A stretch of DNA of 34,436 nt from Solirubrobacteraceae bacterium (GTDB lineage Bacteria > Actinomycetota > Thermoleophilia > Solirubrobacterales > Solirubrobacteraceae): positions 1-34,436 of the forward strand of contig JAJCYD010000032.1 of the NCBI GenBank assembly GCA_029263125.1. The letters are read 5' to 3'. Of the stretch, positions 1 to 34,436 are shown piece by piece. The position numbers were made by a program, and so were the translations under genes. A model generated the notes under the pieces. It saw nothing but the letters and a program-made list of their open reading frames with translations, had not been told where the DNA came from and made no database searches. The first letter of the stretch is position 1; each line of letters starts with the position of its first letter.

Positions 1-91
1 AGTTGCTGATCCCCTGCGAGATCAGCCGCGCGAACAGCTCCTGCTTCTCAGCCTGGACCCCGCCCTTCCGCACACGTCGTTGCCGGCGCAT
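1..91 (-). CDS. IS30-like transposase, N-terminal fragment cut by window edge
   Basis: Reading leftwards from an ATG at 91, about 30 codons run open to the window edge: a basic start, then KGGVQAEKQELFARLISQGI. This resembles the N-terminal helix-turn-helix start of IS30-family transposases of actinobacteria, where a basic leader precedes a helix of the form 'ELFxRLIxxGxSN'. Only the first part of the DNA-binding region is visible. The DDE catalytic domain would lie outside the window, so whether the element is intact cannot be judged. No terminal inverted repeat was recognised between 92 and 200. The call rests on pattern recall over a short stretch. Another HTH protein is possible. Confidence 0.45.
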   Translation of the reverse strand, partial: MRRQRRVRKGGVQAEKQELFARLISQGISN

Positions 92-177
92 CGCACCCCT
101 CGAATCGCAGTGGTGTTGCAACGCTCGCTGGAATCCGCCCCATCGTTCCCAGCAGGTTTGAGTCCCTTCTGTCAAAC

Positions 178-192
178 TGATAATGATTCTCA
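178..192. promoter_or_regulatory. Fur/Zur-like box
   Basis: The 15-mer TGATAATGATTCTCA matches the 7-1-7 inverted repeat consensus of Fur-superfamily metalloregulators (TGATAAT-n-ATTATCA) at all but one arm position. It stands out as A/T-rich in very GC-rich DNA. No metal-homeostasis gene lies next to it in the window. The target may have been disrupted by the neighbouring transposase or lie beyond the left edge. Fur, Zur or chance cannot be separated from sequence alone. Confidence 0.4.
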
Positions 193-607
193 ACGCCCTG
201 GAACGCGACACCTTCGCGAGCCTCAAGCTCCCCAGCGAGCATCGTCAAGCCATGCGCCGCCTCGCAGGATCGGTCGATGTCGTCGGTCATCAGCCAAGCC
301 CTCGCCCTTCGTCCGGGCTGCCCGTGCCCGTCAGAGATGGCGAGGCGGGTCCACGATGAGGCGAGACACGACGGTCGCCGTAGCGGCTGGACCACCCACG
401 CGGTGCCGGCGGATGGGCGAGCGCCACAGCCGGGTGGGCCGTCGGGCTCCGTCGTGATCCAGACGCCGTAGCCCGCGACACCTGCGCCCGCCGTGTCGGC
501 GGATCGATCGGGCGCGCGGCACCGCCGCGCATGAGGGCGGGCCCGAGGTGTGGGCGCTCCGGAGGAGTTGCCCGGCCATGCCCATCGTCGTGTGAACGCC
601 AGCGTCC

Positions 608-624
608 GTTGAACACTGTTCAAC
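608..624. promoter_or_regulatory. 17-bp perfect palindrome, TetR-type operator candidate
   Basis: Arms GTTGAACA and TGTTCAAC are exact reverse complements around a single central base. Size, symmetry and the TGAACA/TGTTCA core are typical of TetR/AcrR-family operators. It lies 60 bases upstream of the likely start of the BtrH-like gene, which also argues that this gene does not start at the more distal in-frame ATG (531). No TetR-family regulator is encoded in the window, so the binding protein would be distant. Confidence 0.55.
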
Positions 625-683
625 CGGAAGTCACGCCACTGCAGCATGGACACCGGCTCTGCCCTCGCACGGCCGCGCGCATC

Positions 684-1715
684 GTGAACGGCGCGACGGC
701 GCAGCGGGGAGCCGCGGGGCTGCATCACCGCGTCGCCGATCATGCCGCCAGCGGGGCTCTGCGCGACCTGCTCGCCCATCATCGCCTGTCCTATGCGCCC
801 GAGCCCCTGTCGGAGGGCACGATCTTCGGGCTCTCCGGGGCCCTGGACCTCAGCCTGAGGATCGGCGAGGCGGCGCGGCCGGTGATCGAGCTCGACGGCC
901 GGACGGCGTCGTTGGAGATCGACCTCTGCCGGCATCTTGGCATGCCATCACAATGGTGCGAGACCGACGATCCCGCCGCCGGATGGGAGATCCTCAGCAT
1001 CGAGCTGAAGGAGGGCAGGCCGACCGTGCTGCGGGCGGACGTCGCGGAGCTCGACTACCACCCCGAGCGCCGCCATGACACGCGTCACGCGATCGTCGTC
1101 ACCGGCTACGACGCGCAGGCCGGCACCCTCTCCGTGCTCGACGGGCGCTTCCCCGATCCCCAGCGATGCACGCTCGCCGCGCTCGCCGCGGCGCGTGCCT
1201 CATGCGCCTGTGCCGCACCGGTGCGCCACGGGCTGCTGCGTCTGACACCCGGTCCGCGGCTGGCCGAGCCGCGACAGGCGATCACCGCAGCGGTGAGCCG
1301 GGTCGTACGCAGCATGCGTCGCGCGCGCAACGGTCTCGGCGCGATCGACGCGCTGGCATCCGTGTGGCCGCGGCTGCCGGAGATCACCGGCTCGTGCTTT
1401 GCGCAGACGCTCGTCGACGTGCGGCTGCAGATCCGCGACAGTGCCACGGGAGGCGCCCTGTGCCGCTCGCTGCAGGCGCGCTTCGAGCACGACGCCGCCG
1501 CGATGCTGGGCTCCCCGAAGCTCGGACAGGCCGCGCTGGTCTGCGATGACCTCGTCGATGCCTGGCGAACCTTCGCGTCGGCGCTCGACGACGAAGACGC
1601 GGTCCGCGCGCACACCGTCGCGCGACCATGGCTGGAACGCATTCGCACGCTGGAGCATCGCCACGTCGAGGGCCTCGAAGCCCAGCTCGCGACGGGCGAC
1701 CGCGCCCCCATCTAG
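684..1715 (+). CDS. BtrH N-terminal / DUF4872-like protein lacking the expected cysteine
   Basis: A 343-aa protein resembling the BtrH_N plus DUF4872 architecture. BtrH moves an aminoacyl side chain from a carrier protein to an aminoglycoside. Recognisable parts: HHRVADHAASGALRDLL (14-30), LSEGTIFGLSG (42-52), ETDDPAAGW (93-101) and TRHAIVVTGYD followed by LD (133-153), which supplies the His and Asp expected of a papain/C39-like fold. Where family members normally have 'HCxSGALR', this protein has His20-Ala21, so the nucleophile seems to be missing. GTG 684 was chosen because it puts the motif about 20 residues from the start, as in relatives, and leaves the palindrome at 608-624 upstream. 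An in-frame ATG exists at 531 but its translation is implausible. No biosynthetic cluster surrounds it. Function unknown, perhaps non-catalytic. Confidence 0.72.
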   Translation: MNGATAQRGAAGLHHRVADHAASGALRDLLAHHRLSYAPEPLSEGTIFGLSGALDLSLRIGEAARPVIELDGRTASLEIDLCRHLGMPSQWCETDDPAAGWEILSIELKEGRPTVLRADVAELDYHPERRHDTRHAIVVTGYDAQAGTLSVLDGRFPDPQRCTLAALAAARASCACAAPVRHGLLRLTPGPRLAEPRQAITAAVSRVVRSMRRARNGLGAIDALASVWPRLPEITGSCFAQTLVDVRLQIRDSATGGALCRSLQARFEHDAAAMLGSPKLGQAALVCDDLVDAWRTFASALDDEDAVRAHTVARPWLERIRTLEHRHVEGLEAQLATGDRAPI

Positions 1716-1797
1716 CGATCGCATATCTGCAACAAGACATAAAGAAAGCCTGCGCTGGCCGGATTCTGACGCGATCGTGGCCTAGCATCGTTGAGCA

Positions 1798-4700
1798 ATG
1801 CGCGATTACCGATCAGCGATCCGCACCCATGTTGTCCTCTTTGATGGTGGCATGGGCGCAACGCTCGAGCAGTTCGACCTCTCGCTGCAGGACGACTACA
1901 AGCTCCCCGGCCGAGCCCACGAAGCACTGGTGCTCAACCGCCCGGACGTCATCGAGGGCGTCCACACGTCGTTCGTCGACGCCGGCGCGGACGTCGTGCA
2001 GACCGACACCTTCCAGGCCAGCCGGCTGAAGCTCGACGAGTGGGGCCTTGGCGACGAGACGATCGAGATCAACCGCCGCGGCGCGCAGATCGCCCGCAAG
2101 GCCGCGGGCGAGAAGCGCTTCGTCGCCGGATCTGTCGGGCCCACCGGCTTCCTCCCGGCATCCGACGATCCGACGCTCGGCGACATCGCCTTCCGCACGC
2201 TCGCCGACACGTTCTCCGAGCAGTGCTTCGGCCTCATCGAGGGCGGCGTCGACGTGATCCTCGTCGAGACCGCGCAGGACATCCTCGAGGTCAAGGCGGC
2301 GATCTTCGGCGCGCGCGCGGCAATGAAGCTCGCCGACCGCGAGGTCCCGATCCAGGTGCAGGTCTCGCTGCTGCCCAACGGCGGCAAGATGCTGCTGGGC
2401 ACCGACATCTCCGCGGTGCTGACGACGCTGGAAGCGCTCAACGTCGACGCGATCGGCCTGAACTGCTCGACCGGTCCCGAGGACATGCGCGACGCGATCC
2501 GCTTCCTCGGAGAGTTCTCGCCGCTTCCCGTGTCGTGCATCCCCAACGCCGGGATCCCGATCCAGGGCCACGACGGCGAGACGATCTTCCCGGAAGGCCC
2601 GGAGCAGTTCGCCAAGACGCTGATCGACTTCGTCACCCGCTACGACGTCAGCATCGTCGGCGGCTGCTGCGGCTCGACCCCGGACCACATCCGGATGGTC
2701 GCCGAGGGCATCAAGGGCAGGCGCTGCAAGCCGCGGCCCGCGCCGCGCGAGGCGCATGTCAGCTCGATGATCGCCGCGACGACGCTCGTGCAAGAGCCGC
2801 GACCGACGATGGTCGGTGAGCGCGTCAACTCCCAGGGCTCGCGCAAAGCCAAGGAGATGCTGCTCGCCGACGACTACGACGGCCTGGGTCATATCGCCTA
2901 GGACCAGGTCGCCGGCGGCGCCCACGTGATCGACCTCTGCGTCGCGCTCGTCGAGCGCGACGACGAGGGCGAGCAGATGCGCCGCGTCGCCGAGCGCGTG
3001 TCGCTCGCACAGCCGGCGCCGATCCAGGTCGACTCGACCGAGCCCGACGTCATCGAGTCCGCGCTCGAGCAGATCCCCGGCCGCGCGATCGTCAACTCGA
3101 TCAACCTCGAGGCCGGGCGCGACAAGCTCGACCGCGTCGTGCCGATCGCGCTGGCCCACGGCGCCTGCCTGATCGCCCTGACGATCGACGAGGTCGGGAT
3201 GGCGAAGACCGCGCAGCGCAAGCTCGAGATCGCGCGCCGCCTGAAGGAGCTGTGCTGCGACGAGCACGGCCTGGATCCCGAGGCCCTGATCTTCGACGTG
3301 CTGACCTTCACGCTGACCACCGGCGACGAGGAGTGGCGCCCGTCGGCGGTCGAGACGATCGAGGGCATCCGCCTCGTCAAGGAGCACATCCCCCACGTCA
3401 AGACGTCGCTCGGCGTCTCCAACGTCTCCTTCGGCGTCGGCCCGCGGGCGCGCGCGGTCCTGAACTCCGTCTTCCTGCACCACTGCGTCGAGGCCGGCCT
3501 GGACCTCGCGATGGTCAACCCGAACCACATCACGCCCTACTCGGAGATCGGCGCGGCCGAGCGCACGCTCGCCGACGACCTCGTCTTCAACCGCCGCGAG
3601 GACGCGCTGGAGCTGTTCATCGCGCACTTCGAGTCCCAGTCTGAGGAGGCCGAGGACGAGAAGGCCGACCCGACCGCGGGCATGGAGCCCGAGGCGGCGC
3701 TGCACTTCCACATCCTGCGCCGCAAGAAGGAGGGCGTGGAGGACTGGGTCGACACCTGCGTCGAGAAGATCGGCGCCGTGCCGACGCTCAACGAGGTGCT
3801 GCTGCCCGCGATGAAGGAGGTCGGCGACAAGTTCGGCGCGGGCGAGCTGATCCTGCCCTTCGTGCTGCAGTCGGCGACGGTCATGAAGCGCGCCGTCGCG
3901 CAGCTGGAGAACTACCTCGACAAGGTCGAGGGCTACACGAAGGGCACCGTCGTGCTCGCGACGGTCTTTGGCGACGTGCACGACATCGGCAAGTCGCTGG
4001 TCAACACGATCCTCACGAACAACGGCTACACGGTCGTCGACCTCGGCAAGCAGGTGCCGATCTCCGCGATCCTCGAAGCCGCCCAAGAGCGCAACGCCAC
4101 CGCGATCGGCCTCAGCGCGCTGCTGGTCTCGACCTCCAAGCAGATGCCGCTGTGCATCGAGGAGCTGCACGAGAAGGGCCTGGACTACCCGGTGCTGATC
4201 GGCGGGGCGGCGATCAACCGCGACTTCGGCCTGCGCGCGCTGTATCCCAAGGGCAAGGCCGCCGACGACCTCTACGAGCCCGGCGTCTTCTACTGCAAGG
4301 ACGCCTTCGAGGGCCTCAACAAGATGGACCAGCTGATCGAGGAGGAGGGCCGCGCCAAGCTGCTGGAGAAGACGCGCGCGGCCGCCCTGCACTTCCGCCT
4401 CTATGGCAAGGACCCGCCGCCGCTGATCACCGACGACGACAGCGTGCGCTCGGCCGCGCGCACCGACGTGCCGATCCCGACGCCGCCGTTCTGGGGCGCG
4501 CGCGAGATCGACGTCCCGCTGGACGAGATCTTCCCCCACCTCGACACCCATGTGCTGTTCAAGCTGCACTGGGGCGGGCGCGGCGTGAAGGGCGAGGCGT
4601 GGCGCAAGCTCATCGACGGCGACTTCCAGCCGCGCCTGGAGCGGATGTGGCGTGAGCAGGACTACCTCGGCCCGCGTGCCCGCCTGGGCTACTTCCCCTG

Positions 4701-5352
4701 CTACAGCGAGGGCAACGAGGTCGTCGTGCTGGATCCCGACGACAACGTCACCGTGCTCGAGCGCCTCGTCTTCCCGCGCCAGCCCGAGCATCACCGCATC
4801 TGCCTGGCGGACTTCTTTCGCCCGCGCGACGCCGACGAGCTCGACGTCGTCGCGCTGCAGGCCGTGACCGTCGGGCCGCGCGTGACCGAGGTCATCGAGG
4901 CACTGGAGGCCGAGGGCGAGTATGCCGAGCAGCTCTTCACCCACGGCCTCGGCGTGCAGTCGGCGGAGGGAACCGCGGAGTGGCTGCACTCACGCGTGCG
5001 CTCAGAGCTCGGGATCGGCCCCACCGAGGGCCGGCGCTACTCGTGGGGCTACCCCGCCTGCCCCGAGCAGTCAGAGCACGAGAAGATCTATCGCCTGCTC
5101 GACGCGCCCTCGATCGGCCTGACGCTGACCGGCGGCTACGCCGTCGAGCCCGAGCAGTCGACCCTGGCGATCATCGCCCACCACCCCCAAGCCGTCTACT
5201 TCGGCATGAAGTCCGGCTTCCTGCCCAAGGACCGCGCCCCCGACGACCTCGTCGCCGGCTCCGATCGCGACGCCACCAAGAAGCGCGATCACGACCCCCG
5301 CGACGGCCCGCCCGAGGACGAGCCGGCGCTGGCGGCCGACGCGCGGGCGTAG
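1798..5352 (+). pseudogene. metH: Cobalamin-dependent methionine synthase, interrupted by in-frame TAG
   Basis: MetH transfers a methyl group from methyltetrahydrofolate to homocysteine through cob(I)alamin. Ignoring one stop, the frame is 1184 codons, normal for the family. Domain order: homocysteine-binding barrel with zinc cysteines C223 (GLNCSTG) and C290/C291 (GGCCGST); pterin-binding barrel from about 325 (VGERVNSQGSRK); cobalamin cap (LPAMKEVGDKFGAGE); cobalamin domain with GDVHDIGKS, His728 being the lower ligand; and reactivation domain ending with GYPACPEQ. Codon 368 is TAG (2899-2901), inside the pterin barrel just before DQVAGGAHVIDLCVAL. The same frame then continues intact. The pieces are 1798-2901 (367 aa) and at most 2926-5352 (808 aa from GTG). 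The break is not at a domain boundary and there is no clear ribosome-binding site for the second part. Either a recent nonsense mutation or a base error. TAG is an ordinary stop in neighbouring genes. Confidence 0.92.
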
Positions 5353-5367
5353 CGCTGCGACAGCGCT
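5351..5367 (+). terminator. Hairpin after metH
   Basis: A 7-bp perfect stem (AGCGCTG / CAGCGCT) with a 3-nt loop begins within the metH stop codon. There is no T-run, as is common in high-GC actinobacteria, so its role as a terminator is uncertain. Confidence 0.3.
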
Positions 5368-5494
5368 GCTCGCCTCCCGTAGCCCTCGGCGGTGCGCGTG
5401 AGCGCGCCGCTACTCCGAGTCCGAAGATGCCTGCCGATCGAGCCGCCCCGCAGTCCAAGAACTCTCGGTCGCAACATGCACCGCAGCGCCGTTG

Positions 5495-5514
5495 TACACC
5501 ATGCCTGTGGTGTA
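5495..5514. promoter_or_regulatory. Inverted repeat upstream of vapBC
   Basis: Perfect 7-bp arms TACACCA and TGGTGTA separated by 6 bases, about 70 bases upstream of vapB in the metH-vapB spacer. It lacks a T-run, so an operator is likelier than a terminator. It is unrelated in sequence to the second inverted repeat nearer vapB. The regulator is unknown. Confidence 0.4.
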
Positions 5515-5555
5515 AATCTGTGCTCTCTGCGACAGCTGGAAGGGTCGCACCCTGA

Positions 5556-5577
5556 AAGGTAGCAAGACTGCTACCTT
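5556..5577. promoter_or_regulatory. VapB-type operator
   Basis: Perfect 9-bp arms AAGGTAGCA and TGCTACCTT around a 4-bp spacer end 6 bases before the vapB ATG. VapB/Phd-type antitoxins, alone or with toxin, repress their own promoter by binding such palindromes. With so little room for a leader and no Shine-Dalgarno sequence, the mRNA may be leaderless, with the operator covering the core promoter. Autoregulation is inferred from position. Confidence 0.6.
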
Positions 5578-5583
5578 GCGACG

Positions 5584-5829
5584 ATGGCGATGATCCCTCA
5601 GAAGGAGCTGCGCAACAACATCGGTGAGGTCCTGCGGCGCGCGCAATCCGGCGAACAGCTGACGATCACCGTCTCCGGGCGCCCGGTTGCCCAGCTCGGC
5701 CCGATCCGATCTCGCCAGTGGGTCGACACCGGCGAGCTCCGGGCGCTGTGGGAGCTGCCCGCCGATGAGACGCTTGAGCGCGACCTCGAGCGGTTCGGCA
5801 CCGACCTTCGGGATCCGTGGTCGGCGTGA
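5584..5829 (+). CDS. vapB: Phd/YefM-family antitoxin (VapB-type)
   Basis: An 81-aa protein. The N-terminal half (IPQKELRNNIGEVLRRAQ, then EQLTITVSGRPVAQLGPI) is the Phd/YefM fold, which dimerises and binds the operator. The acidic C-terminal tail, with ALWELPADETLERDLERFG, would wrap the toxin and block its active site. The gene overlaps the next by GTGA if the toxin starts at 5826, or is 2 bases from it at ATG 5832, so the two are translationally coupled. It follows metH without functional relation, as is typical of mobile or accessory toxin-antitoxin modules. Cognate pairing is inferred from adjacency. Confidence 0.87.
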   Translation: MAMIPQKELRNNIGEVLRRAQSGEQLTITVSGRPVAQLGPIRSRQWVDTGELRALWELPADETLERDLERFGTDLRDPWSA

Positions 5830-5831
5830 CC

Positions 5832-6224
5832 ATGCGGGCCGTCCTCGACACCTCTGTGCTGATCGGCGGCCAGGCCATCCCCGCGGGCGTGCAGTCCGCG
5901 ATCAGCACGGTCTCGATCGCCGAGCTGCATTTCGGCCTGCTCGTCGCCGCAGACGACGAGGCCCGCGCCGAACGCGCGACACGCCTCGGCCTGATCGAGG
6001 CGCGCTTTCCCGATCCCCTGCCGATCGACGACCGGGTGGCACGCGAGTGGGGCCGCTTGCAGGCCGCCGTCGCCAATCGGGGCGGGCAACCGCGCCGCCG
6101 CGCCGCCGACCTGGCCATCGCCGCCACGGCCATCGTCCACGATGCCGTCCTGTTGACGCACAACCTCAAGGACCTCGCGATCATCGACGACCTCCTCGAC
6201 GCGCGCACGCCGGCGGGCGGGTGA
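5832..6224 (+). CDS. vapC: PIN-domain ribonuclease toxin (VapC)
   Basis: A 130-aa single PIN domain, the usual VapC length. The metal-binding acidic residues are all present: Asp6 in AVLDTSVLI, Glu31 in SIAELHFG, Asp93 in AADLAIAATAI and the C-terminal HNLKDL with Asp114. VapC toxins cut specific RNAs (often tRNA or the sarcin-ricin loop) when the antitoxin is degraded. The real target cannot be read from sequence. ATG 5832 is preferred because homologues begin with 'MRAVLDTS'. GTG 5826, overlapping the vapB stop, is an alternative adding two residues. The toxin looks intact. Confidence 0.88.
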   Translation: MRAVLDTSVLIGGQAIPAGVQSAISTVSIAELHFGLLVAADDEARAERATRLGLIEARFPDPLPIDDRVAREWGRLQAAVANRGGQPRRRAADLAIAATAIVHDAVLLTHNLKDLAIIDDLLDARTPAGG

Positions 6225-6237
6225 GCCGGGACGCGCG

Positions 6238-6255
6238 CTGGCCCACCGCGGCCAG
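6238..6255. terminator. Weak hairpin between convergent vapC and methyltransferase
   Basis: A 6-bp stem CTGGCC/GGCCAG with a 6-nt loop sits in the 36-bp gap between two converging genes. It could end transcription from both sides. No T-run is present. Confidence 0.25.
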
Positions 6256-6260
6256 GAGCC

Positions 6261-6929
6261 TCAGCGTCTGGCGACCACGACCGCGAAGCCGTAGCGCTTG
6301 AACAGGCAATCGACCTCCATGAAGCCCGCCTCGCGCAGCCACTCAAGCTGCGCATCGACGCTGGCGAGGTGGTCGAATCCCATGCGTTGCTCGGCGGCCG
6401 CCCACTCGGTCGCCGTCGCGCCGAGCTGCGCCGCACGCTCGCGGTGCCAGGCGGCGTACGCGTGGTCCAGCCACAGCGACGGCCCGGCGACGTGCTCGGC
6501 GTTGACGAACAGGCCGCCCGGCGCGAGCTGCGCATGCACGCGAGCGAAGAGCCGGCGCTTGTCGTCGTCGGGAAGGTGGTGGATGGCGAGCGCGGACACG
6601 ATCGCGTTCCATGGACCCGCGGGCAGCTCGGCGGCGAGATCCTGTTCGATGTACGCGGCGGATGACCCGAGGCGGGTGCGCGCCTCGGCGAGCATGGAAG
6701 CCGAGCCGTCGAGCAGCGTCAGCCGCACGTCGGTGATCGCTACGCGGACCAGCTCGGACAGCAGGCCTGTCCCGGCTCCGAGGTCGAGGACGCGCCGTGG
6801 CGGCACCGACGCGAGCGACAGTGCCTCGATCGTCGTCGCGTAGAACTCGTCGAAGACTGGAACCAGCCGACGTCGAAGCCCGTCGTAGTCCCCGGCGTGT
6901 GAGCCGAAGGCGTCGGTAGCACCTGTCAT
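6261..6929 (-). CDS. Class I SAM-dependent methyltransferase
   Basis: A 222-aa single-domain methyltransferase. Motif I is VLDLGAGTG (47-55), followed by an acidic loop (LTLLDGSASML) that would bind the SAM ribose, then a motif IV-like segment (NAIVSALAIHHLP) and the LAPGGLFVNAEH strand. The fold is that of Methyltransf_25-type small-molecule methyltransferases. The substrate is unknown. ATG 6929 is used. A TTG nine bases upstream is possible but has no better ribosome-binding site. The ATG lies 6 bases from the 10-mer discussed at 6935-6944, so the transcript may be leaderless. It stands alone, converging on vapC. Confidence 0.86.
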   Translation of the reverse strand: MTGATDAFGSHAGDYDGLRRRLVPVFDEFYATTIEALSLASVPPRRVLDLGAGTGLLSELVRVAITDVRLTLLDGSASMLAEARTRLGSSAAYIEQDLAAELPAGPWNAIVSALAIHHLPDDDKRRLFARVHAQLAPGGLFVNAEHVAGPSLWLDHAYAAWHRERAAQLGATATEWAAAEQRMGFDHLASVDAQLEWLREAGFMEVDCLFKRYGFAVVVARR

Positions 6930-6934
6930 CGCAT

Positions 6935-6944
6935 ACAACTGTAC
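6935..6944 (-). promoter_or_regulatory. 10-mer shared with the ArsR promoter
   Basis: On the minus strand this reads GTACAGTTGT, with a TACA-2-TGTA near-dyad when the next base is added, directly before the methyltransferase start. The same ten bases occur in front of the ArsR gene at 10234-10243. A common regulator is possible but a two-site match is thin evidence. Confidence 0.25.
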
Positions 6945-7051
6945 GTGATGACGAACGCCTGTCGCCCGGAGAGCATCGCCGACCCGCGCGAGCGACTCGC
7001 TTCTCTACGAGCGACCACCGACGACAACGCTCACCCACGAATCGCCGACGT

Positions 7052-7570
7052 TCATGTCGCGAGGTGGGTTTCCAGCTCGATCGGGTTGCGCAGGCAGTAC
7101 ACGCCGGGGCAGTGCTCGTCGGCGATGCGCTTGATCTCCTCGAGCTTGTCGTCGGATGCGTCGGCGTCGACCGTCAGGTGCCAGTCGATGTGCTGCACGG
7201 GAGCGTTGTCGGTCACGCCGAGCGCGCGGGTCATGTCGACGTCGGCCTCGGTGCGTGCGCTGAGGGAGCGCAGTTGCACGCCTTGGCGGGCCGCCTCTTG
7301 GGCGTAGGTCATGGCATAGCACGCCAGGCCGCCCCAGAAGCAGTAAGCCAAGGGGTTGGGGGCCGATCCGGTGCCGCCCATCGGGGGTGGGAAGTCGGCC
7401 TCGAACACGAACGGCTCGCCGTTGGGGATCGGGATGGTGGTGCGGAACTGCGGCTGGCCGTGCTGGATCTGCCATTCGCCGTCGAAGCTGACGTGTTGTG
7501 TGAGGGCGCTTGGGTCCTGCTCGGCCTTGGTGATCGTCTGATTGAGCGCGTCGGTATTGACGTTGTGCAT
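7052..7570 (-). CDS. OsmC-family protein
   Basis: A 172-aa protein of the OsmC/Ohr fold, thiol peroxidases that reduce organic hydroperoxides or handle related stress. PNPLAYCFWGGLACYAMTYA (72-91) carries Cys77 and Cys84 on the central helix, and ADEHCPGVYCL carries Cys154 and Cys159. In active family members one cysteine from each region forms the redox pair, so C77 with C154 is the likely one. ATG 7570 is chosen over an upstream in-frame start because a good ribosome-binding site (AAAGGA) stands 8 bases before it. It lies 130 bases downstream of the MMPL gene on the same strand and may have its own promoter. The hydroperoxide substrate is unknown. Confidence 0.87.
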   Translation of the reverse strand: MHNVNTDALNQTITKAEQDPSALTQHVSFDGEWQIQHGQPQFRTTIPIPNGEPFVFEADFPPPMGGTGSAPNPLAYCFWGGLACYAMTYAQEAARQGVQLRSLSARTEADVDMTRALGVTDNAPVQHIDWHLTVDADASDDKLEEIKRIADEHCPGVYCLRNPIELETHLAT

Positions 7571-7699
7571 GTGGTCGTCCTTTCGGAGTTCGCAGTTGAA
7601 GTGCGCGAGGCGCGGATGCCACGCGCGCGGAGCAGAGGTCAGCCGGCGCACCCTGTCGGGTTGGCGGCGCGGCGGTGGGGGAGCGCACCGCGTGAGCGA

Positions 7700-9802
7700 T
7701 CAAACGTGTCCGAAGCGCACGCGCGGCAGGACGCGACCAAGTGGCTTGGGCAGCCACCACGCCCACGTGCCCATCAGGCGCAGGAGCACGGGGACGAGCA
7801 GCAGCCGGACGAGCGCGGCATCCAGCAGCACGGCGACGCCGAGGATCACACCCATCTCCTTCGGTGGCAGCGGGCCCGACAGCGCGAACGTGAAGAACAC
7901 GGCGACCATGACCCCTGCGGCCGCGAACACGACGCGGCCGGAGTGCGCGACGCCGCCGATCATCGCCTCCTTCGGGTCGTGCGTGCGGTCCCAGTGCTCC
8001 TTGGCAGACGACAGCAGGAAGACCGTGTAGTCCATCGAGATCGCGAACACCATCGCGAAGAAGAACACCGGTGCCCAGGCGTCCAGGAAGCCTTGGGGCT
8101 CAAAGCCCAGCAGGCCGGCGAGGTGGCCCTCCTGGAAGATGAGCTTCGCGATGCCGAACGCCGCGGCGGTCGCGAGGAGGTTGGTCAGCACGCCGACGGC
8201 GGCCAGCAACGGCGCCTGCAGCGCGACGAGCAGCAGCAGGAACCCGAGCGCGAGGACGACGCCGATGACCAGCGGCGTCTTGGCCGACAGCGCGGCTTCG
8301 AGGTCGTGGTTCTCCGCGACGGCACCCCCGACCATCGCTTCGGCAGGCAGGGATTCGCGGAGCCGGTCGATCGTCGCTCCCAGCGGCTTGCCGGACGGGT
8401 CACCGGTCGGGATCGCCTGGACCATGCTCCAGCCCTGCTTGCCCTGCATCGGTGGCAGGGCCTGCGCGATGCCGCGGTCGGCGGTGAGCGCGAGCACAGC
8501 GGTCTGCGCGTCACCAGTGGGCGTGAGGATCTGCAGCGCGCCGGGCGCACCGCTGCCGAACGCCTGCTGGATCTGGTCATAGCCGGTGCGCGAGCTGTCG
8601 CCTTCCGGGACGACCTTGATCGACGGCATCCCGGTCTGCAAGCCCAGGACCGGAACGGCCAGCGCGAGCAACACGAGCACCGCGACCGACCCGTAGGCCA
8701 GCGGCCGGCGCCACAACCGCTCCCCCCACGCGGCGAACCTTGCGGAGCGATGCTCGCCCGAGCGCGCCCACGGCAGCGATCCCTTGTCCACCCGGGCACC
8801 CAGCTTGGCAAGCACGGCGGGCAGCAGCGTCAGCGTCGCGGCGAGGATGAAGAGGACCGACAGCATGATGCCGAGCGCCATCGACCGAAACGCGGGGCTG
8901 GGAACGAGCATCACCGCGGTCAGCGAGATCAGCACGGTCACGCCCGAGAACAGCACGGCCTTGCCGGCGGTGTCCATCGTCTCGCCGACGGCGTCGACCG
9001 CGGACAGCTCGCTGCCGAAGTACGCGGCGCGAAAACGCATGACGATGAACAGCGCGTAGTCGATGCCCAGCGCCAACGCGAACATGAGCGCGAAGTTCAT
9101 CGCCCAGATCGACACGTCGAGCAGCTGCGTCGCGAGAAACAGCGAGCCCGCGGAAGCGACGAGTCCGAGGATCGTCAGCATCAACGGCAGGCCGGCCGCG
9201 ACGAGCGACCCGAACGCGAGCACGAGGATGATCATCGTCACCGGCCAGGAGATGACCTCGCTGCGGAGCATCGCCGAACGGTTGGCCTCGTTGAAGTCCG
9301 ACCACATCCCCGACGCCCCGGTCAACGAGACCTGCACGCCGCGGGTGCCGCGCAGCGTGGACTTGAGGTCGTCGGCTGCGCGCACCATCACGTTGGCGTC
9401 GCGGGCGGCGCCGGCCTGGATGACGGCAGTGTGCCCGTCGCCGGAGATCGACTGCCCGGGCTGCGGGGAGACGACCCTTGAGACACGCCGATCGCGTCGC
9501 AGGACAGCTTCGGCCGACGTGACGACCTGCTGAAAGCCGGGGTCGCTGACGGTCTGCTCGTCGGAGTGCACGACGACCTGCAGCGCGTTAGACGACAGGC
9601 CGTCGAAGTTGCGGTCAACGAGATCGCGGACCTCCACGGACTGCGAGCCGGTCGCCTCCCATCCGGCTCCCGAGAGCGCGTGCTCGACGCGGGGTGCGAA
9701 GAACCCGAGCCCCAGCACGACCACCAGCCAGCCGACGGCGACGACGCGGACGTGCGTGGCGGTGTACCGGCCCAGACGGCCGATCGGTCCCAGGTCGCTC
9801 AT
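7700..9802 (-). CDS. MMPL-family (RND superfamily) transporter
   Basis: A 700-aa polytopic protein with the MMPL layout: TM1 near 18-36, a large extracytoplasmic domain to about 183, a bundle of TMs containing GIDYALF (246-252), a second extracytoplasmic domain, and a second bundle containing AISMDYTVFLL (from 587). The two (G/S)xDY motifs are the proton-relay signatures of the two halves. Relatives export lipids or hydrophobic compounds using the proton gradient. The real cargo is unknown. The ATG has GGAG 8 bases upstream. It is 54 bases downstream of an ArsR regulator on the same strand, so the pair is probably one repressor-controlled operon. Confidence 0.93.
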   Translation of the reverse strand: MSDLGPIGRLGRYTATHVRVVAVGWLVVVLGLGFFAPRVEHALSGAGWEATGSQSVEVRDLVDRNFDGLSSNALQVVVHSDEQTVSDPGFQQVVTSAEAVLRRDRRVSRVVSPQPGQSISGDGHTAVIQAGAARDANVMVRAADDLKSTLRGTRGVQVSLTGASGMWSDFNEANRSAMLRSEVISWPVTMIILVLAFGSLVAAGLPLMLTILGLVASAGSLFLATQLLDVSIWAMNFALMFALALGIDYALFIVMRFRAAYFGSELSAVDAVGETMDTAGKAVLFSGVTVLISLTAVMLVPSPAFRSMALGIMLSVLFILAATLTLLPAVLAKLGARVDKGSLPWARSGEHRSARFAAWGERLWRRPLAYGSVAVLVLLALAVPVLGLQTGMPSIKVVPEGDSSRTGYDQIQQAFGSGAPGALQILTPTGDAQTAVLALTADRGIAQALPPMQGKQGWSMVQAIPTGDPSGKPLGATIDRLRESLPAEAMVGGAVAENHDLEAALSAKTPLVIGVVLALGFLLLLVALQAPLLAAVGVLTNLLATAAAFGIAKLIFQEGHLAGLLGFEPQGFLDAWAPVFFFAMVFAISMDYTVFLLSSAKEHWDRTHDPKEAMIGGVAHSGRVVFAAAGVMVAVFFTFALSGPLPPKEMGVILGVAVLLDAALVRLLLVPVLLRLMGTWAWWLPKPLGRVLPRVRFGHV

Positions 9803-9856
9803 CGAGATGCTCCGTTCATGGTCCGGTGCAGGGACCGCTGTCCGCGGTGCTGGAAG

Positions 9857-10213
9857 TCATCCGCCGGCGCGTTCGCGCAGCAGTTCGTCGAGCTCGGCGA
9901 ACTGGCGGCGCAGACCGCCACAGACCTGCTCGCAGAGATCGAAGACGCCCTGGTCAGCGATCTCGTAGCGCACGAATGTCCCGTCCTTACTCCGACGCAA
10001 CAGGCCGGCATCGTGCAGCACGCCGAGGTGCTTGGAGACGTTCTGCTGCGACGACGCCGTCGCTGTTTGCAGCTCGCCGACGGACGCCGGTCCGTCGCGC
10101 AGCCGGTCAAGCAGTTTGATGCGCATCGGCTCGCCGAGGACGCGAAAGCGCCGCGCCACAAGCTCGATCAGGTCATCTGGCAGCGGCTCGTGTGGACGTT
10201 CGGGATTGGACAT
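9857..10213 (-). CDS. ArsR-family HTH repressor
   Basis: A 118-aa winged-helix protein. The HTH spans about 43-68 (SVGELQTATASSQQNVSKHL) and the wing is RRSKDGTFVRYEI. It lacks the ELCVCD metal-binding box of classic ArsR/SmtB but has Cys94 and Cys98 (FDLCEQVCGG) in the C-terminal dimer helix. That could sense metal or redox state, or be incidental. It is the first gene of an apparent operon with the MMPL transporter, which it presumably represses along with itself. The start ATG has a TAGGG-type ribosome-binding site. The inducer is unknown. Confidence 0.9.
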   Translation of the reverse strand: MSNPERPHEPLPDDLIELVARRFRVLGEPMRIKLLDRLRDGPASVGELQTATASSQQNVSKHLGVLHDAGLLRRSKDGTFVRYEIADQGVFDLCEQVCGGLRRQFAELDELLRERAGG

Positions 10214-10233
10214 TGCCCTACCCTACCACCACA

Positions 10234-10243
10234 GTACAGTTGT
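10234..10243 (+). promoter_or_regulatory. Possible operator in the ArsR promoter
   Basis: GTACAGTTGT lies about 21 bases upstream of the ArsR start, within an A/T-richer stretch (10228-10250) between the antiporter stop and the ArsR gene. It is identical to the 10-mer before the methyltransferase gene. ArsR-family operators are imperfect dyads near their own start, which fits the position. Confidence 0.3.
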
Positions 10244-10277
10244 TGATAGGTGGAAGGTGCACGCTGGTCTTGGTCAC

Positions 10278-11867
10278 CTATGCCGGCAGCCGCGCCTCCT
10301 CGAGATCCAGGTCGCGCTGGATGTCGCGCATGACGTCTGGCTTCAGGCGACCCTCGTTGCGCAGGGCGAGGATCGCGTCGCGCTCGACACCGATCAGCTC
10401 GCGGCGCAGGTCGCCGTAGGCCGCCGCCGGCTCGCGCGTGACCGCGCGCGCCTGCTCCCCGTCGCTGCCGATCACCGCCATGCAGCGCCGGAAGCGCGCG
10501 CGGTACAGCTCGCGCATGCGGCGCAGGCGCTCCTCGGTGATGCGCTCCTCGCGCTCGAGCTCGTCGAGGCGATCCAGCGCCGCCTGCGCGGCCTCCAGGC
10601 GGGCGATCGCCTCGTCGGGACTCCATTCCCGTTCGCCGTGCAGGCCGAGGGCCTTCATCAGCGCCCGCAGCGTCAGTCCCTGCCCGACGAGCGTGATCGC
10701 GATCACGCCGACGGTCACGAAGATCAGCACGTCGCGCTCGGCAAACGGCGTCCCGTCGTCGAGCAGCTGGGGCAGCGCGAGCGCCGCCGCGAGTGAGATC
10801 GCGCCGCGCATGCCGCTCCAGCCCACCACGAAGCGCTCGCGCCAATCCGCACCCGTGTCCGCGCGTCCGAGCGACGGATGCACGCGTCCCAACAGCGGCG
10901 GCACGGCCTGCCAGATCAGCCGCACGACGATCACGACGAGGCTCACGATCACGACGTCCGCGAGCAGCGCGCCGGTCGCACCCGTCGTGCGCACGCCGTC
11001 GTAGACGCCCGAGAACTGCAGGCCGAGCAGCACGAACAGCGTCGCGTTGAGCCCGAACACGAGCACCTGCCAGAACGACAGCCCTGTCAGGCGAGTGTCG
11101 GCATCGAACATCTCATGCGCGTGCCAGCCGAACCACACGCCCGCGGTCACGGTCGCCAGCACGCCCGAGGCGCCCAGCTGCTCGGCGCCGATGTAGGCGC
11201 CGTAGGCGAACAGGACCGTGAGGAAGATCGCGAGCGGGACGTCCGCGAGGCGCCGCTGCACGCGGACGCCGAGCCAGCCGACGGCCAGCCCCACCGCCAC
11301 GCCGACCGACGCCGAGATCGCGAAGTCGCCGATCGCCGAGGACAGCGCGAACGTCCCCGCCACCGTCGCCGTCACCGCGACCTTGTAGGCGACCAGCGCG
11401 GCCGCGTCGTTGAGCATCGCCTCGCCCTCGACCGCCAGCGCGACGCGCTCGGGCACGCCCATCCGGCTGAACGCCGCGGCCGCCGACACCGGGTCGGTCG
11501 GACCGAGGATCGCGCCGAGCACGAACGCCGCCGGCCAACTCAGGCCGTCGATCACCGCGTGCGAGACGACGGCGACGGCGCCCATCGTCACGAGCACGAG
11601 CGCGAACGTCAGCGACACGAGCTGGGCGGCGGCCGCGCGCAGCTCCTGCGGCGAAGCGTTGAACGCCGACGAATGCAGCAGCGGCGGTAGGAAGATCAGG
11701 AAGACCGCCTCCGGCTCGAGCTCGATCGCCGGCAGCCCGGGGATGAAGCCGATCGCGACGCCGCCGACGACGAGCACGATCGGATAGGGGATCGCGATCA
11801 GGTCGGCGAGCCTGACGAGCACCGCCGCGGCGAACAGGACCGCGATGAGGAACTCGATGTCGCCCAC
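10278..11867 (-). CDS. CPA1-family Na+/H+ antiporter
   Basis: A 529-aa cation:proton antiporter. About 12 TM helices are visible from residue 5 to about 410, with the CPA1 signatures GPTDPVSA (122-129), EGEAMLND (147-154, the ion-binding Asn-Asp) and GWSGMRGAISLAAALALP. A charged cytoplasmic tail of about 110 residues (from EREWSPDEAIARLEAAQAA) is probably helical and may tune activity. The start is GTG 11867, the first codon of the reading frame before IEFLIAVLFAAAV. It is divergent from the DsbA-like gene with 46 bp between starts, so the two promoters must overlap. It would serve pH and sodium homeostasis. Confidence 0.93.
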   Translation of the reverse strand: MGDIEFLIAVLFAAAVLVRLADLIAIPYPIVLVVGGVAIGFIPGLPAIELEPEAVFLIFLPPLLHSSAFNASPQELRAAAAQLVSLTFALVLVTMGAVAVVSHAVIDGLSWPAAFVLGAILGPTDPVSAAAAFSRMGVPERVALAVEGEAMLNDAAALVAYKVAVTATVAGTFALSSAIGDFAISASVGVAVGLAVGWLGVRVQRRLADVPLAIFLTVLFAYGAYIGAEQLGASGVLATVTAGVWFGWHAHEMFDADTRLTGLSFWQVLVFGLNATLFVLLGLQFSGVYDGVRTTGATGALLADVVIVSLVVIVVRLIWQAVPPLLGRVHPSLGRADTGADWRERFVVGWSGMRGAISLAAALALPQLLDDGTPFAERDVLIFVTVGVIAITLVGQGLTLRALMKALGLHGEREWSPDEAIARLEAAQAALDRLDELEREERITEERLRRMRELYRARFRRCMAVIGSDGEQARAVTREPAAAYGDLRRELIGVERDAILALRNEGRLKPDVMRDIQRDLDLEEARLPA

Positions 11868-11913
11868 GAACGCGTGCAGTCTAGATGCGCGATCACTGCG
11901 CTACGGTCGGCGC

Positions 11914-12435
11914 GTGGCTGGCGCGCGCGCAATCCCTCAACTCGGCCCCGACGACCATGTCGCCGGCCCCGACGACGCGCCGCTGGAGCTCATCATGTAC
12001 GGCGACTTCCAGTGCCCCTACTGCGCCGCCTCGCAGTCGATCCTTCGCCGCGTGCGCGAGCGCCTGGAGGGCAGGCTGCGCTTCGCCTTCCGGCACATGC
12101 CGCTACCCGAGGTCCATCCCCTCGCCCAGCAGGCCGGCGAGGCCTCTGAGGCCGCCGCGGCGCAGGGCGCCTTCTGGCCGATGCACGACCACCTCTACGC
12201 GGCGCGCGGGCGGCTGGCATTCGAGGATCTCGTCGCGCACGCCGCCACGCTGGGCCTCGATGCCGAGCGGGTACGGGCCGAGCTGTCAGCAGGCGTGCAC
12301 TCCGAGCGCGTGAACGCCGACGAGCGAGACGCCCGCGCGGCCGGCGTGCAGGGGACGCCCGCGTTCTTCGTCGACGGCGTGCTGCACGACGGCGCCTTCG
12401 ACGCCGGCTCGCTCGTCGCCGCGCTGGATCAGTAG
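11914..12435 (+). CDS. DsbA-family thioredoxin-fold protein
   Basis: A 173-aa DsbA-like domain (Thioredoxin_4 type) with the active site CPYC (34-37) in GDFQCPYCAAS, a helical insertion, and the cis-proline loop GTPAFFVDG. No signal peptide or TM is visible, so it is probably cytoplasmic or its export route is not evident. Its opening (GPDDHVAGPDDAPLELIMYGDFQCPYC region) strongly resembles the thioredoxin domain fused to the C terminus of some actinobacterial NhaA antiporters. Here it is a separate gene divergent from a CPA1 antiporter. GTG 11914 is used. The longer frame from 11845 would run over the antiporter start. Its end overlaps the converging gene by 7 bp. Confidence 0.86.
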   Translation: MAGARAIPQLGPDDHVAGPDDAPLELIMYGDFQCPYCAASQSILRRVRERLEGRLRFAFRHMPLPEVHPLAQQAGEASEAAAAQGAFWPMHDHLYAARGRLAFEDLVAHAATLGLDAERVRAELSAGVHSERVNADERDARAAGVQGTPAFFVDGVLHDGAFDAGSLVAALDQ

Positions 12436-13949
12436 CGCGGCGGCGGCTTGGTCACGAGCAACAGCATCGCGGTCGCGTAGATCGTCAGCAGCACGCCCAC
12501 CGCCAGCATGATCCCGGGCAGGACGTCGATCGGCGGCCACGGGCTCGCGAAGCGGTCGACGTCCCGGCGCTGGCTCTCGAGCACCGGCACGACGTCCTTG
12601 TCGAGGTAGTCGGCGAACGCGGGCATCGAGCGCACGGGCATCGCGGTGTCCAGGCGTGTGAGGCCCTCGGTCCCGGGCACCTGGCGCCACCCCGCCGTCA
12701 CCGGACCGACGGCGAGGAGTGCCTGCGTGAGACCGGGCGCGCGCTTGCGCAGCGTCGAAACGAGCTCGTCGCCACCCATGTCGAGCCTGCGCGACAGGAC
12801 GGCGAGCAGTCCCGGCACCTCCTTGGCGACGGCGCTGAGCGGAATCGCCTCAAGCAGCGCGCTCGTGCGTGGAGCGGCGTCCGCCAGTCTCGCGCGCACT
12901 CGGGACTTGGATTGGCCGGTGCGTTCGGCGACGAGCGCGACGAGCTTGGGCACCTCGGCCGCCGCTCCGCCCGCCGCGGTCATGATCGGATCGCCGAAGG
13001 ACACCGCCTGCGTCGTGAGATCGATGCCCGCTCGGGTCCCGGTCACGCGCTGCTCGTCGAACGCGGGCGCAAGCGCCGTGAGGGTCTTCTGCGCCCCGTT
13101 GAGACGCGGGAAGACCTGCAGCGCGCCGACGATCACCAGCGTCACCACGCCGATCGCGACCACGAACCCCCACGCGATCTTGCCCGACGGGCCGTTGACG
13201 CTCCAGCGCGCGTGCAGCAGGCCGAACGCGGCCAGCACGATGCCGACGATCAGCAGGAAAACCGGGATGTACCCGATCCCGCCCGAGCCCGCGAGCGCCT
13301 GGAAGCGCTCGCGTTCGGAGCTCAATCCGCCGACGAGGTCGTCGCGGACGTAGTCGCGGTAGTCCGGGACGGTCTTGACCGCGGTGCTCCCGTCAAAGCG
13401 CGTCAGGCCCTGGATGCCCGGCACGTTGCGCCACCCGCTCGTCACGCCCGGCAGCGCCGAAAGCGTCGCGAACAGCTTGGGAAAGCTGCTGGCGAGCAGG
13501 TTCTGCACCTCCTCCTCGGGGATGTTCAGCGTGCTCGACAGGTATCCCGTGAGCCGATCGCGCTCGCGCGCGATGCCCGAGAACGGCAGTGCTCGCAGCA
13601 GCGCCGCGGTGTGCGGCGCCTCGCGCCGCAGCAGTGCGCGTGTTCGCCGCTCGGAGAGGTTCGCGCGGCGCGCGATCGTCGTGATGAACGTCGAGACCTC
13701 GCTCGCGCCGCCGCCCTTGGTCAGCAGCGGATCGACGAGATCGACATACCGCGAGAGCATCTTCGTCCCGGCGACCTCGCCGGCGATGGCCTGGTCGGTG
13801 ATGACGGGCTCGGTGGCATCGAGGACCGCCTGGCCGGCCGACAGCCGCGGGATGAGCTGCAGGCCGAGCACGAAGCCCACCACGACGAGACCAACGACGA
13901 TCACCCCGAGCCACGCGCGCGACGCGGCCGTCGATAGCAGCCCCTTCAT
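12429..13949 (-). CDS. Internally duplicated four-TM protein of unknown function
   Basis: A 506-aa protein made of two homologous halves, about 11-248 and 257-500. Each has a TM helix (14-34; 259-279), then a conserved P-R-L, an extracytoplasmic region of roughly 190 residues, and a closing TM (227-246; 475-499). Matching landmarks: LDATEP against LTALAP, DP followed by a Gly-Gly pair and EV, APHTAALLRALPFS against APRTSALLEAIPLS, and GWRNVPGIQGLTRFD against GWRQVPGTEGLTRLD. The ectodomain is helical with many Leu and Ala. No known domain was recognised. The start is ATG 13949, with a GGGGGAACGG ribosome-binding site. The longer frame upstream is arginine-rich and implausible. Alone in its transcription unit. 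Confidence 0.86.
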   Translation of the reverse strand: MKGLLSTAASRAWLGVIVVGLVVVGFVLGLQLIPRLSAGQAVLDATEPVITDQAIAGEVAGTKMLSRYVDLVDPLLTKGGGASEVSTFITTIARRANLSERRTRALLRREAPHTAALLRALPFSGIARERDRLTGYLSSTLNIPEEEVQNLLASSFPKLFATLSALPGVTSGWRNVPGIQGLTRFDGSTAVKTVPDYRDYVRDDLVGGLSSERERFQALAGSGGIGYIPVFLLIVGIVLAAFGLLHARWSVNGPSGKIAWGFVVAIGVVTLVIVGALQVFPRLNGAQKTLTALAPAFDEQRVTGTRAGIDLTTQAVSFGDPIMTAAGGAAAEVPKLVALVAERTGQSKSRVRARLADAAPRTSALLEAIPLSAVAKEVPGLLAVLSRRLDMGGDELVSTLRKRAPGLTQALLAVGPVTAGWRQVPGTEGLTRLDTAMPVRSMPAFADYLDKDVVPVLESQRRDVDRFASPWPPIDVLPGIMLAVGVLLTIYATAMLLLVTKPPPRY

Positions 13950-14011
13950 ACGATCCGTTCCCCCTTGACCCAACGGCGCCGACGACTGCCCGCCGCGTGT
14001 TCGGCGCGACC

Positions 14012-14302
14012 TTACACGCGCGGCACGGGCACGCGCTGCCCCGGCCCTTCGCACGCCGCTGCGAGGAGCTCCAGCTTCTGCGCGCGCGTCAGCCGCTTGA
14101 TCCGGGCCTCCTCGCGGCGCGCGGCGCCGCGGTCGGCCATCGGACTGGCGAGCACCAGCTCGACGGGCAGCCGACTCGCGGTGTAGCGGCTCGCGCGACC
14201 CCGGCTGTGAGCGGCCAGGCGCCGCTCCAGGTTGGAGGTCCAGCCGCAGTACAGCGATCCGTCGCGGCAGCGCAGCAGGTAGACGAAGGCCTGCTCGGTC
14301 AT
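14012..14302 (-). CDS. GIY-YIG nuclease-superfamily protein
   Basis: A 96-aa single GIY-YIG domain of the UPF0213/YhbQ type. It has the VYLLRCRDGSLYCGWT core (the 'GIY...YIG' strands appear as VYL...LYCGWT), followed by the conserved arginine helix NLERRLAAH, a Tyr in the loop (ASRYTASRLPVELV) and a Glu helix (ARREEARIKRL). Short stand-alone members are thought to act on DNA, but their roles are poorly known. ATG 14302 is preferred. An in-frame ATG at 14338 would add 12 residues not expected in the family. It is divergent from the glycoside hydrolase gene. Confidence 0.85.
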   Translation of the reverse strand: MTEQAFVYLLRCRDGSLYCGWTSNLERRLAAHSRGRASRYTASRLPVELVLASPMADRGAARREEARIKRLTRAQKLELLAAACEGPGQRVPVPRV

Positions 14303-14383
14303 CGGGTGAGCTTCGACATGGCCGGCCCCGATCATGCCGAACCGGCGGATGGCGCCCGGCAGCCGTCTACAATCGCGCCCGCA

Positions 14384-15646
14384 GTGCCCTGGACGCGAGT
14401 CATCGCGATGGTCGCCGTCGCGCTCGCGGCGATGGCTGTGCGCGACGTTGCCGGCGCCACGGACGCCGGAGCGCAGTCGCGCTGCCTGCCGCCGCTGATC
14501 CCGTGCGCGCCGCCACCCCCACCACCACCACCACCACCGCCACCGCCACCGCCACCGGCTCCCATGTCGCCACCGCTGCAGCTCGGGCTGACGGAGTCCG
14601 ACGCGCGCCTGCTGGACGCCAGCCGCACACGGTCGCCGGGGACGCTCGTGGCAGCGCTGAAGCCTCGATACGTACGGGTGCTCGTGGACTGGAATCGGAT
14701 CCAGCCCCGCAGGGGCCACCGCCCGAACTGGGATGCGCCGGCGGGCGGGTGCCCGGCCCGATCGCCGCGCTGCAAGAGCTCGGGGCTGCGCGGCCTGCTG
14801 CAGGCGATCCGGGCGCGCGCGCAGGCCGACGGCGGCTGGAAGGTCCTCGTCGTGCCGTACTTCACGCCGCGCTGGGCGGCGGTCCCCAAGCGGGGATGTG
14901 AGCGACGCGGCACCACCGCCAAGGCGCGGATGCCCCGCATCTCGCACTACCGCAAGTTCCTGCGCCAGGTTCAGGCTCTCGGCGACAAGCTCGACGTCGA
15001 CCTGGACTACTGGACGCCCTGGAACGAACCCAACCATCCGGGCTTTCTCAACCCGCAGCGGCGGGTCTGCAACCGCAGCTCGCGGCCGCTGGCGCCGGCA
15101 CTCTACGCACGGCTCGCGCGCGCCGCCGCGAAGGAGCTGCGACCCGGGCAGCAGCTCGTCATCGGCGAGCTCGCCGGGCTTCACAAGCGCAAGGCCCACA
15201 GCTCGAGCTACAGCGAGTTCGTCCGGGCGCTACCGGCCGACGTCGCCTGCACGGCCCGCGCCTTCGCGCAGCATGCCTACATCGGCAAGAAGGGCCGGCG
15301 TGGGAAGGCCGCCAAGCGGGTCGTGCCCTCGGCCGCGGTGCGCTCGACGACCAGGATCGTCGATTCCGTCGATGCCGCTTTGCGAAGCCGCGGATGCACG
15401 AACGTGCCCCTGTGGATCAGCGAGGCCGGCACGTTTGACCACCGCTGCGAGGCGATGGCCGCCACGCTCACCAACTGGGCGCGGGATTCGCGCGTCGAGG
15501 CGGCATTTCAGTACACGTTTCGCGAGGCGCGCGGCTACCCAGTCGGGCTGATCAGCTCGTCGCTGCGATCGACGTTCCGCTCCTACCGGGCGTGGCGCGC
15601 GTTCGCCGACGCCGAGGAGGAGATCCCGCAGCACCCCTGCGACTGA
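14384..15646 (+). CDS. Secreted glycoside-hydrolase-like protein with polyproline linker
   Basis: A 420-aa protein. Residues 1-30 form a Sec-type signal (VIAMVAVALAAMAV core), followed by CLPPLIPCA, sixteen consecutive prolines (43-58) and a catalytic-like domain. The domain has the look of a TIM-barrel clan A glycoside hydrolase: YVRVLVDWNRIQP, then YWTPWNEPNH, whose Asn-Glu is the usual acid/base pair, and LWISEAGTFDH, whose Glu fits the nucleophile at the end of strand 7. Several cysteine pairs (for example CPARSPRC) may form disulfides. Substrate and exact GH family are not determinable here. GTG 14384 gives a proper n-region. ATG 14408 would shorten it. Confidence 0.76.
   Translation: MPWTRVIAMVAVALAAMAVRDVAGATDAGAQSRCLPPLIPCAPPPPPPPPPPPPPPPPAPMSPPLQLGLTESDARLLDASRTRSPGTLVAALKPRYVRVLVDWNRIQPRRGHRPNWDAPAGGCPARSPRCKSSGLRGLLQAIRARAQADGGWKVLVVPYFTPRWAAVPKRGCERRGTTAKARMPRISHYRKFLRQVQALGDKLDVDLDYWTPWNEPNHPGFLNPQRRVCNRSSRPLAPALYARLARAAAKELRPGQQLVIGELAGLHKRKAHSSSYSEFVRALPADVACTARAFAQHAYIGKKGRRGKAAKRVVPSAAVRSTTRIVDSVDAALRSRGCTNVPLWISEAGTFDHRCEAMAATLTNWARDSRVEAAFQYTFREARGYPVGLISSSLRSTFRSYRAWRAFADAEEEIPQHPCD
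14510..14557 (+). repeat. CCN trinucleotide repeat encoding 16 prolines
   Basis: Sixteen proline codons in a row, including a run of six CCA and an alternating CCG/CCA block. Slippage here changes linker length by whole codons and would keep the frame, so length may vary between strains. Confidence 0.9.
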
Positions 15647-15652
15647 GTAGGG

Positions 15653-17977
15653 CTATGCGGTCTCTCGCGCTCCCTGGCGCGAGAAGCCCTGCGCCGGCGA
15701 CAGCTCGACCGGCGAGGCGTGCATCGCGCGCAGTCGCACGTCGCGCCACGACAGCCCCTCCTTGACCAGGGCCGGCGCGCCCATGACGATCGCCGTGGCG
15801 ATCTCGACGGACTGCAGGATGATCCCGTAGGCCAGCGCGTCGGCCGCGCCGACGCCGTAGGCCGTCAGGACGGCGACGCACGCCGCCTGAAAGACCCCGA
15901 GGTTCGACGGCGTCGCCGGTAGCACGGCCGTGACGTTGACCGCGAACAGGACGGCCGCGGCGGCGCCGATCCCCGCGCGCTCGTCGAGGCCGAGCGCGAC
16001 GAGCAGCACGTAGCAGGCGATCCACTGCACCACCCAGGCCGAAAGCTGCGCGAACGCCGCGATGGCGCCCAGCCGCGGACGGGAGAAGACCCGCAGACCG
16101 GCCCGCACCTGCACGAGCGCGGCGCGTGCCCGCGTGACGAACGTCGCCACTCGCCGGTAGCGCGACGGCTTGCCTGAGCGCAGCAGCGCCGGAGCCGCGA
16201 ACATCAGCACGACGATCACCAGCGGCGCGATCGCGACTGCCAGCAGCGCGGTCTGGTGGGTGAACAGGTCGACGGTGGAGAACATCGTGATCCCCAGGAC
16301 GACGAGCGCCAGCACGTTGAGCAGCGTCTGCGAGACGATCGTGCCGAGGACGACAGGCAGGTGCAGGCGAGCGTTGCCGATACGCCGCGCGACGACGAAC
16401 GCGCGCGCCGGCTCGCCCAGGCGGGCGGGAAGCGTCGCGGACATCAGCACGCCGATGAACGTCCCCTGCAGGGCGTCGACAAGCCGGACGCGTGCCCGCG
16501 GCAGCGCGGCGCGCAGGATCGCGTGCCACGCGACGCCGCGGATCGCCATCGAGCAGCACATCAGGGCGAGCGCGACGAGGATCCATGTCGGCGCCGCCGC
16601 GAGCAGCGCATCGCCGATCCGCTCGGGCCCGATCCGATGAAGCCCGAACGCCGCCAGCAGCGCTGCGAGCAGTCCGGCCACGCCGACCGCGGCGCGGCGA
16701 ACGCGGCGCGCGACCGGTCGCGGCGCGGAGTCCTCGCCCATGTCGGGCGGTGGCTCGAGGGTCGGCAGGCGCTCGGCGGGAACCCGGACGCCGTCGGCGG
16801 GCGTGCCCGCAAGGCGCACGAGCGTGCGCGATCCGGCGAGCGCCGGCATCGCGATCGCGTCGCGGTAGGCGCCGAGCACCTCGCCGGCCACGCGCGGCCA
16901 CGCGTAGCGCTGCGCCGAGGCCGCCGCGGCGCGAGCCAGCTCCTGACGGCGCTCGCGGTCGAGGGCGAGATCGCGCAGCACCTCGGCCAGCGCCGTGGGA
17001 TCGCCGCGCGGCACGAGCACGCCGTCGACACCGTCGGTGACCACGTCGCGGTAGCCGGCGATGTCCGACGCGACGACCGGTGTCCCGGCGGCGAAGGCCT
17101 CCGTCAGGACCATGCCGAAGCTCTCGCCGCCCAGCGACGGCGCGCACAGCATGTCGGCCTCCGCGAGCACGCGGCGCTTGTCGGCATCGCTGCACTTGCC
17201 CAGCGCGACGACGTCACGGTCGTCGATCATCAGCGGAGCGATCTCCTGCGGACTGACGCCGACGATGTCGAGGCGCACCGGCAGGTGCTCGCGCAGCGCC
17301 TCGAACGCCCGCAGCAGCACCGGCAGCCCCTTGCGCTCGACCGACTGGCCGATGAAGGCGATCCGCAGCTGATCGCCGCCGTCGCGCGGCGCTCGCACGA
17401 CCGGCGCGTCGGGCACGTCGACGCCGTTGGGCACGATCCGGTAGCTGCCACCGTAGAAGCGCCGCCCCGTCCAGGCCGCCGCCTCGGAGACGGCGATCCG
17501 CACGTGCAGCCGGTTCAAGCGCCGGCGTGCGCCCAGGACGTTGGCGACGTTGTTGGAGAACGTGTTCTCCGAGTAGCAGTGGAAGGTGCCCACGAGCGGC
17601 GCGTCGATCGAGCACAGCGCGTCCCAGCACAACGCCAGCGCGACCGGCTCGTGCAGATGGACGACGTCGAAGCCGCCTGCCCGCAGCTCACGACGCATCC
17701 TGCTGACGCCGCCGGCGGTGTGGGCGACGTTGGAGACCGCGCCGTTGGAGGGAAACCCGACGGTGCGACCCATCGGGATGAGCCACTCGGGCAGCTCGCG
17801 GTGTCCCGGCCGGGCGCCGCGGTGCAGGCGTGCGGACGTGCGATCGTCAGGATCGACGGGAGAGAGCACGCGCACATCGTGTCCCGCCGCCAGGTAGTGC
17901 TCGGCGAGCGCTTCGATATGACGCGTCACGCCCCCCGGGTACGTCCATGAATACGGAGACACCAGCGCGATGCGCAT
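15653..17977 (-). CDS. PimA-like GT4 glycosyltransferase fused to LPG-synthase/flippase-type membrane domain
   Basis: A 774-aa fusion. Residues 1 to about 385 are a GT-B glycosyltransferase of the GT4 family: RIALVSPYSWTYPGGVTRH at the start, VPNGVDVP in the middle, and GGESFGMVLTEAFAAGTPVV, which binds the sugar nucleotide. The LPEWLIPMGRTVGFPSNGAV segment resembles PimA-type phosphatidylinositol mannosyltransferases. After a charged linker, about residues 430-760 are a polytopic domain of the LPG_synthase_TM/YbhN family, with GVLMSATLPARLGEPARAFV and ATPSNLGVFQAA. The fusion suggests sugar transfer to a lipid coupled to its membrane handling. Donor, acceptor and lipid are unknown. ATG 17977 shares one base with the upstream stop (TGATG), so it is translationally coupled. 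Longer upstream reading is a shadow. Confidence 0.9.
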   Translation of the reverse strand: MRIALVSPYSWTYPGGVTRHIEALAEHYLAAGHDVRVLSPVDPDDRTSARLHRGARPGHRELPEWLIPMGRTVGFPSNGAVSNVAHTAGGVSRMRRELRAGGFDVVHLHEPVALALCWDALCSIDAPLVGTFHCYSENTFSNNVANVLGARRRLNRLHVRIAVSEAAAWTGRRFYGGSYRIVPNGVDVPDAPVVRAPRDGGDQLRIAFIGQSVERKGLPVLLRAFEALREHLPVRLDIVGVSPQEIAPLMIDDRDVVALGKCSDADKRRVLAEADMLCAPSLGGESFGMVLTEAFAAGTPVVASDIAGYRDVVTDGVDGVLVPRGDPTALAEVLRDLALDRERRQELARAAAASAQRYAWPRVAGEVLGAYRDAIAMPALAGSRTLVRLAGTPADGVRVPAERLPTLEPPPDMGEDSAPRPVARRVRRAAVGVAGLLAALLAAFGLHRIGPERIGDALLAAAPTWILVALALMCCSMAIRGVAWHAILRAALPRARVRLVDALQGTFIGVLMSATLPARLGEPARAFVVARRIGNARLHLPVVLGTIVSQTLLNVLALVVLGITMFSTVDLFTHQTALLAVAIAPLVIVVLMFAAPALLRSGKPSRYRRVATFVTRARAALVQVRAGLRVFSRPRLGAIAAFAQLSAWVVQWIACYVLLVALGLDERAGIGAAAAVLFAVNVTAVLPATPSNLGVFQAACVAVLTAYGVGAADALAYGIILQSVEIATAIVMGAPALVKEGLSWRDVRLRAMHASPVELSPAQGFSRQGARETA

Positions 17978-19992
17978 CAGGGCATCGTAGAGGCCTGCTC
18001 CCCGGACGGCGGTCCACCGCGCACATACGCCGTCACACACGCGAGCACGAAGACCCCGAAGACCAGCAGAATCGGGCCGGAGTCGTTGAACAGTGCCCCG
18101 ACGATCGCCGACGTCAGCCCGCCGAGCAGCGCGGCGCGCCAGACCGGCGAGCCGCGCAGCGGGGCGAAGACTCGCTCGCGATGGCGCGCGGCGTAGGCGA
18201 TCGACAGGATCGTGAGGACCGTCATGAGCGGCATCGCGCCGGTCATCAGCACGTTGAACGCAAGCGTGTAGCGGCGCTTGACGACGTCCCACAGCGCCTG
18301 CGGGCTGTCGGCCTGCAGGATCGTGCGCGTGAAGTGCCCGTCACCGCCGGTCACGAGATCCAGCGCGGCGAGGCCGGCGAGCGCCGCGACCGGCGTCAGC
18401 AGCGCGAGCACGATCACGCGCCGCGACGGCCTTCCCGGCAGCAGCAGGACGGCCATCGCCGAGATGCCGGCCCCGAAGGTGATGACCCCGCCGACGTCCG
18501 CGCCGAGTTGCCCGGCGCCGACGAACACCGACGCGACCAGTCCTGCGATCGCGACGATCGCCGCCGCGCGCCGTGAGCGGCCGGGGCCCGTCCCGAACGG
18601 CGCGGCCGGGCCCTCGAGATCACGGCGACGCATCAGCGCCGCGCCGAGCCCGACGACCAGCAGGATCACCAGCGTGGACTCGAGCTCGTTGCCCAGCCCG
18701 TAGAAGCGCGAGCCCGAGCGCGGGTTGACGCCCAGCAGCGAGCGGACGATCAGCTGAGATCCGAAGGCGAGATCCGTCCCGTAGGCGACCAACGCGACGG
18801 TCGCCGGCACGACGGGCGCTCGCGGCCAGCGGACGAAGCGGTCGCTGAGCGCGGCGAACACGAAGCACCCGCCGACGATCGTGACGACCTCCACGAGGCG
18901 TCCCGGCGCGAGCCAGCCGGTGAACAGCAGCATCGGCAGGACCCACAGCATCGCCAGCCCGCCGATCCGCAACCCCGCGCGCACGCCGCGGCGGTCTGAC
19001 AGCGCGCCGAGCGCGAGCACGAGCGCCGCCCAGGTGAACATCAGGGCATAGATCGTCGGCGTGCGGCGCCCGCTGACGACCCGCAGGCGGGCTTCCAGCG
19101 ACCGCAGCCCGGCCGCGTCGCGCGTGCCGTCGACGTGGATCGGCTGGCCCTTCGTCCCCTTGGGAACCGGCAGATCGAGCTCGCGCAGGATCGTGACCGG
19201 CAGGTCGATCGCCGCGACGATCCCGTCCAGGCGCGTGGTCTGCGAGGCGAGCATGCCCACCGCCCCGTCGCCGAGCACGGCGCCCGCCGGCAACAGCTGC
19301 GGGACCGACGCGCGCGGCGGCGTCTGCATGACGATCAGCAGGTCGTCGGGCCGGCGATCGCGCAGCAGCTCGTCGAGCACGGCGTCGCCCTTGTCGGCGG
19401 TCGGAAGGCCGGCGACGACGAAGCGATGGCGCTCCAAGAGCCGGCTGACCCGCTGGGCGAGCGTGGAGGCCGTGCCGAGCGACAGCGCGGCGATGTCGCC
19501 CTCGCGGTCGGCGGCGGCCACCGCCTCCAGGTTCCTGCGGCTGCGAACCCCGGCGAACGCCGCGCCGCCGGGAATCTGGCTTGCCAGCAGGCCTGGCCGG
19601 ATCTCGGCGAGCGCCGTCTCGGCGCGTCGCAACGCACGGCTCCAGCCGAAGATGAACGCGCCGCCGTCGCCTGCGGGCACGAGCTCGAGGTTCGGCGGGC
19701 TGCGGGGTGCGTAGACCGCCCGCGAGGTGCGAGATCCGGCGGAGATGTCGAGCATCGCCTGCTCGGGGGTGAAGCGTCCCTGCGTTGCGCTGACGAGGCC
19801 GATCGACAGCTGCGCTCGCACCTCGAGGCGATCGAGCACCGGTGCGGGGTTGCCGTCGCCGCCCGCGGGCAGGAAGGCGAGCACCGCCCGCGCCGGCCGG
19901 GCGTCGGCGGCCGGAGCCGCCGCCAAGCCGACGAGGATGAGCAGGATCGCGACCGCGGCGGCGAGCCGCGGCGCGTGAGCAGGAAGGGGCAT
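17977..19992 (-). CDS. Polytopic membrane protein with alkaline-phosphatase-like ectodomain
   Basis: A 671-aa protein. A signal/TM segment (8-29) is followed by an extracytoplasmic domain of about 280 residues and around ten TM helices from 313 to 655. The segment DDLLIVMQTPPRASVPQLLP, then GDGAVGMLASQTTRLDGIVA, then AIDLPVTILRELDLPVP near 215-278 recalls the end of alkaline-phosphatase/sulfatase-like domains in actinobacterial membrane proteins ('...DIAPTVLELLGVPVP'). I see no clear Asp/His metal cluster, so it may be degenerate. The TM part has SGSRFYGLGNELES, which looks conserved. TGATG coupling to the downstream glycosyltransferase/flippase fusion suggests a shared role in envelope glycolipid or polymer assembly. 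Exact function unknown. ATG 19992 follows a weak AGG. Confidence 0.85.
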   Translation of the reverse strand: MPLPAHAPRLAAAVAILLILVGLAAAPAADARPARAVLAFLPAGGDGNPAPVLDRLEVRAQLSIGLVSATQGRFTPEQAMLDISAGSRTSRAVYAPRSPPNLELVPAGDGGAFIFGWSRALRRAETALAEIRPGLLASQIPGGAAFAGVRSRRNLEAVAAADREGDIAALSLGTASTLAQRVSRLLERHRFVVAGLPTADKGDAVLDELLRDRRPDDLLIVMQTPPRASVPQLLPAGAVLGDGAVGMLASQTTRLDGIVAAIDLPVTILRELDLPVPKGTKGQPIHVDGTRDAAGLRSLEARLRVVSGRRTPTIYALMFTWAALVLALGALSDRRGVRAGLRIGGLAMLWVLPMLLFTGWLAPGRLVEVVTIVGGCFVFAALSDRFVRWPRAPVVPATVALVAYGTDLAFGSQLIVRSLLGVNPRSGSRFYGLGNELESTLVILLVVGLGAALMRRRDLEGPAAPFGTGPGRSRRAAAIVAIAGLVASVFVGAGQLGADVGGVITFGAGISAMAVLLLPGRPSRRVIVLALLTPVAALAGLAALDLVTGGDGHFTRTILQADSPQALWDVVKRRYTLAFNVLMTGAMPLMTVLTILSIAYAARHRERVFAPLRGSPVWRAALLGGLTSAIVGALFNDSGPILLVFGVFVLACVTAYVRGGPPSGEQASTMP

Positions 19993-20016
19993 CGCCGTTG
20001 CCTATCCTGTCTGATC

Positions 20017-20706
20017 GTGCCGACGCGTCATTTCGTGAAGTACACCTTCCTCAAGCTCGATCCGAGCTGGCGGCGCCTGGACGCCGACGAGCGCTTGGCG
20101 CACAAGCGCGAGTTCGCCGCCGCCTGCACGGACTTCTCCGACGGTCATCTGCTGCGCGCCTTCTCGACGATCGGCACTCGCGGCGACACGGATCTGATGC
20201 TGCTCTCCCAGGCGCAGAACCTCGATCGCATCCACGAGTTCCACGTCGTGCTGGCGCAGAGCGGCCTGATGAAGTGGGCGCAGATCCCGTACTCGTACCT
20301 CGCGATGACGAAGGTCTCCGAGTACTCCGACGAGTCGCGCCTGGAGGTCCGGCCCGCCCACGCCAAGTACCTCTTCGTCTACCCCTTCGTCAAGACCCGT
20401 GCGTGGTACGCGCTGGACGCCGACGAGCGCTGGCGCATCATGCAGGAGCACATCAAGCTCGGCCGCGAGTATCCGGACATCGACCTCAACACGTCCTATT
20501 CCTTCGGCCTGGACGACCAGGAGTTCGTCGTCGCCTTCGAGACCGACGATCCCGGCTCGTTCTTGGATCTCGTGCAGCGGCTGCGCACGACGGAATCCTC
20601 GCTGTACACCAAGCGCGATACCCCGACGTTCACCTGCATCAGCGCCTCCGTCGAGCGCGCGTTGGCCGCGCTCGACGGCGAGACCGTCGCGGCAGAGGTG
20701 GTCTAG
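20017..20706 (+). CDS. chdC: Coproheme decarboxylase (chlorite dismutase family)
   Basis: A 229-aa protein of the chlorite dismutase-like fold. In Gram-positive bacteria this family (ChdC/HemQ) turns coproheme into heme b with hydrogen peroxide, the last step of the coproporphyrin-dependent pathway. FVYPFVKTRAWYALDADERW aligns with the family's 'YPMxKxR..WYxL..EER' block, which places the catalytic tyrosine at Tyr122. QEHIKLGREY puts the heme-binding histidine at His145. No chlorite-dismutase activity is implied. GTG 20017 is used because the family begins at about this point (RHFVKYTFLKLDP). Its start is only 24 bp from that of the divergent membrane gene, so promoters must overlap coding sequence. 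An FNR-like reductase follows 2 bases later. Confidence 0.85.
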   Translation: MPTRHFVKYTFLKLDPSWRRLDADERLAHKREFAAACTDFSDGHLLRAFSTIGTRGDTDLMLLSQAQNLDRIHEFHVVLAQSGLMKWAQIPYSYLAMTKVSEYSDESRLEVRPAHAKYLFVYPFVKTRAWYALDADERWRIMQEHIKLGREYPDIDLNTSYSFGLDDQEFVVAFETDDPGSFLDLVQRLRTTESSLYTKRDTPTFTCISASVERALAALDGETVAAEVV

Positions 20707-20708
20707 AC

Positions 20709-21755
20709 ATGCCTTCCGAGCTTCCCGGCGAGATCCGCGACATCACGGTCATCGGCGCCGGCCCGGTCGGCCTGTCGACGGCGTTCTGGGCCGGCATGCG
20801 CGAGGCGTCGTCGCGGATCGTGGACTCGCTACCGCAGATCGGCGGCCAGCTGACCGCGCTGTATCCGGAGAAGTGGATCTTCGACGTACCCGGCCATCCG
20901 AAGGTGCTGGCGAAGGATCTCGTCGAGTCGCTGCGCCGCCAGGCGATCGAGCAATTCGACGTCCCGGTGCACCTGGAGACCACGATCCAGTCGATCGACT
21001 GGGAGGACGACATCGTCGTCCTGCGCACGAACAACCCCGACTTCCCCGAGCTGCGCAGCCGCACGGTGATCATCGCCGGCGGCCACGGCGCCTTCGAGCC
21101 CAAGAAGCTGCCCGGCTATGACCTCACGCCGTGGGAGGGCCGCGGCGTGCACTACCTCGTCGGCTCCAAGTCGGAGTTCGCCGGAAAGAAGGTGCTGATC
21201 ATCGGCGGAGGCGACTCCGCCTGCGACTGGGTCGTCAACCTCCTGCACACCGCCGAGTCCGTCGCGCTGTGTCACCGCCGCGAGGGCTTCCGCGCGCACG
21301 AGTTGACCGTCAACCAGGTCATGCAGGCCGCCGACGACGGCCACGTCGACCTGCACGTCCCGTTTCAGATCCGCGAGGTCTCCGGCAACGGCGCGATCGA
21401 GCGCGTGCGCCTGTTTCACTCCGAGGACGACAGCCACGAGATCGAGATCGAGATCGACGCGATCCTCCTGCAGCTCGGCTTCAAGACCGCGCTCGGCCCG
21501 CTGAAGAACTGGGACATGGAGATCTCCAAGGGCGCGATCGTCGTCGACGGCGTCATGAAGACCAACCTGCCGCAGGTCTGGGCGTGCGGCGACATCACGA
21601 CCTTCGAGGGCAAGCTCAAGCTCATCGCCACGGGCTTCGCGGAGTCAGCGATCGCCGTCGCCCAGGCCGTGCACTCCTTCCGCCCGGAGATGAAGATCCA
21701 GCCGAAGTACTCGACGAACACCGGCGTGCCGGGCGGAGACGGGGGCCAGCCCTGA
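20709..21755 (+). CDS. Ferredoxin-NADP+ reductase-like flavoprotein (TrxR fold)
   Basis: A 348-aa two-Rossmann flavoprotein. The FAD site is GAGPVGLST (16-24), QIGGQLTALYPEK (43-55) follows, the NAD(P) site is GGGDSACDW (167-174), and the FAD-binding C-terminal motif is VWACGDITTFEGKLKLIATG (290-309). The thioredoxin-reductase redox CxxC is absent from the NADPH domain, so it matches thioredoxin-reductase-like ferredoxin/flavodoxin-NADP+ reductases (YumC type). It starts 2 bases after the coproheme decarboxylase stop, making a two-gene operon. The reductase may feed electrons to a heme or iron-sulfur process, but its partner is not encoded here. The electron acceptor is inferred from family only. 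Confidence 0.86.
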   Translation: MPSELPGEIRDITVIGAGPVGLSTAFWAGMREASSRIVDSLPQIGGQLTALYPEKWIFDVPGHPKVLAKDLVESLRRQAIEQFDVPVHLETTIQSIDWEDDIVVLRTNNPDFPELRSRTVIIAGGHGAFEPKKLPGYDLTPWEGRGVHYLVGSKSEFAGKKVLIIGGGDSACDWVVNLLHTAESVALCHRREGFRAHELTVNQVMQAADDGHVDLHVPFQIREVSGNGAIERVRLFHSEDDSHEIEIEIDAILLQLGFKTALGPLKNWDMEISKGAIVVDGVMKTNLPQVWACGDITTFEGKLKLIATGFAESAIAVAQAVHSFRPEMKIQPKYSTNTGVPGGDGGQP

Positions 21756-21765
21756 CCCGCGTCTG

Positions 21766-21805
21766 GATCTGCGCGCACGTCAGGCGAGCGGATTGCTCGC
21801 AGATC
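21766..21805. terminator. Nested, mutually exclusive hairpins between convergent genes
   Basis: An outer 8-bp pair (GATCTGCG at 21766 with CGCAGATC at 21798) and an inner 6-bp stem (GCGAGC/GCTCGC, 21784-21800) share bases 21798-21800, so only one can form fully. They lie between the FNR-like gene and the converging M19 remnant. A two-sided terminator is likely, with no T-run. Confidence 0.35.
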
Positions 21806-21824
21806 ACCGCGCGAGGAGTCTGAC

Positions 21825-22694
21825 TCACCCACCCCATGCCCGACCGAGCGTGCGCCGCCAGTTGTCCCAGGCGATCGCTTGGAGATCCTCCTCGCCGAAG
21901 CCCGCGTCGCGCAACGCGTCGAGCAGTCGCGGAAGGCCGGCGGCGTCCCCGAGATCGCCGGGCACGGTCGCGCCGTCGAAGTCCGAGCCGAACGCGACGT
22001 ACTGCACGCCGATGCGGTCGGCGACGTAGCGCACATGCGCGGCCAGCGTAGACAGCGGAGTGTCGGCGTCATCGCGCCCGTCGTCGCGCACGAACGCGAC
22101 GGCGAAGACGATTCCGATCAGGCCGCCGGAGGACCCGACCGCGTCGATCTGCGCATCGGTGAGGTTGCGCGATGACGCGGACAGGGCATGAACGCCCGAA
22201 TGCGACACGATCAGCGGTGCGGCGTCCATGCGGGCGACGTCCCAGAAGCCGGTCTCGTTGAGGTGGCTGAGGTCGACCGCGATGCCCAACCGCGCGCAGC
22301 GCCGTACAAGTGCCCCACCGGCCGGCGTCAGACCCGGACCCGTGTTCGGCGACGCCGGAAAGGCGAAAGGGACGCCGTGCGCGAAGCTGTTGGGCCGGCT
22401 CCAGACCGGGCCGAGCGACCGCAGTCCGGCGGCGTGCCAGAGCTCCAGCGCCTCCAGCCCGTCGTCGATCGCTTCGGCGCCCTCGAGATGCATGACCGCC
22501 GCCAGCACGCCGTCGCGCAGCGCGTTGTCGAGGTCGGTCACGCGCCGCGCGATCCGCAGGTGACCGGCGCGCTCCAGCGCGAGCAGCCTGCCGGCGGCTC
22601 GCGTCGCGTCGGCGGCCGCGACGTCCTGGCCGATCGCCTCGGCGAGCGGCCGATCGAGGCCCCGCCGAGCACACCGTCGAGGCTCGCGAAGCAC
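21825..22694 (-). pseudogene. M19 membrane dipeptidase lacking its N terminus
   Basis: The frame encodes most of a peptidase family M19 (renal dipeptidase-like) barrel: HLEGAEAI with the bridging Glu, SLGPVWSRPNSFAHGVPF, DLSHLNETGFWDV, IVSHSGVHALSASSRNLTD with the two histidines, and FGSDFDGATVP with the late Asp. The first 70-80 residues, including the H-x-D zinc ligands of strand 1, are absent. Family-like sequence begins at about DRPLAEAIGQDV near 22660, directly where the upstream SRPBCC gene ends abruptly. The only start codons upstream lie in sequence belonging to that other gene. A deletion fusing the two is the simplest reading. Loss of half the binuclear site makes activity unlikely. 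Confidence 0.76.
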
Positions 22695-22986
22695 CGCTTC
22701 CAGCCGGCGAGCGTTCGCGCCGCGGTGTCGCGGTCTGCGAAGGCGAGCACGCAGCCGGCGCCGTCAGCGCGCAGATCGAAGCGCACGGAGTCGCCAAACC
22801 AGGTGGCCACCACCAGGAGGTGCGACGCCTGGCACTCGACGACCGTCATCGGCTCGTCGGACGCAGACCAGCAGCCCAGCTCCTCGGGGTCGGTGATCGC
22901 GCGCCACACGCGCTGGATGGGAGGGGCCAGCCGGCGTTCGAAGCGCAGGCCAGGCGACCGTCGATCGTCTCCAGGGTGCCGTGCGT
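22665..22986 (-). pseudogene. SRPBCC/AHSA1-family protein, frameshifted and truncated
   Basis: Three frames must be joined to recover an AHSA1-like lipid/ligand-binding domain. GTLETIDGRL is in one frame. Adding one base near 22948 (a GCC that reads best as GCCC) continues it as LRFERRLAPPIQRVWRAITD. A segment of some 20 residues expected after 'EELGCW' is missing, after which the frame runs VRFDLRADGAGCVLAFADRD and AGWKRCFASLDGVLGG. It then breaks off at about 22665, roughly 30 residues short, and the M19 remnant begins. No acceptable start codon precedes GTLETIDG. Several independent lesions make a pseudogene much likelier than a single base error. It follows fructosamine kinase by about 35 bases on the same strand. 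Confidence 0.74.
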
Positions 22987-23020
22987 CTTGCGCTGTCCTG
23001 CAGATGTCGTTCGAGGGCGC

Positions 23021-23887
23021 TTACCCGACGTACCGCCGCATCGCCGACACCGCCGACGCGCCCCAGCCGCCGCCGAATAGCGCGGCGTGCGCCAGCAGCG
23101 GCATGACCTGCCACAGCGCCACGCGGTCCTCGTGGCCGGCCGCCAGCGGCGCGGCATCGCCGTAGGACTCGAGCATCCTCGGCCCGGGAGCGCCGAACAG
23201 CGACAGCATCGCGAGATCGACCTCGCGGTGTCCGCCGTACGCCGCGGGATCGATCAACCATGGGCGGCCCCCGGCGCCGGTCAGGACGTTGCCGCTCCAC
23301 AGATCCCCGTGCAGCCGGGCCGGCGGCTCGCCGGGGCCGCACAGGTCGTCGAGACGGTCCACGAGGCGGTCGAGCAGCTCGAGGCCTCCCGGCGGGAGCG
23401 CGCCGCGGTCGGCCGCCAGGCGCGCCAGCGGAAGCAGCCGGCGCGTGGCGTAGAACTCGGGCCAGCGGTCCATCGCCCCGTTTGGCAGCGTCAGGGGACC
23501 CAGGACGAGATCGTCCGTGCCGCCGAACGACGGCGCGCCGGCGGCGTGCAGCGCCGCCAGTCCGCGACCGAGCAGCTCGTCGGTCTCGGCGGTGCGCTCC
23601 CCGCGGTCGACCCACTCCAGCGCGAGAAACCGCGGACCTGCGGGCTCGTCGGCGACGGCCATCACCTTCGCGACCGCCAATGCCCCGGGCTCCGACAGCC
23701 AGGCCAGTCCCTCGGCCTCGCGCGTGTACGCGTGCGGCGCGGCATCGGCGGCGGTCTTGACGAACACCGCAGCTCCGCCGGTGAGCTGGGCGGTGTAGGC
23801 GTCGTTGAGGTCACCGCCGGCCACCCGCCGCAGCGACTGGACCTCCCGCCCGAGCGCCTGCGACAGCGCCTCACGCAGCGTCGACAC
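23021..23887 (-). CDS. Fructosamine kinase family protein
   Basis: A 288-aa protein-kinase-like fold of the fructosamine/ketosamine-3-kinase family, which phosphorylates sugars attached to amines so that they fall off, a repair of glycated proteins or metabolites. Visible parts: GGDLNDAY (24-31), VFVK with Lys44 for ATP, RLHGDLWSGNVL with the catalytic Asp195, and LIDPAAYGGHREVDLAM with the metal-binding Asp213. GTG 23887 is chosen. The longer frame upstream lies in the phosphatase gene. It overlaps the phosphatase stop by 17 bp, so the two are in one operon with the K+ channel. The family name is firm but the physiological substrate is not. Confidence 0.88.
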   Translation of the reverse strand: MSTLREALSQALGREVQSLRRVAGGDLNDAYTAQLTGGAAVFVKTAADAAPHAYTREAEGLAWLSEPGALAVAKVMAVADEPAGPRFLALEWVDRGERTAETDELLGRGLAALHAAGAPSFGGTDDLVLGPLTLPNGAMDRWPEFYATRRLLPLARLAADRGALPPGGLELLDRLVDRLDDLCGPGEPPARLHGDLWSGNVLTGAGGRPWLIDPAAYGGHREVDLAMLSLFGAPGPRMLESYGDAAPLAAGHEDRVALWQVMPLLAHAALFGGGWGASAVSAMRRYVG

Positions 23888-24377
23888 GGGCGAGCAGGTC
23901 GTTGAGCAGTCCGCGGCAGGCCGCATCCACGAGGTCCAGGACGCGACCGAAGCCGTCGGCCTCGCCGTAGTACGGATCGGGGACGTCGAGATCGCCACCC
24001 GCGGCGGGGTCGAACTCGCGCAGCAGCCGGATCTTCGCGGCGGCGTCGACGTCGGGCGCCAGCCGCCGCAGGTCCCGCGCGTTCGCGCGATCCAGCGCGA
24101 CGATGACGTCGAATGCCTCGAAGTCCTCGACGCGCACCTGCCGCGCGGCTCCCTCCAGGCGGATGCCGCGCAGTGCCGCGGCCTCGGTCGAGCGGGGATC
24201 CGGCGAGGAGCCGGCGTGCCAGGCGCCGGTGCCCGCGCTGTCGAGCCGGATGCGGTCGCTCAGCCCGGCCTCGGCGACGAGCGCGCGCATGACCCCTTCA
24301 GCGGTCGGCGAGCGGCAGATGTTGCCCATGCAGACGAACAGCACGCTCGCGCCGGGCGCGCGGCCGCCGACCGTCAC
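23871..24377 (-). CDS. Low-molecular-weight protein tyrosine phosphatase
   Basis: A 168-aa LMW-PTP. The phosphate loop VCMGNICRSP gives C-x5-R-S, with nucleophile Cys16 and Arg22. The general-acid loop appears near the end as VPDPYYGEAD. Bacterial members act on phosphotyrosine of kinases involved in exopolysaccharide export, or on small-molecule phosphates. No tyrosine kinase or capsule cluster is present here. It starts at GTG 24377, overlapping the channel stop by GTGA, which indicates translational coupling. The neighbours suggest a housekeeping signalling or repair operon, but a functional link is not established. Confidence 0.91.
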   Translation of the reverse strand: MTVGGRAPGASVLFVCMGNICRSPTAEGVMRALVAEAGLSDRIRLDSAGTGAWHAGSSPDPRSTEAAALRGIRLEGAARQVRVEDFEAFDVIVALDRANARDLRRLAPDVDAAAKIRLLREFDPAAGGDLDVPDPYYGEADGFGRVLDLVDAACRGLLNDLLARVDAA

Positions 24378-25414
24378 GACGCGCTTGCGCGCCTGCGCAG
24401 GTTGCTGTGCAGGTACACCACGCGATCACCCGCGCGCACCTCGGCCGCCCGCGGGTCGTCGAAGCGCATCAGCTCGTCCCCCCGGATCACCGCGATGATC
24501 GGGCCGGGCATCGACAGCGCCGCGCACGGGCCGGCCTCGTCGTCGTCGACGGCGCGCTGGGCGATGTCCAGGCCCTGGCCCAGCGTGATGAGATCCTCCA
24601 GCACCTCGGCGACCTTCGGCTGCTGCACGGCGAAGCCCAGCAGCCGGCCGGAGGCCTCGGCCGAGGTGATCACCGACGTCGCTCCGCTCTGTCGCAGCAG
24701 GTGGGCGTTCTTGTCCTCGCGCACGGCGGACACGATCGTCGCGTCGGGGTTCAGCTCGCGCACCGTCAGGGTCGTCAGCACCGCCGTATCGTCGCGGCTG
24801 ACCGCGACAACCACCGAGCGCGCGTGCTTCACACCGGCCTCCATGAGCACGTCCGTGGCCGCCGCGCTGCCGGCCAATGCCGTCACGCCCGCCGCCGTCG
24901 CACGCCGGCGCGCTTCGGCGTTGTCGTCGATGACGACGATCTGGTCCGGCATGACGCCGTGCGCGACCAGCGTGTCCAGCGCGCTGCGCCCCTTGACGCC
25001 GAAGCCGCAGATGATCACGTGGTTCTTCAAGGTGGTCCTCCATCGCAGACGGCGGTATGCATCGCGGCTTCGCTGCGCAAGGATCTCAAGTGTCGTCCCG
25101 ACGAGCAGGATGAGAAAGAGGATCCGGGCGGGTGTGACGAGCAGTGTGGTCACCAGGCGCGCCGTGTCGGTCACGGGCCGGATGTCGCCGTAGCCGGTCG
25201 TCGTGATGCTGACCGTCGAGTAGTAGAACGCGTCGAGCAGGCTGACGGAGTCGTCCTCGGGGTCGATGTAGCCGGCGCGCCCCAGGTAGGTGAGCATGGC
25301 GACGAACGTCACGAGACCGATCGCGATCGCGATGCGCAGGAGGATCCCCCGCACCGGCCCGCGCGTACGGCCCGGAAACTCGACCTGTACGGCCTCGACG
25401 TCGCGCAGCACCAC
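24374..25414 (-). CDS. Two-TM potassium channel with RCK (TrkA) domains
   Basis: A 346-aa channel subunit. TM1 is at about 26-44, the pore helix and filter TTTGYGD at 71-77, TM2 at about 86-110, then an RCK_N Rossmann domain (HVIICGFGVKGRSALD, with the GxGxxG-type loop at 137-142) and a C-terminal RCK_C part (GPIIAVIRGDELMRFDDP, then DRVVYLHS). Such MthK-type tetramers open in response to a cytoplasmic ligand such as Ca2+, ATP or ADP. The ligand cannot be told here. The start is GTG 25414, and no good ribosome-binding site is seen. It is the first gene of a minus-strand operon with the phosphatase (GTGA overlap) and fructosamine kinase. Confidence 0.92.
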   Translation of the reverse strand: MVLRDVEAVQVEFPGRTRGPVRGILLRIAIAIGLVTFVAMLTYLGRAGYIDPEDDSVSLLDAFYYSTVSITTTGYGDIRPVTDTARLVTTLLVTPARILFLILLVGTTLEILAQRSRDAYRRLRWRTTLKNHVIICGFGVKGRSALDTLVAHGVMPDQIVVIDDNAEARRRATAAGVTALAGSAAATDVLMEAGVKHARSVVVAVSRDDTAVLTTLTVRELNPDATIVSAVREDKNAHLLRQSGATSVITSAEASGRLLGFAVQQPKVAEVLEDLITLGQGLDIAQRAVDDDEAGPCAALSMPGPIIAVIRGDELMRFDDPRAAEVRAGDRVVYLHSNLRRRASAS

Positions 25415-25809
25415 TCGGGACTGTACGGCCCAGGTCTGTCGCGCCGGACGTCAGTCGATCGTTGCTCGACCTCATGCTGTCGCGGGCGGTCACGGGGAGC
25501 CGCCGACAACGCTCGTGGCGACCTCGGGCGGTTCCGCCCTGCCGGTGGCGGGCGGCATCGCAGCCGCCACCGCCTGACGCCAGCCCCCGAGAGCCGTGAT
25601 CGCACACCGATGCGCTGAACGCGCTCAGACGTTGGCGGTCGTCGCGCCGTGTCTCTGCGTCGATCATCGGCTCACCTCCTGCTCGGTGGATTCCACGGTG
25701 AACGTTGTACGCGCGAGCGCTGCCGCGCCGAACTGCGGATGCTGGCCGTTGTGGGTATCTACCATTCGCAGACGCCCGTTTGAGCAGATCGTGGGGACCG
25801 CCGCCCAGC
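25415..25809. other. Intergenic region with an unexplained perfect Shine-Dalgarno
   Basis: About 395 bases between the divergent channel and VWA-lipoprotein genes. No gene is convincing. On the minus strand AGGAGG (25680-25675) stands 7 bases before an ATG at 25667, an ideal initiation site. The frame starts MIDAETRRDDRQRLSAFSAS and then becomes Arg/Gly-rich and runs far into the channel gene in another frame, so only the first 30 or so residues look usable. It may be a leader peptide or a frameshifted small gene. The promoter of the channel operon should lie between here and 25415. Confidence 0.45.
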
Positions 25810-26625
25810 ATGAGAACCCGCCGCACCAGATTCGCCGTGCTCGGCGGGGTCGCCGCCCTCGCTCTCGTGGGCTGCGGTGGTGGCGGCGACGACGCGTGCG
25901 TCGCCGAGCCGGGGGCGGCTCCCGGTGCGGTGCAGGTCGACACCGGCTGTGCCGTCAACACGGTCGTCGCGGTCGACGCGACCGGAGCGATCGCCGATCG
26001 GACGCTCGCGCGCGACGTCAGCTCCACCGCGCTGCGCGCGGCTGAAAAGACGATCACGTCTGGCGGACACCTGAGGATGTTCGTCTTCGCCGGCGACGCA
26101 AACGCCGTCGAGGTCATCTACGACGACGACGTGCAGACTCTCAAGCAGTCCGACGAGACCCGCCGCGGACCGCAGGAGCAGGCGCTGCGCACTGCCCTCG
26201 CGACGACGCTCGACAGCGCGTTGGGCGTCACCGGCGACGATCCGGCGCTGCGCGGTCGCGTGCGCGAGCTGACCCGCGGTGGCACGTCGGACATCGCGCG
26301 CGCCGTGCGCAACGGCCTGCGGTCGCTCACATCCCGGTCGGGCGCCAAGGCGCTGACGCTCGTCTCCGACGGCGTGCAGGCCAGCGACCAGCTCAAGCTC
26401 TCCAGCGCCGTCGATTCCGGCGGCGATCCGGCGGAGCTCGGCGCGCGGCTCGGCGAGCTGATCGGCAGCGCGGGCGGCGTGGATGTCCTGCAGGTCGCGG
26501 GGCTCGGGCGCCTGCCCGATCGCGTCAACCAGAGCGCGCGACGCACCGACGCGCTCGTCGAGATCTGGAAGGCCGCGTGCGAGCGATCGCGCGCGACGCG
26601 CTGCGCGACCACGACCGAGCTGTGA
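25810..26625 (+). CDS. VWA-like lipoprotein
   Basis: A 271-aa exported lipoprotein. The basic n-region and LGGVAALALVGC lipobox (Cys22) anchor it outside the membrane. The mature part looks like a von Willebrand factor A fold: VVAVDATGAI (53-61) supplies a MIDAS-like D-x-T-G in place of D-x-S-x-S, RGGTSDIARAV (157-167) the TxxxA element, and KALTLVSDGVQ (180-190) the third acidic element. Four further cysteines (30, 47, 257, 265) may form disulfides. ATG 25810 was chosen for the signal peptide; the upstream in-frame extension is implausible. It is first of three close genes on this strand. A VWA domain usually means metal-dependent protein binding. The partner is unknown. Confidence 0.76.
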   Translation: MRTRRTRFAVLGGVAALALVGCGGGGDDACVAEPGAAPGAVQVDTGCAVNTVVAVDATGAIADRTLARDVSSTALRAAEKTITSGGHLRMFVFAGDANAVEVIYDDDVQTLKQSDETRRGPQEQALRTALATTLDSALGVTGDDPALRGRVRELTRGGTSDIARAVRNGLRSLTSRSGAKALTLVSDGVQASDQLKLSSAVDSGGDPAELGARLGELIGSAGGVDVLQVAGLGRLPDRVNQSARRTDALVEIWKAACERSRATRCATTTEL

Positions 26626-26644
26626 TGCACGCCAGGAGCACCGG

Positions 26645-27994
26645 ATGACCGAACCCGACGAGCACTCCCCCACCCTGCCGCCGCCACTGCTGCCGATTCC
26701 GTCGATCGGTGAGCCTGCGCAGGCGCCGGAGGAGTCCGAGCGTCCGATGCCGGACGCCACGACCGTCGCGCCGGACATCGCCGATGGTGCGCGCACCGGC
26801 GGCGCGCACCCGCGCGACGACGCCGACCGCGTGCGCGGCGAGCTGGTCGCCGAGAGCATCGCCCAGCACGCCGACCATGCGATCGGCGCACGCCTCGGGC
26901 CGCTGATGGAGAGCGCCGTCCGCGTCCGCGCGCTCGACGACGACCTCATCAAGGCCAGCGCGGCCGCCGAGGAGATCCGCACGCCGGCCGGCGAGGTCGC
27001 GCCCGCGCCCACGGCGGATACCCGGCGGGGTCGCCTGGCGGCCCGCATCGGTACCGGCGGCGGCCTGCTCGCGCTGTTCTTCGCCGTCGGCATCGCCGAG
27101 GCGTTGTTCGCCTATGACGGCTTCCGCGAGCTCGCCCGCTTCCGCGCCAGCGACCCGACGCTGCTGCGCGAAGGGGCACCCGCCCTATCGGCGATCGTCA
27201 TCGCGCTGCTGATCGCGATCGGTCAGAAGGCCGTGGGCAAGAACCTGCGCCTCGCGCACGCGCGCGATCCGCGGCCGGCCGACGACGGCGGGCGGCGACT
27301 GCTGGAACGCGACCTCTCCAGGGCGGCCCGCTATGCGGTGGCGCTGGCGATCATCGTGACCGGCCTGGGTCTGTGGTATGGCGTTCAGAGCGCCCGCACG
27401 ACTGCCAACAACGCGGCGACGGCACGCGAGCAGGCCAACCAGGCCGCCGGCGCGCGCGGCGCGGCCGCGCAGCAACTCGCCGACCAACCGACGACCGTCG
27501 GCAGCGCGCCGGGCGTCTACTTCCTCGTCTCGGCGGCGGTCTTCCTGCTCGGAATCGGTGTCGCCTACCTGCTCGTCGATCCGTCGCGCGATGCCCGCGA
27601 GCGCCGTCGCCGCCGCGATGCCGCCACGTTGGAGCATCGAGACCGAATCCGAACGCGGCTGGCCGGCGAGGTCGGCGCGCTCGTCGCCCAGCGCGCCGAG
27701 ATCGCGACCACCGTGGCCAATGCCAAGCGCCAGATGCGCCAGGAGGCCGTCCTGCACCCGGAGGTCGCCTTCTTGCAGCGTGCCGACGAGTTCCCGCACC
27801 TCTACGGCACGTGGAAGCCCCGGGAGAGCACGCGCCTCCCGCTGGCCCCGGAGGTCGGCGACGCCCACCACGCCCAGGCCGCCCTTGCCCAGGACAGCGG
27901 ACTCACCGTTCCCGACAAGCTCGCCGATGTCGACGCGCTGATCGCCGACCTGCTGGGCCGCAACCTCGCGGCGCCGAAGAGCCCGCCGCGGTGA
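26645..27994 (+). CDS. Four-TM protein of unknown function in VWA operon
   Basis: A 449-aa membrane protein that I do not recognise. Residues 1-130 are Pro/Ala/acid-rich and probably cytoplasmic. TM helices lie at about 138-157, 178-196, 230-247 and 290-312. Between TM3 and TM4 is a short Ala/Gln-rich external stretch (TTANNAATAREQANQAAGAR, about 252-271), predicted helical. The C-terminal 135 residues start with an Arg-rich run (DARERRRRRDAATLEHRDRI) and look like a coiled coil, then EAVLHPEVAFLQRADEFPHL. AGGAG sits 6 bases before ATG 26645. The gene overlaps the next by GTGA, so the products are made together and may form one complex across the membrane. No catalytic motif seen. Confidence 0.8.
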   Translation: MTEPDEHSPTLPPPLLPIPSIGEPAQAPEESERPMPDATTVAPDIADGARTGGAHPRDDADRVRGELVAESIAQHADHAIGARLGPLMESAVRVRALDDDLIKASAAAEEIRTPAGEVAPAPTADTRRGRLAARIGTGGGLLALFFAVGIAEALFAYDGFRELARFRASDPTLLREGAPALSAIVIALLIAIGQKAVGKNLRLAHARDPRPADDGGRRLLERDLSRAARYAVALAIIVTGLGLWYGVQSARTTANNAATAREQANQAAGARGAAAQQLADQPTTVGSAPGVYFLVSAAVFLLGIGVAYLLVDPSRDARERRRRRDAATLEHRDRIRTRLAGEVGALVAQRAEIATTVANAKRQMRQEAVLHPEVAFLQRADEFPHLYGTWKPRESTRLPLAPEVGDAHHAQAALAQDSGLTVPDKLADVDALIADLLGRNLAAPKSPPR

Positions 27995-29013
27995 GCGGAC
28001 CGCGCACGGCGCCCCAGCGACGATCGAGCACCGCTCGGCGCTTGCCGGGCGGCGCACGGAGCCCTGGGCCCGCGACCCCGGCGGCTCGGCGTGCACGCCT
28101 CGACATGCCCACCGGCGCCGCGCACGTGCCCGATGCCCAATCGGACCGGCAGGCCACGGCGGCCCATCAGCCCGCCGCGCCGCGCGAGCTGACGGGCCTC
28201 GCGCTCCTGCTCGACCAGCTCGACGCGCTGCTGCGCGACCCGACGATCGCCCGCGCGCTGTCGGCATTCGCCGCGAAGCTCTCGGCGGGCATGCGCGGCG
28301 TGCTCGCGGCGATCACCGACGCCGCGCGACGGCTGCCGAGCATCCGATTGCGGCTGTCACGCCGGCTGCTGCTCGGGCTGCTCGCGGTGACGCTGCCGGT
28401 CGCCCTGCTCGCGCTCCTGAGCTCCGCGGACGACGAAAGATCGGCGGACGGGACGAGCGCGCCCGCAGCCGGCGCTCCCGCCGCGGCGGGAGCGTCCCCC
28501 GGCGGCGGGGTCGCGATGCCGCGGCTTGCGGGTGCGCCCGAGAAGGTGCAACCCGTCTCCGTGGCCCTCGTCCTGGATGGCACGTACGACGGCCCGCGAC
28601 GCGCCCGCGAGCTGCGCGCGCTCGGAACATGGCTGGCACAGAACCACGCGGCGGGCACGCGCGTGTCGGTGATCGACCCGGCCGCCGGCCGCGCCAGCGC
28701 ACCCCTGCGCCCGACCGATCTCGCGAGCGCGCGCCTCACGCGTCAACCGTCGAGCACATCGGCGGCTATCCGCTCTGCCTTCGGCAATGCGGACGCCGGC
28801 CGGCGCCTGCTCGTGACGGTGGGAAGCAGCGTGCCCGCCGGCACCAGCTCGGCGCTGCGTATCACCACCCGGCGCGGCGCCACCGCCGGCGCGGCGCGCT
28901 CATCGGGCGGCGGGAACTCGCGCACCACGATCGACGATCGTCGGCCGGACGCGCTCGCGGCCAGCGTGGCCCGCGGCATCATGGCCGTCTCGGGCCAGAC
29001 CGAGCGACCCTGA
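27991..29013 (+). CDS. Single-TM protein with extracytoplasmic VWA-like domain
   Basis: A 340-aa protein starting at GTG 27991, overlapping the previous stop. Residues 1-120 are basic and Ala/Pro-rich with an amphipathic stretch (LTGLALLLDQLDALLRDPTI). One TM is at about 126-145. An Ala/Gly/Pro/Ser linker leads to an outer domain from about 185. VQPVSVALVLDGTYDGPRRA resembles strand 1 of a VWA or related Rossmann-like fold (Asp196-Gly-Thr), with RELRALGTWLA as the following helix and GRRLLVTVGSS as a later strand. The MIDAS is incomplete, so metal binding is doubtful. With the VWA lipoprotein two genes upstream, it suggests two outer VWA-like parts around the four-TM protein. Function unknown. 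Confidence 0.76.
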   Translation: MSGPRTAPQRRSSTARRLPGGARSPGPATPAARRARLDMPTGAAHVPDAQSDRQATAAHQPAAPRELTGLALLLDQLDALLRDPTIARALSAFAAKLSAGMRGVLAAITDAARRLPSIRLRLSRRLLLGLLAVTLPVALLALLSSADDERSADGTSAPAAGAPAAAGASPGGGVAMPRLAGAPEKVQPVSVALVLDGTYDGPRRARELRALGTWLAQNHAAGTRVSVIDPAAGRASAPLRPTDLASARLTRQPSSTSAAIRSAFGNADAGRRLLVTVGSSVPAGTSSALRITTRRGATAGAARSSGGGNSRTTIDDRRPDALAASVARGIMAVSGQTERP

Positions 29014-29044
29014 CGACAGGCCGGGCGCACGGCCCACGACGACC

Positions 29045-29068
29045 GCGGGGCGCCCGAAGGCGCCCCGC
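29045..29068. terminator. Strong bidirectional terminator hairpin
   Basis: A perfect 10-bp stem (GCGGGGCGCC with GGCGCCCCGC) closed by a CGAA tetraloop, 31 bases after the VWA operon. It is the strongest hairpin noticed in an intergenic region here. The T-run is missing but GC-rich stems suffice in many actinobacteria. It may also end the converging small gene at 29143. Confidence 0.75.
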
Positions 29069-29142
29069 ATACAGCATCGTTCCAGTCGGATGGCCCGCCG
29101 CCGTGCCCCTGCGCGCAGGGCGGGCCTCCGTGGGTGGTTCGT

Positions 29143-29292
29143 CTAACTCTTGCCGAGCAGGCGCTCGATCGTTGCGGCGCTCACCGGCGACAGCTGGGTC
29201 GGCGCGTCGATGACGGTGGGAGCGGCGGCTGCCCCTCCGAGCGCGATCTTGCCGAGAGATGCTGTTCCACCCTGGCTACCTGCGTTCTGCAA
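29143..29292 (-). CDS. Possible 49-aa protein
   Basis: A short frame from TTG 29292 with an excellent ribosome-binding site (GGAAGGAG, 6 bases before the start), ending at a TAG. The product starts QNAGSQGGTASLGKIALGG and ends SPVSAATIERLLGKS, with an Ala/Pro/Thr middle. It has no TM, no cysteine and no recognised family. The ribosome-binding site and gene-like codon use are the main support. A 30-codon-longer frame from 29382 lacks this support. It converges on the VWA operon across the terminator at 29045-29068. Its mix of Gly/Ala and small polar residues would fit a secreted or modified peptide, but no modifying enzyme is nearby, so I assign no function. Confidence 0.45.
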   Translation of the reverse strand: MQNAGSQGGTASLGKIALGGAAAAPTVIDAPTQLSPVSAATIERLLGKS

Positions 29293-29322
29293 TGTGTGCT
29301 CCTTCCGGATGGCCGATACCGC

Positions 29323-29338
29323 CGCACGAGAACGTGCG
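29323..29338. promoter_or_regulatory. Inverted repeat upstream of the 49-aa ORF
   Basis: Arms CGCACG and CGTGCG around AGAA, starting 31 bases before the TTG start. It could be an operator or an RNA hairpin in the leader. At only 6 bp per arm in GC-rich DNA, chance is possible. Confidence 0.3.
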
Positions 29339-29591
29339 ACGCCTGCTGCGTAACTCGTGCCCCGCACTCCCCCTGGGAGCACGCGGCGCTATGGCGCACA
29401 ACCGCTCCGTGACCAGAGGCCGCGAAGTCCGTTCATGCCCTCAACGCTCGCCAGAATAGCACGGCGAAGATGGCGCGTCACGCGCTGGTCAAGCGCCGGG
29501 AACCGCCCCATCAGCGGGATGTTTCAGCGCCCTGCGCCGGCGTCAGATCACGGTGGCCGGGACACGCATACGATGGCTTTGGAGCCAGCCG

Positions 29592-29620
29592 TTGTTGCTC
29601 GCGCAACTACCTGCTACTAT
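29592..29620 (+). promoter_or_regulatory. Sigma-70 promoter of the sigma-factor gene
   Basis: A -35-like TTGTTG (29592-29597) and a -10 TACTAT (29615-29620) are separated by exactly 17 bases, in a locally A/T-rich patch 141 bases before the sigma gene ATG. Spacing and sequence fit a vegetative promoter. Confidence 0.55.
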
Positions 29621-29761
29621 TCCCGTCGGCGACGTGCGGGTAGTAGTCCGTTCGCTCGACCGGCCTCTCCGAGCTCAGCACGCGCCGCGATATGCGGAAG
29701 TGCTTTGACGGAACGGGCACGCAGCGAGTCGAGTCGCCCCGACACGTCCGAAAGGGAACGC

Positions 29762-30709
29762 ATGTCCAGGACCACCACACCCACGCAGAGCCGCCGCCGC
29801 GGCGATCATGACGCCGCCCCCAAGCGGGCGCCACGTCGTGCCACCGCCGCGGAGAGCGCGCGCACCGAGCGTCGCGCACAGGCCGAGGCCGCCTCCGACT
29901 CGCTACAGATCTTTCTCAACCAGGCCTCGCGCCACGCGCTGCTGACGGCGCCCGAGGAGATCGAGCTCGCCAAGCGCATCGAGCGCGGCGACGTCGACGC
30001 CAAGGACCGCATGATCAACTCCAACCTGCGCCTCGTCGTCTCGCAGGCCCGCCGTTACCAGGGTCTCGGGCTTCCGCTCGGCGACCTCGTCCAGGAGGGC
30101 ACGCTCGGCCTCATCCGCGCTGCCGAGAAGTTCGACTGGCGCAAGGGCTTCAAGTTCTCGACGTACGCGACGCTGTGGATCCGCCAGAGCATCCAGCGTG
30201 GTCTCGCGAACACGTCGCGGACGATTCGCCTGCCCTCCCACATCGAGCAGCGTGAGCGCAAGCTTTCGCGCGTCGAGCGCGAGCTGACGGCGAAGCTCTC
30301 CCACGACCCCTCCGATCAGGAGGTCGCCGACGCGGCCGAGATGACGATCGAGGACGTGCACGCCCTGCGCGCCGCACGGCGTGTCGTGACGAGCCTCGAC
30401 GTGCCGATCGGCGACGAGGGCGACAGCCATCTCGGTGACTTCATCGCCAGCGAGGGACCGGACCCCAGCGAGCAGGCGGTCTCGACGGAGCTGGAGAGCA
30501 CGGTCGCACAGGCGCTCGGCAAGCTCACGCTCGAGGAGCGCAACGTCGTCGAGCTGCGCTTCGGCCTGCGTGACGGCCGCGAGCGGACCGTCGAGGCAAC
30601 CAGCCGCGAGCTGGGCGTCAGCCGCGAGCGCACCCGTCAGCTCGAGGAGCGGGCGATGCGCAGCCTCGGCGACGAGCCGAGCCTGGCCGGTCTGCGCGAA
30701 GCCGCGTAG
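29762..30709 (+). CDS. RNA polymerase sigma-70 factor, group 2/3 type
   Basis: A 315-aa sigma factor. After a basic, probably disordered N-terminal tail (1-40) come region 1.2 (SLQIFLNQASRHALLTAPEE, 47-66), region 2 with RMINSNLRLVVSQARRYQ (83-100), GDLVQEGTLGLIRAAEKFDW and FSTYATLWIRQSIQRGL of 2.3-2.4, region 3 (about 160-235) and region 4 with the HTH SRELGVSRERTRQLEERAMR (281-300). It lacks a region 1.1 and is short for the primary sigma, so it is more likely an alternative or secondary sigma able to read near-consensus promoters. A good ribosome-binding site (AAAGGGA) precedes ATG 29762. Upstream in-frame sequence is non-coding. It is transcribed alone, with no anti-sigma gene next to it. 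Confidence 0.93.
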   Translation: MSRTTTPTQSRRRGDHDAAPKRAPRRATAAESARTERRAQAEAASDSLQIFLNQASRHALLTAPEEIELAKRIERGDVDAKDRMINSNLRLVVSQARRYQGLGLPLGDLVQEGTLGLIRAAEKFDWRKGFKFSTYATLWIRQSIQRGLANTSRTIRLPSHIEQRERKLSRVERELTAKLSHDPSDQEVADAAEMTIEDVHALRAARRVVTSLDVPIGDEGDSHLGDFIASEGPDPSEQAVSTELESTVAQALGKLTLEERNVVELRFGLRDGRERTVEATSRELGVSRERTRQLEERAMRSLGDEPSLAGLREAA

Positions 30710-30799
30710 GACCGCAGCTCCGCTTGGCCGCCGGCGCGCGGCCATGCGGACGTCGCGCGGCCAGCGCAACAATGCGACCCTCTCGACGTCTGAGGAGGC

Positions 30800-32149
30800 A
30801 TGCGCCCATCCGGACTCGCGCCGCTGCTGATCGTCGCATGCGTCGCGCTGTCATGGCCGGTTGAGGCCCGGGCTGCGCCCCTCCAGCTCTCCTTCAGCGG
30901 GTCGCCACAGGATCTCGACACCGACGCGGTCGCGCCCCTGCTCTCCCGCGACGAGCGATCGGGTCGCGTCCTGGCCGTCTGGAGCGTGCGTGTGGGCACT
31001 CGCGATCTCACCACCACCATCGCACGCGTGCTGGACGCGCGCGGCCGGCCAATCGGTGCGGCGTTCAAGCTGCGGGGCTTGACGGTGTTCGGCGGCGGCA
31101 ACCGCCCGGCCACGCTGATGGCGATCGCCGCTCGTCCCCGAGCCGGTGGCTGGATCGTGGCGGCGGCCGCCCGCAGCGCGGGCACCAGGAGCCGTGTGGT
31201 CTCGGCGGTCGTGACGCCGGGTGGGAACGTCGGACGCCGACGTGCCCTCTCCGCTGCGACGGCGCCACGCACGGAGATCCGAAGCCTTGGCCTGGCCGTC
31301 GACCCGCGCAGCGGGCGCGCCATCGTGAGCTGGTTTGTCAATCGCCACTCCAAGGCCGATCGAGCGACGCGGGGTAGCCGCCGTGCGGTGCTCGCGCGCG
31401 GCATCGACTCCAACGGACGCCCCAGAACGCCCGTCCGAGCCCTGTACACAGCTCCCAGAGACTCAACCTTGATCGAGGGAGAGGTCGCGATCGGCTTCGT
31501 GCCCAAGACCCGAAGCTGGCTGGCGGTGTGGACGCACGACGTCAGGTTCGCGCGCAAGCGCGTCATCAACATCTACGCGCGGCGCGTCCTGGGTTCTGTG
31601 AGACCGCGAGGTCCCGTCCGCGCCGCCGGGAGAGCGGCATCCGGCGATGAGATGTTCGGCGCTCCCAGCGTGATCGCCGGCACCGCCGCGAGTGGTGCGC
31701 TCGCGCTGTTCAGACACGAGACGCTTGATGGCAACCGCCTGCTGCTGGCGCGCCTGAATGCCAACGGCGTCGTCCGCGGCCGTGCGAGGACCGTGGGCGC
31801 CCGCGGAGATGGGGAGCCGACCTCGCCCAGCGCCGTCGTCGACTCCTCCAGCGGCGGCCTCCTGGTCTACGGGCAGGCCTGCAGCGCGGTTGGGCACGGG
31901 GGTTGCCGGCAGTTCACCCCCATCATTGGACAGCGGCTCAGCGCATCGGGTGCGCCCTTCGGCGCTTCTAGGGTGATACGCCGGCAGGCCGCAGGCCCAG
32001 GCGTCGCGCTGGCGCGCTCGGAAACGGGGTCCTACCTGCTCGCGTGGCAGGCGGCGGCAGTGTCGGGGGCGGCGTACTACAGCGACAACGCCATGTTCAC
32101 GATCTTCCCGAACAAGGCCGAGATCTTCATCGAGGAGCTGACGCCCTGA
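30800..32149 (+). CDS. Secreted repeat-containing protein, beta-propeller-like
   Basis: A 449-aa exported protein. The signal peptide is LAPLLIVACVALSWPVEARA, ending near residue 25. The rest consists of recurring beta-strand patterns: 'vlAVWsvr', ARVLDARGRPIG, GWIVAAAAR, AIVSWFVNR, SWLAVWTHD, ALALFRHE, GGLLVYGQ, SYLLAWQA, each followed by a turn and a strand such as 'ARxLxAxGxxxG'. That suggests a multi-bladed propeller of the type found in long secreted actinobacterial proteins. No catalytic residues are seen. TGAGGAGG sits 2 bases before ATG 30800. The gene lies 90 bases after the sigma gene and its 3' end overlaps the converging MocR gene by 23 bp. Ligand and role unknown. Confidence 0.76.
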   Translation: MRPSGLAPLLIVACVALSWPVEARAAPLQLSFSGSPQDLDTDAVAPLLSRDERSGRVLAVWSVRVGTRDLTTTIARVLDARGRPIGAAFKLRGLTVFGGGNRPATLMAIAARPRAGGWIVAAAARSAGTRSRVVSAVVTPGGNVGRRRALSAATAPRTEIRSLGLAVDPRSGRAIVSWFVNRHSKADRATRGSRRAVLARGIDSNGRPRTPVRALYTAPRDSTLIEGEVAIGFVPKTRSWLAVWTHDVRFARKRVINIYARRVLGSVRPRGPVRAAGRAASGDEMFGAPSVIAGTAASGALALFRHETLDGNRLLLARLNANGVVRGRARTVGARGDGEPTSPSAVVDSSSGGLLVYGQACSAVGHGGCRQFTPIIGQRLSASGAPFGASRVIRRQAAGPGVALARSETGSYLLAWQAAAVSGAAYYSDNAMFTIFPNKAEIFIEELTP

Positions 32150-33536
32150 GCCCCGCCGCCGATCGGCAGGCCTCGGCGACCTCGGCGACGCCGCGCGCGA
32201 TGGCGGGCTCGGAAACGTTGCCATACCCGAGCACGAGCGCGGGCGGCGACGAGCCCGGGAGCTGACAGAACGTGGCAAGGCCGTCCAGGGCCACGCCGCG
32301 CTGCTGTGCAGACCGGACGACGGCGCACTCGTCCGTTCCCCCAGACAGCCGCAGCACCGCGTGCAGCCCGGCGGCGATGCCCTCGACGCGAGCCCCGGGC
32401 AGGTGCTGGCCGACGGCGCTGACAAGCGCGTCGCGACGTGCCCGGTAGCGCCGGCGCGTCCGGCGCAGGTGCCGGTCGAGCTCGCCGCGTGAGATGAGAT
32501 CTGCGAGCGCGAGCTGTGCCGGCACCGACTCTCCGCGGTCGGCGGACATCCTGCGCGTCACCGCGGCCTCGACGAGCTGCGCGGGCACCAGCAGCCAGCC
32601 GATCCGCAGCGCCGGCGCCAGCGTCTTTGAGGCCGAGCCGGCATAGACGACGCGGTCAGGGGCCATGCCCTGCAGCGCGCCGACCGGATCGCGGTCATAG
32701 CGGTACTCGGCGTCGTAGTCGTCCTCGACGAGGATCGCGTCGTCGCGGCGCGCCCAGTCCAGCAGCGCGGCACGGCGTTCGGGCGCAAGCACCGCGCCGG
32801 TCGGGCACTGATGCGCCGGGGTCAGCGCGACGGCACCCACCCCGAGCGCAGGCAGGTCGTCGACGATCAGGCCTCGCCCGTCCACGGCCACCGGCACGAC
32901 CTGCAGGCCGGCGTCGCGCGCGGTCTCGTGCTGGGCCGGCCATCCCGGCTCCTCGACCGCCACGCGCCGGACGCCGGCGTCGCGCAGCACCCTCCAGACC
33001 AGTCCAAGCCCCTGCCGTGTCCCACCGCTGATGAAGAGCCTGGCGGGATCGGCGACGACGCCGCGTACCCGGCCGAGGTACGCCGCGAGCGCCTGTCTCA
33101 GCTCGATCGCCCCCCGCACGTCGCCATAGCCCAGGTCAGCGTCCGGCAGCACGCGCAGGCTTCGCGCGCCGGCCGCGAGCCACGCCGCGCGCGGAAAGGC
33201 CGACAGGTCGGGAACGCCGTAGCGAAAGTCGTAGCGCACCGCGACGGTGAGCGCCGGCGCGGGATCGCGAGACGCAGGACCGACCGCCATCGCGCTCTGG
33301 GCGACGGCGGTGCCAGCGCCCTGGCGGGCGGTCAGGTAGCCCTCGGCCACGAGCTGGGCATACGCCTCGACGACCACGCCGCGTGACACCCGCAGCTGTG
33401 CGGCCAGCGAGCGTGTCGACGGCAGCACGACGCCCGGCAGCAGCCTCCCCTGCTGTACGGCCGTGCGCAGCTCGCGCTCGAGTCGGCGGCGCAGGGGCGC
33501 GCCATTGCCGCGATGCAGGTCGAGGAACAGCTCCAC
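32127..33536 (-). CDS. MocR/PdxR-family transcriptional regulator (GntR HTH + aminotransferase domain)
   Basis: A 469-aa MocR-type regulator. The N-terminal winged HTH of the GntR family is at 1-75 (LPSTRSLAAQLRVSRGVVVEAYAQL, 39-63). From about 100 it has a fold type I aminotransferase-like domain with LTPAHQCPTG, DDYDAEYRYD and SASKTLAPALRIGW, where Lys304 should hold PLP. These proteins sense PLP or an amino compound and activate genes of vitamin B6 or amino-acid metabolism, often divergent ones. It is divergent from a PPOX-family gene, the usual PdxR arrangement, with repeats between. GTG 33536 is the only good start and lies at the edge of the operator, so the mRNA may be leaderless. Its 3' end overlaps the converging gene by 23 bp. 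Confidence 0.91.
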   Translation of the reverse strand: MELFLDLHRGNGAPLRRRLERELRTAVQQGRLLPGVVLPSTRSLAAQLRVSRGVVVEAYAQLVAEGYLTARQGAGTAVAQSAMAVGPASRDPAPALTVAVRYDFRYGVPDLSAFPRAAWLAAGARSLRVLPDADLGYGDVRGAIELRQALAAYLGRVRGVVADPARLFISGGTRQGLGLVWRVLRDAGVRRVAVEEPGWPAQHETARDAGLQVVPVAVDGRGLIVDDLPALGVGAVALTPAHQCPTGAVLAPERRAALLDWARRDDAILVEDDYDAEYRYDRDPVGALQGMAPDRVVYAGSASKTLAPALRIGWLLVPAQLVEAAVTRRMSADRGESVPAQLALADLISRGELDRHLRRTRRRYRARRDALVSAVGQHLPGARVEGIAAGLHAVLRLSGGTDECAVVRSAQQRGVALDGLATFCQLPGSSPPALVLGYGNVSEPAIARGVAEVAEACRSAAGLRASAPR

Positions 33537-33583
33537 TGGTCCGAGTGTCTCAGACCAGGCTGGTCCTGTTCGGCGAACCAGTG
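33536..33583. promoter_or_regulatory. MocR-type operator array
   Basis: Two direct copies of CTGGTCC (33536-33542 and 33560-33566, 24 bases apart), a palindrome GACCAG-G-CTGGTC (33553-33565) using the second copy, and an inverted AACCAGTG (33576-33583). Direct repeats plus an inverted copy, in the space between a mocR gene and its divergent target, is the known MocR pattern. The first repeat touches the regulator's own start codon. Confidence 0.58.
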
Positions 33584-33602
33584 AGCACGTAGCCTCGCTG
33601 GC

Positions 33603-34292
33603 ATGCCCGCCGCCGCCTCGACCCCTCGGACCCGCGTGCGCCGGGCACCAAAGCGCGGGGTCTATGACCGCGCCCAGATTCACGCGATCCTCGACGAGGC
33701 GCTCGTGTGCCATGTCGGCTTCGTTCATGAGGCGCAGCCATACGTCATCCCGACGCTGCACGCCCGCGTCGCAGCGGTGGTCTACCTGCACGGCTCGACC
33801 GCGAGCCGCATGGTGCGCACGCTCGCGAGCGGTGCGCCGTGCTCGCTGACGGTCACGCTGCTGGACGGCATCGTGCTCGCCCGCTCGGCCTTTCATCATT
33901 CCGCCAACTACCGCTCCGTCACGATCCTCGGCCGCGCCACGGTCGTCGCATCGGATGACGAGCGCCTGCGTGCGCTGCGGGCCTTCACCGACCACCTCGT
34001 GCCAGGCCGCTGGGAGCACGTGCGACCTCCCGACCGCAAGGAGATGAAGGCGACACAGGTCTTGGCGCTGGCGCTCGACGAGGCGTCCGCGAAGATCCGC
34101 ACGGGGCCGCCGGTCGACGACGAGGAGGACATGCAGCGCGACGTCTGGGCGGGCGAGATCCCGCTGGCGCTGCGTGCAGCCCAGCCGCGACCGGATCCGC
34201 AGCTCAGCGCGGGGATCGCGGTGCCCGAGCACGTCAGCGCGTGGAGCGCGAGCGCTCGCGACGATCCGCAGCGTTCGAGCCTCGCGCGGTAG
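33603..34292 (+). CDS. Pyridoxamine 5'-phosphate oxidase-family (FMN-binding split-barrel) protein
   Basis: A 229-aa protein with the FMN split-barrel fold of the PPOX family: a strand pair ALVCHVGFVHEAQPYVIPTL, then AAVVYLHGSTASRMVRTLAS (the FMN-phosphate contacts), then SLTVTLLDGIVLARSAFHHS and YRSVTILGRATVV. Many such proteins bind FMN or F420 and are oxidoreductases or heme/flavin binders. A link to vitamin B6 is inferred only from the divergent MocR gene. ATG 33603 is used; the ribosome-binding site is weak. The C-terminal part after 150 (KATQVLALALDEASAKIRTG) carries helical residues and a tail rich in Ala/Pro. It ends before the palindrome at 34296. Confidence 0.86.
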   Translation: MPAAASTPRTRVRRAPKRGVYDRAQIHAILDEALVCHVGFVHEAQPYVIPTLHARVAAVVYLHGSTASRMVRTLASGAPCSLTVTLLDGIVLARSAFHHSANYRSVTILGRATVVASDDERLRALRAFTDHLVPGRWEHVRPPDRKEMKATQVLALALDEASAKIRTGPPVDDEEDMQRDVWAGEIPLALRAAQPRPDPQLSAGIAVPEHVSAWSASARDDPQRSSLAR

Positions 34293-34295
34293 CGC

Positions 34296-34311
34296 CGCGA
34301 GCCGGCTCGCG
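34296..34311. terminator. Perfect 16-bp palindrome after the PPOX-family gene
   Basis: CGCGAGCC followed by GGCTCGCG gives a stem of up to 6 bp with a CCGG loop, 3 bases after the stop codon. It may be the terminator of the PPOX-family gene, or a protein site. From it to the right edge (34436) no gene is supported. One minus-strand frame is open to the edge but short. Confidence 0.38.
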
Positions 34312-34436
34312 TGCGGTCGCCATGGTCTGCCCGCGCAGCCGGGGCGAACGGCAGTCCCGGGGCGGCCCCCATCCGCGATGCGGATCACGTGGCCGTCGCT
34401 GGGGTCCACGTCGATTGCACGGGCCACGCCAACCGG

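What the first reader, a model, noticed from the sequence alone, without database searches (positions are those of the whole stretch)
25810..29013. Three-gene VWA membrane module, a possible undescribed system
A VWA-type lipoprotein with MIDAS-like residues, a four-TM protein with long cytoplasmic coiled coil, and a single-TM protein with an outer VWA-like fold are joined by short gaps and a GTGA overlap. They end at a perfect terminator. Two outer VWA parts of different anchoring around one multi-TM core fits an assembled transmembrane machine (sensor, adhesion or envelope-chaperone). None of the three belongs to a family I recognise.
Basis: partly seen in the sequence, partly recalled or inferred. 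Interest (0 to 1): 0.68.

Follow-up and report, generated by a model that had tools for sequence, protein, structure and literature searches.

The report
Genus-specific three-gene VWA envelope module
Three adjacent genes for surface and membrane proteins, two with a von Willebrand-type binding fold, always travel together in one little-known soil actinobacterial genus; they probably form an outward-facing binding or sensing complex, but what it does is not known.

Summary
The three genes are real (25810-26625, 26645-27994, 27991-29013, + strand) and behave as one unit. Five of seven genomes of the genus (Solirubrobacteraceae) carry all three, once, in the same order, with the same GTGA overlap and the same box (ATCTACCAT) before gene 1. 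Two genomes have none; one of these is about 98% complete and sits inside a clade that has them, so joint loss is likely. No convincing relative was found elsewhere in the order (all three genes), in class and phylum samples (gene 2), or among plasmids, phages and viral contigs (genes 1 or 2). Neighbouring genes differ in four contexts. The 'perfect terminator' is a 10-bp hairpin without a T run, not conserved. The vWA-tubulin, MoxR-VWA and ExbB/MotA-type readings were tested and not met. Best reading: an envelope complex presenting two VWA-type binding domains around a membrane core. Function remains inference.

The parts
25757..25765 (+). Conserved promoter-like box ATCTACCAT (holds TACCAT, a TAnnnT -10-type hexamer) 44 nt upstream of the gene 1 start
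   Evidence: Invariant in all five module loci while most of the upstream DNA around it is not. ATCTACCATY occurs 0-3 times per genome in the genus; the other sites are mostly inside coding sequence.
25810..26625 (+). Gene 1: secreted lipoprotein (lipobox Cys22) with a VWA-type domain, incomplete MIDAS D56-x-T58 / T159 / D187, and four further invariant Cys
26645..27994 (+). Gene 2: multi-TM protein (predicted TMs about 138-158, 179-197, 229-249, 290-312), N-terminal helix, cytoplasmic coiled-coil-like helix 313-370, invariant Glu152 and Asp158 in TM1
27991..29013 (+). Gene 3: N-in single-TM protein (TM about 124-144) with a C-terminal outer alpha/beta domain (about 183-337) of probable VWA fold and D-x-[ST]-Y-D motif; starts in a GTGA overlap with gene 2
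29045..29068 (+). Hairpin with perfect 10-bp stem and CGAA loop, about 30 nt after the gene 3 stop; no T run, not conserved

Best explanation
A vertically inherited, genus-specific three-gene operon encodes one cell-envelope assembly. Gene 2 is the membrane core, with cytoplasmic helical arms. Gene 3 crosses the membrane once and presents a VWA-like domain outside. Gene 1 is a lipid-anchored VWA protein outside. The VWA-type domains probably bind each other, or a ligand in the wall or medium, and the 4-TM/coiled-coil protein anchors the assembly or passes the binding state inward, so it works as a surface-binding or sensing complex. Shown: gene structure, purifying selection, strict co-occurrence and joint absence, lipobox, a VWA signal for gene 1, TM segments, and a VWA-like model for gene 3. 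Inferred: physical complex, ligand binding, direction of signalling.
For: All three genes are present together in 5 of 7 genus genomes and absent together in 2. G006 (about 98% complete) lacks all three although its sigma factor is 98.4% identical to those of G002/G003, which have them. Order and GTGA overlap are identical in all five. Within the flanks compared, only the trio is shared among four genomic contexts. The promoter-like box is conserved. dN < dS throughout. Gene trees all recover G002+G003, as does the sigma-factor marker; placement of the others varies. The conserved parts are TM1, outer loop 1, TM2 and TM4 of gene 2, the VWA of gene 1 and the C-terminal helix of gene 3, while the linkers vary. 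VWA signal.
Against: No interaction data. The gene 2 model is unreliable (pLDDT 41) and the gene 3 fold match is below the safe Z. The two VWA-type domains show no detectable sequence relation to each other. Neither has a complete MIDAS, so metal-dependent binding is uncertain. Operonic linkage does not by itself prove a complex.
Confidence: 0.5

Rival explanations
1. The trio is a satellite or remnant of the vWA / tubulin-like (FtsZl1) / GTPase membrane-remodelling or conflict systems, whose operons also contain secreted vWA proteins and lineage-specific TM proteins.
For: Published operons pair vWA proteins, some secreted or TM-anchored, with lineage-specific membrane proteins (PMC2875224; PMC7159879).
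Against: No Tubulin_2 gene in any of the seven genus genomes. The one full Tubulin_2 operon read in the family (G024) has a large vWA protein and a large two-TM protein, unlike this trio. No P-loop gene lies in the trio.
Confidence: 0.05
2. A motor/stator-like assembly of the ExbB-ExbD / TolQ-TolR / MotA-MotB type: multi-TM core, single-TM partner with an outer domain, plus a lipoprotein.
For: Same gross layout, and an invariant acidic residue inside TM1 of gene 2 (E152).
Against: The single-TM partner has no acidic residue in its TM, only R124/R125 at its inner edge; the Asp that defines ExbD/TolR/MotB (own knowledge) is absent. No Pfam match of that kind.
Confidence: 0.08
3. A MoxR/VWA-type chaperone or conflict system with the AAA+ partner encoded elsewhere.
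For: VWA domains often work with MoxR ATPases (PMC7159879); gene 1's best Pfam match is VWA_CoxE.
Against: No AAA+ MoxR gene among the immediate neighbours in five genomes. The gene 1 product is predicted to be outside the cell, where a cytoplasmic ATPase cannot reach it. No PADLOC match.
Confidence: 0.05
4. Three co-transcribed but separately acting lineage-specific envelope proteins of no common mechanism.
For: No interaction evidence; young, fast-evolving genes are common in such genomes; gene 3 has about twice the dN of genes 1 and 2.
Against: Strict joint presence and absence, conserved translational overlap and conserved order against changing surroundings.
Confidence: 0.3

Closest known systems
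Bacterial surface VWA proteins, e.g. the adhesin CglB of Myxococcus (PMC13104615)
   Same: A VWA domain displayed outside; CglB binds the substrate and is recruited to a trans-envelope complex.
   Different: No sequence relation shown; different envelope (diderm) and partners; no complete MIDAS here; no motor genes beside the trio.
vWA / FtsZ-like 1 (Tubulin_2) / GTPase systems (PMC2875224; PMC7159879)
   Same: Operons with vWA proteins and lineage-specific TM proteins.
   Different: No tubulin in the genus and no GTPase in the trio.
MoxR-VWA / BatA-type operons
   Same: VWA proteins with membrane anchors.
   Different: No MoxR neighbour and no Bat-type match.
ExbB-ExbD / TolQ-TolR / MotA-MotB
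   Same: Multi-TM plus single-TM partner with an outer domain.
   Different: No TM aspartate in the single-TM protein; VWA-like outer domain; four TM predicted in the core.

Membership tests
VWA domain (gene 1) | Sequence match to a VWA family model | tested here: inconclusive
   All five members match VWA_CoxE (best E 4e-4), three match VWA_2 (best 0.0051); P0001's VWA_CoxE score (15.7) is below the curated cut-off (26.4).
VWA domain (gene 1) | Aspartates at the ends of strands 1 and 4 | tested here: met
   D56 and D187 invariant in five sequences, assigned by motif.
VWA domain (gene 1) | Full MIDAS DxSxS...T...D | tested here: not met
   D-A-T-G-(A/P): second Ser replaced; T/S159 and D187 kept.
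Bacterial lipoprotein (gene 1) | Lipobox L-x-(G/A/S)-C after an N-terminal hydrophobic segment | tested here: met
   L19-x-(G/S/A)-C22 with invariant Leu and Cys.
VWA domain (gene 3) | VWA fold | tested here: inconclusive
   Top structural matches are integrin beta I-like / VWA domains, Z 7.6, rmsd 4.2, 125 aligned, model range 186-337; KaiB/thioredoxin-like rows at 5.6 and below; Foldseek alone gives nothing significant.
VWA domain (gene 3) | Full MIDAS | tested here: not met
   D196-x-(T/S)198-Y-D200 and T256 kept; Gly278 near where the strand-4 Asp is expected.
vWA / FtsZl1 (Tubulin_2) system | Tubulin-like gene | tested here: not met
   PF13809 absent from all seven genus genomes; found in 2 of 232 genomes of the order.
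MoxR-VWA system | Adjacent MoxR AAA+ gene | tested here: not met
   Immediate neighbours in five genomes are other families; MoxR genes elsewhere in the genomes were not searched.
ExbBD / TolQR / MotAB | Conserved Asp in the TM of the single-TM partner | tested here: not met
   No acidic residue in the gene 3 TM in any member.
Known anti-phage defence system | Match to a PADLOC model | tested here: not met
   No match for any of the three at E up to 10.

The most novel reading that the evidence does not exclude
A previously undescribed transmembrane surface-binding or sensing machine, invented within one genus of Solirubrobacteraceae, in which a lipid-anchored VWA protein and a membrane-anchored VWA protein pair outside the cell, much as integrin subunits pair, on a four-TM core that carries the signal inward.
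Probability: 0.15. Interest if true: 0.7.

Novelty: new variant of a known kind. Interest (0 to 1): 0.38.

Why it matters
It is a clean case of a lineage-specific operon whose parts persist and disappear as a unit and that carries its own promoter-like box. If the complex is real, it would be a simple bacterial envelope assembly with two extracytoplasmic VWA-type domains of different anchoring and no ATPase, testable with three genes.

Tried and rejected
Tubulin_2 association: absent in the genus, and the G024 operon is unlike the trio. Phage, plasmid and viral-contig relatives: none. Weak profile hits outside the genus are short stretches, mostly signal-peptide or TM regions; the one fetched and read, L032, lies in an ORF that looks like a ROK-type kinase (own reading). 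ATCTACCAT as a regulon motif: only 0-3 sites per genome, mostly inside genes. Homology between the two VWA-type domains: none detectable, though the profiles are shallow. PDB sequence matches: none meaningful. The gene 2 model was too poor for a fold search. Literature on a VWA module in Solirubrobacter: none in the library searched.

Full report
What is there. The window is one contig (C32) of a 3.75-Mb genome whose relatives are recorded as Solirubrobacteraceae. Three genes on the + strand lie at 25810-26625, 26645-27994 and 27991-29013. The gap between the first two is 19 nt; the last two overlap by GTGA. GC3 exceeds GC2 for the ORFs of genes 1 and 2, and dN is below dS for all three genes in all pairs of five genomes, so they are genes under selection.

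Co-occurrence. Profiles of the three proteins find full-length relatives in five of seven genomes of the genus (G000 to G004), single copy, and in none of the other genomes of the order (232 searched), nor, for gene 2, in samples of 399 genomes of the class and 396 of the phylum. Plasmids (gene 2), phages (gene 1) and viral contigs (genes 1 and 2) gave nothing. A scan of 85,000 species genomes with gene 2 found only the same four relatives; this scan reaches close relatives only. Gene order and the GTGA overlap are the same in all five. G005 and G006 lack all three; G005 is only about 77% complete, so its absence says little. G006 is about 98% complete, and its sigma factor is 98.4% identical to those of G002 and G003, which carry the trio, so loss of all three as a unit is the likely history.

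Context. Flanking genes differ between the window, G001, G004 and the G002/G003 pair; within the compared flanks only the trio is shared. Immediate neighbours are ordinary: a TrkA-type channel (next to a low-molecular-weight phosphatase) and a sigma-70 factor in the window; enoyl-CoA hydratase, SDR, ABC, NUDIX, ATP-grasp and release-factor-like genes elsewhere. Window gene order is poorly kept in these genomes in general, so the changing context need not mean mobility. The trees of the trio recover the G002+G003 pair seen with the sigma factor; other nodes vary between genes. This fits vertical descent but is not a strong test.

Regulation. ATCTACCAT, 44 nt before the start of gene 1 in the window, is the one block kept in all five upstream regions. 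It contains TACCAT, a -10-type hexamer; no matching -35 is found by consensus. With the next base Y it occurs 0-3 times per genome, elsewhere mostly inside genes, so it looks like the module's own promoter core rather than a regulon site; one further site in the window's genome lies upstream of a secreted-protein ORF (L082).

Gene 1. A signal peptide with an invariant lipobox Leu and Cys, then a VWA-type domain: all five members match VWA_CoxE and three match VWA_2, weakly. D56, T58, T/S159 and D187 form most of a MIDAS; the second Ser is Ala or Pro. Four further Cys are invariant (30, 47, 257, 265) and could form disulfides (inference).

Gene 2. Four hydrophobic segments with positive residues on the predicted inner sides; one (229-249) is weak and missed by a hydropathy scan at 1.6. 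Predicted helices 56-112 and 313-370 are cytoplasmic if the topology is right. The membrane segments and outer loop 1 are the best-kept parts, with invariant Glu152 and Asp158 in TM1. The structure model is poor, and no family matches the window protein below E 1.

Gene 3. Poorly conserved N-terminal region, one TM, then an outer domain with the order strand-helix-strand-...-strand-strand-strand-helix. Structural comparison ranks integrin beta I-like and other VWA domains first (Z 7.6, rmsd 4.2, 125 residues), above KaiB/thioredoxin-like rows, but under the level at which a match is safe; Foldseek alone is not significant. D196-x-(S/T)-Y-D200 and T256 are kept; the strand-4 Asp is missing.

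Interpretation. Anatomy and strict co-inheritance point to one envelope assembly with two outer VWA-type domains around a multi-TM core. That it binds a ligand or senses something is inference from what VWA domains usually do. The described vWA-tubulin-GTPase systems (PMC2875224, PMC7159879) were the closest published kind; their tubulin is absent from the genus. The ExbB/MotA-type motor reading fails on the missing TM acid in gene 3. CglB (PMC13104615) is a functional analogue at most.

Verdict. A real, coherent, genus-restricted module, not described in the sources searched; interesting mainly as a compact testable unit. Its function is not established.

Noticed in passing
window 1798-5352 (+): A cobalamin-dependent methionine synthase (MetH) gene is divided by an in-frame TAG at 2899-2901: homocysteine methyltransferase part 1798-2901, pterin/B12 part from 2926 in the same frame. 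Assembly error, pseudogene or something else was not examined.
   Followed up: partly
window 5584-6224 (+): Phd/YefM-type antitoxin followed by an overlapping PIN-domain ORF: a VapBC-like toxin-antitoxin pair.
   Followed up: no
window 26645-27994: Invariant Glu152 and Asp158 within TM1 of gene 2 in all five genomes.
   Followed up: partly
L018 7884-9425: The G002 version of gene 2 carries an extra proline/glutamate-rich stretch between TM2 and TM3, absent from the other four.
   Followed up: no
window 30800-32149 (+) and 17977-19992 (-): Two ORFs with apparent signal peptides and no Pfam match.
   Followed up: no
L086 4430-13816 (-): A vWA / Tubulin_2 / two-TM-protein gene cluster in another genus of the family (G024), one of only two genomes of the order with Tubulin_2.
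   Followed up: partly
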